Shown in pieces: positions 1-64,000 of a DNA stretch of 64,000 nucleotides; the first letter of the stretch is position 1, and every line of letters begins with the position of its first letter. The DNA comes from Actinomycetota bacterium. Its GTDB lineage: Bacteria; Actinomycetota; Thermoleophilia; Gaiellales; Gaiellaceae. The translations under genes were made by a program, and so were the position numbers. The DNA lies in the NCBI GenBank assembly GCA_003162055.1, contig PMNA01000017.1, positions 62,001 through 126,000 of the forward strand, written 5' to 3'. The notes beneath the pieces were generated by a model. It searched no databases, was not told where the DNA came from, and saw only the letters and a program-made list of their open reading frames with translations.

Positions 1-459
1 GCGGTCGAGCAGCTGGCCCCAGAGGTGCACGCCCACCTTCATCCAGCCGAGATTGCCCGAGGCATGGAAGGTCGCAACGGTCGTGCAACGAGCAAGCGCC
101 AGGGCGATCACCGCGATCGCCGGCGTCATCGGCTCGTGCACGTGAATCAGGTCGAAGCGCTCGCGCTCGAGCACGCGCTTCAGGCGCGGGTAGACAGCGG
201 GAGCGAGGATGATGTTGGGCAGCGAGTCGTTGGCCGGCACGATCACCGAGCGACCGACCGCAATCACGCCCTCGGGCGGCGGATCGTGGCGGCCGCTGCG
301 CGGGTGGAGGATGCGCGTGAGCCGGCCGGGCGGATCGCTGCCGACGATCGTCCTGGTCTCGACCCCGAGCTCGCGCAGCGCGACAGCCTGGTTCTGGGCG
401 TGCTCCAGCACGCCTCCCCAGTACGACCACGAATAGGGCACGATAATCCCGACCTTCAT
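1..459 (-). CDS. Glycosyltransferase family 4 N-terminal part (PimA-like), truncated by window edge
   Basis: Reverse strand reads MKVGIIVPYSWSYWGGVLEHAQNQAVALRELG...LIHVHEPMTPA, a typical GT4 N-terminus; open at coordinate 1. Confidence 0.8.
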   Translation of the reverse strand, partial: MKVGIIVPYSWSYWGGVLEHAQNQAVALRELGVETRTIVGSDPPGRLTRILHPRSGRHDPPPEGVIAVGRSVIVPANDSLPNIILAPAVYPRLKRVLERERFDLIHVHEPMTPAIAVIALALARCTTVATFHASGNLGWMKVGVHLWGQLLDR

Positions 460-588
460 CGCGTCGAACCCTAACCGAGCGCAGGATTCGAGCGCTCGGG
501 TCGCCCGGCGAAAGTGGCAAAAGATACGCCACCGAATACGCCTTCGGAGTACTTCCCGTGCGATTAGCGACGCCCTAGGCTCACAGTC

Positions 589-852
589 ATGCATCTACAA
601 CTAATCCGCACGTCGCCGGCGATCACCGACCGACAGCGGCAGATCGTCGCTCTGATCGCCGCCGGCTGCTCAAACGAAGAGGTAGGGCGGCATCTAGGCA
701 TCTCAGCACGTACGGTGAAGGCGCACTGTGACACGCTTCGCCAGAAGCTCGGCGTCGAGCGGCGACGGCAAATCCCCGGCGCTTACTACAGGCTCACCGG
801 CAATGACCCGTTCATGCGAGCCCTCTCCGATCCAATTCTCCTAGGAGGGTGA
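589..852 (+). CDS. Small LuxR-type HTH protein (87 aa)
   Basis: TDRQRQIVALIAAGCSNEEVGRHLGISARTVKAHCDTLRQKLGV matches the GerE/LuxR HTH pattern. Confidence 0.8.
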   Translation: MHLQLIRTSPAITDRQRQIVALIAAGCSNEEVGRHLGISARTVKAHCDTLRQKLGVERRRQIPGAYYRLTGNDPFMRALSDPILLGG

Positions 853-948
853 CCGACGCGCCCGCGGCCTCTCGGTCGCGGGCGCTTCTCGCTCGCTGGC
901 GTGCGCGCTGTTCGCAAGGGAAGATACAAAGCCGGTTAGCGTATTCGC

Positions 949-3498
949 GTGACCGTCACGACAACGAGCGAGAGAGAGGGCTGGCGGCTTGAGCCGCAGC
1001 TGATCAAACGATCGCGCCTACTCGAGAAGCTGGACGACTCCGATGCCCGCGTAATCGCGCTGATAGCGCCGGCAGGCTTCGGGAAAACGACGCTGGCCAG
1101 GCAATGGATCTCGAGCCGCAAGATCGCCGGTGCCTGGTATTCGGTCGGTTCAGAAGGATTCGACATCGCGGCCGTAGCCGCGCGGATTGCTGCGGTCGTT
1201 TCAACGGTTGTCAGCGGTGCCGGGGAGCGAATGCTAACGCGGCTCAGCGTCTCGACCAACCCCGAAGCCGAAGCGTTACTTCTCGCCGAGATGCTGAGCA
1301 AGGAGCTCGCTGCCTGGCCCGCCGATGCTCGGCTTGTGATCGACGACTACCAAGCGCTCGCGGTGTCGCAAGCATGCGAGCGATTCATCGGGACGCTGGT
1401 GCGCGAGACGCCGCTGCGCCTGCTCATCACTAGTCGCAAGCGTCCTTCCTGGGCCAGTTCGCGCCTTCGCCTCTACGGCGAGCTGCTTGAGCTTCGCCGC
1501 GACCAACTGGAGATGACACCCGAAGAAGCAAGCGAAGTCCTTTCCCCGATCGCGAGCGAGAAGCAACGAGCTGAGCTGATACAGGTCTGCCGCGGTTGGC
1601 CGGCGATTCTTGGCCTCGCAGCACGCTCGCAAGGCTCCACTTTGCCCAAGAATGCCCTCCTTCGAAGTCTCTACGACTACTTCGCCGAAGAGCTCTACGT
1701 GGGCACATCTCCCGAGTTGGAGCGCTTTCTCTGCCAGATATCCGCCGCGCCCAACATCAGCAAGAGCCTGCTAGAGCGACTTGGGCCTTCGGCTTTCGAT
1801 CTTGCAGCCGACGCCGAGCGGAGCGGGTTTCTCCACAGCACCAGCGGAAAGGACGAGCGCTCGCTCCATCCACTTCTCCGTAGCTTCCTCGAGCAGCGCC
1901 TCGAAGAGCGCACCGACCGCATCGAGCTCATGGACGAGCTCGCGGAGGCGCTTCTCGTCGACGAGCGCTGGGACGACGTCTGGCAACTCATCCACGACCG
2001 CGATCGCCCCGACCTCCTGCCCCGTCTGATCGAGCTCTCACTACCAGCACTCCTCGACGGCAGCCGCGTAGCCGCGCTCGAGTCCTGGACAGAATTCGGG
2101 CGCGAGCGTAAGCTCGTCTCCCCCCTTCTCGACCTCGCCGAAGCCGAGGTCGCGTTCGTCGTCGGCGATCTCGCCAAGGCGTATGCGCTTGCACTGCAGT
2201 CCACGCATCACTTTGACGAGTCGTCTCCGCTTTGCTGGCGAGCTCATGCGATTGCGGGTCGCAGTGCTTACTTTTCGAACCGCCAGGACACCGCCCGCCA
2301 CCACATGGTCACAGCACGAACTCTTGCGCCCGATCGAAGCGCCGTGTTGCATTGCCTTTGGACGGATTTCCTCTCAGCGATTGAGCTCGAGAGCGACGAC
2401 ACCTCCTCTCTCGTTGATCAGCTTTATGAGTATCAGGACGGTCGACCAGAATCGTTCGTTCGAGCGCTTTCGGCACACGCACTCTTATCTACGCAACTGC
2501 TCGGGTTCTCGTCCTCCGAGCAACCACGTTTTGAGGACGCGCTCCCACTACTTAATCGCGTCCATCCCCAAATCCGCACGGGCTTCGCGATTTTCTATTG
2601 CGACTATCTCACTCAGGCCGCGCATTACTCGGAAGCCGATATCTTGATTCAAGATACGTGGAAATGCCTAGACGACTATGGTCTGTCATTTGGTATTCCA
2701 CTAGCCCTATGCGCACGCGCCGCAATTGCCATTGGTGTTCGTCGATACAGGCATGCTTTGCTTTTATTAGACGCAGCCGATCGAAAGGGAGATCGATGTG
2801 GTTTGAACGTATTCACCTACACAAGAGCGCTGCGCAGAGTGATTAGTTCTATATCGCATGATTTCGATGACAACGTAATGGTGCAGGAAGATGGGCTAAT
2901 CGGGCCTAAGTCATGGCAAGGTTTGGCTCAGAGCGCGAGCGCCCTTTATTACGCTTGTCGAGGGAGGCTCGAGGCAGCGACGGAATGGGCTAACGATGCC
3001 GACGCGACCACAAAGAATATCGACACGCGTGCTCTGACGGCTCTCGTGCGTACGGTGGTTGCCAAGCGATCGGACTCTTCCGAGACGTGCACCTTATTCG
3101 CGAACGCAATGGCTTTCGTTTCGAAGTACGAGCGATGGAACACATTTGTCTGGGCATACCGCGCATGCCCCGAGCTGCTCGCACTGGCGGCATCGGATCC
3201 TGCTACCACATCGCGGATAGCGCCAGTTCTCGGCGCCGCTTGCGACGAGCGTCTCGCTAGGAAGTTCGCTATTGAACTTCCGGCCGGTAGCGCATCGCCG
3301 CCCCTGTCGGACGAGGCTCTTACGCGGCGCGAACGCGAAGTACTTCAGCTCGCTGCCGACGGATATTCGAACAAGGAGATCTCCAATGAGCTCTTTATCA
3401 GCGAAGTGACCGTGAAGGTTCACCTTCGCCACATCTACAAAAAGCTCGGCGTACGCAATCGGACCGAAGCTTCCCGCTACTCGGTGTCTTCAGACTAG
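949..3498 (+). CDS. Large LuxR-family (MalT/LAL-like) ATP-binding transcriptional regulator
   Basis: 849 aa; N-terminal Walker A APAGFGKTTL; C-terminal LTRREREVLQLAADGYSNKEISNELFISEVTVKVHLRHIYKKLGV. Confidence 0.85.
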   Translation: MTVTTTSEREGWRLEPQLIKRSRLLEKLDDSDARVIALIAPAGFGKTTLARQWISSRKIAGAWYSVGSEGFDIAAVAARIAAVVSTVVSGAGERMLTRLSVSTNPEAEALLLAEMLSKELAAWPADARLVIDDYQALAVSQACERFIGTLVRETPLRLLITSRKRPSWASSRLRLYGELLELRRDQLEMTPEEASEVLSPIASEKQRAELIQVCRGWPAILGLAARSQGSTLPKNALLRSLYDYFAEELYVGTSPELERFLCQISAAPNISKSLLERLGPSAFDLAADAERSGFLHSTSGKDERSLHPLLRSFLEQRLEERTDRIELMDELAEALLVDERWDDVWQLIHDRDRPDLLPRLIELSLPALLDGSRVAALESWTEFGRERKLVSPLLDLAEAEVAFVVGDLAKAYALALQSTHHFDESSPLCWRAHAIAGRSAYFSNRQDTARHHMVTARTLAPDRSAVLHCLWTDFLSAIELESDDTSSLVDQLYEYQDGRPESFVRALSAHALLSTQLLGFSSSEQPRFEDALPLLNRVHPQIRTGFAIFYCDYLTQAAHYSEADILIQDTWKCLDDYGLSFGIPLALCARAAIAIGVRRYRHALLLLDAADRKGDRCGLNVFTYTRALRRVISSISHDFDDNVMVQEDGLIGPKSWQGLAQSASALYYACRGRLEAATEWANDADATTKNIDTRALTALVRTVVAKRSDSSETCTLFANAMAFVSKYERWNTFVWAYRACPELLALAASDPATTSRIAPVLGAACDERLARKFAIELPAGSASPPLSDEALTRREREVLQLAADGYSNKEISNELFISEVTVKVHLRHIYKKLGVRNRTEASRYSVSSD

Positions 3499-4914
3499 GC
3501 TCGGCTCCGGCGCAGCGGACGAGGACTTTCCGAGCTCCATCGCTACCAGCTCACCGATCTCCAACTCGAAGTTCGTGTGAGTGCCGGCCACGTAAGCCTC
3601 GCTGGCTCCGTCCAGCACCGCAACGAGCGCTCGAACGGCCGCCGGATCGAATTGCTTGCCGGACTCGCGCTCGAGGCGATCACGCGCCTCCTCGCCGCTC
3701 AGCGCGATCCGGTAGGGACGCTCCGAGGTCATCGCGCTGTAGGCGTCGGCGACGGCCACGATTCTCGAAAGAAGCGGTATCGCCTCGCCCGCGATCCCGC
3801 CCGGATAACCCTCGCCGTCAAAACGCTCATGGTGATGACGGACGGCGGTGGCTATCTCCTCGTATCCCTCGATCCGATCGAGTATCGAGGCACCGACCTC
3901 GGCGTGACTTTGCACGGCCGACCACTCACCGGTTGTCAGCGAGCCGCTCTTTTCCAACACACCGACCGGCACGCCGATCTTTCCGATGTCGTGGAGAAGC
4001 CCACATAGGTGAGCCTTTTCCCGCTCGCTCTGTGATAGCCCGGCCTCAATCGCAATATCGCGCGCGTAGATTGCGACGGCGGCCGAATGGCCCGCAGTGT
4101 AGTGATCTCTGGCGTCGAGGGCTGTGACTAGCGCGGTTGCAAACGACAGGTTTACTCTCGATAACTTCGCGACTGCGGATTCGAGCTCGTTAGTGGCACG
4201 CGCTTGCTCGCGATAGAGAACGAAGTAGCGCTGCGCCGCAATAGCCGGGCCGACAAAGATCACTGCCGACCACGGCGAAACGTGCACATACGCGTACGCG
4301 AGTCCGGCTATCACTGGAACATATACGACCATTCCGGTGAGGCCCACTTGTAGTAGCTCAAAGAAGTAAGTGCGGGGTGTCCATTTCTCTCGAATCGAGA
4401 GCGTTATCGCACCCGCAGCCGATTCGCCGCTAACGGTAACTACAGATGCGATTAGCGTAGATACGAAAAGTCCGCCGAGAGTCGTTTCGGGACTAATCGA
4501 TACGGCCGCAAGTCCTGCAGCTCCCAATACGAGACAGCGAGTACCGGACCAAATAACCCATCTCTCCCAGGGTCGTCCCAACTCGCCTAATAGACAAACG
4601 AAGGCGACGATTACCGCCGAAAGGGGTCCTAAAACAACGGCGGCGAAGATTAACGGCAAGAAGCTCACGGAGACCTCGAGATGAGGACTCAGTCGAACAT
4701 CGAGCCTCTCGCAGATATAAGCGGCCACGGCCATCATTGCCGTGGGCACTAGAGGTCCGAGGTGATAGCCGCGGTAGAGAAGGACCGACGAGAGTGCGGC
4801 CGCTCCGAGCGCTAGAAGAGCCCCATGACTGCGAAGGGCCAGCGTCTGTTGATGCGACGACAGCCGCCGTTCTGTTGTAATGTCGGCCTTCAGGGGGGTG
4901 CCGACCTTCTTCAC
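3490..4914 (-). CDS. HD-GYP domain phosphodiesterase-like protein with N-terminal membrane region
   Basis: LLHDIGKIGVP ... HHERFDGEGYPGG motifs; multiple N-terminal hydrophobic helices. Confidence 0.88.
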   Translation of the reverse strand: MKKVGTPLKADITTERRLSSHQQTLALRSHGALLALGAAALSSVLLYRGYHLGPLVPTAMMAVAAYICERLDVRLSPHLEVSVSFLPLIFAAVVLGPLSAVIVAFVCLLGELGRPWERWVIWSGTRCLVLGAAGLAAVSISPETTLGGLFVSTLIASVVTVSGESAAGAITLSIREKWTPRTYFFELLQVGLTGMVVYVPVIAGLAYAYVHVSPWSAVIFVGPAIAAQRYFVLYREQARATNELESAVAKLSRVNLSFATALVTALDARDHYTAGHSAAVAIYARDIAIEAGLSQSEREKAHLCGLLHDIGKIGVPVGVLEKSGSLTTGEWSAVQSHAEVGASILDRIEGYEEIATAVRHHHERFDGEGYPGGIAGEAIPLLSRIVAVADAYSAMTSERPYRIALSGEEARDRLERESGKQFDPAAVRALVAVLDGASEAYVAGTHTNFELEIGELVAMELGKSSSAAPEPSLV

Positions 4915-4959
4915 AGGGGTAGGCCTTTCTCGGAGTCGTTTATTAACGAGGAGGTTGAC

Positions 4960-5046
4960 ATGCGTCTTATTTCACTCAAGATCGTTGCACTTCTGTCCGC
5001 GATTGCAAACGTCGCCGCATTCGGCGGATGCATGAAGCCTTGGTAA
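4960..5046 (+). CDS. Putative 28-aa hydrophobic peptide MRLISLKIVALLSAIANVAAFGGCMKPW
   Basis: Strong RBS-like AACGAGGAGG before ATG; hydrophobic core; short ORF between LuxR/HD-GYP genes. Confidence 0.45.
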   Translation: MRLISLKIVALLSAIANVAAFGGCMKPW

Positions 5047-5128
5047 GAGCTTCGATCCTTTACTTCCTAAGGCACAGAAGCATCCCCCGATCGAGGGATA
5101 TCCACAGGTTGGGGAAAACCTCGGGAAT

Positions 5129-5458
5129 CTAAGTAATGAGCCCGCGCCGGAAGCCGACGGCCACGGCGTGGGCCCGCGACCGAGCTTGAAGCTTGGCGAG
5201 TAGGTGGCGGACATGCGACTTGACCGTCTCCTCTGATAGGAAGAGGCGAGCGCCGATCTCGCGATTTACCAGGCCGTCGGAGATCAACTGAAGCACTTCC
5301 AGCTCGCGACTCGTGGGCTCCTGCTCGACGCGAAGCGGCGCGCCGAAGGGAATGACTTCACCGCTGGTCGCTCCGGCTCGCCGTTGCGCAACCTCCTCGA
5401 AACGTCTCGAGTGATCGATATAACGGCTCAGGATTTCCCTTCGCTCGGCAGCGTCCAC
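5129..5458 (-). CDS. LuxR-type HTH regulator (109 aa)
   Basis: TSRELEVLQLISDGLVNREIGARLFLSEETVKSHVRHLLAKLQARSRAHAV. Confidence 0.82.
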   Translation of the reverse strand: MDAAERREILSRYIDHSRRFEEVAQRRAGATSGEVIPFGAPLRVEQEPTSRELEVLQLISDGLVNREIGARLFLSEETVKSHVRHLLAKLQARSRAHAVAVGFRRGLIT

Positions 5459-5577
5459 GGTTTGGGTATCGGTCTTCCAGAACCCCTTCCTCTCCCTCTA
5501 TCCAGGGATTGCCGGATCCCCCACCTGATGCGGGAGATGCACGAAATACGTGAACTGGAGCCGATTCCCAGTTCGCG

Positions 5578-7308
5578 CTAGCCGGCCGCAGACCCTCGTT
5601 TGAGGCATAGCCGGCCGTAGTCGACCCCGTAGAGAGTGTTCGAGACGTAGCAACGGAGATCGATGCGCGTGCTGAAAGCGTCGAACGAGCGCGGGTTCAG
5701 AAACGGCGCCAGCGGTGCCCAGCGCATTGTCCGCCGATCGAGCGCGGCCCACTGCGCGTTCACGTCGGGCGTGAGCTCCGGATCGCGCGCCAGACGATTG
5801 ATAGCCACGTTCAGATCCGCGGAGTTGGCGAAGGAGTAGTTCGTATTCGCAAGCGCCTTCGTCTCGCCGCCGTCGAGAAGGGGCTCGAACCAGGCAAGCG
5901 GGTTGGGAATGCTCTGCGTCCAGAGCGAGTAGCCGATCTGAGCCCGCGTGCTCCTGTTGCCGACGGTCGTCCAGTAATGAGCGGGGGGCAACAGCGTCAC
6001 CGCGGAGCGTGGCTTGAGGCCGATCGCGCGGAGCTGGCGTACGAGGTAGAGGGCAGCCGCGCGCGCCTGCACGGGTTGCGTTGGAGCAAAGACGGTTATG
6101 CGCGTTCCCCCTACCTTCGCCTGTTGCACCAGCGCTCTCGCCTTGGCGAGGTTGTACGGGTAAAGGTCATGCCGTGTATATGACGGGTAGGGCGGCGGAA
6201 GTATGTTCTCGCTGGCCACGGCCTGGCCCCCGAAAATCTCAACCAACTGCCGCCTGTCGAGTGCGTAGTTCACGGCTTGGCGGACGCGGACGTCGTTGAA
6301 AGGCCGCTGTGTCGTGTTCATGAAGAAGTACTGGGTGCTGGCATCGGTGTAGGCGCGAAGCTGCAGCCGACTCTTGCGCTTAGCCTGCTCGAGCGAAGCC
6401 GGCGCGATCGGCACGGCCGCATAGTCGGCGTCCCCGGCCGCAAGCTGCTCGAGCGCTACTTTGCCGCCGTCGACGACGTCCACGATGATCCGATCTGGAT
6501 TGGTCGCCGGCACCGTCTCGGTCGGCTCGAAATAGCGGTTTCGCACCAGCGTGAATGCCTTCGGCCACCTGACCTCCGAGATCTTGTACGGACCGGTCGA
6601 GGGGATCGGCTCGAGCGTTTGATCGCGACTCGGCGTGCCCGGCGGGACGGGCGCCGCGAACAGGCTCGCCAGCGCGTCGATGAAGGTCGAGCTGGGCCGC
6701 TTCAGGCGCACCGTGATCGATCTCGTGAAGTCGTTGGTCTCGATACCGGAGATCAATCCCCGGCGCGCCTCGGCGACGCCCGATCCTACGACGTCGTCGA
6801 AAAGCGGCGCCCCCACCGAATCGAGCAAGTAGAGCCTGCGGATCGCATAGGCGAAGTCGGCGGCCTGCACCAGGCTCCCGTCCGAATAGCTCAGCCCGTC
6901 GCGCAGGCGAAACGTGTAGATACGACCGCCCTTCGAGATGTCGGGCATCGCCTCGGCCAGGACCGGAACAATCTGGGAGCTCGCCCTGCCGTTTACGTGT
7001 TGATAGCCGTACGGGCTCAGGTAGACGTTCCAGAGGCTCTGCCAGCAGCCGCTGGTGTAGGAGAGGCCGGGGTCGAGCGAGTCCACCCCGGTGTTGACCT
7101 CTACGTGCAGCGTCGGGAAGCTGCGTAGCACGATCTTCGGCGCCTTCGCACTGCTACCGGAGCCGCCGCACCCGGCCACAAGCGTGAGCGCGAGCATGAG
7201 CGCGGCAAGTAAAACTGCTGTCCCTGTTCGAGCTACTGCTGCCTCCCCTGATTGCTGCCCGGCCGAGTGGAGACTAGCGACAGCCCGCTCTAAAAGGCCG
7301 CAGAACAT
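5578..7308 (-). CDS. ABC transporter substrate-binding lipoprotein, peptide/nickel (SBP_bac_5) type
   Basis: Lipobox-like LVAGCGGSGSS; GVDSLDPGLSY, TYTFRLRDGLSYSDGS-like and FNDVRVRQAVNYALDR motifs. The listed ORF start at 7464 lies inside the sigma gene, so an internal start near 7308 is likelier. Confidence 0.82.
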   Translation of the reverse strand: MFCGLLERAVASLHSAGQQSGEAAVARTGTAVLLAALMLALTLVAGCGGSGSSAKAPKIVLRSFPTLHVEVNTGVDSLDPGLSYTSGCWQSLWNVYLSPYGYQHVNGRASSQIVPVLAEAMPDISKGGRIYTFRLRDGLSYSDGSLVQAADFAYAIRRLYLLDSVGAPLFDDVVGSGVAEARRGLISGIETNDFTRSITVRLKRPSSTFIDALASLFAAPVPPGTPSRDQTLEPIPSTGPYKISEVRWPKAFTLVRNRYFEPTETVPATNPDRIIVDVVDGGKVALEQLAAGDADYAAVPIAPASLEQAKRKSRLQLRAYTDASTQYFFMNTTQRPFNDVRVRQAVNYALDRRQLVEIFGGQAVASENILPPPYPSYTRHDLYPYNLAKARALVQQAKVGGTRITVFAPTQPVQARAAALYLVRQLRAIGLKPRSAVTLLPPAHYWTTVGNRSTRAQIGYSLWTQSIPNPLAWFEPLLDGGETKALANTNYSFANSADLNVAINRLARDPELTPDVNAQWAALDRRTMRWAPLAPFLNPRSFDAFSTRIDLRCYVSNTLYGVDYGRLCLKRGSAAG

Positions 7309-7363
7309 CCCACCGATTCGGCGCACGAACCGGAACTGGCCCACAACCGGGTTTTGCCGTTGC

Positions 7364-8443
7364 TCAGGCTGCCGCGAGCGAAGAGAGCTCGCGTAGCGCC
7401 CCGAGCCGCGCGAGGGCCTGGCCCTCGAGCTGACGCACACGCTCGCGCGTGAGATCCAGCTCATGGCCGATTGCCTCTAGCGTCCAGGGCTCGCCTTCGA
7501 AACCGAAGCGAAGCTCGAGAATGCGCCGCTCGCGCTCGGGCAGTGCCTCGAGCGCCTTGCGCACGCCTTGCCTGCGCAGCGACTCTTCAGCCTCGTCGAA
7601 CGGATCGGAGGCCTCGCGATCGGCGAAGAGATCGCCGAGCTCGCCCTCGTCATCGGCACCGACAGTCTGGTTCAGCGACACCGAGGCCGAAGCCGCGCCG
7701 AGCGCCTCGTCCACGTGCTGAATGGGAAGTCCTGTCGCCTCGGCAAGCTCGTCCCGCGTCGCCTCGCGACCCAGCTCGACTTCGAGCCGACGCGCAGCCC
7801 GCGACAGCTTCTGCTGGCGCTCGACCACGTGAACGGGAACGCGAATCGTGCGCGCGTGGTTGGCCACTGCGCGCTGCACCGACTGGCGGATCCACCAGGT
7901 CGCGTAGGTCGAGAACTTGAAGCCGCGGCGCCAGTCGAACTTCTCGACTGCGCGGTTGAGGCCGAGCGTGCCTTCCTGGATCAGATCGAGGAAAGGAACA
8001 CCGAGGCCGCGATAGCCCTTGGCGATCGAGACGACCAGTCGCAGGTTCGACTCGATCATGCAGCGCTTGGCGACCGCGTCGCCGCGCTCGATACGCTTGG
8101 CGAGAGACACCTCATCGGCGGCGGTAAGCAGCCTGTGCTTACCAACGTCGGCGAGGAATAGCTGCAGACTGTCGGCAGCACCGGAAAGCTCCGGCACCTC
8201 GACGGGGACGGTCTCCGCCGGCTCGACATGCTCGCTGGCAGCCGCCGCCGGCTGAGCGATCTCCACGCCTATCTTCTCGAGCTCGCGCATGAGGTCTTCA
8301 CGCTCGATCTCGTTGAGGTCGTGCTCCACTACGAGCGCCTCGATCTCGGCCGGCTCGATCGTGCCGCGCTCCTCAGCGGCGTCCACGAATACGCGGACGC
8401 TCTCGCTACCTTCAAGTACTTCCTGCAGGTGATTTTGCGTCAA
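7364..8443 (-). CDS. RNA polymerase sigma-70 factor, RpoD/SigA-like
   Basis: [60 protein letters not shown]; region 4 [15 protein letters not shown]...TRERVRQLE. Confidence 0.93.
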
Positions 8444-8566
8444 CTGACCCTCGACGTCCTTTCTTTCCCATTATCTCCGCAGCGAACCATCATTCGCTCT
8501 GGTCTCTCCTCGCGGCTCGCGAGCCCACTCTGGGCTCACCTACTGCAAACGGACTCCGACTATTCT

Positions 8567-10765
8567 CTATTCCGCGGCGGCCGGTTGGGCATTTTGCGAG
8601 CGCGTGGGAAACTCGAACTCGATTTGTCCTTCGGCGTTCAAGACGAGGCGCGCGCGAAAATGTTTGCCGCCTCGGCTTCGGAATCCAGATATTACGTCAT
8701 TTGTACGTCCCTGTGCAAGTAGTTGTCGGGCGATCTCGGGCGTAATTGAGCGCCCGGCCACCTTTTTCCAGATTACGAAGCCGCAGCCGGTTTCCTCCCG
8801 GCTCTTCCAACTCGTACATCCGTAAGCACGCGAGTTTTCGCGGATGATCTCGCCCGTTTCGGCGCCGCAACGCGGGCAGGGGCCCAATTCGACCCTTTCG
8901 GGACGTAGTTTTTCCTTGTCCAGCGCGGCGATCTTCTCGACTGTCTCGCGCGTGAAGCGCTCGATCTCGTCCATGAAAACCGCCCGATCGCCCGAGCCGT
9001 GCTCGATGTCGCCGAGGCGCTTTTCCCAGCTGCCGGTCAGCTCGGCCGAGGTGAGCGGATGCGCGTCAAGCATCGTGATTACCTGCAGGCCTTTCGGCGT
9101 GGGCTGCAACTCCTTGCCCGCGCGCTCGATGTACTCGCGCCGGATCAGCGTCTCGATCGTCTCGGCTCGCGTCGCCGGCGTGCCCAGGCCGCCCTCCTTC
9201 ATTGCCTCGCGCAGTTCCTCGTCGTCGATCAGCTTGCCTGCTGTCTCCATCGCCATCAGCAGCGTGGCCTCGTTGTAGCGCGGCGGCGGCTTCGTCTCCT
9301 TGGCCTCGCTCTCGGCGCTCTTGCAGAGCACCTTCTGACCCTCGCTCAGAGCCGGGAGCTCGCCGCTCTCGCCGTCTTCGTCCTCGCCTTCGGCCGTGCG
9401 GCCGCTACCGGTCGCGCTTTGGCCGTAGACGGCGCGCCAGCCCGGCTCGAGCGTGACCTTGCCGCGGGTGCGGAACCGCTCGCTCTCGACCTCGGTGACG
9501 ATGGTCGTATTGGCGTAGCGCGCCGGCGGATGGAAAGCGGCCAGGAAGCGCTTCGCGATGAGATCGAAGATGCGCCGCTCGTCGTCGGAGAAAGCCTCGA
9601 TGTCGTGCTCGACATTGGTCGGGATGATGGCGTGGTGATCGGTGATCTTGGCGTCGTTGACGACCCGCCCCAACGGCAGCTCCTCCAGGTGAAGAACGAA
9701 TCGCGCCCCCTCGGCGTACTCGTGGATCGACTCCAGCGTGGCGGCCGTAGGCTTGAGCAGAGACACCATGTCGCCAGAGAGGTAGCGCGAGCTGGTACGC
9801 GGATAGGTGATCGCTTTCTTGCTCTCGTAGAGCGACTGCGCCGCCCTGAGCGTCCTCTGGGCCGAGAAGCTGAAGCGACGGTTGGCGTCGCGCTGCAGTG
9901 AGGTGAGGTCGTAGAGGAGCGGTGCGCGCTCGCTTGCTTCCTTGCGCTCGACCGAGGCGACCACGCCTTCTGCGCCGGCCACCTTGTCGGCAATGGACTG
10001 GGCCCGCTCTCCTTCCAGGATCCTCGTCTCGTCGCCCTCGAACCAGAGGCCCTGATAGCCGAGGTCAAAATCCGCATGAACGAGCCAGTAGGGCTCGGAA
10101 ACGAAGGCCTGGATCTCGCGCTCGCGGGCCACGATCATCGCCAGCGTCGGCGTCTGGACCCGGCCTAGCGAAACGACGCCGCCAACCCAGGCGCGACCGC
10201 GAATCGTGGCTGCGCGAGTGGCGTTCATGCCGACCATCCAGTCGGCCTCGGAGCGCGAGCGGGCGGCGGCCTCGAGCGAGCTCATCTGCTCGCCGGGGCG
10301 CAGGCTCTCGAAGCCCGCGCTGATCGCCTGCCTGGTCATGCTCGAGATCCAAAGGCGCTGGACGGGCTTCGGCTTTGCCCCGCGCGACTCGAGATAGACC
10401 TCGTTGAGGTAAGCGAAGATCAGTTCGCCCTCGCGCCCGGCATCACAGGCGTTGATCACATTGTCGACGTCATCGCGCTTGATCAGCTTGAGCACGACGT
10501 TGAGCTGCTTCTTGGACTTCGAATCGCGCGGCTTCAGCTTGAAGGCCTCCGGCACGATCGGGAGATCGGCCATTCGCCAGCGCTTGAAGCGCTCGTCGTA
10601 ATCCTCCGGGGTGGCGAGCTCCACCAGGTGCCCGACCGCCCAGGTGACGATGTGGGTGTCGGACTCGAGATAGCCCTCGGATTTGGCGAAGGTGCCCGGA
10701 AGCGCGCCGGCCAGATCACGGCCGACGGACGGTTTTTCAGCGATGACGAGTGTCTTCGAACTCAT
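8567..10765 (-). CDS. topB: DNA topoisomerase III (type IA)
   Basis: MSSKTLVIAEKPSVGRDLA...; NACDAGREGELIFAY; TYPRTSSRYLS; C-terminal zinc-finger-like region. Confidence 0.93.
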   Translation of the reverse strand: MSSKTLVIAEKPSVGRDLAGALPGTFAKSEGYLESDTHIVTWAVGHLVELATPEDYDERFKRWRMADLPIVPEAFKLKPRDSKSKKQLNVVLKLIKRDDVDNVINACDAGREGELIFAYLNEVYLESRGAKPKPVQRLWISSMTRQAISAGFESLRPGEQMSSLEAAARSRSEADWMVGMNATRAATIRGRAWVGGVVSLGRVQTPTLAMIVAREREIQAFVSEPYWLVHADFDLGYQGLWFEGDETRILEGERAQSIADKVAGAEGVVASVERKEASERAPLLYDLTSLQRDANRRFSFSAQRTLRAAQSLYESKKAITYPRTSSRYLSGDMVSLLKPTAATLESIHEYAEGARFVLHLEELPLGRVVNDAKITDHHAIIPTNVEHDIEAFSDDERRIFDLIAKRFLAAFHPPARYANTTIVTEVESERFRTRGKVTLEPGWRAVYGQSATGSGRTAEGEDEDGESGELPALSEGQKVLCKSAESEAKETKPPPRYNEATLLMAMETAGKLIDDEELREAMKEGGLGTPATRAETIETLIRREYIERAGKELQPTPKGLQVITMLDAHPLTSAELTGSWEKRLGDIEHGSGDRAVFMDEIERFTRETVEKIAALDKEKLRPERVELGPCPRCGAETGEIIRENSRAYGCTSWKSREETGCGFVIWKKVAGRSITPEIARQLLAQGRTNDVISGFRSRGGKHFRARLVLNAEGQIEFEFPTRSQNAQPAAAE

Positions 10766-10979
10766 ATTCCTCGTGTGACACCTTATCGGAGCGATCCGAG
10801 GTCACTTGAGAGACGACCCGGCGGCGAGTCTCGAGCCGTCGCTTGTTATCTGGCCTGCACCAGTAAGACCGAAACCGGCTCTACCGGGTTAGAATCGGCT
10901 TCTCGCTCGGGCAACCCGCTCACGCGCGAAGAGAAGTCGCCGGTACAGGCCGAATCTGGAGGGCCGCGCCATCAAAGCC

Positions 10980-11861
10980 TTGATCAACGAAGAGGACGTT
11001 CGCCTTCACATCGCGCCGGAGTATCACCCCGAGTCGCAGATGCGGCTGGAGGTTCTCCTTCCCGTCGCCGAGCACATCACGGCCGAGCCCGCCACGCGGG
11101 AAGATCTGGAGCGCGTTCACACGCCCGCGTACCTCGACAGCCTGTTCGCTGAGACCACAGAGACGCGGTGGATCGATTTCGACACTTACGTCACTCCTAC
11201 CACCGCGAAGGCCGCCAAGCTCGCCGCCGGGATCACGATAGAGGCCGTGCGCCGCGGCGGTTTCGCGCTCGTTCGCCCGCCCGGCCATCACGCCTCGCGT
11301 GAGAAGGCGATGGGCTTCTGCCTGATCAATAACATCGCCGTCGCCGCGCGCCACGCGCAGGCCGAGCTGGGGCTCAAGCGGGTTGCGATTCTCGACTGGG
11401 ACATTCATCACGGGAACGGGACCGAGGCGATCTTCTGGGACGATCCGAGCGTTCTCTACGTGTCGCTTCACGCCTGGCCCTACTACCCCGGAACCGGCGG
11501 GCCGAGCCCCAAGACGTCGAGCGGCGAAGACATCCCCGGTGGCGAGAATCCAACGACGCTGAACATTCCCCTTCCGGGCGGCACCGGCGACCGTTCCTAT
11601 CTTGAGGCGTTCGAGCAGATCGCCTACCCGGCGGTCGAAGCCTTCTCGCCCGAGCTCGTTCTGGTGTCGATCGGTTACGACGCTCACCGAGACGATCCGC
11701 TCTCGCCGACCATGCTCACCGACCGAGCCTTCTACCAACTCGCAAGCCGAACCGCGAGCCTCTGCCCGAAAGTCGCCGCCGTGCTCGAGGGTGGCTACAA
11801 CCTCCACTCCCTACCGCGCCTCGTCGAGATAACGGTCGAGGGCTTCAACAATCCTTCCTGA
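10980..11861 (+). CDS. Histone deacetylase / acetoin utilization family amidohydrolase
   Basis: [50 protein letters not shown]. Confidence 0.93.
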
Positions 11862-11927
11862 AGACCTGTCCCATTAGGGAGGTGGGGCGCGCCCGAGGTG
11901 GTGCGGCTAGAAAGCCCTCAGACAAGC

Positions 11928-11955
11928 TGCGACCGGCTTTCGCCGGTCGCGCTCG
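11928..11955. terminator. Hairpin GCGACCGGctttcgCCGGTCGC, possible terminator
   Basis: 8-bp perfect inverted repeat downstream of the histone-deacetylase-like gene. Confidence 0.4.
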
Positions 11956-12056
11956 CCAATCATTGCAGCCATCCCGTTAGTCAGATCATCGGACATTGCC
12001 TCGGGTGAGCGCATCCCCCTCGCCTCCCTCGGAACGAGTGATTTTTCGGGTCGAAT

Positions 12057-12695
12057 TTAGGCGCGAGCGCGAGAGAGCGCCTCGAGCGCCTGACGCCGCG
12101 ACGACACGCCGAGCTTGTGCAGCAGGCTCTTGACGTGCGAGCGCACCGTGTGCTCGGAGATGAAGAGGCGGTGGGCGATCTCCTCGGTGCTCAGATGCTC
12201 GTCGAGGAGAAGAAGCACTTCGAGCTCGCGGGCCGACAGGAGCGACGAGATCTCATCCGGCACGGCGTGGTCGCGGCCTTCGCGCACCTGCTCGAGCAGG
12301 CGACGCGCGATCGAGCCCGAGAGCGCAGCTTCGCCGTTGACCACTCCGCGCAGGAACTCGACGATGCGGGAGGGCGGCTCGGTCTTGAGCAGGTATCCGG
12401 AGGCGCCGCCCTTGATCGCGCGAAGAAGGTTCTCTTCGGTGCCCGAAGCCGTGAGCACCACGACCTCGGAGCCGGGCGCGACCCTGCGAATCTCAGGTAG
12501 TGCCTCGAGCCCACTCATTCCGGGCATCGAGAGATCGAGCAGCACGAGATCCGGTTGCTGCTTGGCGGCCTGCTTGATCGCCTCGTCGCCGCTGGAGGCC
12601 TGGGCGACTATTTCGAAGCCGTGCTGCGTGAGCAACGACGCAAGCGCTTCTTGCGTCAGGGGGTGATCGTCAACGATGAGTACACGCTCAGACAT
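12057..12695 (-). CDS. NarL/FixJ-type response regulator
   Basis: MSERVLIVDDHPLTQEALASLL...DLVLLDLSMPGMSG; C-terminal LuxR HTH. Confidence 0.92.
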   Translation of the reverse strand: MSERVLIVDDHPLTQEALASLLTQHGFEIVAQASSGDEAIKQAAKQQPDLVLLDLSMPGMSGLEALPEIRRVAPGSEVVVLTASGTEENLLRAIKGGASGYLLKTEPPSRIVEFLRGVVNGEAALSGSIARRLLEQVREGRDHAVPDEISSLLSARELEVLLLLDEHLSTEEIAHRLFISEHTVRSHVKSLLHKLGVSSRRQALEALSRARA

Positions 12696-12742
12696 TGTCC
12701 CGTCCCTTATCGGCAGCCGCATTGTTGCCGAAAAGGGGATAC

Positions 12743-14134
12743 GTGGACGCCGTGCGGCAACAAAACGAGAGCGCTCTTCATTCCTGGCTCGCCGGAGAAT
12801 TCCTGCTTATCGCGCTTCTCAGCGCGGCGCTGGCGCTCTGGGGCGCCTACCCGAGCCTGCCTAGCAGCTTCGACCTCCCAAGCCTTCTTCTCGCCCTAAA
12901 TACCGCGATTGCGCTCACATCGGTGCTGGTAGCGGTACTGACCGGCGTTCGCTTCTCGGTCGACTCGAGCCGCATGGATCTGCTTCTCTGCGCGGGCTTC
13001 AGCGTCGCGGCGATATCGATTTTCGCTTTCGAGATCGCGCCGACGCTCGGTGGATCGGCGATCGGCAAGCCCGAGACCTGGGCCAGTCTGATTGCGCGGA
13101 TCATTTCGGCCGTCCTGATCACCGGGGCAGCCTTCGCCCGCGGGCAGGTGCGCAAGCCCGACCGGGCGCTGCCGACGACACTCGGCGCCTGTTCGCTCGC
13201 GCTACTCGTTATCTGGAGCGGCACACGCGCGCTCGTCCAGGCGGTGGGCGACGCCGGGAGCACGAACGGATCCGAGCTACCGATGACAATCGCCTTCGCG
13301 CTGCTCGCGCTGCTCTATCTGGGAGCCATGGTGGGCTTTGGACTGCGCTTCCGGCGCTGGCTGGAGGATCTGGACAGCTGGCTGGCACTGGCGGCCACCC
13401 TATGGCTGTTCTCGAGCCTCAACTTCGTTTTCAGGCCGATTCTGCCCGGAGACCAAGCGGCGCTCGGCGATTTCCTGCGCCTGCTTGCCTGCGTCCTGCT
13501 GGTTGTCGGCGTCTGGCGAGGAATTCGCGAGGCGGAGTTCGGTCGTGCGGTCTCGGAGGAGAGAGCCAGAGTTGCGGGCGAGATCCACGATGGACTAGCT
13601 CAGTACCTGTTCGCGCTCTCTACGCACCTGAACATGCTCCGGGCCGGCGGCGATCTCGAAACCATCCTCCCGCGGCTGGAGGAAGTCGCCGGGCTCGCCC
13701 AGCAGGAGGCTCGCTTCGCGGTGCTCGCGCTTTCCTCGGCCGGCGGGAGCGCGCCCTTCGACGCCGCTTTGCGCCGCTACGTGGAATTCCTCTGCGCCGA
13801 CGGTGTGCTCGAGGTGGATGTCGAGATAGATTCGGACATCCGTCTGGCTCCCGACGAGCAGATCGAAATCTTCCGCATCGTCCAGGAAGGACTGGCGAAC
13901 GTGCGCAAGCACGCCAACGCCAACTGGGCGGAGGTGAAGATCTCAGAGAGCGGCGGCAAGCGCACCGTGGTCGTCCGCGACGACGGCGACGGACTGAGCG
14001 AGGATGAGACCGAGCCCACTGCCGGGCAGGGCCTGAAGAACATGCGCAGGAGAGCTGGTTCGATCGGCGCCGATTTCACCGTCTCGAGCAAGCCCGGGGT
14101 TGGCACGACGCTCGAAGTCGCACTCAGAGCCTGA
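12743..14134 (+). CDS. NarL-partner sensor histidine kinase (HisKA_3/HATPase)
   Basis: EERARVAGEIHDGLAQYLFAL; EGLANVRKHANANWAEVKI; GQGLKNMRRRA. GTG start inferred after AAAAGGGGAT. Confidence 0.9.
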   Translation: MDAVRQQNESALHSWLAGEFLLIALLSAALALWGAYPSLPSSFDLPSLLLALNTAIALTSVLVAVLTGVRFSVDSSRMDLLLCAGFSVAAISIFAFEIAPTLGGSAIGKPETWASLIARIISAVLITGAAFARGQVRKPDRALPTTLGACSLALLVIWSGTRALVQAVGDAGSTNGSELPMTIAFALLALLYLGAMVGFGLRFRRWLEDLDSWLALAATLWLFSSLNFVFRPILPGDQAALGDFLRLLACVLLVVGVWRGIREAEFGRAVSEERARVAGEIHDGLAQYLFALSTHLNMLRAGGDLETILPRLEEVAGLAQQEARFAVLALSSAGGSAPFDAALRRYVEFLCADGVLEVDVEIDSDIRLAPDEQIEIFRIVQEGLANVRKHANANWAEVKISESGGKRTVVVRDDGDGLSEDETEPTAGQGLKNMRRRAGSIGADFTVSSKPGVGTTLEVALRA

Positions 14135-14170
14135 GAGTTGGAGAGCCCCCGCGTGCGAGGGCTCTCTGTA

Positions 14171-14504
14171 GCAGGCCTGTAAGCCGGATTCTGTCGAGGG
14201 TGACCATCCATCTAGGCCGCCGGTTGCCCGGCGGCTCCAGCGGCGCACCCGGTCCCTGGGCGGGCCACCTGAGCGGGACCTGCTTCGCCTTGCACCGAAC
14301 GGGGTTTGGCTAGCCACCGCGTCACCACGGTGCTGGTGAGCTCTTACCCCACCTTTTCACCCTTACCGCCGGTTGCCCGGAGGCGGTGTCCTTTCTGTGC
14401 CACTTTCCGTCGGCTTTCGCCGCCTGGGATTTCCCCAGCGTTCTGCCCTACGGTGTCCGGACTTTCCTCGAACCGCCGAAGCGGCTCGCGGTCACCCGGC
14501 CTGC
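14171..14504 (-). ncRNA. rnpB: RNase P RNA (bacterial class A)
   Basis: Minus strand contains GAGGAAAGTCCGGACACC, CAGAACGCTGGG, GGTAAGGGTGAAAAGGTGGGGTAAGAG, GACAGAATCCGGCTTACAGGCC; P1 ends GCAGGCC/GGCCTGC pair. Confidence 0.95.
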
Positions 14505-14692
14505 GACTCGCAGTTTAGCGCCGTGCCGCCCGACGCCAGGAGCTCCGGCCAGACCGAGCCGCACTCGGGACAGACAACGTCCGCCCCTTGGTGGAGTACG
14601 AACTCGCCGCAGACCAGGCACTCCAAGCTGGCGCCGCGCGCCAGTGCGCAAAGCTCCTGCTCGAGCGTTCGATGAAGCAAGGTGATGGTCAT
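14492..14692 (-). CDS. Small zinc-ribbon protein (66 aa)
   Basis: CLVCGEFVLHQGADVVCPECGSVWPEL with two CxxC; stop overlaps the rnpB 5' end. Confidence 0.65.
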   Translation of the reverse strand: MTITLLHRTLEQELCALARGASLECLVCGEFVLHQGADVVCPECGSVWPELLASGGTALNCESQAG

Positions 14693-14714
14693 GGGCTCTC
14701 TATACCCGTATACC

Positions 14715-15323
14715 TCACGTAAGCATCCTGAATACGCCGGTCACCTTGCCGAGAATCTGCACATAGTCGGCATAGATCGGTTCGAACGCGTCGTTCTCGG
14801 GCTGCAGGCGGACGCGCCCACTCTCCCGGAAGAAGCGCTTGACGGTAGCCTCGCCGGCCGACTCGTCCTCGCCGGCCAACGCGACGACTATCTCGCCGTT
14901 CTCGGCGCTCTCCTGCCGATGTACGACGAGGATGTCGCCATCGAGGATGCCGGCACCCGTCATCGAGTCGCCCTTGACGCGCAGTAGGAACTCCTCGCCC
15001 CCGCGCGAGAGCGGCTCGGGCACGGCCAGATAATCGTCGATGTTCTCCTCGGCGAGAAGCGGCGAGCCCGCTGCGACCTGCCCGAGGAGCGGAAGCTTGT
15101 GCTCCTCTCCGCGCTCGCGCGCGATCAACTCGAGCGCACGCGGCTTGGTCGGATCGCGCTTGAGCAGTCCCGCCCGCTCGAGGTTGGCGAGGTGGGCGTG
15201 CACGGTGGAGGGCGAGGCGAGCCCGACTGCCTGCCCGATCTCACGCACGGTCGGCGGATAACCGTGCTTCTCGACGTAGACGAGAAGGTAGTCCCAGATC
15301 TCTCTCTGTCGCGGCGTAAGCAA
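14715..15323 (-). CDS. lexA: LexA repressor
   Basis: LTPRQREIWDYLLVYVEKHGYPPTVREIGQAVGLASPSTVHAHL; LPLLGQVAAGSPLLAEENI; RVKGDSMTGAGILDGD. TTG start after AAGGAGGATCGC fits better than the upstream ATG. Confidence 0.93.
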   Translation of the reverse strand: MLTPRQREIWDYLLVYVEKHGYPPTVREIGQAVGLASPSTVHAHLANLERAGLLKRDPTKPRALELIARERGEEHKLPLLGQVAAGSPLLAEENIDDYLAVPEPLSRGGEEFLLRVKGDSMTGAGILDGDILVVHRQESAENGEIVVALAGEDESAGEATVKRFFRESGRVRLQPENDAFEPIYADYVQILGKVTGVFRMLT

Positions 15324-15353
15324 GCGATCCTCCTTAGCGGGCTGACATATATC

Positions 15354-15367
15354 CGAACACCTGTTCG
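15354..15367. promoter_or_regulatory. LexA (SOS) box CGAACACCTGTTCG in the lexA promoter
   Basis: GAAC-N4-GTTC palindrome 31 nt upstream of the inferred lexA start. Confidence 0.85.
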
Positions 15368-15373
15368 CCATGA

Positions 15374-15402
15374 AGGCTAGCGCTCCTTTCGGACGCAGTC
15401 AA
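15374..15402 (-). promoter_or_regulatory. Putative lexA promoter: TTGACT - 17 nt - TAGCCT
   Basis: Minus-strand -35 (15402-15397) and -10 (15379-15374) with a 17-nt spacer, just upstream of the LexA box. Confidence 0.6.
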
Positions 15403-15532
15403 CGGTCCGCGTGCGCACGAGCAGGCGCCTTCTCGGCGCACTGAGGCGATGCTGGAAAAGGAGGCGGTGGCTGTGGGGCCCGGGACAGTACTCGCGTACG
15501 GACAAGCTTCGCAGCCGCCGCGTTGTGTAGTC

Positions 15533-15672
15533 GGCCGCCGCAGTCGACATGCGCGGCTGCGGCTCACATAACGCCATCCCCCGGACATTCACACCGCGAA
15601 CACTGACCACAATCACGGTTAGCCGAGCGCGCTTCTGGGAGCAGGCGAGAAATCCGCGCCAAAGGCGCGGTT
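15533..15672 (-). repeat. Dispersed structured repeat, copy A
   Basis: About 105-nt similarity to 58902-59050 (CTCCCAG..GCGC..TCGGCT.ACCG...GTGAGCCGCAGCCGCG...), each with its own 5' hairpin on the minus strand. Confidence 0.7.
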
Positions 15673-15690
15673 CATCGCCCACTTAGTCCG

Positions 15691-15729
15691 CCGGCGAAAG
15701 TCACGGCCCGCCGGGCCGACTTTCGCCGG
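15691..15729. terminator. Long hairpin CCGGCGAAAGTC..GACTTTCGCCGG, probable terminator of tRNA-Leu
   Basis: 12-bp or longer inverted repeat downstream of the minus-strand tRNA; partial repeat of the arm at 15731-15752. Confidence 0.6.
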
Positions 15730-15758
15730 ACCTGCGGGCCGACTTTCGCCGGACGAGT

Positions 15759-15843
<85 letters not shown>

Positions 15844-15884
15844 GTGGCGCTCGGGATTGTACCCGCTTCGCGCGGGTGATCCGA

Positions 15885-16109
15885 CTACTTGAGGAGCCGG
15901 AAGAGCGCGATCGTGTCGAGAAACCACACGAACGCGACGGCAATCGTCAGCCGGGTCAGGTTGCGCTCGACGATGTGGGTGCCGCCCTGTGAGGTCGGCG
16001 TGAAACCGAGCCCACCGAGACCGCCGTCGCGCCCGGAGTGCATGAGGATGAGCACGACCAGTCCGACCGAGACGCAGATATGAAAGGCGACAAGTAGTGC
16101 AACGAGCAT
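15885..16109 (-). CDS. secG: Preprotein translocase subunit SecG
   Basis: 74 aa, two TM helices, LILMHSGRDGGLGGLG motif. Confidence 0.88.
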   Translation of the reverse strand: MLVALLVAFHICVSVGLVVLILMHSGRDGGLGGLGFTPTSQGGTHIVERNLTRLTIAVAFVWFLDTIALFRLLK

Positions 16110-16137
16110 AGGCGTGCCCGAGGATAGCAGCGCCGAC

Positions 16138-17163
16138 CTACCCTTCGGCGCGCCGGGCGACCGCCTGCTCGAGCACTCGCTCGATCTTCTCGGCCTGCGC
16201 GGCGACGCCGTGCTTCAGCGCAGCCTCGCGCCCCGCCTCGTTCGGACGGGGAAGAGCGGCCGCGCTCTCGAGCGCGCGCACGAGCGCATCCTCGTCTATC
16301 GGGTCGACAAGCACACCCGCGCCGGGCGGAACGAACTCGGGCGGCCCGCCGAGGCGCGTCGCCACGACCGGGCGCCCGCAGGCCATCGCTTCGAGCGGCG
16401 CCTGCCCGAAGGGCTCGACCAGGCTTGGCTGACAGAGCACGTCGCAGGCCGCCAGCCAGGTCGGCACCAGCTCGTGTGGCACGCGACCAAGCACGCGCAC
16501 GCCCGAAACAACTTCGAGCTCGCCGCGCAACGGCCCGTCACCGAGAAAGACCAGCGAGCCCCTCTCGAGACGGGAAAAGGCTCGTGCCAGGCGCACGACA
16601 TTCTTCCGCTCGGTCAGCGAGCCGACGCAGAGAAAGAGCGGGCTCTCTCCTTCCCAGGCGAGCTCGGCCCGGGCGGCGGCTTGGTCGCGCGGCTGGAAGC
16701 GCTCGAGATCGACACCGCAGTCGATCACGCTGATCTTGCCGTGCGCCTGTGGCAGTTTCGTCTCCAGCTCGCGGGCCAGAAAACCGGATACTGCAATGAC
16801 GGCGCCCGCCCGCTTAATCGTCCAGCGCGTGAGGGTGCGCAGACCCGGTTTGGCACCGATGTTGCGCACGTCTTGCCCATGCGCCGTGACCACGAGCGGC
16901 GCCTTGGAGGCGAGCGCACCGATCAGCCCGGCGGGAACGAGGAAATGGGCGTAAACGACATCGGGATGAGACCGCCGCGCCTTTCTTCGTGCCTCGCGCG
17001 CAAGGAAGAAAAAGCGAAGCTTCCCGCCCGAGCGCCGGTCGAGCACCGCCCGCTCGATCTCGTGCCCGCGGGCCGCGAGCTCGCGCTCGAGCTGGGCTAC
17101 GAAGACCCCGAGATCTGGATCTTCGGGCCCTGGGTACATCTGCGAGACGAGCAGGATGCGCAT
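16138..17163 (-). CDS. Glycosyltransferase family 4
   Basis: MRILLVSQMYPGPEDPDLGVFV...; C-terminal EPFGQAPLEAMACGRPVVATRLGGPPEFV. Confidence 0.9.
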   Translation of the reverse strand: MRILLVSQMYPGPEDPDLGVFVAQLERELAARGHEIERAVLDRRSGGKLRFFFLAREARRKARRSHPDVVYAHFLVPAGLIGALASKAPLVVTAHGQDVRNIGAKPGLRTLTRWTIKRAGAVIAVSGFLARELETKLPQAHGKISVIDCGVDLERFQPRDQAAARAELAWEGESPLFLCVGSLTERKNVVRLARAFSRLERGSLVFLGDGPLRGELEVVSGVRVLGRVPHELVPTWLAACDVLCQPSLVEPFGQAPLEAMACGRPVVATRLGGPPEFVPPGAGVLVDPIDEDALVRALESAAALPRPNEAGREAALKHGVAAQAEKIERVLEQAVARRAEG

Positions 17164-17312
17164 CTTGTTGGGAAAGACTGACGGTTTCGGAGCTGTTGCG
17201 TTACGGACAGGCGTGAGTATCGCCGTTACGATCGCAGTGGGTGGTGGGATGGGCATCCTCCGCGCGGCGCATATCGAGAGCAACGAAGCTCTCGCTCGGG
17301 GATCCTGAGCCG

Positions 17313-17702
17313 GTGAAGATCGTCGCATTCCGTCCCGAGCACGCCGTGCCGATCGCCTCTATGTGCAACTCCGAAGGGTGGGATTTCTGGACTGACGTCG
17401 CGGACGTCGAACACGCACTCGTAGCGCCTGGAGTCACGACTCTCGTTGCGGTTGATGAAGGTGAGGTGGTCGGCGCGGCCGAGGTGATCTCGGACGGAGG
17501 CATCAACTGGGTCCTTGGAGTCTTAATCGTGTCATCCGCCCGTCGCGGCGAAGGAATCGGGACGGCGCTGATCAGGGAGGCGTTCACGAGAACCGGAGCG
17601 CTCCGTCTCGATCTGCTGACCGAGAACGAAAGCCCTTCCTTCTACCGTTCTCTCCCCGGACGCGAGATGGCCGGGTTCCGTCTCTATCCACCGGAGTCCT
17701 AG
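17313..17702 (+). CDS. GNAT family N-acetyltransferase
   Basis: LGVLIVSSARRGEGIGTALIREAF acetyl-CoA loop; GTG start inferred. Confidence 0.75.
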   Translation: MKIVAFRPEHAVPIASMCNSEGWDFWTDVADVEHALVAPGVTTLVAVDEGEVVGAAEVISDGGINWVLGVLIVSSARRGEGIGTALIREAFTRTGALRLDLLTENESPSFYRSLPGREMAGFRLYPPES

Positions 17703-18712
17703 CGCCGAACGTAGGCGGCCAGGATATCGTGTACGAGCGTCGGCCTGCCTTCAGCGTCGATGATGCCGAAATCGCCCTTGTAGTCCCAGATCGTCCAGGC
17801 GATCTCGTGTCGCTCGAGCGCGCTGAGCAGGTCCCGGTACCAGCGCTCACGGGCGGGCTCGGGAGTGGTGCCCAGCGCGCCGAACTCGCCGCACCAAAGC
17901 GGTAGTCCCGTCTCCTTCGCCAGCGCCAACGCCGGAGCGAGCACGCGCTCGATGTCCGCCGGCGCAAAGACCCGTTCGTTTCGGGCCGCGAAGCGCACGG
18001 ACTCCGGAAGAGCGTCCCAGTTCTTCTGCGAGACGAGCTCGCCGGGATAGTCGATCGGGCCCTCGTAGGCCTTGACGCCGCTCCAGTGGGCGCGGTAGTG
18101 CGTGAACAGGAGCGGATCGTAGAAGTGGAAGGTGAGGATCAGGTTCTCGTCCGCGGGGACGCGTAGCTGGGGAAAGAAGCGCGGATCGGCGACGTGGTTG
18201 CAGTCGATCGCCACGACCCGCTCGGGCTCGTGCGCGCGCACCTCGGCAAGCGCCCGGGCGGCGAGCTCGTTCCAGTCATCGTCGCGGGGTGCGTTGGGCT
18301 CGTTCAGAAGCTCGTAGGCGACCCGATCCACCGGCCAGTGCGCGAGTGCCCGCGAGAGGTCGGCCCAGAGCGCACAGAACTTGTCTTGCTCGGCCGGCTC
18401 GACGAAGAGCGGGTTGTACTCGGCGTTGAAGTAGTGAGCGCGAACAATATGCAGATCGACGACGGTGCGCAGGCCGGCCTGCTCGCACCAGCCGAGCCCC
18501 TGCTCGAGCAACTCGAAAGCCTCGCTCTCGCGAACTCCATGTTCGTCCCAGAGCTGCACCTCATCGACGGGAAAGCGCAGGTGATCGATGCCGCAGACGG
18601 CGAAGCGCTCCACGTCGGCCTGGCTGAACCAGGCGCGCCGCTCGTCTCCGCGGCGGTCCGACTGCGAGAGCCAATGAGAGATGTTTACGCCGTGTCCGAG
18701 ATCGAAGTCCAT
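17699..18712 (-). CDS. Glycoside hydrolase family 5 (cellulase-like)
   Basis: GVNISHWLSQ; AYELLNEPNAPRDDDWN; LPLWCGEFGALG. Confidence 0.9.
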   Translation of the reverse strand: MDFDLGHGVNISHWLSQSDRRGDERRAWFSQADVERFAVCGIDHLRFPVDEVQLWDEHGVRESEAFELLEQGLGWCEQAGLRTVVDLHIVRAHYFNAEYNPLFVEPAEQDKFCALWADLSRALAHWPVDRVAYELLNEPNAPRDDDWNELAARALAEVRAHEPERVVAIDCNHVADPRFFPQLRVPADENLILTFHFYDPLLFTHYRAHWSGVKAYEGPIDYPGELVSQKNWDALPESVRFAARNERVFAPADIERVLAPALALAKETGLPLWCGEFGALGTTPEPARERWYRDLLSALERHEIAWTIWDYKGDFGIIDAEGRPTLVHDILAAYVRR

Positions 18713-18723
18713 AGGACTCGATT

Positions 18724-20319
<1,596 letters not shown>

Positions 20320-20475
20320 CCCGGGGCCGCGGCGAGCGAGTAGCGCTCGTCCCGGCTCGATTGTTACAAGAGGGTCGCGGCAACTTCCAATAACCGCCGC
20401 GGCAACCGCCGCGGCTTCGGATTAGCGATACTGAAAACCGGCCATGACCCATACTCACGTCGCCCGCCACTCCTG

Positions 20476-21180
20476 ATGCCCGAGCGCCAGGAAAGACTCG
20501 AGGATAGAGAGGTTCTCTCCAGCGTCGCCGGAGAGCAGGAGCGCCACGTCCAGATGATCGCCGCCGAGTTCCGACGCGGCTTCGACGCCGTCGACAAGAT
20601 CGACAGGCCGGCGGTCTCGATCTTCGGCTCGGCACGAGTCGCTGAGGGTCAGTACTTCTACAAACTGGCGCGCAAGGTCGGAGGCGAGTTCGCCCGCGCC
20701 GGCTGGGCGGTGGTCACCGGCGGCGGGCCCGGGATCATGGAGGCGGCCAACCGGGGCGCCCAGGAAGCCGGCGGGCTCTCGGTCGGCTTCAACATTCGCC
20801 TGCCACATGAGCAGGCGGCCAATCCCTATACCGACTTAAGTCTCACCTTCGACCACTTCTACGCCCGCAAGACGATGTTCGTGAAGGCGGCCGAGGGCTT
20901 CGTCATCTTCCCGGGCGGCTTCGGCACGATCGACGAGCTGTTCGAGTCGCTGACCTTGATCCAGGTCGGCAAGATCTTCCACTTCCCGGTCGTGTTGATG
21001 GACTGCGATTACTGGGAGGAGATGGTGGCCTGGATCCGTCGCGAGTTGCTCGGGAAGAAGATGATCTCGCCCGGCGATCTCGATTTGCTCTCGCGCACGA
21101 ACGACCCCGCCGAGGCGGTTCGGATCGTGCTCGAGCATCATGAGCTCCTGGGCACCGGAACCTCGACCGCCGGTTCTTAG
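20476..21180 (+). CDS. LOG/TIGR00730-family protein (cytokinin riboside phosphoribohydrolase-like)
   Basis: VVTGGGPGIMEAANRGAQEAGG; FVIFPGGFGTIDELFE. Confidence 0.92.
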   Translation: MPERQERLEDREVLSSVAGEQERHVQMIAAEFRRGFDAVDKIDRPAVSIFGSARVAEGQYFYKLARKVGGEFARAGWAVVTGGGPGIMEAANRGAQEAGGLSVGFNIRLPHEQAANPYTDLSLTFDHFYARKTMFVKAAEGFVIFPGGFGTIDELFESLTLIQVGKIFHFPVVLMDCDYWEEMVAWIRRELLGKKMISPGDLDLLSRTNDPAEAVRIVLEHHELLGTGTSTAGS

Positions 21181-21184
21181 GTTC

Positions 21185-23917
21185 TTAGTTCCGCCGGAGT
21201 TGCCCGGGCGCCTTTACAGGGCGCCGGCGCGTCGAGCGTCGTCTGCTCCTCGCCCGCGTTTGGGAAACCGGTCCGCGAGTACTCCAGCCCGCCGCTATGC
21301 GGTGCATCCTTCGCTCGCGACGCGGCTTGGGAATCGCCAGGGTAGGTCCGCTCGGCGCGAAATGGGCGAAGAAGAAACGCTTCCCCACTTCCACCAGCGC
21401 CATGTAGGTCACGACCATCGCCGCCAGCAGGCCGAGGAAGGCCAGCGGTAGAGCCTTGAAGCCGAGCAGGTGCGCGAGCGGCGAGAACGGGAGCGCGACA
21501 CCGACGGCTGCGCAGGCGAGCGTGGCCGCGAGCAGCGGCTTACTCGGCTTGCTGCGGAAGAACGGAATCCGCCGCGTGCGGATGACGAAGATGACGAGCG
21601 TCTGCGTGGCGAGCGACTCCACGAACCAGCCGGAGCGAAAGAGCGTGTCGCCGGCGTTGAAGACGTAGATCATCACCGCGAAGGTGGCAAAGTCGTAGAT
21701 CGAGCTGATCGGCCCGAAGAAGGCCATGAAACGACGGATGAAGCGGATGTCCCACTGGGACGGCTTGGCGAGCATCTCCTCGTCGACATTGTCGGTGGGG
21801 ATCGTCAGCTCGCTCATGTCGTAGAGCAGGTTGTTGAGCAGGATCTGCGTCGGCAGCATGGGTAGGAAGCTGAGCCAGAGCGAGGCGCCGGCGGCGCTGA
21901 ACATGTTGCCGAAGTTCGACGAGGTGCCCATCAGCACGTACTTGATCGTGTTGGCGAAGATGCGGCGGCCCTCGACGACGCCGCCGGCCAGAATGCCGAG
22001 GTCTTTTGTCACCAGGACGACGTCGGCTGCGTCCTTGGCGACGTCCACGGCCGTATCGACCGAGATACCAACGTCGGCGTCGTGGAGAGCGATCGCATCG
22101 TTGACGCCGTCGCCCATGAAGCCGACGTCACTTCCCAGCGCACGCTGCGCGCGGATGATGCGCGACTTCTGATCGGGCGTGACGCGGGCGAAGATCGACG
22201 CCGACGGCAGTGCCTTGGCCAGCTGCTCGTCGTTCATAGCCTCCAGCTCCGCGCCGGTCAGTGTGCGACCGACTGGGATGCCGAGATCGGCGCAGACCGT
22301 CTCGGCCACCTTGCCGCTGTCGCCGGTCACGATCTTGACCGTCACGCCCAGCTTCGCCAGTTGCTCGAGCGACTTGGCAGCGCCTTTTTTTGGGGGGTCG
22401 CTGAAGCAGAGAAAGCCCAGCGGCTCGAGATCGCGCTCGTCGGCCGGCGCCAGCGTCGTCTGGCCGGGGGCGGCGCGGGCGGCCAGGCAGACAACGCGCT
22501 CGCCGCGGCCGTAGAGCTGATCGAGCAGCGTCTGGGCCTCCGCGGGAACCGCATGACAGCGGGCGAAGATCTCCTCGGGAGCGCCCTTGGCGATCAGCCT
22601 GTGCTCTCCGCCGGGCTCCTCGGCGAGCACCGACCCAATCTGGCGATCGTGATCGAAAGGCGCCTGAGCGAGCTTCTTCCAGGCGCCTGCGCCGGCCTGC
22701 GCAGCGCCGGGCGCCTGCCAGAGCGCCTGGTCGAGCTCGTTCCCACCGACGGCGGTGCCGTCCTCTACCACCGCTTCGTTACAGACCAGCCCGAGCGTAA
22801 GCAGCTTCGGGTCGGACTGCCCGGCAAGATCGAGTGCGCTGGCAAAGGTGATCCGCCCCTCGGTTAGCGTGCCGGTCTTGTCGGTGAAGAGAACGTCGAC
22901 GTTGCCCAGATCCTCGATTGCGACCAGGCGCTTGACCACAACCGAGTGCTGCGCGAGCCGGCGTGCGCCGGTGGCGAGGCTCACCGTCACGATCGCCGGC
23001 AAGAGTTGCGGGGTCAGGCCGACGGCGATCGCGAGCGCGAAGAGCAGCGAGTTGAGGAAGGAGCGGCCGAGCAGCGCGTTGATGGCGAAGATCGAGCCGG
23101 CAAGGATGGCCGTGATCGTGACCAGCAGGCGCGAGTAGCTCTGAAGCCCCTTCTGGAAGGAGGTTTGCTCCTGCCGCTCGCCCAGTTTGAGCGCGATCTC
23201 GCCGAAGGCGGTTCGCGTGCCGGTCTGCACCACTACGCCGCGGCCGTTTCCCGAGTGGACGATCGTCCCCATGAAGACGCAGGAGGAGAGCTCTAGCGCG
23301 GAGGCACCCTGTGCGACAGGAACGACGCTCTTTTCCGCCGCCGCCGACTCGCCGGTCAGCACCGACTCCTCACACTCCAGATCGTTCGCCTCGAGCAGGC
23401 GCAGGTCGGCCGGGACGACGTCGCCGACCTTCAGCGAGACGAGATCGCCCGGAACGAGCTCGACCACGTCGATCTGCTCGACGTGCCCGTCACGCTCCAC
23501 CAGGACCCGGCGCCGGATGCGCGAGTGCAGCGCCTCGACGGCTTTCTCCGAGCGATACTCGTTGACGAAGCCGAGCCCGACCGAGAGGGCGACGATCGCC
23601 AGAATGATTCCGGCCTCGGCTCGATCGCCGACGACCGCGGAGACGACCGCCGCGCCGATGAGCAGCAAAAGCAGGTAGCTCTTGAACTGTCGCACGAGCA
23701 CCTCGAGCGGCCGCGCGCCGTGGCTGCGCAGGACGTTCAGGCCGCTGACGGCGAGTCTCCGCGCCGCCTCCTCGTGGGAGAGACCTTGCTCACTCGAGCC
23801 CAGGCGAGCAAGAACCTGATCGGCCGGAAGAGCGGCGGCGGCTCGCAGATCGAGCGCGCCCGCTCGGTCCGCCGGGGAAGCGAGCGGAGCCGCAGTCCGT
23901 ATTCGAGCCCGGCGCAC
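21185..23917 (-). CDS. P-type ATPase, magnesium-translocating (MgtA/MgtB-like)
   Basis: DVLFTDKTGTLTEGRITF; ESVLTGES; GFMGDGVNDAIALHDADVGISVDTAVDVAKDAADVVL. Confidence 0.93.
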   Translation of the reverse strand: MRRARIRTAAPLASPADRAGALDLRAAAALPADQVLARLGSSEQGLSHEEAARRLAVSGLNVLRSHGARPLEVLVRQFKSYLLLLLIGAAVVSAVVGDRAEAGIILAIVALSVGLGFVNEYRSEKAVEALHSRIRRRVLVERDGHVEQIDVVELVPGDLVSLKVGDVVPADLRLLEANDLECEESVLTGESAAAEKSVVPVAQGASALELSSCVFMGTIVHSGNGRGVVVQTGTRTAFGEIALKLGERQEQTSFQKGLQSYSRLLVTITAILAGSIFAINALLGRSFLNSLLFALAIAVGLTPQLLPAIVTVSLATGARRLAQHSVVVKRLVAIEDLGNVDVLFTDKTGTLTEGRITFASALDLAGQSDPKLLTLGLVCNEAVVEDGTAVGGNELDQALWQAPGAAQAGAGAWKKLAQAPFDHDRQIGSVLAEEPGGEHRLIAKGAPEEIFARCHAVPAEAQTLLDQLYGRGERVVCLAARAAPGQTTLAPADERDLEPLGFLCFSDPPKKGAAKSLEQLAKLGVTVKIVTGDSGKVAETVCADLGIPVGRTLTGAELEAMNDEQLAKALPSASIFARVTPDQKSRIIRAQRALGSDVGFMGDGVNDAIALHDADVGISVDTAVDVAKDAADVVLVTKDLGILAGGVVEGRRIFANTIKYVLMGTSSNFGNMFSAAGASLWLSFLPMLPTQILLNNLLYDMSELTIPTDNVDEEMLAKPSQWDIRFIRRFMAFFGPISSIYDFATFAVMIYVFNAGDTLFRSGWFVESLATQTLVIFVIRTRRIPFFRSKPSKPLLAATLACAAVGVALPFSPLAHLLGFKALPLAFLGLLAAMVVTYMALVEVGKRFFFAHFAPSGPTLAIPKPRRERRMHRIAAGWSTRGPVSQTRARSRRRSTRRRPVKAPGQLRRN

Positions 23918-23972
23918 CCTGGCACGTTAGCGAGTCGCGCCTGAACGGCGCGTTTGGTCTTGGATTACCGAA

Positions 23973-25088
23973 TCAGCGCCTGAAGGCAGTTCTCTGATCG
24001 AGCGCGCGCTTCAGATCGGAAACCGAGAGGATGCCGACCAGTTGATCGTCGTGAACGACCAGGCCGCGACCGATTTCTCCCGCGACCAGTTGATCAAGGG
24101 CGTCCTCGGCGCTGTCTTCGGAATCGAAAATTGCCACCCTGTCGCGCCCGATCATGCCTTCGCGGACGAGTCGATCACCCCACTCGCCGAGCGGGTGACC
24201 GTCGACTGCGCCGAAGGGAAACAGCCCAAGCACTTCGCCGTTCGAAACGACCGGGTAGGTGTTGTGGCGGTTTAGTGCGCCGAGCGAGTCGGAGAACTCG
24301 CTAAACGTCGCGTCGGCCGGGGCGACGACCGGCTCACGCGTCATCAGGTCACGCACGTGCAGGCCCTCGAGCGCCTCGTGCACCCTCCCGACGCTGCGCT
24401 CTCCGCCGGCCGCGCCGAGCAGGAACCAGCCGATCAAAGCCAGCCACAGACTCCCGACGGAACGGTAGGCGACGAAAGAGAGGGCGCCCGCCGCGATCAT
24501 CAGATAGCCGAAGAGGCGACCGAACGTCGCTGCGATTCTCGTTGCCCAGGCGAAATCGCCCTTGGCCTTCCAGAGCGCCGAGCGCAGCACGCGTCCGCCG
24601 TCCAGGGGAAGCGCCGGCAGAAGGTTGAACAGCAGCAGGAAGATGTTGATGTAGCCGAGCCAGAAAAGAGTGCCGTTCAGCGCCGTCGAGAAGGTGGTGA
24701 GCGCCGCCGCTCCGACGAAGGCGAGCCCCAGTACGAGCGAGACGCACGGCCCCGCGATGCCGATGCGAAACTCGGCGCCCGGGCTCTTGAACATCTCCTT
24801 GAACTGAGCGACACCACCGAAGAGCCAGAGCGTGATGCCTTCGATCTCCATCCCGTTGCGGCGGGCGACGATCGCATGCCCGAGCTCGTGCAGGAGGATG
24901 GAGAGGAAGAAGACGACCGCGGCGGCCACTCCCATGACCGCATAGGTCGTTTTCGAGAGCCCGGGATCCTCCGCCGGGAAGACGTCGGCGACGAGCGACC
25001 AGACGACGATGGCGAAGACGATCAGCCAGCTCCAGTTGAGGGAGATGCGGATGCCGGCAATGCGGCCGATCGTGAAGTTGGGATTCAT
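23973..25088 (-). CDS. Site-2 protease family (M50) metalloprotease with CBS domains
   Basis: LLHELGHAIVARRNG; NLLPALPLDGGRVLRS; C-terminal CBS-like region. Confidence 0.92.
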   Translation of the reverse strand: MNPNFTIGRIAGIRISLNWSWLIVFAIVVWSLVADVFPAEDPGLSKTTYAVMGVAAAVVFFLSILLHELGHAIVARRNGMEIEGITLWLFGGVAQFKEMFKSPGAEFRIGIAGPCVSLVLGLAFVGAAALTTFSTALNGTLFWLGYINIFLLLFNLLPALPLDGGRVLRSALWKAKGDFAWATRIAATFGRLFGYLMIAAGALSFVAYRSVGSLWLALIGWFLLGAAGGERSVGRVHEALEGLHVRDLMTREPVVAPADATFSEFSDSLGALNRHNTYPVVSNGEVLGLFPFGAVDGHPLGEWGDRLVREGMIGRDRVAIFDSEDSAEDALDQLVAGEIGRGLVVHDDQLVGILSVSDLKRALDQRTAFRR

Positions 25089-25117
25089 CGTTCCTTCTTT
25101 CCCCGCAACGAGCGGGC

Positions 25118-25660
25118 TTAAGTCTCGCTATGTCGCTCGCGAAAAGCTCGGGCCTTGGCCCGGTTCCCGCACAGGGCCATCGAGCACCAGGCGCGGGAGT
25201 GATTCTTGGAGCCGTCGAAGAAGGCCCAGCGGCAATCGTCGCTGCGACAGGCCTTGAGCCGGGCCCAGGTTCCCGCTCGCATCGCCTCGGCGACGATCGC
25301 GAGCAGGCGCCCGAGCGCCCCGTTCACGCCCGCGGTACACGACATCAGGCCGGCATCTCCGTCGGCGCCGAAGCGAAGCCGCAGATCGGCTCGCGCGGCC
25401 GCTGCGTCGAGCACCGGCGGCGCCTTCGGATCGAGCTCGCCGCCGGAGTTGGCGTAGAGAAGAGCCCGCAGCGCGTCGCGCAGAGCTCGCGTGCGCTCCA
25501 GATCTTTCTTGCTCGCCGTCGCGCCTTCCTCGATCAAGGCGTGCTCGGCGAGCCAGGCGAGAAGCGTGGAGGGGGCATCGAGCTGATCTGATCCCGACCC
25601 CAGCTCGGCGGTGTTCACAAACTCGCGAACGATCTCGAGCTCGTCAGTAACTTCGCTCAT
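25118..25660 (-). CDS. CGNR zinc-finger / ABATE domain protein
   Basis: C-terminal RLKACRSDDCRWAFFDGSKNHSRAWCSMALCGNRAKARAFRER. Confidence 0.9.
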   Translation of the reverse strand: MSEVTDELEIVREFVNTAELGSGSDQLDAPSTLLAWLAEHALIEEGATASKKDLERTRALRDALRALLYANSGGELDPKAPPVLDAAAARADLRLRFGADGDAGLMSCTAGVNGALGRLLAIVAEAMRAGTWARLKACRSDDCRWAFFDGSKNHSRAWCSMALCGNRAKARAFRERHSET

Positions 25661-25870
25661 CTCATAACCACCATTGAAGGTTGACAAGTTACGTAACCAG
25701 TCATATTGTATCGACAGTTAGTGACCTCAGGAGAGGGTCGAGCTGTTGATTCATCCCGATCTCATCCGCATTGTTCTACGCGAGCAACAGCGCGACCTGC
25801 TCGTCGAGGTGGCCCGGCGGCGACGCCGGACGCAGGCAGCGAGTCCGATTCGAGCGAAGGAGAAGTCATC

Positions 25871-26272
25871 TTGGATAGCAAGTACATCGTGGCCGATATC
25901 GACACCGTCGAGTCGTTTGGAGGGGAAAAACCGCAGGACAGCGTCTGGAAGCCGCTCCGAGCCAAGCTCGGGATCGAGGCTTTCGGCATCAACGCCTTCG
26001 TAGGGCGCGAGGTCGGCGCCCGCGTCATCGAGGACCACAGCGAGGAAGGTAGCGCTCACCAGGAACTCTACGTCGTACTTGCCGGCAACGCGCGGTTCGA
26101 GCTCGACGGGGAGAAGGTCGAGGCCAAGACCGGCTCGCTCGTCTTCATCGCCGATCCGGCTGTGAAGCGAACCGCCTTTGCGCTCGAGCCGAACACCTCG
26201 GTGCTGGCGGTCGGCGCGGCGAAGGGCAAGGTGTTCACGCCCTCGAGCTGGGACAACCCCTTCACAAGCTAG
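25871..26272 (+). CDS. Cupin-domain protein
   Basis: HQELYVVLAGNARFELDGEKVEAKTGSLVFIADPAVKRTAFA; TTG start inferred. Confidence 0.75.
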   Translation: MDSKYIVADIDTVESFGGEKPQDSVWKPLRAKLGIEAFGINAFVGREVGARVIEDHSEEGSAHQELYVVLAGNARFELDGEKVEAKTGSLVFIADPAVKRTAFALEPNTSVLAVGAAKGKVFTPSSWDNPFTS

Positions 26273-26331
26273 GCGCGCCGGAGAGACGGCAGCAAACGTC
26301 ATCCGCGGAGAATGCGCAACCGTGCGCGAGG

Positions 26332-26625
26332 TCAGTCGCTCTCGCCTGCGCCGCGCATCTCCTCGCTCAGCGCTCGGGCGCGAGCGTGTACATCACGCCT
26401 GCGGCTCGTCAGATCGATCGAGTCGGGCTCGGCCGGTGGTTGATCCGGCTCGGACGCGGGCTCGGCCGTGGCGGAGAGAGGCTCGGAATCACGCGCCCGA
26501 ACCTCGGCGAGCTTGCGACGAAGCTCCTCGGCGGGATCGGGCGCTTCGGGCCGCGGGCGCAGTCGGGAGAGCAATTCCCAGACCGTTCCGAAGGCACGCG
26601 CCAACACACGGGCAGCCCAGAGCAT
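26332..26625 (-). CDS. Hypothetical small protein (97 aa)
   Basis: ORF with N-terminal hydrophobic/amphipathic segment upstream of rpsF on the opposite strand. Confidence 0.45.
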   Translation of the reverse strand: MLWAARVLARAFGTVWELLSRLRPRPEAPDPAEELRRKLAEVRARDSEPLSATAEPASEPDQPPAEPDSIDLTSRRRDVHARARALSEEMRGAGESD

Positions 26626-26734
26626 GGCGCGATGCTACACTCATCGCCGCTTCCTGCCTCGTGAACCGTCGCGGTCCCGCGCGGCGGCAGCAAGCGAGGC
26701 CGAACTAGACCGAAGGAAGGAGATACGGGAGCCC

Positions 26735-27103
26735 GTGACCGATTACGAGGTCCTGATCATGTTCGACCCCGAACTGGCGGAAGATCGCCAGCAGGAGGTC
26801 GTCGACCGCATTCGCACGCAAGTCGTGGAGGGCGGCGGAGTCTGGGAGACGCACACCCCTTGGGGACGCCGGCGCCTCGCCTACGAGATCCTGCACAAGA
26901 GCGAGGGCATCTATCACCTCCTGATCTTCTCCGCCTCACCCGAGGTGCTGAGCGAAGTCTCGCGCCTGCTCAAGATCGACGATGCCGTGCTGCGTCACAT
27001 GGCCGTACGCCGCGTCAAAGGCTCGAGCACATCCGCGCCAACGGCAACGGTGGCCGCGAGCGCCAGCACTGTCGAGCCCGATCTCGTCCAGGAGGACGAG
27101 TAG
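26735..27103 (+). CDS. rpsF: 30S ribosomal protein S6
   Basis: YEVLIMFDPELAEDRQQEVVDRI...WGRRRLAYEILHKSEGIYHLLIF; GTG start; ribosomal operon context. Confidence 0.95.
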   Translation: MTDYEVLIMFDPELAEDRQQEVVDRIRTQVVEGGGVWETHTPWGRRRLAYEILHKSEGIYHLLIFSASPEVLSEVSRLLKIDDAVLRHMAVRRVKGSSTSAPTATVAASASTVEPDLVQEDE

Positions 27104-27129
27104 CCTTAGCGAACGCACGTTCGCTAAGG
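27104..27129. promoter_or_regulatory. Perfect 26-bp palindrome CCTTAGCGAACGCACGTTCGCTAAGG containing a LexA-box-like CGAACGCACGTTCG (27110-27123)
   Basis: 12-bp perfect arms; core matches the GAAC-N4-GTTC SOS box; lies between rpsF stop and ssb RBS. Confidence 0.7.
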
Positions 27130-27140
27130 GAGGAGAAACC

Positions 27141-27566
27141 ATGGCCAACATCAACCGCGTCGTCCTCGTTGGCAACCTGACTCGCGATCCAGAGCTCCGC
27201 CAAACGCCAAGCGGAACCTCGGTCTGCAAGCTCCGGGTCGCGGTCAACACCCGCCAGAAGGACTCGGCAACGGGCCAGTGGGGCGACAAGCCCAACTACT
27301 TCGACGTCACCGTCTGGGGCAATCAGGGCGAAAGCTGCGCGCAGTACCTGGCCAAGGGCCGGCCGGTCGCAATCGACGGCAGGCTCGACTGGCGCGAGTG
27401 GGATGCCCAGGACGGCACCAAGCGACAGGCAGTCGAGATCATCGCCGAGAACGTTCAGTTCCTCGGCAGCCGCGAAAGTAGCGGCGAAAGTTCCAGCTTT
27501 GTTCCTCAGGGCACGCCGGCCGCGAACGCCGACTTCGGCCCGACTGACGACGACATTCCGTTTTAG
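27141..27566 (+). CDS. ssb: Single-stranded DNA-binding protein
   Basis: MANINRVVLVGNLTRDPELRQTPSGTSVCKLRVAVN; acidic tip DDDIPF. Confidence 0.96.
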   Translation: MANINRVVLVGNLTRDPELRQTPSGTSVCKLRVAVNTRQKDSATGQWGDKPNYFDVTVWGNQGESCAQYLAKGRPVAIDGRLDWREWDAQDGTKRQAVEIIAENVQFLGSRESSGESSSFVPQGTPAANADFGPTDDDIPF

Positions 27567-27577
27567 AAGGAGAGACC

Positions 27578-27835
27578 TTGGCTCAGCAGGACAAGAAGCG
27601 TAAGCGCATGAGCCCCAGCTCGATGCCGACTCGGCGCCGGGGATGCCATTTCTGCCAGGACCACGTCGAGGAAATCGACTGGAAGAACGCGGGCGCCCTG
27701 CGCCGCTACATGTCCGAGCGCGGCAAGATCCGGGCCAGGCGCATCACCGGCGTCTGCCGCCGCCATCAGCGGCAGCTGGCGGTCGCGATCAAGCGGGCGC
27801 GCGAGATGGCCCTCCTCCCCTACGTATCGGAATAA
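27578..27835 (+). CDS. rpsR: 30S ribosomal protein S18
   Basis: IDWKNAGALRRYMSERGKIRARRITGVCRRHQRQLAVAIKRAREMALLPYV. Confidence 0.96.
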   Translation: MAQQDKKRKRMSPSSMPTRRRGCHFCQDHVEEIDWKNAGALRRYMSERGKIRARRITGVCRRHQRQLAVAIKRAREMALLPYVSE

Positions 27836-27844
27836 GGAGCAGGA

Positions 27845-28471
27845 ATGGAAGTCATCCTTCTTCAGGACGTGGAGAAAATCGGGCTGCGTGGTGACGTGGT
27901 CTCGGTGACGCGCGGTTACGCGCGCAACTTCCTGATTCCCCGCAAGCTGGCCGAGCCGGCAACGCCGGCCAGGGTCGAGGAGATCCGCAAGCACGACGCC
28001 CGCCGGGCACTGCAGGAGGCGCGCAGCGCCGAGCAGGCCGAGACGATCGCCGACAAGCTGCGCAAGACGGTGCTTCGCTTCGAGCTGAAAGCCGGTCCCA
28101 GCGGCGTACTCTTCGGCTCTGTCACTCCCAGCGACATCGCCGACGAGATCTGGCGCACGCGAAAGATCCGCATCGACCGGCGCAAGATCGAGCTTTCCAA
28201 TCCCATCAAGCGCATCGGCAACTACGCGGTGCCGGTTCACATCTTCGAAGAGGTGAGCGTCGAGCTGAAGACGCTCGTCGTTCCGGAGGGCGGCGAGCTC
28301 ACGCCCGAGCAAGAGCTGGCCATGACCGCCGGCGAGCCGGTCGACGAGCCCGCCGATGAGCCGGCGAGCGAAGAGCCCGAGGCGCCAGTCGACGGCGAAG
28401 CGGCGCCGGACGAAGACGAGCAGAGCGAAGACGAGACCGCCGCAGACGAAACTGCGGATTCCGCGAGCTGA
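27845..28471 (+). CDS. rplI: 50S ribosomal protein L9 with acidic C-terminal extension
   Basis: MEVILLQDVEKIGLRGDVVSVTRGYARNFLIPRKLA; Asp/Glu-rich tail. Confidence 0.95.
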   Translation: MEVILLQDVEKIGLRGDVVSVTRGYARNFLIPRKLAEPATPARVEEIRKHDARRALQEARSAEQAETIADKLRKTVLRFELKAGPSGVLFGSVTPSDIADEIWRTRKIRIDRRKIELSNPIKRIGNYAVPVHIFEEVSVELKTLVVPEGGELTPEQELAMTAGEPVDEPADEPASEEPEAPVDGEAAPDEDEQSEDETAADETADSAS

Positions 28472-28501
28472 GCTCGGTAGCCGGCGTTACCTGGTGTGAG
28501 T

Positions 28502-29131
28502 CTACGCCGAGCCGGCGGCCTTGCGCCCGCGCCCGTGCCAGAGCTGGAAGCGATGCTCCTCGCCGTGAGCGAGCCGCACGATGTTGGCGCGATGTAGCCA
28601 GATAATTGCCAGCGCGGCCGCGCCCATGAAGATCACCACCGAAAGATCCTGATCCAGCAGAAGCGCGGCGGGAGCAAGCGAGATCGCCGCCAGAATCGAG
28701 GCCAGCGACGCGTAACGGCCGGCAAGAAAGACCACTGCCCAGACCGCTACGCCCACGACCGCGACCAGTGGAGCGAAACCGATCACCGCGCCGCCACAGG
28801 TCGCAACCATCTTGCCGCCACGACGAAAGCCCATGAAGAGCGGACGCCAGTGCCCGAGCATTGCTGCCGCCCCGGTCAGCACGGCCACGAGCGAGCCGTG
28901 CGTCTGCGCGGCGACGAACGCCGGCACGAAGCCCTTCAGCAGGTCGAAGAGCACCACCGGCAGCCCGAAGCGGGCGCCGAAGCAGCGCCAGACGTTGCTG
29001 CCGCCGATGTTGCCGCTACCGAGACGACGAATGTCTTCTCCGCGAGCCAGGCGCACGAGCCAGTAACCGAACGGGATGCTGCCGGCGACGTAGCCGGCGA
29101 GCACGAGCAGCAGCGCAGTACCCACACTCAC
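28502..29131 (-). CDS. plsY: Glycerol-3-phosphate acyltransferase PlsY
   Basis: GSIPFGYWLVRL; GSGNIGGSNVWR; GHWRPLFMGFRRGGKMVATCGG. Confidence 0.92.
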   Translation of the reverse strand: MSVGTALLLVLAGYVAGSIPFGYWLVRLARGEDIRRLGSGNIGGSNVWRCFGARFGLPVVLFDLLKGFVPAFVAAQTHGSLVAVLTGAAAMLGHWRPLFMGFRRGGKMVATCGGAVIGFAPLVAVVGVAVWAVVFLAGRYASLASILAAISLAPAALLLDQDLSVVIFMGAAALAIIWLHRANIVRLAHGEEHRFQLWHGRGRKAAGSA

Positions 29132-29261
29132 CTAATTCTCGTGTCGAGGAAGGTCGCTCATATCGCTCGAGTCGAAAGCACTGTCTGCGAGAAACGGTGC
29201 TCTGGACCAGCGCCGAGCATAGCGCCACGGTAAAAGATGCGAGCGCAAAGCCGCCCGTGCT

Positions 29262-29792
29262 ATGACTCTGGCCGTGCACTGGCCACGACCGACACGGAGA
29301 CCGGCGAGCGGAGGCGCTGCTTCTTCGCCGCTGCGCTCGGAGGCGGAGCTGAGAAAGCGGAGCGAACGGCGACGCGAGGTCGTGCTGCTCGGGCTCGTGC
29401 TGCTCGGCATTGTCATCTTCTTCATCGGTTACGCGACCGGCCAGTCCGACGAGACCTTCAGGACGAACTGGTATTCGCCGCTAAAAGGGACGAGCGCGGC
29501 GTCACACACCTTTGGCAGCGTGCAGGGAGGGCCGATACAACCCAACGGCAACACGCCGCTACTCGTGACCGTGCGTGGCTTGCCTATTCTGCCCGGGAGC
29601 GAGCACTACGTTCTCTACGTGCTCAAGGCCAAGGGCGGACCGCTTCGTTGCGGCGCCTTCTCGGTCGGCGCGGGCACGACGCAGGTCAACCTGAGCTACC
29701 CCGGACTACCGAAAGAGCCGCACGGTTGGGAGATCGCGCGCGAGAAGGCGAGCTCTACCGGTACCGGCAAGATCGTCGCCCGAACCGCCTAG
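29262..29792 (+). CDS. Hypothetical single-pass membrane protein
   Basis: One TM segment (VVLLGLVLLGIVIFFIGYATG) and an extracytoplasmic domain. Confidence 0.6.
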   Translation: MTLAVHWPRPTRRPASGGAASSPLRSEAELRKRSERRREVVLLGLVLLGIVIFFIGYATGQSDETFRTNWYSPLKGTSAASHTFGSVQGGPIQPNGNTPLLVTVRGLPILPGSEHYVLYVLKAKGGPLRCGAFSVGAGTTQVNLSYPGLPKEPHGWEIAREKASSTGTGKIVARTA

Positions 29793-29806
29793 CGCTGACT
29801 GCCGCA

Positions 29807-30508
29807 CTATGGCGGAGTGCGTCCCGCCGCGACAAAGGCGGCGTGAGTCAACGGCATCTGCTCCGCGAACAAGTTCTCTATCACCTCGGCGTAGCGCCGA
29901 ATCTCGAGCTGCGCAGCCTCGGCGTTCCGGAGCGAGAGGAAGTTCATCAGCGCGCGGGCGTTGACCGTCCAGTAGAACTCGGTGTAGGCGGCGACAGGCA
30001 GCACCGTCCGCGCCAACTCGCGGGCGATCCCGGCATTGATCAAGCTGTTGTAGGTCGCGTACGCGGCTTCGTTCGTCTTCTCCATCTCAGCGCGCGCCTG
30101 CTCGGCCAGCTCAGGCTCCACCGGCTCGAAGGAGTAGGCGCCGGGCTTTCCGACCTGCCGACGTACGTCCTCGAGCGCCGGCAGGTAGAACTCGTCGGTC
30201 GCGCGCGTGTAGCGCATGCTGAACTCGTTGAACGACGACCAGCGGTGCCTGATCCACTCCCGCATGACGAAGATCGGGCAGCGCACGTGGAAACGGAAGG
30301 AGTTGTGCTCGAAGGGCGTTCCGTGCCTGTTTCGCAGCAGGAATCCGATCAGTCCCTCGTCATCGGGCTCCATCTCCTGCTTGTGGCGCGCGAAGGAGAC
30401 GCGCGCTGCGTTGACCACCGACAGATCGCTCGCCATGGCCGCGTCGAGCCTGACAAAGCCGCGATCGAGAACCGGTATCGAGCCTTCAGGAATCTCTGCC
30501 GCAGTCAC
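29807..30508 (-). CDS. thyX: FAD-dependent thymidylate synthase
   Basis: RHRWSSFNEFSMRYTRATDEFYLP (RHR-X7-8-S signature). Confidence 0.95.
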   Translation of the reverse strand: MTAAEIPEGSIPVLDRGFVRLDAAMASDLSVVNAARVSFARHKQEMEPDDEGLIGFLLRNRHGTPFEHNSFRFHVRCPIFVMREWIRHRWSSFNEFSMRYTRATDEFYLPALEDVRRQVGKPGAYSFEPVEPELAEQARAEMEKTNEAAYATYNSLINAGIARELARTVLPVAAYTEFYWTVNARALMNFLSLRNAEAAQLEIRRYAEVIENLFAEQMPLTHAAFVAAGRTPP

Positions 30509-30555
30509 GGAGGCAGTCTAGAGGGGCAGGTGGATGGCGCTCGCGGGCGCGGCCG

Positions 30556-30972
30556 TCAAGCTCTCGGGCGGCGCTCGGTTTGCTCTCCCCCGATCGACGT
30601 CAGCCGCCAGCCGACTTCGTAGCCGCCGTCGAAGGAGAGGAGGAATACCCGCTGCCACTCTCCGAGCCGAAGGCGGCGCGAGGTGAACGGAACCTGCTCA
30701 CCGCGTGGGCCGAGCAGCAGTCCAAGCAGCATCTCCCGCTCGGACTGGTCGCCGGGAACGAGACGTGCCAGCAGCGCCTCGAAATCTTCGAAGATTCCCG
30801 ACTCCCGCTCGTTCACGCGCACAAAGGCCCGCTCGCCGCGCGGCGAGAGCAGGGCAAGACCGCTCTCCTGCTCGCTCGAAGCGAGTGCGTTCTGGACGTC
30901 GTTGGTGATGTCGAACACCGAAAGCGAAGGAAGCGCGGCGGCGATCGAATAGGGAATCTCGATACTCGTCAT
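30556..30972 (-). CDS. YjbQ/UPF0047-like protein, degenerate
   Basis: VRVNERESGIFEDFEALLARLVP; RRLRLGEWQRVFLLSFDGGYEVGWRL resembles the YjbQ family, but canonical His motifs are missing. Confidence 0.65.
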   Translation of the reverse strand: MTSIEIPYSIAAALPSLSVFDITNDVQNALASSEQESGLALLSPRGERAFVRVNERESGIFEDFEALLARLVPGDQSEREMLLGLLLGPRGEQVPFTSRRLRLGEWQRVFLLSFDGGYEVGWRLTSIGGEQTERRPRA

Positions 30973-31143
30973 GGGCTCGTAGGCGGGCGAGGCGCTTGGT
31001 CTCCGAGGTGGTCGATAACGCGATCGCTCCCTTCAAGAGTAGAGGTTTCCGCACGGGTTGAGCGCGAGTGCCAGACCCGGACCCGGCCTCGCACGCTCGG
31101 CCGGCGTCCAGAACGAGATGGTGAGCGCTTCCCGACGACGGCG

Positions 31144-32481
31144 CTAGCGCCGCATCAACTCGGCCAGATGGAAGGTCAGATCAAGCGACTGGCGCGCGTT
31201 CAGGCGCGGGTCGCAGAGCGTCTGATAGGCCTCTTCGAGCTTCTCTTCCGACAGCTTCTCACCGCCGCCGAGGCATTCGGTCACATCGCCGCCCGTGATC
31301 TCCAGGTGCACGCCGCCGGGCCAGGTGCCCTCGGCGGCGTGGGCGGCGAAGAAGCCCTCGATCTCGGCCATGATGTCGCTGAAACGACGTGTCTTGCGGC
31401 CGCTCTCGGTGGTGAAGGTGTTGGCATGCATCGGATCGCAGATCCAGACGACCGGGTGATCGGAGTCGCGGACTGCCGCCAGAAGCGGGCGCAGAAGCTT
31501 CTCTACCTTGTCGGCGCCCATGCGCGTGATCACGGTGAGCCGGCCGGGCACCTTCTCGGGATTGAGCCGCTCGCACAGTTCGAGCACCTGTTCGGAGGTC
31601 GCGCCGGGGCCCAGCTTGACGCCGATCGGGTTGTGTACGCCCGAGAAGAACTCGGCATGCGCGCCTCCGGGCTGGCGTGTTCGCTCGCCGATCCAGAGCA
31701 TGTGCGCGGAGCAGTCGTACCAGTCACCGGTGAGCGAGTCGCGGCGGGTGAGCGCCTCCTCGTAGTCGAGCAACAGGCCCTCGTGGCAGGTCCAGATATC
31801 GACCTGGTGTAGAGCGGAGTTGTGCATGTCGACGCCGCAGGCGGCCATGAAGGCGAGCGCCCGCTCGATCTCGTTGGCGGTCTGGTCGTAGCGCCGGCCC
31901 TCGGGCGAAGCCGTCACGAACTCCTGGTTCCAAACATGTACTTGCGAGAGATCGGCGAAGCCTCCCTTGCTGAAAGCGCGCAGCAGGTTGAGCGTCGAGG
32001 CGGCCTGGTTGTAGGCCCGGAGCATGCGGCTCGGGTCGGGGATGCGCGCCTCGGCCGTCTCTTCCTCGCTGTTGACCATGTGACCGCGGAAGGAGGGAAT
32101 CTCAAGATCGCCTACCTTCTCGGTCGGCGACGAGCGCGGCTTTACGAACTGGCCCGCCATGCGCGCAATGCGAACCACCGGGACGCTGGCCGCGTAGGTC
32201 ATGATGGCCGACATCTGCAAAATCACCTTCAGACGCTCGCGGATCGCGATAGCCGAGTGCTCGTGGAAAGACTCCGCGCAGTCGCCGGCCTGCAAGCAGA
32301 AGGCCTTGCCGACGGCAACCTGAGCGAGCGCTTCCTGCAGCCGGCGGGCCTCCCCCGCGAATACGAGCGGCGGCTGCGAGCGCACCTCTTCCACGACCTC
32401 GTCGGCGAGCTCGCGGCTGGGCCAGTCGGGCTGCTGCGCCGCGGGGAAGTTGCGCCACGAGGATGGTTGCCAGGTCGCCAT
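31144..32481 (-). CDS. Class II 3-deoxy-7-phosphoheptulonate (DAHP) synthase
   Basis: WQPSSWRNFPAAQQPDWP; QAGDCAESFHEHS; HTEFFSGVHNPIGVKLGP-like; TWPGGVHLEITGGDVTECLGG. Confidence 0.95.
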   Translation of the reverse strand: MATWQPSSWRNFPAAQQPDWPSRELADEVVEEVRSQPPLVFAGEARRLQEALAQVAVGKAFCLQAGDCAESFHEHSAIAIRERLKVILQMSAIMTYAASVPVVRIARMAGQFVKPRSSPTEKVGDLEIPSFRGHMVNSEEETAEARIPDPSRMLRAYNQAASTLNLLRAFSKGGFADLSQVHVWNQEFVTASPEGRRYDQTANEIERALAFMAACGVDMHNSALHQVDIWTCHEGLLLDYEEALTRRDSLTGDWYDCSAHMLWIGERTRQPGGAHAEFFSGVHNPIGVKLGPGATSEQVLELCERLNPEKVPGRLTVITRMGADKVEKLLRPLLAAVRDSDHPVVWICDPMHANTFTTESGRKTRRFSDIMAEIEGFFAAHAAEGTWPGGVHLEITGGDVTECLGGGEKLSEEKLEEAYQTLCDPRLNARQSLDLTFHLAELMRR

Positions 32482-32567
32482 GTCTTCATACGTTACTGAT
32501 GGGCGCCGCTTCTCGTGGCGCCCGTTTACGCACTCCCTCTAGCTGCGCGCCGCTAGGCTTGCGCTCG

Positions 32568-33506
32568 ATGGCATTAACGGTCGTCGGTTCAATCGCTTTC
32601 GACAGCATCGCAACTCCCTTCGGGAACCGTCAGCGCCTGCTCGGAGGCTCGGCCGTGCATTTCTCGCTCGCCGCCAGCTTCTTCACCCAGGTGCGCCTGG
32701 TGGGAGTCGTCGGCGGCGACTTCGGCGCAGCCGAGCGGGCGGTGCTGGAGCGGCGCGGAGTCGACTTCAGCGATCTGGAGGTCGTGCCGGGCGGCAAGAC
32801 TTTTTTCTGGCGCGGGCACTACGACTTCGATCTGAACACGGCGAACACCATCGAGACACAGCTGAACGTCTTCGCCGACTTCGAGCCGAAGCTCTCGGAA
32901 GCCTCCCGCTCGTCCGAGGCGCTCTTCCTGGCCAACATCCAGCCAGAGCTACAGCGCCGTGTTCGCGAGCAGTGCTCGAGCGCCGTATTCAGCGCGCTCG
33001 ATTCGATGAATTACTGGATCGAGAACGAGCGCGACGCGCTGATCGAGGCGCTTGGACTGGTCGACGCGGTGCTCTTGAACGACGCCGAGGTGCGCCAACT
33101 CACCGGCCAGCCCAATCTCATCCGCGCCGCCAGGCGCATCCGCGAGTGGGGCCCGAGCCTGGTGCTGGTCAAGCAGGGCGAGTACGGCGCGGCGCTCTAT
33201 AGCAAGGAGGGATTCTTCTCGCTGCCCGCCTATCCGCTCGAGGACGTCGTCGACCCCACCGGCGCCGGCGACAGCTTCGCCGGCGGCTTTGCCGGGTTTC
33301 TCGCCGCGCACGCGACGAGCGAGCCGAGCGAGGAACTACTTCGGGCGGCCGTCGCCTATGGTTCGACGCTAGCCTCCTTCAACGTCGAGGAGTTCGGCAC
33401 CGAGCGGGTCGCCCGCCTGACCTTCCCCGAGATCGAGAGGCGCTTCGGCGAATTCCAGCGTATGACGCAGTTCGAGCACCTGGAGCTACCGCAGCCGGGT
33501 AGCTGA
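32568..33506 (+). CDS. PfkB-family carbohydrate kinase
   Basis: GGSAVHFSLAASFF; DVVDPTGAGDSFAGGFAGFL. Confidence 0.9.
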   Translation: MALTVVGSIAFDSIATPFGNRQRLLGGSAVHFSLAASFFTQVRLVGVVGGDFGAAERAVLERRGVDFSDLEVVPGGKTFFWRGHYDFDLNTANTIETQLNVFADFEPKLSEASRSSEALFLANIQPELQRRVREQCSSAVFSALDSMNYWIENERDALIEALGLVDAVLLNDAEVRQLTGQPNLIRAARRIREWGPSLVLVKQGEYGAALYSKEGFFSLPAYPLEDVVDPTGAGDSFAGGFAGFLAAHATSEPSEELLRAAVAYGSTLASFNVEEFGTERVARLTFPEIERRFGEFQRMTQFEHLELPQPGS

Positions 33507-33558
33507 GCAGCGACGCCCGGCGTCTTCCTGCGCCGACCCTGGTCTTAGACTGCACCCC

Positions 33559-34269
33559 GTGGTAACCATCAACCTGCGCAGCGTGAAGCGTTGCTTTCTC
33601 TACACGGCAATCGCGTGTGTGGCCGGAGCTGCCCTTCTCGCCATCTTCGCCCTCTTCGAAAGGCATATCTCCGACGAGGAGGGATTCGTGCTCGGCTCGG
33701 CCCTACTACTCGGGCTTTCAAGTTCACTCAGCCTCGCCTCGAGTGCGGCCTGGACTAAGTCGCGAGCCCTGTCGAGCCTGGGCATCGGGCTGGCGATCTC
33801 CGCTGTCGCGGCCGCCAACGTGCCTATCTGGAGTGGCGATCACCGGGCTTTCCTCTGGCAGCTGCCTGTGGTTCTGTACATAGTCGCGGCCGCTGTCGCC
33901 TACGCACTGCTGCTCGTCTCGCGACAGGGAGCCGGCGCGAGCGGGCGGGTAAAGGTCTCACTCGGGATAGCACTCGTATCGATCTTCTGGCTGTGCGGAA
34001 TGGTCATCGACGTGGTCTTACGCATAGGCTCCGACGTCAGTCGCTCCAAATGGCAGATGCTCGGCGTAGCCGCCGTCTTGACGGTGAGCATGACCCTGAT
34101 CACGCTGATCTTCCGCCATCTGGACTCGGACCCGAGAGGCGAATCGAAAACGCCTTCAGCTCTCGTCGGACGCAGGATCGCGAAAGTCGAGAGCGGCAAC
34201 GCGGGTAAAACCCTGGTGCTCGACGACGGCCGGCGCCTGTTGCTCGATCCCGGCGCCAAGCTTGATTAG
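33559..34269 (+). CDS. Hypothetical multi-pass membrane protein
   Basis: 236 aa with several hydrophobic helices. Confidence 0.65.
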   Translation: MVTINLRSVKRCFLYTAIACVAGAALLAIFALFERHISDEEGFVLGSALLLGLSSSLSLASSAAWTKSRALSSLGIGLAISAVAAANVPIWSGDHRAFLWQLPVVLYIVAAAVAYALLLVSRQGAGASGRVKVSLGIALVSIFWLCGMVIDVVLRIGSDVSRSKWQMLGVAAVLTVSMTLITLIFRHLDSDPRGESKTPSALVGRRIAKVESGNAGKTLVLDDGRRLLLDPGAKLD

Positions 34270-34501
34270 AGCGGGTTTTGATCGGTGACACAGCAGCGAG
34301 GAGTTGGAGAGCGACTCTCCACCCTCCGGGCGCCGATACCGCGCCCCCGAGGCTGACTAAACATTTCGCGCCCCTGGAGACTCTCTAGATAGAGCAAAGG
34401 GAAAGCCCGCTCGAAGAAAGTCAGCAAATTGCGCCTTCTTTGAGCGGTTTGAAGAAATCGACTCTCAGGGCAGAACCGTCCCTGCCGATATTAAAAACGA
34501 C

Positions 34502-34732
34502 ATGACGCTTAAAGAACTCGACTACCGAACCGGCGACCATATTGAGGTCTCGCTCCTATGGAGCCCCGAGTCGGGGCAGCTTGCCGTGGTCGTGGTCGAC
34601 GAGGACGCAGGCGAGGAATTCGCGATGGAGGTCGAGCCCGAGGAGGCGCTGGAGGTCTTCCGTCATCCATTCGCCTACGCGGATAGGCGTCAGCTCGAGT
34701 TCCGGCGCCCGCTGATTTCCCAGGCTGCCTGA
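34502..34732 (+). CDS. Hypothetical protein (76 aa)
   Basis: MTLKELDYRTGDHIEVSLLWSPESGQLAVVVVDEDAGEEFAMEVEPEEALEVFRHPFAYA. Confidence 0.7.
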   Translation: MTLKELDYRTGDHIEVSLLWSPESGQLAVVVVDEDAGEEFAMEVEPEEALEVFRHPFAYADRRQLEFRRPLISQAA

Positions 34733-34797
34733 GAGCATTTTTCGATCGAGCCGGGCGGGCGGGATGATCAGCACTGGGCCGGGCGGTCGTGCCCGGG

Positions 34798-35628
34798 TCA
34801 GACGATCGCGCGTGGATAGGCGCGGGCGGCCAGCGCCGCCAGCGCTACGAAGAAGCCACCGCAGACCGCGAAGTCGAGCCAGAGTGCGCCGCCGCCGCCG
34901 AGCCCGAGCAGAAGTGAGCGCAGCCCCTGTACCTCGTAGGTGAGCGGATTCGCCCGCGCAATCAGGCGCAGCCAGAGAGGCATGATCGAGAGTGGATAGA
35001 GCGCGCTCGAGGCGAAGAAGAGCGGCATCGTCACCATCTGGCCGATGCCCATGAAGCGCTCGCGCGTCTTGAGCAGCGAGGCGAGCAGCATCGAGAGGCA
35101 GGCGAAGGCGGCCGTTCCGAGCACGAGCAGGACGATCGCGGCAAGGACGCGCCAGACCACCCAATCGAGCTTGATGCCGGCAATCGCTACCACGGCGAGA
35201 AGCACCGAGGCTTGAGCGAGCGCGCGAACCCCGGCGCCCGAGGCCTTGCCGAGCACGATCGAGAGACGCGGCAGCGGCGTGGCGAGCAGGCGCTGGAGCT
35301 GGCCGGCGTCGCGCTCCCAGATGATTGCGAGCCCGAAGAAGATGGCGACGAAGAGCGCCGACTGGGCCATAACGCCGGGAACAAGATAGGAGCGATAGTC
35401 GACGCCGGCGACTCCCAACTTGCGCACGTGGCGCATCGCCGTTCCGAAGACGAACAGCCAGAGAAGCGGCTGCACCATGCGCGTGAAGATGTCGAGATAG
35501 TCGTGACGAAGCTTGCGCAGCTCGGCCTGGGCCATGGCATAGGCGCCCTCACCGAGCCGGCGTGCCCGGGCGAGGAGGCTGCCGAGGTCAGCCGAGGCGG
35601 CGAGCGAGTCGTCGCTGCGCTCGGACAT
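34798..35628 (-). CDS. ABC-2 type transporter permease (DrrB-like)
   Basis: 276 aa, six hydrophobic segments, coupled to the upstream ATPase gene. Confidence 0.87.
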   Translation of the reverse strand: MSERSDDSLAASADLGSLLARARRLGEGAYAMAQAELRKLRHDYLDIFTRMVQPLLWLFVFGTAMRHVRKLGVAGVDYRSYLVPGVMAQSALFVAIFFGLAIIWERDAGQLQRLLATPLPRLSIVLGKASGAGVRALAQASVLLAVVAIAGIKLDWVVWRVLAAIVLLVLGTAAFACLSMLLASLLKTRERFMGIGQMVTMPLFFASSALYPLSIMPLWLRLIARANPLTYEVQGLRSLLLGLGGGGALWLDFAVCGGFFVALAALAARAYPRAIV

Positions 35629-36400
35629 GGCGGTAGCTCCCCCCTTCCGAGTCGAGCTCTTTCCCGGTCACCGCGGCGAAGACGTCATCGAGATTCAGCT
35701 CGCCGGTCTGATCGCGCAGCTCGGCGGGCGTTCCGAGCGCGACGAGGTGACCGTGATCCATGATCGCCACGCGCTGGCACTCGCTCTCTGCTTCCTCCAT
35801 TTGATGAGTTGTGACGAGGATGGTCGTGCCGACCTCGGCGCGGAGCAAGCGCAACCTCTCCCAGACGGCGCGACGCGCGGTGGGATCGAGGCCGACAGTC
35901 GGCTCGTCGAGAAAGAGCACATGCGGGCGGTTGAGCAGGGCGGTCGCAATCTCGAGCCGCCGCAGCATCCCACCCGAGAGAGTGCGCGCGAGCTTACCGA
36001 CGAAGGGCTGCACGCCCATCGTCTCGATCGCGTCGTCGATCCGCGCTCGCCGCTTGCTCCGTGGCACTCCGGTTACGCGGGCGTAGAACTCGAGGTTCTC
36101 GGCGCCGGTCAGAGCGGCGTCGACAGAGATCGCCTGCGGTATGTAGCCGATCTGCGAGCGCACGCGGATGCCCTCGCGGCGGACGTCGTGACCCATGACG
36201 AAGGCTCGCCCGGAGGTCGGCTTGAGCAGCGTCGTGAGCACGCGCAGCGTCGTGGTCTTGCCGGCGCCGTTGGGGCCGAGTAGGCCAAAGATCTCTCCGC
36301 GCTCGACGGCGAAGTCGATACCGGCCACCGCGTCCGTCGTGTCGAAACGGACGAACAGATCCTCAACCGCGCAGACGGCTTCGTCCACAGAGGCGCTCAT
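35588..36400 (-). CDS. ABC transporter ATP-binding protein (DrrA-like)
   Basis: GLLGPNGAGKTTTLRVLTTLLKPTSG; LSGGMLRRLEIATALLNRPHVLFLDEPTVGLDP. Confidence 0.95.
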   Translation of the reverse strand: MSASVDEAVCAVEDLFVRFDTTDAVAGIDFAVERGEIFGLLGPNGAGKTTTLRVLTTLLKPTSGRAFVMGHDVRREGIRVRSQIGYIPQAISVDAALTGAENLEFYARVTGVPRSKRRARIDDAIETMGVQPFVGKLARTLSGGMLRRLEIATALLNRPHVLFLDEPTVGLDPTARRAVWERLRLLRAEVGTTILVTTHQMEEAESECQRVAIMDHGHLVALGTPAELRDQTGELNLDDVFAAVTGKELDSEGGSYRHVRAQRRLARRLG

Positions 36401-36858
36401 GCTTCTTCCTCCAGACGCTCGATCAGCGCCCTCATGCCTGACTGCGCCTCCCGGAGCGCTCGCCGGTCGGCCTCGGAAAGCTCGGCGAGCGCGCTCATCA
36501 GCGATTGGATGCGCTCGTCGCGCCAGCGCCCGAGCCGCTCTCGCGCCGCCTCGGTTAGGGAGAGATGAACCGCACGGCCGTCGTCGTCCCCGGCTCCGGA
36601 CTCGAGCAGCCGCGCGTGCTTGAGCTCGCGCACGAGCGTCGAGATGGTGTTCGGGGCCAAACGGAGCGTGCGCGCCGCATCACCGACTCTGATCCCCGGC
36701 TCCCGCTCGACCAGGCGCAGGAGCTCGATCTGGGCCGTTGGCAGCGCCGGCTCACCCATTACCGAGCGAACCTTCCGCCTGAGCAGGCGCCTTGAAAGGG
36801 CCCACCCTTCCAGGAGGTCGCGCGCGAGGGTGTCGAGATCGGGCGCTGCTGTGCTCAT
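36397..36858 (-). CDS. MarR-family transcriptional regulator
   Basis: LRLVEREPGIRVGDAARTLRLAPNTISTLVRELKHARLLESGAGDDDGRAVHLSLTEAARERL. Confidence 0.87.
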   Translation of the reverse strand: MSTAAPDLDTLARDLLEGWALSRRLLRRKVRSVMGEPALPTAQIELLRLVEREPGIRVGDAARTLRLAPNTISTLVRELKHARLLESGAGDDDGRAVHLSLTEAARERLGRWRDERIQSLMSALAELSEADRRALREAQSGMRALIERLEEEA

Positions 36859-36936
36859 TTCGATAGAAGTATATCTGTCACGGACAGATCTAGGCATCGA
36901 GAAACGATCGACAGGCGACACCAGCGACAAAGAGCG

Positions 36937-37647
36937 CTAGTCCTCGCCGAACTGGTTGACCCAGATCGTCACGTTCGAGTACTCGCCGACCTTGGCGGCC
37001 GTCATCGCCGCTATCCCCTCGAAGCGCCAGCTCGAGTTGAAGAGATTCTCGCGGTGGTGGGGTGAGTTGAGCCAGCCGTCAAGAGCCACGCGCGGCGCTC
37101 CCAGGCGCCCCTCGCCGAGGTAGAGATTCTCGCCCCAGGCGCCGTAATAGTGAGCCGCCCTGATATCGGCGTCCGGCGCGTCACCGCAGGCGGTGTGGGC
37201 GAATACGTTGCAGCGCACGATCTTCTCGGCTTTCTCCAATGACGTCTCGTTCAGCAGCGAGGCGGGAGTCAGCGTCGAGAGTCCTTGCTGCTGCCTGGCG
37301 TAGTTGATCAGACAGATCATGACCGTCACCTGCTCGTTCAGCGGGAGATCCGTTCGCTCGCCCCCTGGGCAGGTTTGTTCGCTCGCCAGGTAGCTCTGCC
37401 AGCGATCGTTCGGGGGGTAGAGCGAGCCCTTATAGATCGTCAGCTCGGGCAAGCCCGGCAGGATCGAGAGCTTGATGTCGGAGACGCGCGACCGCGAGGA
37501 CAGCGCCCCATGGTTCAAGCCCTCCCATTTAACGGCGACGACGACAGCCAGGACGAGTAAGAGAACGATCAGCAAGACGGAGCTGTTGAAGCGCGATCTT
37601 CGCCGCGACTCGTTGGGTTGACGCCAGTCCGACTCGGGAATTCCCAT
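36937..37647 (-). CDS. CAP/SCP-domain secreted protein
   Basis: MICLINYARQQQGLSTLTPASLLNETSLEKAEKIVRC; WGENLYLGEG; GWLNSPHHRENLFN. Confidence 0.85.
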   Translation of the reverse strand: MGIPESDWRQPNESRRRSRFNSSVLLIVLLLVLAVVVAVKWEGLNHGALSSRSRVSDIKLSILPGLPELTIYKGSLYPPNDRWQSYLASEQTCPGGERTDLPLNEQVTVMICLINYARQQQGLSTLTPASLLNETSLEKAEKIVRCNVFAHTACGDAPDADIRAAHYYGAWGENLYLGEGRLGAPRVALDGWLNSPHHRENLFNSSWRFEGIAAMTAAKVGEYSNVTIWVNQFGED

Positions 37648-37815
37648 CTTCGGCACTGATATCGACTTCAAGCCCTTAGGAGTTGACCCTCGGGAGGAGG
37701 CTTGTTGACCGAGTTGAACGATTTGAAGGGATCCGCTCGACAGGCATTGAGAGGTCGACGGGAACCATAGGCCGGCAGCTGCTGGTTCAAGCTCGACCCC
37801 TTGATTGCCGATCGG

Positions 37816-39057
37816 ATGTTCGTGCAAAACCGCTATCTCCGCTTCCGCCTGCTGGTTCTGCTCGCCGGTACGGCCGCTGCTGTCCTGCTGGCTCCCTCCG
37901 CCGGCGCAAAGCAAACTGCCAACTGGGCCAAGCCGCAGATCAACTCGGTCGTCGCTTACGGCCTGATGGCCAGGAGCGTCAACTCGTTCCAGCCAAACGC
38001 GCCGCTGACCAAGCCGGAGCTCACGGAACTTTTGGCCGCATTGCCAACCGACGCAGTCGTCGATCCCGGTTCCGACACCGGCGACACGACGACCACCAGC
38101 ACGACTACTTCGAGCACCACCGACCCTTCACACGACACGTCAACCACAACGACGACCACAACCGGTACCGATCCGACGCACGACCCGACTACAACTGGCT
38201 CCACCACCACGACCACAACGAAGAAGAGCGGCTCTCCGCCCGGCTCGGTGAAACCCGGCGCCTCGGTGAGCGTTAGCGCGTTCGATGCCGCGCTCGTCAA
38301 GCAGCTCGGATTGGACGGCGCCGCCGCCAGCTTCCGCTCCGTCATCCGCCAGGCCGGTGCCTCCGCGCCCGCGCGTTACGGCACCGAGACGGTCGCCCGC
38401 CTGCTCGGGCTGCGTATCAATCATCCCGCCAGCCAGGACAAGCTCGAGCTCCTGCCCACCTCCCCGATCACGCGCGCCGAAGCCGCCTACTCGATCGCGC
38501 AGCTGCTCAAGTTCACGGGCGAAGAGACGCAGTGGGTGGAGGACACGTCCAACGCGCTGGAGCTACCGGTGTACAACAGCTGGCAGAAGCGCATCCTCAG
38601 CTACGCCGTGAGCTTCATCGGCTACCCCTACATCTGGGGCGGAACGAGCCCCAACACGCAGACCGTCTTCGGCCAGACAGTCCCCGGTGGCTTCGACTGC
38701 TCGGGATTCGTCTGGCGTGTGTACAAGCTTCGCACCTACTCCGGTGGCAAGCTGCTCAGCTCGACGATCCGCGGACGTACCACTTACGTGATGTCGGGCG
38801 AGGTCGGGCGCGCCAAGCGCATCGCCATCGACGCGCTCGAGCCCGGCGACGTGCTCTTCTTCGGGGACAAGGGCGCGCGCTCGAAGCCCAGCCAGATCTA
38901 TCACACCGCGATCTACCTCGGCGGCGGCTGGCTGATTCAGTCCTCGGGCTACGGTGTCGCAGTGGCTCCGCTCGAAGGTTGGTACGCGAATCACTTCGCC
39001 TGGGCTCGTCGCCCACTGGCCGAGGCCAGGCTCGACGGCACCTACTCGACTCCGTAG
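37816..39057 (+). CDS. NlpC/P60-family cell-wall peptidase with Thr-rich linker
   Basis: GGFDCSGFVWRVYK; HTAIYLGGGWLIQSSG; long TTTTSTTTSS linker; signal peptide. Confidence 0.88.
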   Translation: MFVQNRYLRFRLLVLLAGTAAAVLLAPSAGAKQTANWAKPQINSVVAYGLMARSVNSFQPNAPLTKPELTELLAALPTDAVVDPGSDTGDTTTTSTTTSSTTDPSHDTSTTTTTTTGTDPTHDPTTTGSTTTTTTKKSGSPPGSVKPGASVSVSAFDAALVKQLGLDGAAASFRSVIRQAGASAPARYGTETVARLLGLRINHPASQDKLELLPTSPITRAEAAYSIAQLLKFTGEETQWVEDTSNALELPVYNSWQKRILSYAVSFIGYPYIWGGTSPNTQTVFGQTVPGGFDCSGFVWRVYKLRTYSGGKLLSSTIRGRTTYVMSGEVGRAKRIAIDALEPGDVLFFGDKGARSKPSQIYHTAIYLGGGWLIQSSGYGVAVAPLEGWYANHFAWARRPLAEARLDGTYSTP

Positions 39058-39159
39058 GCGACCGAGGAGAGCCGTTCTCGCCGGCAATCGGGTCGCTCGC
39101 GCGAGATTGAGTCCAGGGTTTTCAGGCGCCGGGCGTGTGCCCGCACGTCGCAAGTCGCG

Positions 39160-41448
39160 TTAAGAAAGGCCGCTCACGCTGACCGGAGTCGTGCTGTAGC
39201 CCGTCTCACCGTTACCGAGCTCGCCATCGTGGTTGTCGCCCCAGCATCTGACCGTGCGCGAGCGAAGCCGGGCGCACGCGAAGTCCGAGCCGGCACCGAT
39301 CGTCTTGGCGCCACTCAAGCCGCGGACTGTAACGGGGGCCTCGTGGTCGGCCAGCGCGCCCGTGCCCAGCTGACCGGAGGAGCCCATCCCCCAGCACTTG
39401 ATCCGACCCGAAGCGAGCCGGGCGCAGGTGTAGAAGTCGGCAGCGCTGACGGCCGTGGCGTTGGTGACGTGGGAGACCGTTACGGGGGTCAGGCTCGGCA
39501 TGCCCTTCCCATTTCCGAGCTGACCGTCATAGCCGCCGCCCCAACACTTGATCTTGCCGGTCGAAAGGACGGCGCAGGCGTGATCCATGCCGACACTGAC
39601 CTGTGTCGCGTTGTTGATCCCGACCACCGTTACCGGCTTCCAGCTCTTCTTCTTCTTTCCGTTCCCGAGCTCGCCGTCTTCGCCATCGCCCCAACACTCG
39701 ACCTGCCCGCTGGCGAGGCGGGCACAGGCGGAGTCCGAGCCGGTGCTGACCTGCGTGGCATTCTTGATTCCGCTGACCGCGGCCGGCCTCGGCTTGTCCT
39801 CCGACTTGCTCGGCGAACCGCTGCCGAGCTCGCCGTTTCGGTTGAAGCCCCAGCACTTCACCGCCCCGGTCGCGAGTGCGGCGCAGGCGAACGCGTCGCC
39901 GCTTGCGACCTGGGTCGCGTTCGCCACTTTGCTCACGGTCACAGGGACAGATCTGTCGTTGGATACCCCGTTACCAAGCTGGCCGTCCAGACCTCGCCCC
40001 CAGCACTTGATTCTTCCACTGGAGACACGGGCGCAGACGAAGCTGTCGCCGATCGTGATCTGAGTCGCCTTCGCCACCTTTTTTGCCGCCACCGGGGTGG
40101 GACTAGAGATGAGCTTTCCGTCGCCGAGCTGACCGTCGAAGTTGTTTCCCCAGCACTTGATCTTCCCGCCGCCAAGAGCGGCGCAGGTGCTGTCGAAGCC
40201 GGCGCTCACGGACCTGGCGCCGGCCAGGCCGCTGACCTTCACCGGCTTCATCTGGTAGCCCAGCTTGCTGTTTCCAAGCTGGCCGTAGGTGTTGTCGCCC
40301 CAGCACTTGACCGATCCGTCGGCGAGGAGCGCGCAGCTATCCGAACTCGCGGAGCTGATCTGCGTGACGGTTGCGATGCCCTGCAACGGATCGGGTATGT
40401 CCATGCTCTCCGTCGAGCCGTTACCGAGCATCCCGTATCGGTTGTCTCCCCAGCAGGCGATAGTGCCCTTGGAGAGTAGGACGCACGAAAAATCGTCACC
40501 GGTCGCGATCTGCACCGCGTGCGTCGCGATCACGGGGCCACCGGCAGTCACGGGAGTAGGGCTGTCGTTTTGAGTCCCATCCCCGAGCTCGCCTTCGTAG
40601 TTGTCGCCCCAGCACGAAACCCGCCCACTCGAGAGAACCGCGCAGGTGTGATGACCGCCCGCACTGATCTGAGTCGCGCTCGTGATGCCGCTGACGCTGA
40701 CGGGTGTTGAGCTGCTCTTCCCCGCGCCGTTGCCGAGCTGGCCGATCGAGCCCGAGCCCCAGCACTTGGCCTGTCCGCCCGAGATGACCGCGCAGGTATG
40801 GAATTCGCCCACGCTGACCTGCGTCGCGCTCGTGATGCCGCTGACCGTCACGGGCGTCGAGCTGCTCTCCTTCGCGCCGTTTCCGAGCTGACCGTCGGCG
40901 CCGTAGCCCCAGCACTTGACCTGTCCGCCCGAGATAACAGCGCAGGCGTGAAACTCGCCCGTGCTGATTTGAATCGCGCTCGTGATGCCGGAGACCCGCA
41001 CCGGGGTCGAGCTGCTGTCTTTCTTTCCGTTTCCAAGCTGGTCGTAGGTGTTGTCGCCCCAGCACTCGACCGTACCGTCGGAGATGAGGGCGCAGGTGTA
41101 CCCGTAGCCGGCGCTGACCTGAGTCGCGTTGCTGACGCCGGCGACCTGCAGCGGCACCAGGCTGAGCGACTTGGTGTCGCTGCCAAGCTCGAGCGCTGAG
41201 TTGTCGCCCCAGCATTTGACCGTTCCGTCGGAGCTGAGCGCGCAGGTGTGGGTGCTGCCGGCACTGACCGAGATCGTGCTCGGCGTAACAGCCGTCACCC
41301 GAACGCCGGCGGTCTGCGCCGAGGCACTCCGCGCATTACTCCCGGCGAAGGCAAGGAGCAGCGCCACGCCGATCAGAAGCGCGGTTGTGCTGAGACGAGC
41401 GCTGAGATCAAACGACTCTCTCGACGGACGGCGGGCCATGTCGACCAT
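39160..41448 (-). CDS. Secreted RCC1-repeat protein (762 aa)
   Basis: More than 12 tandem units of form VSAGxxHTCALLSxGxVKCWGxNxxGQLGNG; N-terminal signal-like segment. Confidence 0.92.
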   Translation of the reverse strand: MVDMARRPSRESFDLSARLSTTALLIGVALLLAFAGSNARSASAQTAGVRVTAVTPSTISVSAGSTHTCALSSDGTVKCWGDNSALELGSDTKSLSLVPLQVAGVSNATQVSAGYGYTCALISDGTVECWGDNTYDQLGNGKKDSSSTPVRVSGITSAIQISTGEFHACAVISGGQVKCWGYGADGQLGNGAKESSSTPVTVSGITSATQVSVGEFHTCAVISGGQAKCWGSGSIGQLGNGAGKSSSTPVSVSGITSATQISAGGHHTCAVLSSGRVSCWGDNYEGELGDGTQNDSPTPVTAGGPVIATHAVQIATGDDFSCVLLSKGTIACWGDNRYGMLGNGSTESMDIPDPLQGIATVTQISSASSDSCALLADGSVKCWGDNTYGQLGNSKLGYQMKPVKVSGLAGARSVSAGFDSTCAALGGGKIKCWGNNFDGQLGDGKLISSPTPVAAKKVAKATQITIGDSFVCARVSSGRIKCWGRGLDGQLGNGVSNDRSVPVTVSKVANATQVASGDAFACAALATGAVKCWGFNRNGELGSGSPSKSEDKPRPAAVSGIKNATQVSTGSDSACARLASGQVECWGDGEDGELGNGKKKKSWKPVTVVGINNATQVSVGMDHACAVLSTGKIKCWGGGYDGQLGNGKGMPSLTPVTVSHVTNATAVSAADFYTCARLASGRIKCWGMGSSGQLGTGALADHEAPVTVRGLSGAKTIGAGSDFACARLRSRTVRCWGDNHDGELGNGETGYSTTPVSVSGLS

Positions 41449-41539
41449 TTCCTCCTCTTCTCTTCGAGCGGACCTCGGCTTGAAACCCTGACGCTGCGGG
41501 GTGTCTTGCTGCTTCTAACACGCCTGGAGGACGGCCGGA

Positions 41540-41660
41540 GCGTCTCGCTCCGGATACGGATACTTCGCTCGGCCGCGGCGACCGACCTGGCGGACGCGGC
41601 TCGCAACACGCCATCCCCCGGTCGTCGGGGGTTGCCGGTACGATCGGAGCCCGAGGCCAA
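41540..41660 (-). repeat. Possible third, more divergent copy (C) of the dispersed structured repeat
   Basis: GGGGGATGGCGTGTTGCGAGCCGCGTCCGCC..GGTCGG matches copies A/B core (GGGGGATGGCGTTATGTGAGCCGCAGCCGCG). Confidence 0.45.
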
Positions 41661-41692
41661 CTCCTCGAGATTTCGCTCTTTCGCTTAGGTTT

Positions 41693-42046
41693 GTGTTGAC
41701 GGCTCTGGATATCTTCGTTCTCATCAGTGGCACCTTCAGCGTGCTTTCGGTTCTCCCGCTCACGTATCTCGCTGTGCGGAGCGTTCGCGACACCAAGGAC
41801 CTCCGCAGAATCCAACACGAACTAGCTGACCTCATTACCGAGACCAAGGAGATCAGCGAAGAGGTGCACGAGCTCCAGCACGAGATCCAGAGCGACCAAC
41901 GAGATGCGAAGGCCGACGGCGAGCAAACCCTGCGCACGGTTGAGCAGGTTAGTGAAACCGTCGAGCAGGTCAGCTCTGCGGTCGAGCAGGTCAGCGAAAC
42001 TGTTACGGCTGAGGCTGCTGCGCCACGCCCCGACGACAACCGCTAA
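41693..42046 (+). CDS. Hypothetical membrane-anchored coiled-coil protein
   Basis: N-terminal hydrophobic segment, then repetitive ETVEQVSSAVEQVSETV coiled coil. Confidence 0.65.
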   Translation: MLTALDIFVLISGTFSVLSVLPLTYLAVRSVRDTKDLRRIQHELADLITETKEISEEVHELQHEIQSDQRDAKADGEQTLRTVEQVSETVEQVSSAVEQVSETVTAEAAAPRPDDNR

Positions 42047-42147
42047 AGCGGGCTGCGCTCCTACGTGGCGTCCTTACTGGTAAGCGAGAGCGCCGTGGGT
42101 CAGAACGGAGGTCTGGGTAGCGAGAGCCGGATCTGGCTCCAGTAGAG

Positions 42148-42191
42148 GAAGCCGACGCGCGGATTCGAACCGCGGACCCCTTCATTACGAG
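42148..42191. repeat. Distal att site: duplicated 3' half of tRNA-Thr
   Basis: Identical to 57887-57930; diverges after the anticodon-loop sequence TTACGAG. Confidence 0.92.
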
Positions 42192-42372
42192 CAGCTCACT
42201 GGCTGCATGAAGTCCCTGCAACATCTTACTTTCCGGCCGGAGAGCGTCGAGTCGATCCGCGGTTGATCCATCTACTGCGGGCCTGGGGCAGCGCATGCTC
42301 GGCAAGCGCCGTAGCGGCCGCTGCCGTCCCGGTTCCGAAGGTCCGGCCGGCTCGGCCGCGAGGACGTGGGCG
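42184..42372. repeat. About 185-bp direct repeat, copy 1 (attachment-site arm)
   Basis: TTACGAGCAGCTC(A/G)CTGGCTGCATGAAGTCCCTGCAACATCT..., highly similar to 43496-43680. Confidence 0.85.
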
Positions 42373-42491
42373 AATGCGGACAGAGCGGTGGCGATCTGGT
42401 TCACGGCGAACTCGACCGGCGTGAGTAAACGAAGCACCAATCGTTGTTAAGGTCCCTTGCTTGTTGTTAACGCGAGCGGGAGGGCGACGGT

Positions 42492-42989
42492 ATGAACGGT
42501 CTTAGGGACTTCTACCAACCGCGCCGACGAGGGGGCAGGATCGTGCTAGTCGTCACCTTGGCTACTGCGCTCCTTGCGGTCGCCGTGGTAGCGATCGGAT
42601 GCGGTTCGGCGAAAACCAAGGGCGTTCACGGCACCAGTATCGCCTACGTCAAGGTCAACCCCGGCAACCGGACGCTACATCAGGGCATGGCGTCGGTTAT
42701 CCAGCTCAGGTCGAATACCGCTTTCGTTGTTGCTGTCGAGAACGGCGGCGACTACCTGGAGCACAACGTCAAGGTCACGCTCCTCATCAAACAGAAGCCG
42801 CAGCCGATCCGAAAAAGTCTGACGATCAGACAGATTCGTCGCGGTGCCTACCAGGAAGTGGTTTTCAAGGGCCTCAATGTGACCGAGGTGGTCCACAGGA
42901 TCCCGCTCAAGGTCAGCGTGGCTCCGGTTTCTGGCGAGACAAATCTCGTCAACAACTCAGCCACCTACGAGGTCATGTTTTCCTTCTAG
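42492..42989 (+). CDS. Secreted/lipoprotein-like CARDB-type domain protein
   Basis: Lipobox-like VVAIGCGS; VENGGDYLEHNVKVTLLIK...VSGETNLVNNSATYEVMF. Confidence 0.7.
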   Translation: MNGLRDFYQPRRRGGRIVLVVTLATALLAVAVVAIGCGSAKTKGVHGTSIAYVKVNPGNRTLHQGMASVIQLRSNTAFVVAVENGGDYLEHNVKVTLLIKQKPQPIRKSLTIRQIRRGAYQEVVFKGLNVTEVVHRIPLKVSVAPVSGETNLVNNSATYEVMFSF

Positions 42990-43079
42990 AGGTTGCCGCC
43001 AGTGCTAGACGCCACGCTTGGGCGAAGCGGCGCGGTTGCAACGGACGCTCCGGACGGGCGGTGGCGTATAAATAGCGCA

Positions 43080-43442
43080 ATGAAGAACGCAACGCTCTTC
43101 GTAGTGATAATCGCGGCGCTCGTGCTCTTCGCCGCGGCGTGCGGTAGCTCACGGCAGGCGACGACCATTAAGTCGCGGCCGAAGTGGGTCATGACTGCAG
43201 AAGGCCTCGCGTTGAAGATGCTTGACGAGCATTCGAAGCCGGCGTCCGTCAGCTACCACCGGGGGCAGAAGACGCTGACGGTGACGCTGAGATTCAGCCA
43301 TGCTGTCGTCTGCACAGGGTGTCCTGGCGGAGGCCCGGCGATAATCCACGGACGGATCGTGCCGCCGCCGCCGATCCGCGGACGGATCTGGACGATAACG
43401 CTCGACCCGCGGACGCACCGTATGGTGTCACTCTCCGGATAG
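43080..43442 (+). CDS. Putative lipoprotein (120 aa)
   Basis: MKNATLFVVIIAALVLFAAACGSS lipobox. Confidence 0.68.
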   Translation: MKNATLFVVIIAALVLFAAACGSSRQATTIKSRPKWVMTAEGLALKMLDEHSKPASVSYHRGQKTLTVTLRFSHAVVCTGCPGGGPAIIHGRIVPPPPIRGRIWTITLDPRTHRMVSLSG

Positions 43443-43495
43443 CGCTAAGACCGCGCAAGATATTGGCGTTCGCGGTCTGGAACGCGGTCATGACT

Positions 43496-43680
43496 TACGA
43501 GCAGCTCGCTGGCTGCATGAAGTCCCTGCAACATCTGACTTTCCGGCCGGAGAGCGTCGAGCCGATCCGTGGTTGATCCGCCTACTGCGGTCATAGGACA
43601 GCGCATGCTCGACAAGCGCCGTAGCGGCCGTTGCCGTGACGGTTCCGCAGGTCCGGCTGGCTCGGCCGCGCGGACGTGAG
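43496..43680. repeat. About 185-bp direct repeat, copy 2
   Basis: TTACGAGCAGCTCGCTGGCTGCATGAAGTCCCTGCAACATCTGACTTTCCGGCCGGAGAGCGTCGAG..., near-identical to 42184-42372. Confidence 0.85.
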
Positions 43681-43718
43681 CAGAGAGTGGCGTGGGGGCG
43701 TCGGCTCAGGATCGTCTG

Positions 43719-44384
43719 CTAATTGATATCGGCGATGACCGCTGGCAGCGTTTTTTGTTCTTCTGGTAACGCTACGCGCGACCAATAGCCGTGTGCACGA
43801 TGAAGAAGATCATGAAGATATATCGGAGGGACGATCCCATGACGAGGAATCAAAGAGTGCGATAAACCCTCATATAGTTGGCGAGTCGGAAGCGCGAGCG
43901 CGCGTTTAAAATCAATGAAGAGGTCAGAATATGCGACTTCCGCATAGGTGTTGTCGCCTTCTTCAGCAGTCTGCTCACTCACGTGGTGCGGTGGGAGGCG
44001 ATGATAACGCTCATCCTGATTTTGCCTTACCCGTTTCCAAATCTCGCTTCCCTTAATAAGATACGAGCGAATCGTCGCTTCTTCATAAACATCGCACATC
44101 ACGATATGGGACACGCAACTACGATCGGTATCGATTTCCTTTGCCTGAGGTGAGTAATCGCTCTTAGACTCGGTGCTCGTAAATCGTGCGGCAAAATCCC
44201 ATTGCAGGTCGCATTCCTGAGTCAGGATTATCATTAATGGATGATCGATTACCTTGAACTGTAGTCCTTCATCTTCGCTCTGCCGGACCGGAGGCGAGAT
44301 GGGTTGTTGATCGCAAATAGGACCTATGAGCTCTCCCTGCCGGAGAGCGCCTGAATTCGGCGATGACAGGTAGCGGTAGGGCAG
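43719..44384 (-). CDS. Hypothetical protein with TQECDL motif; probable CTG start upstream of the listed ATG (44234)
   Basis: Frame stays open to 44384: (M)PYRYLSSPNSGALRQGELIGPICDQQPISPPVRQSEDEGLQFKVIDHPLMIILTQECDLQWDF..., with RBS-like AAGGGAGAGA just upstream. Confidence 0.62.
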   Translation of the reverse strand: MPYRYLSSPNSGALRQGELIGPICDQQPISPPVRQSEDEGLQFKVIDHPLMIILTQECDLQWDFAARFTSTESKSDYSPQAKEIDTDRSCVSHIVMCDVYEEATIRSYLIKGSEIWKRVRQNQDERYHRLPPHHVSEQTAEEGDNTYAEVAYSDLFIDFKRALALPTRQLYEGLSHSLIPRHGIVPPIYLHDLLHRAHGYWSRVALPEEQKTLPAVIADIN

Positions 44385-44405
44385 GGTTCTCTCCCTTAAT
44401 AGAAC

Positions 44406-44831
44406 TCAGGAACCTATTACAAACGGAGCGCGTTCTTCATAACTAACGACTACTCCGTGATGCTCCTGTGTGTCCGGCATCTCCGGAACAGCGAAGCGCT
44501 GGTTCTCGTCGTGGTACTCGAAGATATCGCGTAGGGACGTTAGCCCTTCGTCGAGTCCTTCGGTTGGCATTACCGTGACAAGAAAATACGCTACGAGCCG
44601 CCGCAAAGCTTCGTTTCCCTCGTCGTGCTGCGATTCGAAAGAGAGTTCGTACTCGCCAGTCGTGACGAGACCCTTTATCGCGCCTACGCCGATGTCTTCG
44701 GAAGAACAATCACGGCTCAACAGAACGTGGCCGAAGGGCGTCTCGAAGGGTCGGACGTATGGCCCAACGGAAAAGGTACCCGGATTGGCGATTGAACTCG
44801 TCCAGTGTGTTTCGGACACTATCGCCCCCAC
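44406..44831 (-). CDS. Hypothetical protein (141 aa), middle gene of a TIGR04255-type operon
   Basis: Overlaps the 3' end of the TIGR04255-like gene in another frame, consistent with translational coupling. Confidence 0.65.
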   Translation of the reverse strand: MGAIVSETHWTSSIANPGTFSVGPYVRPFETPFGHVLLSRDCSSEDIGVGAIKGLVTTGEYELSFESQHDEGNEALRRLVAYFLVTVMPTEGLDEGLTSLRDIFEYHDENQRFAVPEMPDTQEHHGVVVSYEERAPFVIGS

Positions 44832-45498
44832 TCCTCTCAGTCGTAAAGTAATCGGCGTCGATAAGGTACGTCTGTCCAGAAGATTCAGCTTCTAACCCTT
44901 GGAGTACCCTCACCTGTTGGGGTGTACCGGGAGTCAGATCAATCACACACTCGCTACGAATAGCCGACACATCACCCTCGTCAATATCATCGGCACCAAG
45001 CATGCCTGTGAAAGCAGGGTTAAGTAGATCCTTCCAAGCTCGATCCTTGAAGTTCAGGGCGCCTTTTCGGACAATATTCCGATATCGAAGTCCAATGCGA
45101 GTATAAAACGAAGGCCGATATATCTCTTCGAGCGCTGCCTTCGCTCGTTCGATTTCTTTCACCATCAAATCCCATTCAACATAATCGCGCTCTGTTATTG
45201 CAACAAACTCGGAGGTTAGCGATATAGAACGGTGGGAATCTTCGGTCTCGAATGTGTGAGTAATCGCGTTGAGCGGTCGCTGAAGCGGTAATTCAGAAAG
45301 AACTCCGGAAAGATTCTCTGGAAGTTGCGAGAATGGATCCTGCCTCCGGTATAGAGGATACGAGTCGCGAATTGACTCTTGAAAACTAGATGGCGGCTCC
45401 GTCAAGATCGTGAGCACGGGAGGAAAACGCAACTGACAGATCACCTCTGTCAGGGTGTTCTCTTCAAAAACGAGGCGCGGTGATTGAGGAAACGGCAT
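44710..45498 (-). CDS. TIGR04255-family-like protein (unknown function)
   Basis: MPFPQSPRLVFEENTLTEVICQLRFPPVLTILTEPPSSFQESIRDSYP, characteristic N-terminus of the family. Confidence 0.8.
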   Translation of the reverse strand: MPFPQSPRLVFEENTLTEVICQLRFPPVLTILTEPPSSFQESIRDSYPLYRRQDPFSQLPENLSGVLSELPLQRPLNAITHTFETEDSHRSISLTSEFVAITERDYVEWDLMVKEIERAKAALEEIYRPSFYTRIGLRYRNIVRKGALNFKDRAWKDLLNPAFTGMLGADDIDEGDVSAIRSECVIDLTPGTPQQVRVLQGLEAESSGQTYLIDADYFTTERSGGDSVRNTLDEFNRQSGYLFRWAIRPTLRDALRPRSVEP

Positions 45499-45719
45499 CA
45501 GGTTAGTGAGTGTTGATGGCGCGTCAGGAGGATCAGCCCGATGGCGTCGCTAGCAAAAGAGCGTTCGAAGCGCATGGCGAAGGCCCGCGAGAAGCACACA
45601 CGGTAAGCATAGTTGCGCAAACGGTCGCCGCGAAGGCTCGGGTTTCGCTCTGAGCCGGCGCGGATGTGGCGGAACTGCTGACTTGACTATGTAAAGCGCC
45701 GCCGCAACAGAGGCCGAGG

Positions 45720-46985
45720 TCAGTCGGAGCGAGCAGCGAGCGGTGTTCCTGAAGCAGCGTGGCGGTAAGCCTCCAGTGCGCTTAGCGCGGCCTCGGCTTC
45801 TGTCGCTCCGGGATGTGCGTACACGCGCATGAAGAGCGCTCCCCCGTCGGCATGTCCGAGCCGAGCCGCTGCGGCCGGCGCCGGAACCCCCGCGGCCGCG
45901 AGCCAGGTGGCGTGAGAGTGCCGGAGCGTGTGGGCGGTTACACCCGACAGTCCCGCCGCCGCGGCGACACGCACGAGGCCGAAGCGAACGCGACCGGAGC
46001 GTTCGAGCGCTCGACCCTTGGCGTCGCTAAAGACCGGCGCTCCGTCGAGTGGACGGCCGCACGCGAGTCGGTGGCGAAGTAGAGCGGACACCGTTTCGGA
46101 GTCGAGCGGAATCGCACGCTCGCCGGCGTCGGTCTTGGTTGTCTCCCGCCGCACGTGCATCAGCGCGAGCTCAGAGGTGAGATCGAGACCCTCTGGGCCC
46201 CAGACGAGCCCGAGTGCTTCTGAGATCCGACAGCCCGTGCCAAGCAGCAGGCTTACGAGCGGTCCTAGTAGTGAACGTTTCCGCTCTGCGTCCTCTGCTC
46301 GCGCGGCCGCAAGCAAGCGCTCGGCCTCTGCGAGCGAGATGACGCTCGTTCTGCGTGGTGGCGGCGGTGGTAGGAGGAGCCGCGGCGGCAGCTCGTCGAT
46401 CAGCCCGCGCACGTAGCCGTCTCGCAGCACGGCGGACAAGGCCGCGGCGGCGGCTCGCGCCCGAGCCCTTCCTTCTCGCGCGGCAACGCTGTCAACGAGG
46501 CCCTGCGCCGCCCTCGTGTCGATCGCGCTCGCCGGGAGCTCGGCAAGCGTCAGGCCGCTGCGCGGATCGATGTGCGGTAGCACGCGCAGACGGAGCGCAA
46601 CCTCGTAGCCTGCGAGCGTCGTCAGCGCGTAGGTCTTGCGAGTACGAGTAAGCGCCTCTCCCCTACGCGCTCTGTGTAGGAACGAGACGGCGAGATCGCG
46701 GAGCGGCGGCGCCTCCAGACGTGGATCTGAAGGCACCTCGCCGCGGCGCAGGCTGTCGCGGGTCGACTCCGCCCACGAGACCGCCTCGCTGAGGGTCGCG
46801 AAGCTGCGCTCAAAGGAGCGGCCGGCCTTCTGAACATGGGCAACATAGAAGGGACGACAGCTGCAGCGACGAGCCGTCTCGCAGGATAGGGCGCACCTGC
46901 GCGAGTGCTGCTCGCGGACGCGGGGCGCGACGGTGCGCCGAAACGGTCGAGCGCCCTTCGATCTGCGATAGCGTGCCTCATGCAT
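45720..46985 (-). CDS. Tyrosine-type site-specific integrase
   Basis: GTGCRISEALGLVW; HTLRHSHATWLAAAGV; RLGHADGGALFMRVYAHP (R..HxxR..Y). Confidence 0.92.
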   Translation of the reverse strand: MHEARYRRSKGARPFRRTVAPRVREQHSRRCALSCETARRCSCRPFYVAHVQKAGRSFERSFATLSEAVSWAESTRDSLRRGEVPSDPRLEAPPLRDLAVSFLHRARRGEALTRTRKTYALTTLAGYEVALRLRVLPHIDPRSGLTLAELPASAIDTRAAQGLVDSVAAREGRARARAAAAALSAVLRDGYVRGLIDELPPRLLLPPPPPRRTSVISLAEAERLLAAARAEDAERKRSLLGPLVSLLLGTGCRISEALGLVWGPEGLDLTSELALMHVRRETTKTDAGERAIPLDSETVSALLRHRLACGRPLDGAPVFSDAKGRALERSGRVRFGLVRVAAAAGLSGVTAHTLRHSHATWLAAAGVPAPAAAARLGHADGGALFMRVYAHPGATEAEAALSALEAYRHAASGTPLAARSD

Positions 46986-47079
46986 CAGGGCTCCTTCCCT
47001 GGTGCCGGCCCCGGGGCGTTGACGCGCCGCCGGGGCATTGACTAGAACTCGTCGAACTTAGATCGATCCTCGGCATGGA

Positions 47080-47346
47080 TCAACTGAGAGGGTCGGGAGA
47101 GTCGAAGAGCCAGCGCGCCTTCTGCGGCTCGGGACAGAGGCGAGCTCGACGAGGAGCGGCGCGTCTTACGAGCGGGCAGGTCGTACGTCTGCCGATGTAG
47201 CCGGCCAGGTCGAGCTCGCGCACACGCACGATCCTGCCGTCGCGAAAGACCGGCAGGGAGCCGCGCTCGATGCGGCGACGCAGCGTCCTGACCGAGCAGC
47301 CGACCAGGCCCGCCGCCTCTGAGAGCGTGAGCAAGCGCTCTGTCAC
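47080..47346 (-). CDS. Excisionase-like HTH (MerR/HTH_17) protein
   Basis: ERLLTLSEAAGLVGCSVRTLRRRIERGSLPVFRDGRIVRVRELDLAGYI; GTG start overlaps the upstream stop (GTGA). Confidence 0.82.
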   Translation of the reverse strand: MTERLLTLSEAAGLVGCSVRTLRRRIERGSLPVFRDGRIVRVRELDLAGYIGRRTTCPLVRRAAPRRARLCPEPQKARWLFDSPDPLS

Positions 47347-47576
47347 TCTCCAGACCTTCGACGCGGCCGTGTGCGGGCTTGCCAGCACGGGAAGCAGAGG
47401 ACGAGCCGGCAGTGCTCCTGGCGGGCAACCAGAAGCGGCCTTCCGTTCTCGTCGCGCGAGTGTCCGCAGCGAGCGCAGACGCCGAAGTGGAGTCGCGCCG
47501 CCCCCGACTTCCAGCGCGCGCGGAGAGCGGCGTCGGCCTCCAGCTCGACTTCGAGCTTGAGCTGCTCAGGCCACAT
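47343..47576 (-). CDS. Small zinc-ribbon protein (77 aa)
   Basis: MWPEQLKLEVELEADAALRARWKSGAARLHFGVCARCGHSRDENGRPLLVARQEHCRLVLCFPCW; overlaps neighbours. Confidence 0.6.
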   Translation of the reverse strand: MWPEQLKLEVELEADAALRARWKSGAARLHFGVCARCGHSRDENGRPLLVARQEHCRLVLCFPCWQARTRPRRRSGE

Positions 47577-48765
47577 CTCGAGCCTCCACGGGCTTGGCGC
47601 TCGCCGCGATGCGAGCGCGGGCGCGGTTGGCAACCTCGGGATCGAGCTCGACTCCGAGCGCGCGGCGGCCGCAGGCAAGCGCCGCCACGAGCGTTGTTCC
47701 CGAGCCGCAGAAGGGATCGAGCACGAGCTCGCCCGGATGAGACAAGCGCTCGATGTAGTAGCGAGCCTCCTCGGTCGCCTGCGCCCAATCGTGCAGGCTC
47801 TTGTCGGGTGCTCCACCGCTGACCATGTCGTCGACCACACGATCGCCCCCGTGCCCGCCCTTGACGAACCAGAGCACCGGCTTCCAGTTCACGCGCAGCT
47901 TCCTGCCGGGGAGCGAGCGGTGGTGACCGGGCGCGTGGCGGATCGCGAGCGTCCACCAGTAGTCGAGGCTCTCCGAGAGCGCCGGGAGCGTGCGCGGCAG
48001 GACGTAGCCGCCCGTGTAGGCAAGCAGGCTCCCGCCGGGACGAAGCAGGCGCGCGGCCTGACGACCGAGCTCGCCGTAGATCCACTCGAGATCCATGCGC
48101 GCGAGGTAGGGCGGGTCGGTGAAGATCAGGTCGACCGACTCCGGCTCGAGCTCCGCTAAGACAACGGCGAAGTCGCCGGTCCTGACCTCCACCTCGGGCG
48201 GTAGCGAGGCGAAGCGGCCAACCTCGGCCGCCTCGGCGCGTATCTGCTCGAGCCTGCGCTTACGCTTCTCCTCGCGCGCCTCTTTCGCCGAGAACTCGCA
48301 GTTGTCGACCGCCTGTGCCAGGTCGGGATACTCGCTTAGTTCCGAGGCGAGCTCGAGCCTGCGGCGGGCGGTACGTGGATCTACTCCCAGCTCGCGCGCC
48401 AGCTCCTTGGCCCGACCAACGGACACGCTGTCCGTTGATCGTCTGTCGCCGCCGCGGCCGAGACGAATGCCGCGGAGAGTGGCCAGCTGCTCGAAGCCCT
48501 GCGCCCAGGAGACAGGTCCCAGCTGGCGGCGCAGCATGTTTAGGCGAAGCGCATGCTCGATCCGCTCCTCAGCGCTATCGAAGCTGCGATAGAGAACGGG
48601 CGGTAGGGGAAGACCGAGCTCCTCGCAGGCGCGGATGCGGTGATGACCGTCTAGCACCTCGCCCGTCTTCTCATCCAGCTCGACCGGTACGAGCACGCCG
48701 TGCTTGGCGATGTCGGCCTTGAGCGCCTCGTACTGCTCGGGAGGCAGCGGTGATAGGACGTTCAC
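47566..48765 (-). CDS. ParB-like N-terminal domain fused to DNA N6/N4 methyltransferase
   Basis: DGHHRIRACEELGLPLPPVLY; FTDPPYLARMDLEWIYGEL; LVLDPFCGSGTTLVAAL; GTG start inferred. Confidence 0.88.
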   Translation of the reverse strand: MNVLSPLPPEQYEALKADIAKHGVLVPVELDEKTGEVLDGHHRIRACEELGLPLPPVLYRSFDSAEERIEHALRLNMLRRQLGPVSWAQGFEQLATLRGIRLGRGGDRRSTDSVSVGRAKELARELGVDPRTARRRLELASELSEYPDLAQAVDNCEFSAKEAREEKRKRRLEQIRAEAAEVGRFASLPPEVEVRTGDFAVVLAELEPESVDLIFTDPPYLARMDLEWIYGELGRQAARLLRPGGSLLAYTGGYVLPRTLPALSESLDYWWTLAIRHAPGHHRSLPGRKLRVNWKPVLWFVKGGHGGDRVVDDMVSGGAPDKSLHDWAQATEEARYYIERLSHPGELVLDPFCGSGTTLVAALACGRRALGVELDPEVANRARARIAASAKPVEARDVA

Positions 48766-50162
48766 CTCGCTGCCTCCGTGGCTCCGACCCCGTTTGGCGA
48801 CGGGACGAGCGGATGACAGACGCCGCAGATACGTCGTCCGTCTGCCGTCAGCCAATCGAATTCGCGGTGGCTCGGATATGGGCAGGGCTCACCGGCACCC
48901 GCGCTTGCCGCGACATGCGCGACATCGGCTTGGTTGAGCCGGAAACTGCCGTTTTCGATCCGCGACGGATGGGGCGATGTCGCGGCAGTCGGATCCGCCG
49001 TATCTGGCACTGCGACTGGGATGTCGCCCATGTCGCGGCTCGTGGCGGCAGAGGCGCCCTTGGGCTGAGGGGAGAGGTAGCGGCGGAAGGCATCTACGAA
49101 GTCCACGCGCCGATAGCCCTTGAGCGCTTTGTCGTCGACACGCAAGTCGCGCGGCCGGATCCCGTAGGGCCTGAGCAGACCGGCGAGCCTGCGAGGGCTG
49201 AGCCGGCCACCGCCATAGAAGTCGCCCCAGGGACTCTCTTCGATCGCCGCCAGCGCCTCCAAGAGCGCCTCCGTGGGCAGCTGCGGCGACTCCCCGCTGC
49301 CGAACACCTGGCGGATGTCGGCCAGCAGCCGGATGCCGAACGAGACCCCGTCTGCTTCCTGCTCCTGGCCGCGAAGCGCGACGAATGCTGTCCGCGCCCG
49401 GTCGGGCCAGCAACCGCCCGCGCGGTCGGCGATCGCAACAAGCGGCTCGCATGCATCCTGCGCCCGGTCGTCGAGCTCGTCGGGAAGCTCCGGCCGAGCT
49501 GCCGCAAGCTCCTCGAGATGCGCGGCGGCGAACTCTTCCCCCCGAGCGCAGAGCTCTTTCGCCTCTGACTCAGCGTCGCGCGTGCGAAAGCGCTCGACTC
49601 GCTCGGACGGCGCGCGACGCTTGAGCCGGATCGGAAGTGAGCGATCCGCGACCGTGTCGGGCAGCGCACCGATTCCGGCTAGAGCCTTAGGGCCGAAGAC
49701 CTCGAACTCCTTGACCTGCGTATTTCGCTCTCCTACGCAGCGCAGCACGGGCATCCCGCGGCGGTGGCCGGAGTTGAGAAGCGCGCGCAAGTCCTCGTGG
49801 TTGCCGTTCGCCTTGGCGCCAAAGATGGCATCGACCTCATCCATCAAGAGCGTCCGCGGCGGAGATACTGCGAGCGAGCGGAAGAGCGCCGCTTCGGTAG
49901 TACCTGCAGATCGAAGCGGACGGGCAACAAGGAGCGCGAGCACCTCGAGCAGGCGGGACTTGCCGGAGCGCTTCTCAGCCGAGGTGATGGCAAGGTAGGG
50001 GGTCGCAAGCGCAGCCTCGATGCAGTAGCCGTGGAGGATCCAGAGAGCGATCGCATCTGCCTGCGCCTCGGAGACGATCACGAACCGGCGCAGGAACGAG
50101 ACGAAGTCCTCTAAGAGCGCCGCGCCCTGAACTGGATCTGGAAATCTGGTTTCGAGCGCCAT
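48762..50162 (-). CDS. DUF3631-like P-loop protein (mobile-element replication type)
   Basis: AITSAEKRSGKSRLLEVLALL; TLLMDEVDAIFG; DRSLPIRLKRR; C-terminal YGIRPRDLRVDDKALKGYRRVDFVDAFRRYL. Confidence 0.83.
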   Translation of the reverse strand: MALETRFPDPVQGAALLEDFVSFLRRFVIVSEAQADAIALWILHGYCIEAALATPYLAITSAEKRSGKSRLLEVLALLVARPLRSAGTTEAALFRSLAVSPPRTLLMDEVDAIFGAKANGNHEDLRALLNSGHRRGMPVLRCVGERNTQVKEFEVFGPKALAGIGALPDTVADRSLPIRLKRRAPSERVERFRTRDAESEAKELCARGEEFAAAHLEELAAARPELPDELDDRAQDACEPLVAIADRAGGCWPDRARTAFVALRGQEQEADGVSFGIRLLADIRQVFGSGESPQLPTEALLEALAAIEESPWGDFYGGGRLSPRRLAGLLRPYGIRPRDLRVDDKALKGYRRVDFVDAFRRYLSPQPKGASAATSRDMGDIPVAVPDTADPTAATSPHPSRIENGSFRLNQADVAHVAASAGAGEPCPYPSHREFDWLTADGRRICGVCHPLVPSPNGVGATEAAR

Positions 50163-50199
50163 TTCGGCGCCGACGCTAGTCAGAGGGGGAGATGGAAAA

Positions 50200-50295
50200 G
50201 GGGGTTTCGCCCCAGCAAAGGGAGGGGGTTTCGCCCCACTTTCGCTATCGGGCTTTTTCGCTGCTCAGAGGGTACTTCTTGGGGGTTTCGCCCCA
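50200..50295. repeat. Three copies of GGGGGTTTCGCCCCA (50200-50214, 50224-50238, 50281-50295)
   Basis: Exact 15-mers, each also a GGGG-CGAAA-CCCC hairpin on the minus strand, upstream of the DUF3631-like gene. Confidence 0.85.
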
Positions 50296-51728
50296 CTTTG
50301 TCGCGCGGGATCGACGATGCGGCGAACCTGGTCGCGACTCACCTTGACGAGGAGCGTGATCTGGCGCTGTGACTTGCCGCGTCCATGAAGCTCGAGAATC
50401 CGCTCCACCTTGGCTGGCGGAAGCGGCGGGCGTCCAACCTTCTTGCCCCGCGTGGCGGCGATTTCGGCCGCCCGTTTCCCGTAAGCGCGCGTGCTGCCAA
50501 AGCGCCCTTTGCACCACCTGGCATGGAAGAACGGGTCCTCGTGTTTTTGCGACATGGCATTGGTCGCGAGGTACGCCTCGATCCGCTCCATGTCATCAGA
50601 ACTGAAGAGCCACGAGCCGGTACGGCCGAACCCGTTCACCTTCCGGCCGACACCGAGCCGGCGAGCATGTCCCATGACCACCGCCGGCGCCCGGTTGAGC
50701 CTTCTGCCGGCCTCCTTGACATCGATCAGCCCTTCGGCTTGCTTGAACGCGGCCAGCGCCTTGGCCCAAGGTAGTCCTTTGTTGCGCGCGAGAACCGCAC
50801 AGCGTTGGGAGCAGTAGAGCGTCGGGTATCCAAGAACCCAGCGATGACGCGCGGCGGTGAAGCCGGCGACGTGCGCCGCTTCGTCGCAGCCGGGGCGATG
50901 GCAGCTTCCGGGATCGAGGGTGCAGGCCGGATCGCGGCAGGTCGGGCTGCCACAGCCCCCCGCACGAGCGATCAGAGGCGCGCGTCGTACCGCCAGGTAG
51001 CACGCTTGCGAGCAGTAGCTGTGCGCCCCACCGGGCCGCGAGCGAAAGGCATTGAAGCGACGGCCACAGTGATCGCAGCGAAGCTGGACGTGTGCGCTGG
51101 CTCGCCGTGACCAGTACGCGGCGGCCCATCGCTCGACCTCATCGACTGGGATGCGATGCCTGGCGATCTTGCGCTTGCTGTTGGCAAACGTAACCGCCGC
51201 CTCAGCCTCGATCTGCCACGATCCGTCCTGCGCTCGTGTTGCCGGAAGCCGGCCTTTCCTGATTGCATCATGAATCGTCCGCCGGCACACTCCGGCGAGC
51301 TGGGCCGCCTCGAAGGCGCCCATCATCGCGGGCAAACCGTCGGCAGAACTCGGCCGCGCGTGGGGCTCCAGGGGACGAAGCTCGCCGCTCTCGATCGCCT
51401 GCAGAAGCGTCGGAACGCTGACTCCTGCGAGCTTAGCGGCCTCTCCCGCGGAAAGGCTCGTGTCGATCTCGAAGAGCACTCCCGGAGCAACCCCCAGCGC
51501 GGCTGCAAGCCGCTCCTGCACGGTGATCGAGGCGAACTCTGCACGCCGCTCGAGCTGCTCGATGTGCGCAACGCTCACTCCGGAGCGCTCAGCGAGTTGT
51601 CGCACCGTCAACCCCTGTGCTCGGCGTTCCGCGCGAAGGGTCTCCCGTGGGAAGCCGCGCCCGGTCAGTTTCGGCCGGCTCCCCCGCCTATCTGGTCTTC
51701 CGGACTGCTTCTTCATTGAGAGGACCAA
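50265..51728 (-). CDS. Multi-HTH (XRE, Xis-like and HTH_7-like) protein with zinc-ribbon segments
   Basis: LTVRQLAERSGVSVAHIEQLERRAEF; SAGEAAKLAGVSVPTLLQAIESGEL; GAFEAAQLAGVCRRTIHDAIRKGRLPA; CDHCGRRF..YCSQACY; YCSQRC; RPPLPPAKVERILELHGRGKSQRQITLLVKVSRDQVRRIV. Confidence 0.8.
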   Translation of the reverse strand: MVLSMKKQSGRPDRRGSRPKLTGRGFPRETLRAERRAQGLTVRQLAERSGVSVAHIEQLERRAEFASITVQERLAAALGVAPGVLFEIDTSLSAGEAAKLAGVSVPTLLQAIESGELRPLEPHARPSSADGLPAMMGAFEAAQLAGVCRRTIHDAIRKGRLPATRAQDGSWQIEAEAAVTFANSKRKIARHRIPVDEVERWAAAYWSRRASAHVQLRCDHCGRRFNAFRSRPGGAHSYCSQACYLAVRRAPLIARAGGCGSPTCRDPACTLDPGSCHRPGCDEAAHVAGFTAARHRWVLGYPTLYCSQRCAVLARNKGLPWAKALAAFKQAEGLIDVKEAGRRLNRAPAVVMGHARRLGVGRKVNGFGRTGSWLFSSDDMERIEAYLATNAMSQKHEDPFFHARWCKGRFGSTRAYGKRAAEIAATRGKKVGRPPLPPAKVERILELHGRGKSQRQITLLVKVSRDQVRRIVDPARQSGAKPPRSTL

Positions 51729-51796
51729 GCAGCGTACGGGGACGGCCGGATGGCAGCCTCGGCGGCGTCGGGGCTGGAATGTGAGCTCAGCGGGAT

Positions 51797-52381
51797 TCAG
51801 GCGAGAAGATCGGCAGCTGGGATGCGCCAGCCGGCGCCGTCGTTGTAGGCGTGCGGGTACTGACCTCGGAGGCAGCGCTTCCTGATCGTGCTCGGTCTCA
51901 AGCCGAGCACCGCGGCAGCGCCGCGTGGGTCGAATTCGATCTCGCTTCTACGCACGGTTTCCCGATCCAGCTCCACCAACCAATGGCCTGTGTTATCACG
52001 CCGGCCTTTCAGGGCGCTCCGCTCGATCCGTGAGCGCACCGCCTCGGTCGTGATGCGAAGGATGCGCGCGGCATCGGCGCTGTATAGCTCGACCGCCGCA
52101 GAAACCTGTGGCGCCACCTCGAGCATCGCCCCTGGCTCCGCTGGGGGACTACTGGGTGGAGGTGGTGTTTCGGCAGCAGGAACTGGTTGTGTGACTTGCG
52201 CTGGCTCAGCGCTTGCGAGCCGAGCCGCCGCTTGAGCCCTGAGCGCCGCGATCACCGCTTTTTGGACTGTCCCTTGCTCACGCACCGCAGCCTCGAGCAG
52301 TGGCAGCTCATCTGGCCCGGCGTAGAACTGGAAGCGCTGTCTTAGGCGCCGACTCGTATTGGCTTGCGTCGAGAGACTCAT
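51797..52381 (-). CDS. HTH DNA-binding protein (Xis/regulator-like)
   Basis: YSADAARILRITTEAVRSRIERSALKGRRDNTGHWLVELDRE; FDPRGAAAVLGLRPSTIRKRCLRGQYPHAYNDGAGWRIPAADLL. Confidence 0.72.
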   Translation of the reverse strand: MSLSTQANTSRRLRQRFQFYAGPDELPLLEAAVREQGTVQKAVIAALRAQAAARLASAEPAQVTQPVPAAETPPPPSSPPAEPGAMLEVAPQVSAAVELYSADAARILRITTEAVRSRIERSALKGRRDNTGHWLVELDRETVRRSEIEFDPRGAAAVLGLRPSTIRKRCLRGQYPHAYNDGAGWRIPAADLLA

Positions 52382-52403
52382 TACGTCGATCGTAGCTCGG
52401 TTC

Positions 52404-52498
52404 TGCCGGCCTGCCTGCCGGCCCGCATACAGGCACGTCCGACTCGCACGTCCGACTCTGACCGATACATTCGATAGCGGCCTGCCGGCCGGCCGGCA
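52404..52498. promoter_or_regulatory. Repeat-dense divergent intergenic region: GCCGGCC palindromes and 13-bp tandem GCACGTCCGACTC x2
   Basis: GCACGTCCGACTC at 52433-52445 and 52446-52458; TGCCGGCCTGCCTGCCGGCC and CGGCCTGCCGGCCGGCCGGC flank it. Confidence 0.6.
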
Positions 52499-52640
52499 CG
52501 ACCTCCTGTCAAACTGAGCGGGCGAAAGCCGAGCAAGCAAACGCAATCTCAACATAGCCGGGCGCATTTGTTCAATAGCGCCACTCCGAGCAGAGTGACC
52601 GCCTTTTGTAATCCGCGTCGCGCTTCGTCAAGATGCCTTC

Positions 52641-53921
52641 GTGACGCTCGATCGAAACGAAGAGGCGATCGCGACCTACGAGGAGATCGTGCGCCGCTTT
52701 AGCGAGGATCCCGACCCGGCCTTGCGCGTACAAGCGGCGGAGGCGCTCGAAAACAAGTGCGTTGCGCTCGACACGCTCGGTCGGAGTGAGGAGAAGATCG
52801 CCACCTACGAGGAGTCGGTGCGCCTCTTCGGCGAGGATCCCGACCCGGCCCTGCGCGTGCAGGCGGCGATGTCGCTCGTTAGTAAGTCCTATGAGCAAGC
52901 GACGCTCGGTCGAAATGAAGAAGCGATCGCCAGCTGCGAGGAGGCTGTGCGCCGCTTCGGCGAGGATCCCGACCCGGCCCCGCGTAAGCAGGCGGCGTCG
53001 GCGTTGTTCGACAAGGGCCTTGTGCTTTGCCTGCTCGATCGAAACGAGGAGGCAATCGCTACCTACGAGGAGGCTGTGCGCCGCTTCGGCGAGGATCCCG
53101 ACCCGGCTCTGCGTGAGCCGGTGGCAGCGGCGCTCGGCAGCAAGGGCGAAACGCTCGGCGATCTCGGCCGAAACGAAGAGGCGATCGCGACCTACGAGGA
53201 GATCGTGCGCCGCTTCGGCGAGGATCCCGACCCGGCCCTACGCGAGCTGGTGGCGGCGGCGCTTGTCAGCAAGGGTGCCACGCTCGGCGATCTCGACCGA
53301 AACGAAGAGGCGATCGCGACCTACGAGGAGATCGTGCGCCGCTTCGGCGAGGACACTGACCTCCCCGTACGCACACTGGTCGCGAGGGCACTCGATGGCA
53401 AGGACGTTCTACTTAGAGAGAACGGCGGAAGCGACGAGGCAATAATCGCGAACGATGACGAGATCGTGCGCCGCTTCGTTGAGGATCCCGACCCGGCTCT
53501 GCGCGAGCGGGCAGCAAGGGCGCTCTTCGGCAAGTTCGTCCTCGGCCAGGAGGAGGAGGGGACCGCAGCCTTAGAGGAGATCGTGCGCCGCTTCGGCGAA
53601 GAAACCGAGCCAGGTATCAGTGGATATGTTGAGACTGCGGTCAAAGCTCTAAAGAACACGCCTGGCAGCGAATTATGGCGCGAGATGCGTATGGAGCGGA
53701 CGTTGCAGAGGTGCAGATCGTTCAAGCTCTGGGTCATCGCGCTCGGTGCCATCGCAGTAGCCGTTTTCGCGTTGTTGGAGTTGATAGCCGGGAAGTGGGT
53801 TGCGGCGCTATTACTCTTCTTCGTCGGCGAGGCCGTCTGGGAGTTCGTCGCGGACATAGTGACGGGCGTCCTCGTCTCGCCGTTTATCGGCGCCGCTTTG
53901 TTTTTCAACCGCCGCAGGTGA
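52641..53921 (+). CDS. TPR-like protein of near-identical 43-aa repeats with C-terminal membrane segments
   Basis: Repeats of RNEEAIATYEEIVRRFGEDPDPALRE.VAAAL.SKG..LGDL; C-terminal hydrophobic helices. Confidence 0.85.
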   Translation: MTLDRNEEAIATYEEIVRRFSEDPDPALRVQAAEALENKCVALDTLGRSEEKIATYEESVRLFGEDPDPALRVQAAMSLVSKSYEQATLGRNEEAIASCEEAVRRFGEDPDPAPRKQAASALFDKGLVLCLLDRNEEAIATYEEAVRRFGEDPDPALREPVAAALGSKGETLGDLGRNEEAIATYEEIVRRFGEDPDPALRELVAAALVSKGATLGDLDRNEEAIATYEEIVRRFGEDTDLPVRTLVARALDGKDVLLRENGGSDEAIIANDDEIVRRFVEDPDPALRERAARALFGKFVLGQEEEGTAALEEIVRRFGEETEPGISGYVETAVKALKNTPGSELWREMRMERTLQRCRSFKLWVIALGAIAVAVFALLELIAGKWVAALLLFFVGEAVWEFVADIVTGVLVSPFIGAALFFNRRR

Positions 53922-53929
53922 TAGGTCGT

Positions 53930-54289
53930 ATGGCTGACGTGCCGACAAAGATCGAGCTTCAAGAGGCGATTTTCAGCCACTTGGCAAAGTGCTCACCCGA
54001 GTACAAGTACGCGCTGAACATTGAGGTTTTGGAGGTGAAACCGATTGAGGAAACAACAGACGAAAAGTGCAAGTACCGGGCGAGGCTGGACTTCTTCTGT
54101 CCGCGTGGTAGGGATGACTGCAGCGGCTCTGCGCTACGGGAGGCGCGAGACCAAGTGCGCAAGGGATTCGAGCGCGAAGAGATTTTGTCTGGTCAGCTGA
54201 AGGAAGTCGAATTATCGGAAGGCGAACCCTTCTTCGATAACGTCGAGAACCTCCGCGTGTTGAGGGCGTGCCTGAGCTTCGAGGTTTGA
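53930..54289 (+). CDS. Hypothetical protein (119 aa)
   Basis: MADVPTKIELQEAIFSHLAKCSPEYKYALNIEVLEVKPIEE...; 8 nt after the TPR gene. Confidence 0.65.
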   Translation: MADVPTKIELQEAIFSHLAKCSPEYKYALNIEVLEVKPIEETTDEKCKYRARLDFFCPRGRDDCSGSALREARDQVRKGFEREEILSGQLKEVELSEGEPFFDNVENLRVLRACLSFEV

Positions 54290-54355
54290 ATACCGCCGGG
54301 CTCTCCACTCCTTGAGTACCAGGAGCCACCAGTGGTCGCGACCCTCAGGCAAAAG

Positions 54356-54961
54356 CTAGCCGAAGCCGCCCGAGAAGTCGCTGTTGAGCTGTGCCGAGCA
54401 AATGTTGTACCCGCCCGCGGCGTGACCGACCTTCACGGCGTTCCCAATCGTCAGCTTGCACATGATTCTCCCGCTGCCTTGCAGCTGAGCCGTCACGGTG
54501 TAGTACATAGCGTCGTTTTTAACATGCAGCTTCGCGTGGAACGGCAGAGCCGAGCCCTGATAGTTCGATGAGTCATTGCCATAGGTGATATCCACGCCGC
54601 TTGGAGCCGTCCCGGTGACCGAGAAGACGGCCTCCTCCTTGCCTCCGCTGGACTTCGTTGTGGCCCTCTTAGCCGCAGCGAGTCGTTGTGACGCTCTTTT
54701 CCGCAGCCGTCGTTGTAACGCTCTTTGCCGCAGCACTTGTTGTGACGCTCTTTGCCGCAGCAGTCGTGCTGTGACGCTATTAGCCGCACCGGTCGTGGTG
54801 ACGGTGACGGTCTTGGCCGCAGTGGTGACCGTCTTCGTCTTCCCTGATGCGCCTATCCCAACCCCGACAAAGAAGACAAGCACGAACGCGGCGGTGAGGA
54901 TGAGTTTTCGCTTCAAGGTGGTCTTATCGTGAGGCTGCTTTCCCCCTGGCTCCTCTGCCAT
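54356..54961 (-). CDS. MmpS-like single-pass membrane protein
   Basis: LKRKLILTAAFVLVFFVGVGIGASG; C-terminal GRIMCKLTIGNAVKVGHAAGGYNICSAQLN. Confidence 0.68.
   Translation of the reverse strand: MAEEPGGKQPHDKTTLKRKLILTAAFVLVFFVGVGIGASGKTKTVTTAAKTVTVTTTGAANSVTARLLRQRASQQVLRQRALQRRLRKRASQRLAAAKRATTKSSGGKEEAVFSVTGTAPSGVDITYGNDSSNYQGSALPFHAKLHVKNDAMYYTVTAQLQGSGRIMCKLTIGNAVKVGHAAGGYNICSAQLNSDFSGGFG
54671..54788 (-). repeat. Coding minisatellite, about 27-bp units GCGGCAAAGAGCGTCACAACGACNGCT
   Basis: Units of 29, 27, 27 and 28 nt on the minus strand inside the MmpS-like gene. Confidence 0.8.
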
Positions 54962-55078
54962 CGTCGCCGCCTCTTTTCGTGGTTGCCTACCGGAAACGAG
55001 AGGAGTAGAGAATAAACCAGATGCGGCCGAAAGTTCTTGCCTGGCCACGCGTCCCGTGGGTGGGTGGGGTGGGCCAGT

Positions 55079-55099
55079 GTTCAGGAATGTAGCCTGAAC
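55079..55099. repeat. Hairpin repeat GTTCAGGAATGTAGCCTGAAC (copy 1)
   Basis: 7-bp stem, 7-nt loop; copies 2 and 3 at 55694 and 56941. Confidence 0.75.
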
Positions 55100-55142
55100 G
55101 CGTTACGCCGAGCTGTCGGGTGAATCCGGCTAGCGTGTAGGG

Positions 55143-55673
55143 ATGGAACTGCGCGACGAGTGGCTGGTTCTGCGACCTTGGCGGGAAGACGACGCGCCCG
55201 CGGTCTACGAGGCATGCCAGGATCCTGAGATCCTGCACTGGGCGCCGGTCATTCCGCGACCGTACACCGAAGAGGATGCGCTTGCGTTCGTCACCGGCAA
55301 GCTGGATCTCGGGCCGCACCAGTACGCCATCGAGGAGGACGGCCGTCCGGTGGGCTCGATCGGCGTGCGCGTGAACGAGCAGACGCGAACCGGTCACATC
55401 GGCTACTGGTGTGCCCGGGAGGCCCGAGGACGTGGGCTGATGACCCGCGCCTTGCGCCTTCTCTGCGGGTACGCGTTCGAGGACCTGGCCCTGGAGCGGC
55501 TCGAGCTGTTCACCGATCCCGATAACCTCGCCTCGCAGCGAGTCGCCGGAAAGGTGGGCTTCCGGCGCGAAGGCGTCCTCCGCTCGCACCTTCTTCATCC
55601 GGACGGTCGGCGCCGGGACTCGGTGATGTTCTCGCTGCTCCCCGGCGAGCTGGTCCCTTCGTCCCGCGGGTGA
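55143..55673 (+). CDS. GNAT (RimJ/RimL-type) N-acetyltransferase
   Basis: MELRDEWLVLRPWREDDAPAVYEACQDPEI; GYWCAREARGRGLMTRALRLL. Confidence 0.9.
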   Translation: MELRDEWLVLRPWREDDAPAVYEACQDPEILHWAPVIPRPYTEEDALAFVTGKLDLGPHQYAIEEDGRPVGSIGVRVNEQTRTGHIGYWCAREARGRGLMTRALRLLCGYAFEDLALERLELFTDPDNLASQRVAGKVGFRREGVLRSHLLHPDGRRRDSVMFSLLPGELVPSSRG

Positions 55674-55693
55674 AGAGCCTGACGTGGGCGAGT

Positions 55694-55714
55694 ATTCAGG
55701 AATGTCGCTTGAGA
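55694..55714. repeat. Degenerate hairpin repeat (copy 2)
   Basis: TGGGCGAGTATTCAGGAATGTCGCTTGAG. Confidence 0.5.
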
Positions 55715-55720
55715 AGGGCG

Positions 55721-56269
55721 CTAGCCTGCAGGGGTGAGGATCTTTTCGAAGCAAACGAGGTGTGTTCCGCGAAACCAGAACCGAGCACGCTCCTCGTAAC
55801 CTTGCCCGCGGTAGAAACGAAGTAGTGCTTCGTGCGCCGCGCTGGCATCAAGGCGAACCGATCGAAGCCCTTCTCGCGTTGCGTTGCCCTCAATCCATTG
55901 CATACAGCTTCGACCGATGCCGACCCCCTGGTAGTCCGGGTGTACAGCGAGTTGCGTGACGTACATAGCCGGATCTGCTGACCACACCTCTTCAGGCAGG
56001 TAATCCGCCGCATCCCTCCCGAGCGTGAATGTTCCGACAATCCGCGAGTCGGCTCGCCGTACCGAATAGACACGACCGGCATCGGCGGCAGCACGCAGAC
56101 GAGATAGTGGGTATGCGGGGACCCAGTGGGACAGCCCCCACCGCTCCTCCATGTCTAGGCCTGCCGCGGTCAGTATCGCGTGGAGCTCCTCGAGCTCGGG
56201 TGGTCGCGCTCGTTCGAAGGTCAGGTTCACGGCACGCATTCTGATCACAACGAGGGTATGGAGCCGCAC
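55721..56269 (-). CDS. GNAT N-acetyltransferase
   Basis: VTQLAVHPDYQGVGIGRSCMQWIEGNATREGLRSVRLDASAAHEALLRFYRGQGYE. Confidence 0.87.
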   Translation of the reverse strand: MRLHTLVVIRMRAVNLTFERARPPELEELHAILTAAGLDMEERWGLSHWVPAYPLSRLRAAADAGRVYSVRRADSRIVGTFTLGRDAADYLPEEVWSADPAMYVTQLAVHPDYQGVGIGRSCMQWIEGNATREGLRSVRLDASAAHEALLRFYRGQGYEERARFWFRGTHLVCFEKILTPAG

Positions 56270-56358
56270 CAGTTAGGGAACAGAGTGATCGCGTGCGCCA
56301 GCGTACGAGAATGACGCCAGAGTGCCGTCGTGTCCAGGCGGTGTGCCAGCATGAGGGA

Positions 56359-56904
56359 ATGGCTCGTAAAGACAATCCTGTCCTGATCCTCACGGGAGCA
56401 CCGGGGTCGGGAAAGACGACGGTCGCACGGCTTCTCACCGCGCAAGAGCATCGCGCCGTTCACGTTGAGTCGGATTGCTTCTTCCACTTCATCAAGAGCG
56501 GTTACGTTGAACCCTGGAAGCCGGAGTCGCACGGGCAAAACGAGACGATCATGCGGATCGTCGGCGATGCTGCCGCGGGCTACGCCGCGGCCGGGTACTT
56601 CACGGTTATAGACGGCATAATCAGCCCCGACTGGTTCCTTGAGCCACTGAGTAACGCCCTTCGTGCTTCGGGCTTCCAAGTCGCCTACGCGGTTCTTCGG
56701 CCGTCGCTACCAATAGCGACCGGACGCGCGGAGCGCCGCACGTCCAGTCGCCTCAGCGATGCCGCGGTCATCGAACAACTCTGGCGGGACTTTGCCGATC
56801 TCGGCTCGCTTGAACACCACGCGATCGACAACAGCATGCAGACGCCCGAAGAGACGACGACCCTGGTTGCAGCTCGCCTCCGGCTCGGGAAGCTAGACCT
56901 TTAG
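56359..56904 (+). CDS. P-loop small-molecule/nucleotide kinase-like protein
   Basis: PVLILTGAPGSGKTTVARLLTAQEHRAVHVESDCFFHFI. Confidence 0.83.
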   Translation: MARKDNPVLILTGAPGSGKTTVARLLTAQEHRAVHVESDCFFHFIKSGYVEPWKPESHGQNETIMRIVGDAAAGYAAAGYFTVIDGIISPDWFLEPLSNALRASGFQVAYAVLRPSLPIATGRAERRTSSRLSDAAVIEQLWRDFADLGSLEHHAIDNSMQTPEETTTLVAARLRLGKLDL

Positions 56905-56940
56905 CGCCGTTCAAGAGTGATGGGACTCGGATGGGCGAGT

Positions 56941-56961
56941 GTTCGGGAATGTAGCCCGAAC
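56941..56961. repeat. Hairpin repeat GTTCGGGAATGTAGCCCGAAC (copy 3)
   Basis: Compensatory A-T to G-C change in the stem relative to copy 1; same TGGGCGAGT 5' flank as copy 2. Confidence 0.75.
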
Positions 56962-57004
56962 GCAGTCGAGGTAGGGGTTCGCTTAATGAGTTCGGCGAGC
57001 GCGG

Positions 57005-57466
57005 TCATAGCACCCGCTTCATCTCGCGTTCCTCAACGCCCGCACCGGTGTCGATAAAGCCGCAGCGCTCGAAGAGTCGTCGGGCCGGCTCGTTGTGTAG
57101 GCGAACCTCAAGAAACAGCTCCGTGCTCCGCGCGGAACACGCGAAGTCGACCGCCGCCTCGACGAGCGCGGCACCGATTCCGCGGCCGCGCACCGAAGGA
57201 TCCGTCCACATCGAAATTAGCGAGCACCGCCCCTCCTCGATAAACGTCCCGACGATCCCGACTGGGCCGTCGCTCTCCCAGGCGAGGAACATCGCTTGCC
57301 TATCACCCTCTGCGGATCGCGCCGCCCAGTCGATCCACCAGTCGTCCGGCCGCTGCACTGCCTCCTCGTGGCGCGTTTCGAAGGCGTCGGGTGCGTCGGA
57401 GAGAGCGCGCAATCGTATGTCGCGTAACTCGCGCCACTTGTCCGCTTGCACGCGGCGGATTTCCAT
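57005..57466 (-). CDS. GNAT N-acetyltransferase
   Basis: MEIRRVQADKWRELRDIRLRALSDAPDAF; LISMWTDPSVRGRGIGAALVEAAVDFA. Confidence 0.87.
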   Translation of the reverse strand: MEIRRVQADKWRELRDIRLRALSDAPDAFETRHEEAVQRPDDWWIDWAARSAEGDRQAMFLAWESDGPVGIVGTFIEEGRCSLISMWTDPSVRGRGIGAALVEAAVDFACSARSTELFLEVRLHNEPARRLFERCGFIDTGAGVEEREMKRVL

Positions 57467-57888
57467 GCCGAAATTCTGCAATATGCGACCTCTATCGCGG
57501 TGGGCCATGTTTACGCGCGCGGTCGGTGGCAGATCTGGTCGAGGAGCGATCGGCGCTACGCCAGCTTAACCCGATATCCGCCTCGGATGCCGAGCTCGCT
57601 TGCCTGGGCGAGCGTGCTTTCGTCTGAACGGATTGACTTGTATGAATCTGGACTGTCGCTCGGCGTGCTGCTCTCACAGAAGACGACTCCAGAACTCGAT
57701 CGGAGCGCCTGCCTTTCAAACGGGAATCTCTAGTCCCGCGTGACGGGACAGTGCGCTGAGCGGACGTCCTGTGATCCGCTCCTGATCCGCTCGATGTGTC
57801 CGCCCGTGTCACTCTCTGACCGTTCCTGTCCACCAGGCGGTCCCCGGCGAGACATGTAAATTGCAGGGAAAACGGCTTGAGTAGTGAA

Positions 57889-57961
57889 GCCGACGCGCGG
57901 ATTCGAACCGCGGACCCCTTCATTACGAGTGAAGTGCTCTACCAGCTGAGCTACGTCGGCA
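57889..57961 (-). tRNA. tRNA-Thr (anticodon CGU)
   Basis: Minus strand GCCGACGTAGCTCAGCTGGTAGAGCACTTCACTCGTAATGAAGGGGTCCGCGGTTCGAATCCGCGCGTCGGCT; loop CTCGTAA. Confidence 0.95.
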
Positions 57962-57999
57962 GCGACCAAGAGGATACCGCCCGGGCACTAGTCCTGAAG

Positions 58000-58044
58000 C
58001 CGCCGAAAGTCATCATGCCCCGAAGGGGCGGACTTTTGGCGGCA
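58000..58044. terminator. Hairpin GCCGCCgaAAGTC...GCCCCgaaGGGGC..gACTTTTGGCGGC
   Basis: Long imperfect inverted repeat downstream of the minus-strand 58177 gene; shares AAAGTC/GACTTT arms with hairpins at 15691 and 59060. Confidence 0.55.
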
Positions 58045-58176
58045 GTGCGTCGGCAGCGACCAAGAGGATAGCGCCCGAGCCAGCTTCGTCGCTTGCCGTC
58101 TCGAGGTCTGCGCCGTCCGCGGCGCACACGAGAACGGTCTCTTCGCGTGCGCCGCGGACGACTCGAAACGGTTCGG

Positions 58177-58806
58177 CTAGCCGGCGGAGTAAGCGCCCTT
58201 GATGCGTGATTGCTGCTTCAGCGCGAGCTTGGTAGCCGCCTGCTGCTTGATCCGGCCCTTGATCCCCTCGCACATCAGCGAGGCGGTGTTGCTACCGCTC
58301 CGCCAGGTGTAGATGAAGACCACGTAGGTGACAGTAGCGCCCTGCACTTTCGCCGATTGCTTGTAAGTGAGGAGCTTCGATTCGCTTCCCACGCGCCAAC
58401 CCTTGGCCGAATGAATGCCGGCCGTCTTCTTGAGCGAGGAAAGCTGCGCCTGCCAGGCCGCGTGGGCTCCGGGGGCCGCGACGTAGGTGTTGGCGCTCGA
58501 GACGACGTAGATCGGGCCGGTGAGCTTGTTGGCCACCGCCCGGTTGGACTTGATCTTGTACGCCACCTTGTATCCGTCGATCCGCCCCCAACCGGTGAGT
58601 TGCGCCTGAGTGACGGCGCCGCCCGCTACGACATCGGCATTCGTAACTTCCGTCGCCCCGTCCCGCACGAAGGCCGAAGAGAGATCGAGCTTCGTCAGCA
58701 CCATCTTCTTCGGGCTGGGAGCGGTGCCTGCTGCAGCCACGCAGACAAAGGCCAGAGCAAGAAAGGCCGGGACCAGGACTCTCGTGTATCTCGATTTCTT
58801 CATCTC
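58177..58806 (-). CDS. Secreted hypothetical protein
   Basis: MKKSRYTRVLVPAFLALAFVCVAAAGTAPSPKKMVLTKLDLSSAFV; RBS TTGGAGGTAACGAG before ATG. Confidence 0.75.
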   Translation of the reverse strand, partial: EMKKSRYTRVLVPAFLALAFVCVAAAGTAPSPKKMVLTKLDLSSAFVRDGATEVTNADVVAGGAVTQAQLTGWGRIDGYKVAYKIKSNRAVANKLTGPIYVVSSANTYVAAPGAHAAWQAQLSSLKKTAGIHSAKGWRVGSESKLLTYKQSAKVQGATVTYVVFIYTWRSGSNTASLMCEGIKGRIKQQAATKLALKQQSRIKGAYSAG

Positions 58807-58901
58807 GTTACCTCCAACCGAGTGTTCGACGCAGGTCTGAAATTCGAGAATCGTTTTTGTTATCGGCGCCTGGCCCGTATCCCATAGAGGGTTTCTCGCC
58901 G

Positions 58902-59050
58902 ACCGCCGTAGCCGACACACGCGGCTGCGGCTCACAATACGTAATCCCACGGCTCATCCCGCCCCGAGCACCGACCACGAATCCGGTCAGCCGAATGCGC
59001 CCCTGGGAGCAGACGAGTCACAAGCGCCGCAGGCGCGTGACTCGTACTCG
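58902..59050 (-). repeat. Dispersed structured repeat, copy B, with 5' hairpin (about 59014-59046)
   Basis: CTCCCAGGGGCGCATTCGGCTGACCG...GTGGGATTACGTATTGTGAGCCGCAGCCGCGTGTGTCGGCTACGGCGG, parallel to copy A. Confidence 0.7.
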
Positions 59051-59059
59051 GCGGTCGTA

Positions 59060-59102
59060 CCGGCGAAAGTCTTCGCCCGCTTCGCGGGCGGACTTTCGCC
59101 GG
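59060..59102 (-). terminator. Long hairpin CCGGCGAAAGTC.. GCCCGC/GCGGGC ..GACTTTCGCCGG after holB
   Basis: Near-perfect inverted repeat abutting the holB stop codon. Confidence 0.65.
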
Positions 59103-60194
59103 TTATACGAGCGCCTCGACCCCGGCGAAGAGCGCGTGCAGGCGAACGAACAGCGCCTCCAGAGCCAGCGACGAGTTGAGGTTCAGCGACTGCATGCGCC
59201 GAAAGGTCTCGCGCACGAGGTCGACCGCGTCCTCGGCTGCGGCCAGGCGCTCGAGCGTCCCGTCGGCACGTAGCTCGTCGGCGTTGTCGGAATGAATCAA
59301 CACGCCGTCTGCGCCGATGGCGATCGCGATCAGATCGCGGTACCAGGCGGCCAGCTCCTCGAGCATCGCCAGCAGCTCCTCGCGCTTGGCGCCGCGCTCG
59401 ACCCGGCGCAGGTGCTGATCGAGCTCGCGCTTGGTCAGCTCACCGTCCTCCAGCCCGCGCTCGGCCTTCGCCCGCGCCTCGGCTCCTCGCTCGTCGATCG
59501 CCTCCTGCAGCGAGCGCACCTGCTCGGCCGGCTCGAAGTCGGGGTTGTTGTAGACGGCGCGGGCGGCCTCGAGCAGGCGGGTGCGCCGAGCCGAAGCGGC
59601 GGGCTCGAGCAGGCGCTCCAGTCGGTCGAGGCGGCCGGCCGCGATCCGTGCCAGCGCCCGTCGGCGCTGCTCGTCGGGAACTCCGCCCAGGCGCACGATC
59701 TGCTCGAGAACCGCCTGCTCGGAAAGGCGGTGGAAGGAGACCGACTGGCAGCGCGAGCGAATGGTCGTGGAGATTCGCCTCGGATCGCCGGCGACGAGCA
59801 CGAAGACGGCGTACGCGGGCGGCTCCTCGAGGTCCTTGAGCAAGGCGTCGGCGGCCTCGCGATTCATCGTCTCGGCCGAGAAGATGAGATACACGCGCCA
59901 CTGCGCCTCGAACGGACGCATGTGCAGATCGCGCCTGAGCACTCGAATATCGTCGATGCGGATCTGATCGCCAACCGGCTCGAGCAGGTAGAGATCTGGA
60001 TGCGAATGCTGCTCGACGCGGCGCAGATCGCCGAGCAGCTCGCCGGCGAAGAGGAGCGCTGCTTTGCGCTTTCCGACTCCGCTCGGGCCGTGGAATAGAT
60101 AAGCGTGAGACGGTCCCTCGGCCAGAGCCGAGCGGAGTAGCGCCTTCGCCTCCTCCTGCTCCGCGACCGTGGCGAAAAGGTCGGAGCGACTCAC
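59103..60194 (-). CDS. holB: DNA polymerase III subunit delta'
   Basis: EEAKALLRSALAEGPSHAYLFHGPSGVGKRKAALLFAGELLG; DADALLKDLEEPPAYAVFVLV-like; GTG start overlaps tmk stop. Confidence 0.9.
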   Translation of the reverse strand: MSRSDLFATVAEQEEAKALLRSALAEGPSHAYLFHGPSGVGKRKAALLFAGELLGDLRRVEQHSHPDLYLLEPVGDQIRIDDIRVLRRDLHMRPFEAQWRVYLIFSAETMNREAADALLKDLEEPPAYAVFVLVAGDPRRISTTIRSRCQSVSFHRLSEQAVLEQIVRLGGVPDEQRRRALARIAAGRLDRLERLLEPAASARRTRLLEAARAVYNNPDFEPAEQVRSLQEAIDERGAEARAKAERGLEDGELTKRELDQHLRRVERGAKREELLAMLEELAAWYRDLIAIAIGADGVLIHSDNADELRADGTLERLAAAEDAVDLVRETFRRMQSLNLNSSLALEALFVRLHALFAGVEALV

Positions 60195-60790
60195 GACGCG
60201 CCTTCGACGAGTGCCTGGCGAATCTCGCGCGCGATCTGCTCGCGCGGCTGCGTGCCGTCGAGAGCGACTATCCGCTCCGGGAACATCTCGGCCAGCCGCC
60301 GGTAGCCGTCCCCGACCAGTCGGCGGAAGGCCTCGCTCTCGCTCTCCATGCGATCGCGCTCCTCTCCGACCCGCGACTCCGAGAGCTTCTCGTCCACGAG
60401 GAGAAGAAAGGTGCGCTCGGGCAGCAGCCCTTTCGTCGCGTGCAGATTGAGTTGCAGGACGTTCTCGATCCCCAGCCCCCGCGCCACGCCCTGATAAACG
60501 AGCGAGGAATCGATGAAACGGTCGGAGATCACTGTCGCCCCTCGCTCGAGCGCCGGCTCGATCACCTCTTCGACCAGCTCGGCTCGCGCTGCCGCGAATA
60601 TTGCCGCCTCGGCCCAGGGCGAGACCTTCTGGCCGTGCAGCACGATCGCGCGCAGTGTCTCGCCCAGCTCGGTCCCGCCCGGTTCGCGCGTGGCGACCAC
60701 CTCGACGTCGCGCATCTCGAGAAAGGCTTCGAGCAGCTCGACTTGAGTCGTCTTGCCGCAACCATCGAGACCTTCGAAGGAGATGAACAT
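60191..60790 (-). CDS. tmk: Thymidylate kinase
   Basis: MFISFEGLDGCGKTTQVELLEAFLE...TREPGGTELGETLR; DRFIDSSLVYQGVARGLG. Confidence 0.95.
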   Translation of the reverse strand: MFISFEGLDGCGKTTQVELLEAFLEMRDVEVVATREPGGTELGETLRAIVLHGQKVSPWAEAAIFAAARAELVEEVIEPALERGATVISDRFIDSSLVYQGVARGLGIENVLQLNLHATKGLLPERTFLLLVDEKLSESRVGEERDRMESESEAFRRLVGDGYRRLAEMFPERIVALDGTQPREQIAREIRQALVEGAS

Positions 60791-60812
60791 GGGCACCAGT
60801 AGGATACGGGGC

Positions 60813-61715
60813 ATGAAGGCGCTTGTTACAGGCGGTGCCGGATTCATCGGCTCGAACCTCGTCGATGCTCTGATCGCGCGCGGCGACTCGGTCGACATCG
60901 TCGACAACCTCTCAAGTGGGAAGCGCGAGAACGTCAACGAGCAGGCTCGTCTGCACGTGCTGGATATCCGCGAGCCGCTGGAAGACCTCTTCGCCGAGCT
61001 GCGCCCCGATGTCTGCTTCCACCTCGCGGCCCAGGCCGACGTGCGCGTCTCGGTCGAGCGGCCCGACTACGACGCCGACGTGAACGTGATCGGCACCGTG
61101 CACGTGCTCGAGGCAGCGCGATCGACCGGCGCCCGAGTCGTCTTCTCCTCCACCGGCGGCGCCATCTACGGCGAGTGCGAAGAGCCTGCCGACGAGGCGA
61201 GCGAGCGCCGTCCGCTCGCCCCCTACGGAACCGCCAAGCTGGCCGGCGAGGAGTATCTGCTCACCTACCAACGGCTGCACGGGATGGCGAATGTCGCCCT
61301 GCGCTTCGGCAATGTCTTCGGGCCGAGGCAGGATCCGCACGGCGAGGCGGGAGTGGTCGCCATCTTCCTCGGGCGCCTGAGGGACGGAGAGACCTGCCTC
61401 ATCTTCGGCGACGGCACGCAGGAGCGCGACTACGTCTTCGTCGGCGACGTGGTGAGCGCACTGATGGCGGCGGCCGAGGTCGAGGGCGGCATATTCAACG
61501 TCGGTACCGGCCGGGCCAGCTCGGTGCTCGAGCTCTACGACCTCTGCCGCAAGGTGGCCGGAAGCGAGCTCGAGGCCCGACTTGCTCCGGCGCGTACGGG
61601 CGAGCTGCAGCGAAGCGTGCTCGACATCAGCAAGGCCGCAGACGAGCTCGGCTGGCGACCCGAGACGAGCCTCGAAGAAGGCCTGCGCCAGACCTGGAAC
61701 TGGATCCGGGCCTAG
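60813..61715 (+). CDS. NAD-dependent epimerase/dehydratase (UDP-glucose 4-epimerase-like)
   Basis: MKALVTGGAGFIGSNLVDALI; YGTAKLAGEEYLL; FNVGTGRASSVLEL. Confidence 0.93.
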   Translation: MKALVTGGAGFIGSNLVDALIARGDSVDIVDNLSSGKRENVNEQARLHVLDIREPLEDLFAELRPDVCFHLAAQADVRVSVERPDYDADVNVIGTVHVLEAARSTGARVVFSSTGGAIYGECEEPADEASERRPLAPYGTAKLAGEEYLLTYQRLHGMANVALRFGNVFGPRQDPHGEAGVVAIFLGRLRDGETCLIFGDGTQERDYVFVGDVVSALMAAAEVEGGIFNVGTGRASSVLELYDLCRKVAGSELEARLAPARTGELQRSVLDISKAADELGWRPETSLEEGLRQTWNWIRA

Positions 61716-61782
61716 AAGCTCAGAGAAGTTCCGAACGTGCCCCGCTGGACATGACCCAGGGTGTGACGAGCGCGCGCCGGTA

Positions 61783-64000
61783 TCACGTGGGGCGGCGACT
61801 GGCCAAGCTGAGGGAGATCATCAGTCCCCCTCCGACCCTCTCCTCGGCGCGCAGCGAACCGTTGGTCGCTTCTGCCAAATCACGGGCCATGCCGATAACG
61901 AAGGCGTCATACCCGGGCGGTTCAGCAGCGGAGTAGCGCGGCTCCAAGGCAGCCGACTCTGCCTGACCTGGCTGGGCAGCGTTCGGGAACGGCCCGTTGT
62001 CCTCGAAGCGGATCTCGACCCGATCGCCGGACGGCACGACAGCAAGGATGGGCTCAGGCCCGGTCGGGTTGCGCCGCAGCGCATTGTCGGCCAGCGCGAT
62101 GACGAGCCGGGTGAGCACCGCGGCGTCCGCGATGACGTCGGGCAGATCGTCTGAGATCTGCATGTCCAGACCGTGGCGGCCAGGTCCGAGGTCCTCAAGC
62201 GCCGCCCCGACCACTTCTGCCACATCCAGCCGCTGGAGATGCACGTCCAGCGCTCGCGCCCGTGCCTGAACGATATCCGCGAGCTGCTGTACAAACACGC
62301 CGATTCTGTCGACCGAGTGCTCGGCGGTGTCGACCAGCGTCTTCTCCTCCGCTCCGGAGACCGGTAACAGCGCGCGCAACGATCTCAACGCCTGTTTTGC
62401 GGCCGCAAGCGGACCGGGGAGAACGTGGCCGGTCGCGGCCGCTAGCGCGGCGCGTCGCCGCTCTTCCCCGGCCTGTTCCTCAGCGCTGGCCGCCTGCTCA
62501 GTGAGGCGACGCTGGCGGACGGTTTCCGCCATCTGCGCGGCGCAAGCGGCGAAGATCTCCACGTCAGCGGGCGGCAGAGCACGACCGCCGCCGCACAAGA
62601 CCAACGAGGGGCTGAGCACAGCCTTCGCGGTGGCGTGCTCCGGTCGCTCGGGCGGACTATCGCCGGAACTGGCGATGACGAACCAGGTGCCCCCGACAGG
62701 TTTCTCATGAGCGCTCTCCAACAGGCTCACCGCCTCCAGCCCGAACGTCTCACGCACAATTTCCAGGAGTTGCGGCAGATCGCCCTCTCCGCGAAGCACT
62801 GCGCCGGCCATCGTCGTTATGGCGGTAGCCTCACCTGACGCCCTCGTCGCCAGGCGCTGACGACGGGCCGCCCGTTCGACTGCCGAGCTCACCAGCAGCG
62901 CCGTCGCCACGTACACCAGCAGCGCTACGACGTCGTTGGTCGACGCAATATCGAACGAATGCCGCGGTTGGGTGAAGAAGAAGTCCGCCAAGGCCGTAGA
63001 GACGAGGGCCGCGAGAAGCGCTGGGTACAGGCCTCCAATAACCGCAATCACCACAACAGCCAGCAGGTACAAGAGCAGGTCGCCCGACAGCGCGAGCTGG
63101 CTCCGCAGCAGGGTCAGCACTACTGTCAGCGTGGGTATCAGCACGAGCAGCATCACCATGGCGGTCAGTCGACGTTGGCGGCTGACGCCGAGCTGTAGGA
63201 GCTGGAGCGGCGATCTCTTGGCCGCGCTCTCGCCAATCACGACTTGAACGTCGAGGGCCTTGCTAAGTCGCGTGACCCTGCGAGCTACGACCTCTCGGCC
63301 ACCCAGCGCCGCCCGCAGACCGCTCCTCCGGCTGGAGCCGACGACCAGCTGCGTCGCGTTCTCGTGGCGTGCGAACTGTTCCAAGGCGTCGGCCACATCC
63401 AACCCGACCACCTGATGCCAGCTCCCACCGAGGGACTCCACTAATGCGCGGCAGTGTCTCAGCGCGGCGGCATTCGTCCCCGGACGTCCGTCGCTGCGAG
63501 CAACGTAGACGGCGAGCAGGTCGCTGCCCGGGATTCGAGCGGCCAGCCGAGCGGCCCGGCGGATCAGCAGATCGCTTTCAGGGCCACCGGAAACACCAAC
63601 AACGATCCGTTCGCGTGCCTCCCACGGTGCCGGGATCCCACCCTCGGCCCTATAGCGCTGCAGCTCCTCATCAACTCGGTCAGCCAGCCAGAGCAGAGCC
63701 AGCTCCCGTAATCCGATCAGGTTTCCGAGCCGGAAATAGTGCGACAAGGCCGCGCCGATCCGGTCCGAGGAATAGACTTCGCCGGCCTCCACACGCCGCC
63801 GCAGCGCCTCGGGCGATAGATCCACCAACTCCAGGCCCTCCGCTTGGCGGGCCACCGTGTCAGGCACCGTCTCGCGTTGCCTGACACCGGTCATCTGGGC
63901 CACCACGTCGTTGAGGGACTCCAGCTGCTGTACGTTCAAGGTGCTCACCACGTCGATGCCCGCCTCGAGCAACTCCTCGACGTCCTGCCAACGCTTCAGG
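61783..64000 (-). CDS. KdpD-like sensor histidine kinase, N-terminus outside window
   Basis: LEAGIDVVSTLNVQQLESLNDVVAQMTGVRQRETVPD; Usp-like domain RIVVGVSGGPESDLLIRRAARLA; DUF4118-like TM region; HATPase-like C-terminus. Confidence 0.88.
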   Translation of the reverse strand, partial: LKRWQDVEELLEAGIDVVSTLNVQQLESLNDVVAQMTGVRQRETVPDTVARQAEGLELVDLSPEALRRRVEAGEVYSSDRIGAALSHYFRLGNLIGLRELALLWLADRVDEELQRYRAEGGIPAPWEARERIVVGVSGGPESDLLIRRAARLAARIPGSDLLAVYVARSDGRPGTNAAALRHCRALVESLGGSWHQVVGLDVADALEQFARHENATQLVVGSSRRSGLRAALGGREVVARRVTRLSKALDVQVVIGESAAKRSPLQLLQLGVSRQRRLTAMVMLLVLIPTLTVVLTLLRSQLALSGDLLLYLLAVVVIAVIGGLYPALLAALVSTALADFFFTQPRHSFDIASTNDVVALLVYVATALLVSSAVERAARRQRLATRASGEATAITTMAGAVLRGEGDLPQLLEIVRETFGLEAVSLLESAHEKPVGGTWFVIASSGDSPPERPEHATAKAVLSPSLVLCGGGRALPPADVEIFAACAAQMAETVRQRRLTEQAASAEEQAGEERRRAALAAATGHVLPGPLAAAKQALRSLRALLPVSGAEEKTLVDTAEHSVDRIGVFVQQLADIVQARARALDVHLQRLDVAEVVGAALEDLGPGRHGLDMQISDDLPDVIADAAVLTRLVIALADNALRRNPTGPEPILAVVPSGDRVEIRFEDNGPFPNAAQPGQAESAALEPRYSAAEPPGYDAFVIGMARDLAEATNGSLRAEERVGGGLMISLSLASRRPT

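What the first reader, a model, noticed from the sequence alone, without database searches (positions are those of the whole stretch)
43719..45498. Three-gene TIGR04255-type operon of unknown function next to the integrase
The genes are a TIGR04255-like protein (44710-45498), an overlapping 141-aa protein (44406-44831), and a TQECDL-motif protein whose frame extends to a CTG at 44384, only 21 nt after the previous stop. They are tightly packed, on one strand, visibly less GC-rich than the surroundings, and immediately downstream of the integrase module. TIGR04255 members are sporadically distributed and functionally undefined. Inference: candidate cargo module, possibly defence or interference with other phages and elements.
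Basis: partly seen in the sequence, partly recalled or inferred. Interest (0 to 1): 0.72.

Follow-up and report, generated by a model that had tools for sequence, protein, structure and literature searches.

The report
Three-gene toxin-antitoxin-like module beside integrase
Next to a phage-type integrase sits a compact, foreign-looking set of three genes that recurs in the same order in many unrelated bacteria, on plasmids and in prophages; its last gene is predicted to have the shape of the bacterial RNA-cutting toxin MazF, so it is probably an uncharacterised self-poisoning or anti-phage system, although nobody has tested it.

Summary
Window 43719-45498 (-) encodes A (TIGR04255, E 8e-33), B (start corrected to GTG 44819) and C (CTG 44384). 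It is the lowest-GC 1.8-kb stretch of the window (51% against 65%) and lies just downstream of a tyrosine integrase.

The three genes co-occur. Exactly this A-B-C order recurs in ten genomes of Armatimonadota, Chloroflexota, Acidobacteriota, Calditrichota and Alphaproteobacteria, and in one IMG/VR contig. A broader set (plasmids, genomes of the window's phylum, a prophage-like contig) has A + Xre-like HTH protein + a relative of C. The tree of A sorts by partner type. B starts about 110 nt inside A behind an embedded Shine-Dalgarno site in most relatives.

C belongs to an unnamed family marked by xGE/D[I/V] and [TS]QxCD[L/I]. AlphaFold/Foldseek match it to MazF/PemK toxins, but MazF's catalytic Arg/Thr are not kept and sequence profiles do not connect the two. 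Relatives of C are also fused to response-regulator receivers beside a histidine kinase and a DNA methyltransferase.

Most likely a TA-like conflict module: C effector, B neutraliser/adaptor, A accessory or sensor. Function is untested. It matches no PADLOC family, and an open-access full-text search found no paper naming TIGR04255.

The parts
44710..45498 (-). Gene A: TIGR04255 family protein, 262 aa
   Evidence: NCBIfam TIGR04255, 114 bits against cut-off 30; 41-44% identical homologues in other phyla; AlphaFold mean pLDDT 93.7
44406..44819 (-). Gene B: 137 aa (corrected start GTG 44819), helical-looking core RxxxxxLxxxMPxxGLxEaLxSL plus a C-terminal tail that ends RPxxxIxx in most relatives; candidate antitoxin/adaptor
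   Evidence: conserved between A and C in 11 other loci (alignment A7); tblastn 3e-9 to L056, 2e-6 to L057; no Pfam/NCBIfam/PADLOC match
44710..44819 (-). 110-nt overlap of the 3' end of A with the 5' end of B (frame +1)
   Evidence: start 98-122 nt inside A with SD-like 4-mer in 17 of 21 related loci; background 12% of NTG codons
44831..44835 (-). Shine-Dalgarno sequence AGGAG for B, inside A (a loop-coding part of A between a strand and a helix)
   Evidence: sequence, 11 nt upstream of GTG 44819; loop position from model
43719..44384 (-). Gene C: 221 aa from CTG 44384; divergent MazF/PemK-fold protein, candidate effector/toxin
   Evidence: homologous to the third gene in ten other genomes (profile E 3e-61 or better, seeds included); AlphaFold pLDDT 77; Foldseek PDB top 40 all MazF/Kid family, top viral hit PemK-like
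44205..44222 (-). Codons of the signature TQECDL (residues 55-60 of C)
   Evidence: C58, D59, L60 invariant in the core family; Q, C, D invariant in the wider set
44391..44396 (-). Shine-Dalgarno-like AGGGAG (GGAG 6 nt before CTG 44384)
   Evidence: sequence
45720..46985 (-). Tyrosine-type integrase directly upstream (context, not part of the module)
   Evidence: PF00589 E 3e-17; GC 0.70
47080..47388 (-). Excisionase-like HTH_17 protein (context)
   Evidence: PF12728 E 2e-8
47566..50162 (-). DNA methylase (N6_N4_Mtase) and DUF3631 genes, probably of the same integrated element (context)
   Evidence: PF01555 E 6e-17; PF12307 E 8e-54

Best explanation
The three genes form one mobile conflict module of toxin-antitoxin type, carried as cargo by an integrated element. 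C is the effector: a PemK/MazF-like beta-barrel with an inserted helical stretch and its own conserved site ([TS]QxCD[L/I], His48, Arg67 and others), which I infer acts on RNA or another translation target. B, translationally coupled to A and encoded just before C, is the partner that holds C in check; its conserved C-terminal tail is the candidate inhibitory peptide, and in most relatives of the wider family an Xre-like HTH protein fills B's place. A (TIGR04255) is the constant component: an accessory or sensor subunit that stabilises B-C or detects infection or element loss. Release of C would stop growth and so protect the population from phage or preserve the element. SHOWN: the operon-like layout, the conserved three-gene order, co-segregation, the foreign composition. 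PREDICTED: the folds. INFERRED: toxicity, neutralisation, the trigger.
For: Same A-B-C order in ten genomes of five phyla plus one IMG/VR contig, C found once per genome and only there. Wider A-HTH-C order on plasmids, in genomes of the window's phylum and in a prophage-like contig. Searching from C leads back to A: 5 of 5 opened plasmid hits and both IMG/VR hits. The A tree is clustered by partner type: 7 changes against 26.4 in shuffles, 0 of 200 as low, with phyla mixed. C fold: PDB top 20 hits all MazF at probability 0.97-1.00, viral top hit PemK-like, 0.99. Profile homology of core C, wide C and receiver-fused C, E 6e-9 to 2e-12: C is also the output domain of response regulators beside a histidine kinase and DNA methyltransferase. 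The HTH partner has sub-threshold Xre-like antitoxin HTH matches. C is broken or gone while A and the middle gene remain in L144 and L054, as when a toxin decays first.
Against: No sequence-profile link of C to MazF (HHalign about 1%; PF02452 not hit). Foldseek E 1.8e-3 and TM 0.25-0.34 (query) / 0.45-0.66 (target), so a partial fold match. MazF catalytic Arg/Thr are not conserved in the plausible register (His48; Val/Tyr). B resembles no known antitoxin and is not HTH. No PADLOC match. The role of A is unknown, and solo A genes exist. No experiment.
Confidence: 0.5

Rival explanations
1. Signal-activated effector rather than TA: A and/or B sense infection (or a ligand) and switch C on; C is harmless until then, as an output domain is in the response-regulator fusions. 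Still a defence module, but not an antitoxin-neutralised one.
For: C homologues are output domains of receiver proteins next to a histidine kinase and DNA cytosine methyltransferase (homology); A is the constant component; SIR2-type and R-M-type neighbours in L058 and L056.
Against: The window version has no receiver; HTH-type and small partners immediately before C look TA-like; two-gene HTH+C pairs without A exist.
Confidence: 0.25
2. Regulatory module: the C barrel binds nucleic acid or protein without cutting, and A-B-C control the element's own genes (lysogeny, transfer, excision).
For: HTH partner in the wide family; MazF catalytic residues absent (and inspection); location next to integrase.
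Against: B in the window has no HTH; module found on unrelated replicons without a common element; compositionally foreign to the integrase itself; invariant Q-C-D and conserved H/R residues look like a functional site.
Confidence: 0.15
3. Toxin-antitoxin-chaperone (TAC) system with A as a SecB-type chaperone.
For: Three genes including a constant third component; TAC systems such as CmdTAC defend against phage (PMC11618068).
Against: A's model matches guanidino-kinase and AdoMetDC-like folds weakly, and no SecB is among the 50 listed hits.
Confidence: 0.06
4. Unrelated hypothetical ORFs adjacent by chance, or decayed DNA.
For: Low GC and no Pfam/PHROG hits for B and C.
Against: Protein-level conservation and gene order across phyla, intact frames, embedded SD.
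Confidence: 0.01

Closest known systems
NCBIfam TIGR04255 (sporadTIGR04255)
   Same: Gene A is a full-length member (114 bits, 3-251 of 252).
   Different: The family is undefined in function; no paper in the held open-access library names it. The window member has two dedicated partners, whereas Oscillospiraceae members are solo.
MazF/PemK/Kid mRNA interferases (type II TA toxins)
   Same: Predicted fold of C; N-terminal xGE/D[I/V] strand and a hydrophobic strand before the conserved site in the same register.
   Different: C is about twice as long with a helical insertion; no profile similarity; catalytic Arg and Thr (Arg25/Thr48 of Bacillus MazF, PMC7354611) not kept; a new invariant QxCD site; partner not MazE-like.
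TAC systems, e.g. CmdTAC and M. tuberculosis TAC
   Same: Three-gene logic: toxin, antitoxin and a third protein needed for control; phage defence shown for CmdTAC (PMC11618068).
   Different: A is not SecB-like by fold; C is not an ADP-ribosyltransferase and has no HigB-like match.
Xre-type antitoxins (RES-Xre / Xre-ParS)
   Same: The HTH partner of the wide family matches HTH_3 and, below threshold, Xre-like-HTH / Xre_ParS antitoxin.
   Different: The window's B is a different, non-HTH protein; the partner is not a RES toxin.

Membership tests
TIGR04255 | score above curated cut-off (30 bits) over the full model | tested here: met
   114.2 bits, 3-251 of 252
MazF/PemK toxins | Pfam PemK_toxin PF02452 match | tested here: not met
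   no match for C or its relatives; PF02452 finds no match in the window's own genome
MazF/PemK toxins | PemK/MazF beta-barrel fold | tested here: inconclusive
   MazF/Kid are the top 40 PDB matches, mostly at probability 0.6-1.0, but E at best 1.8e-3 and partial TM; viral top match PemK-like
MazF/PemK toxins | catalytic Arg and Thr | tested here: not met
   in the HHalign register the positions hold His48 and Val/Tyr; the register itself is low-confidence
MazF/PemK toxins | ribonuclease activity and growth arrest | not testable with these tools
   experiment needed
Type II toxin-antitoxin module | co-transcribed, tightly linked toxin and protein antitoxin, horizontally mobile | tested here: inconclusive
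   linkage, overlap and mobility met; transcription, toxicity and neutralisation not testable
TAC (toxin-antitoxin-chaperone) | SecB-like chaperone gene | tested here: not met
   A model gives no SecB among the 50 listed PDB matches
Known anti-phage defence systems in PADLOC | match to a PADLOC-DB model | tested here: not met
   only a chance-level hit of A (CARF1, E 0.0017, 16 bits); none for B or C; one marginal hit (E 0.0029) among relatives
RES-Xre TA | RES-domain toxin | tested here: not met
   no RES match among the partners scanned

The most novel reading that the evidence does not exclude
TIGR04255 marks an undescribed superfamily of mobile three-component immune or addiction systems whose effector is a MazF-fold enzyme with a new active site (QxCD[L/I]). 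The same effector domain is plugged into at least three control logics: TIGR04255 + small protein, TIGR04255 + Xre-like HTH, and histidine kinase + receiver beside a DNA methyltransferase.
Probability: 0.4. Interest if true: 0.8.

Novelty: new variant of a known kind. Interest (0 to 1): 0.62.

Why it matters
TIGR04255 is a widely scattered family with no assigned function. Placing it in recurring three-gene mobile modules whose last gene has a toxin-like fold gives the family its first testable role, names the likely active residues, and links it to a set of phosphorelay + DNA-methyltransferase loci that use the same effector domain. If confirmed it adds a new kind of three-part control to toxin-antitoxin and phage-defence biology.

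Tried and rejected
Direct tblastn of B and C against plasmids found nothing; relatives only appeared through A. Divergent TIGR04255 alignment A1 was too variable for pattern scanning, replaced by a two-sequence alignment. Profile search of C (A4, A2) against PDB sequences gave only chance hits (NNMT, designed proteins). A against PDB sequences: Sp100 E 0.005 over 54 residues, taken as chance. A as a guanidino kinase or AdoMetDC: Foldseek probability up to 1.0 but TM at most 0.38 and rmsd near 10; not claimed. CARF match of A in PADLOC (E 0.0017, 16 bits) taken as chance. SecB/TAC idea for A dropped on fold. HHalign similarity of the helical-repeat middle proteins to B (93%) spans only residues 1-36, the part encoded in overlap with A, so it may be a shadow of A's conserved C-terminus and is not counted. 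No att repeat flanking the element was recognised. The third gene of the cyanobacterial modules is unrelated to C.

Full report
OBSERVATION. The three ORFs are present on the minus strand as described. A (44710-45498) is a full-length TIGR04255 protein (114 bits against a cut-off of 30). B and C match nothing in Pfam, NCBIfam, PADLOC or PHROGs above chance. The 1,780-nt module is the lowest-GC tile of the whole window (0.51 against a mean of 0.646) and its third codon positions are at 49-60% GC against 73-81% in the integrase, HTH and methylase genes beside it. It is therefore foreign even with respect to the integrase next door. Upstream lie a tyrosine integrase, an HTH_17 excisionase-like gene, a DNA methylase and a DUF3631 gene, which I read as an integrated element; no flanking att repeat was recognised.

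GENE STARTS. For B the listed GTG at 44831 touches the AGGAG at 44835-44831; the next GTG, 44819, stands 11 nt behind it and is the likely start. In all 21 loci compared, a start codon exists in the +1 frame 96-123 nt before the stop of A, and in 17 it has an SD-like 4-mer at normal spacing, against 12% of NTG codons elsewhere in A. A long overlap with an internal ribosome-binding site is thus a conserved feature and argues for translational coupling of B to A. One locus (L067) has a clear alternative start with only a 4-nt overlap. For C, CTG 44384 is supported by the N-terminal conservation of homologues (RQGE[I/L]) and by GGAG 6 nt upstream.

CO-OCCURRENCE. A scan of one genome per species with A gave 80 loci. 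Ten non-Clostridia loci (L056-L060, L062, L063, L067, L080, L128: Armatimonadota, Chloroflexota including SAR202 and Dehalococcoidia, Acidobacteriota, Chelatococcus, Calditrichota) carry C directly after B; by tblastn the window C finds all ten at 8e-15 or better. In each of these genomes C occurs once, in this module. IMG/VR contig L148 has all three, and L149 has A and C beside phage endolysin-like genes at the contig end. Most remaining loci are Oscillospiraceae and other Clostridia in which A is solo and borders unrelated genes. In plasmids and in genomes of the window's own phylum, A is often followed by an Xre-like HTH protein and then by a longer protein with (T/S)QxCD(L/I); starting instead from that C protein, all five opened plasmid hits lie next to TIGR04255. 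A prophage-like contig filed under an Acinetobacter phage has the same order, with the variant motif SCD. In the maximum-likelihood tree of A the partner type needs 7 changes against 26.4 in shuffles (0 of 200 as low), while phyla are mixed within types: partners are inherited with A and the modules move between phyla.

C FAMILY. Core C, wide C and the C-terminal half of certain response regulators are homologous by profile comparison (E 7e-11, 2e-12, 6e-9; control comparisons with A and B at about 2% probability or less). The response-regulator versions sit beside a sensor histidine kinase and a DNA cytosine methyltransferase on a Campylobacter and a Hymenobacter plasmid and, with similar neighbours, in a genome of the window's phylum. 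Two genomes have an HTH + C pair without A. The core alignment keeps E18, C58, D59, L60, D63, R67, D158, F159, Y171, R181, R196, R203 invariant, and G17, H48, N122, R126, Y127, H128 nearly so.

FOLD. The C model (pLDDT 77, 11 sequences) has MazF/Kid toxins as its top 40 PDB matches, and the best viral match is annotated PemK-like. The register had been guessed from sequence before the search: xGE/D[I/V] strand, then a hydrophobic strand before the conserved site, then a D-F-K/R segment where MazF has QIR. HHalign of wide C with PF02452 proteins falls into that same register but with only about 1% probability, so sequence does not prove homology. MazF's catalytic Arg and Thr are not retained. 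C is therefore 'MazF-like in predicted fold, not a member'. A's model is confident (pLDDT 93.7) but resembles guanidino kinases and AdoMetDC only weakly and not SecB.

MECHANISM. Best supported: a mobile TA-like conflict module in which C is the effector, B its neutraliser or adaptor (small core and a C-terminal tail that ends RPxxxIxx in most relatives) and A a constant accessory or sensor. Two loci, L144 and L054, keep A and the middle gene while C is broken or missing, weakly in favour of C being the costly part; L144 is from a draft assembly, so a sequencing error is possible there. R-M-type and SIR2-type neighbours in L056 and L058, and a ubiquitin-like operon beside L051, fit a defence setting. 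Toxicity, target and trigger are not shown.

NOVELTY. No open-access paper held names TIGR04255, related literature searches found no such module, and PADLOC has no model for it. Subscription papers and preprints are not searched, so prior description cannot be excluded. I rate it a new variant of the toxin-antitoxin/defence kind, with a real chance that it is an undescribed system family.

Noticed in passing
L146 3881-5077; L150 5004-6026; L151 3368-4525: Receiver domain fused to a C-type domain, next to a sensor histidine kinase and a DNA cytosine methyltransferase (in L151 also DUF3883, ATP-binding and Z1-domain genes): a two-component, R-M-like system that uses the same effector domain.
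   Followed up: partly
L145 4103-5024 (-); L147 about 3854-4748 (-): Two-gene pairs: small MerR/HTH-like protein whose 3' end overlaps a 187-190-aa TQTCDL protein, without TIGR04255.
   Followed up: partly
L064, L066, L070, L074, L089: Cyanobacterial/planctomycete modules: TIGR04255 + about 250-aa helical-repeat-like protein + unrelated 230-250-aa protein of unknown kind, with a similar A/B overlap; viral contigs L136 and L137 share the A + helical-repeat part.
   Followed up: partly
L068-L135 (Oscillospiraceae and other Clostridia): Solo TIGR04255 without partners in many gut Clostridia, next to unrelated genes; its role must differ or be independent.
   Followed up: partly
L051 3168-5465: Multiubiquitin-domain protein, ThiF-type E1 and DUF6527 operon just upstream of a TIGR04255 module on a Rhizobium plasmid.
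   Followed up: no
L056 3082-4701; L058 54-3608: DNA methylase with NA-iREase1 domain, and SIR2_2/DUF4020 protein, upstream of A-B-C modules (defence-type neighbours).
   Followed up: partly
window 52641-53921: TPR-repeat gene made of at least five 129-nt direct repeats, 76-79% alike.
   Followed up: no
window 47566-48855: DNA methylase (N6_N4_Mtase) preceded in the same ORF by a ParB-like N-terminus (by eye), between the integrase/HTH genes and a DUF3631 gene.
   Followed up: no
window 39160-41448: 762-aa protein with RCC1-like repeats (GxxHTCAxxxxGxxxCWG), by eye.
   Followed up: no
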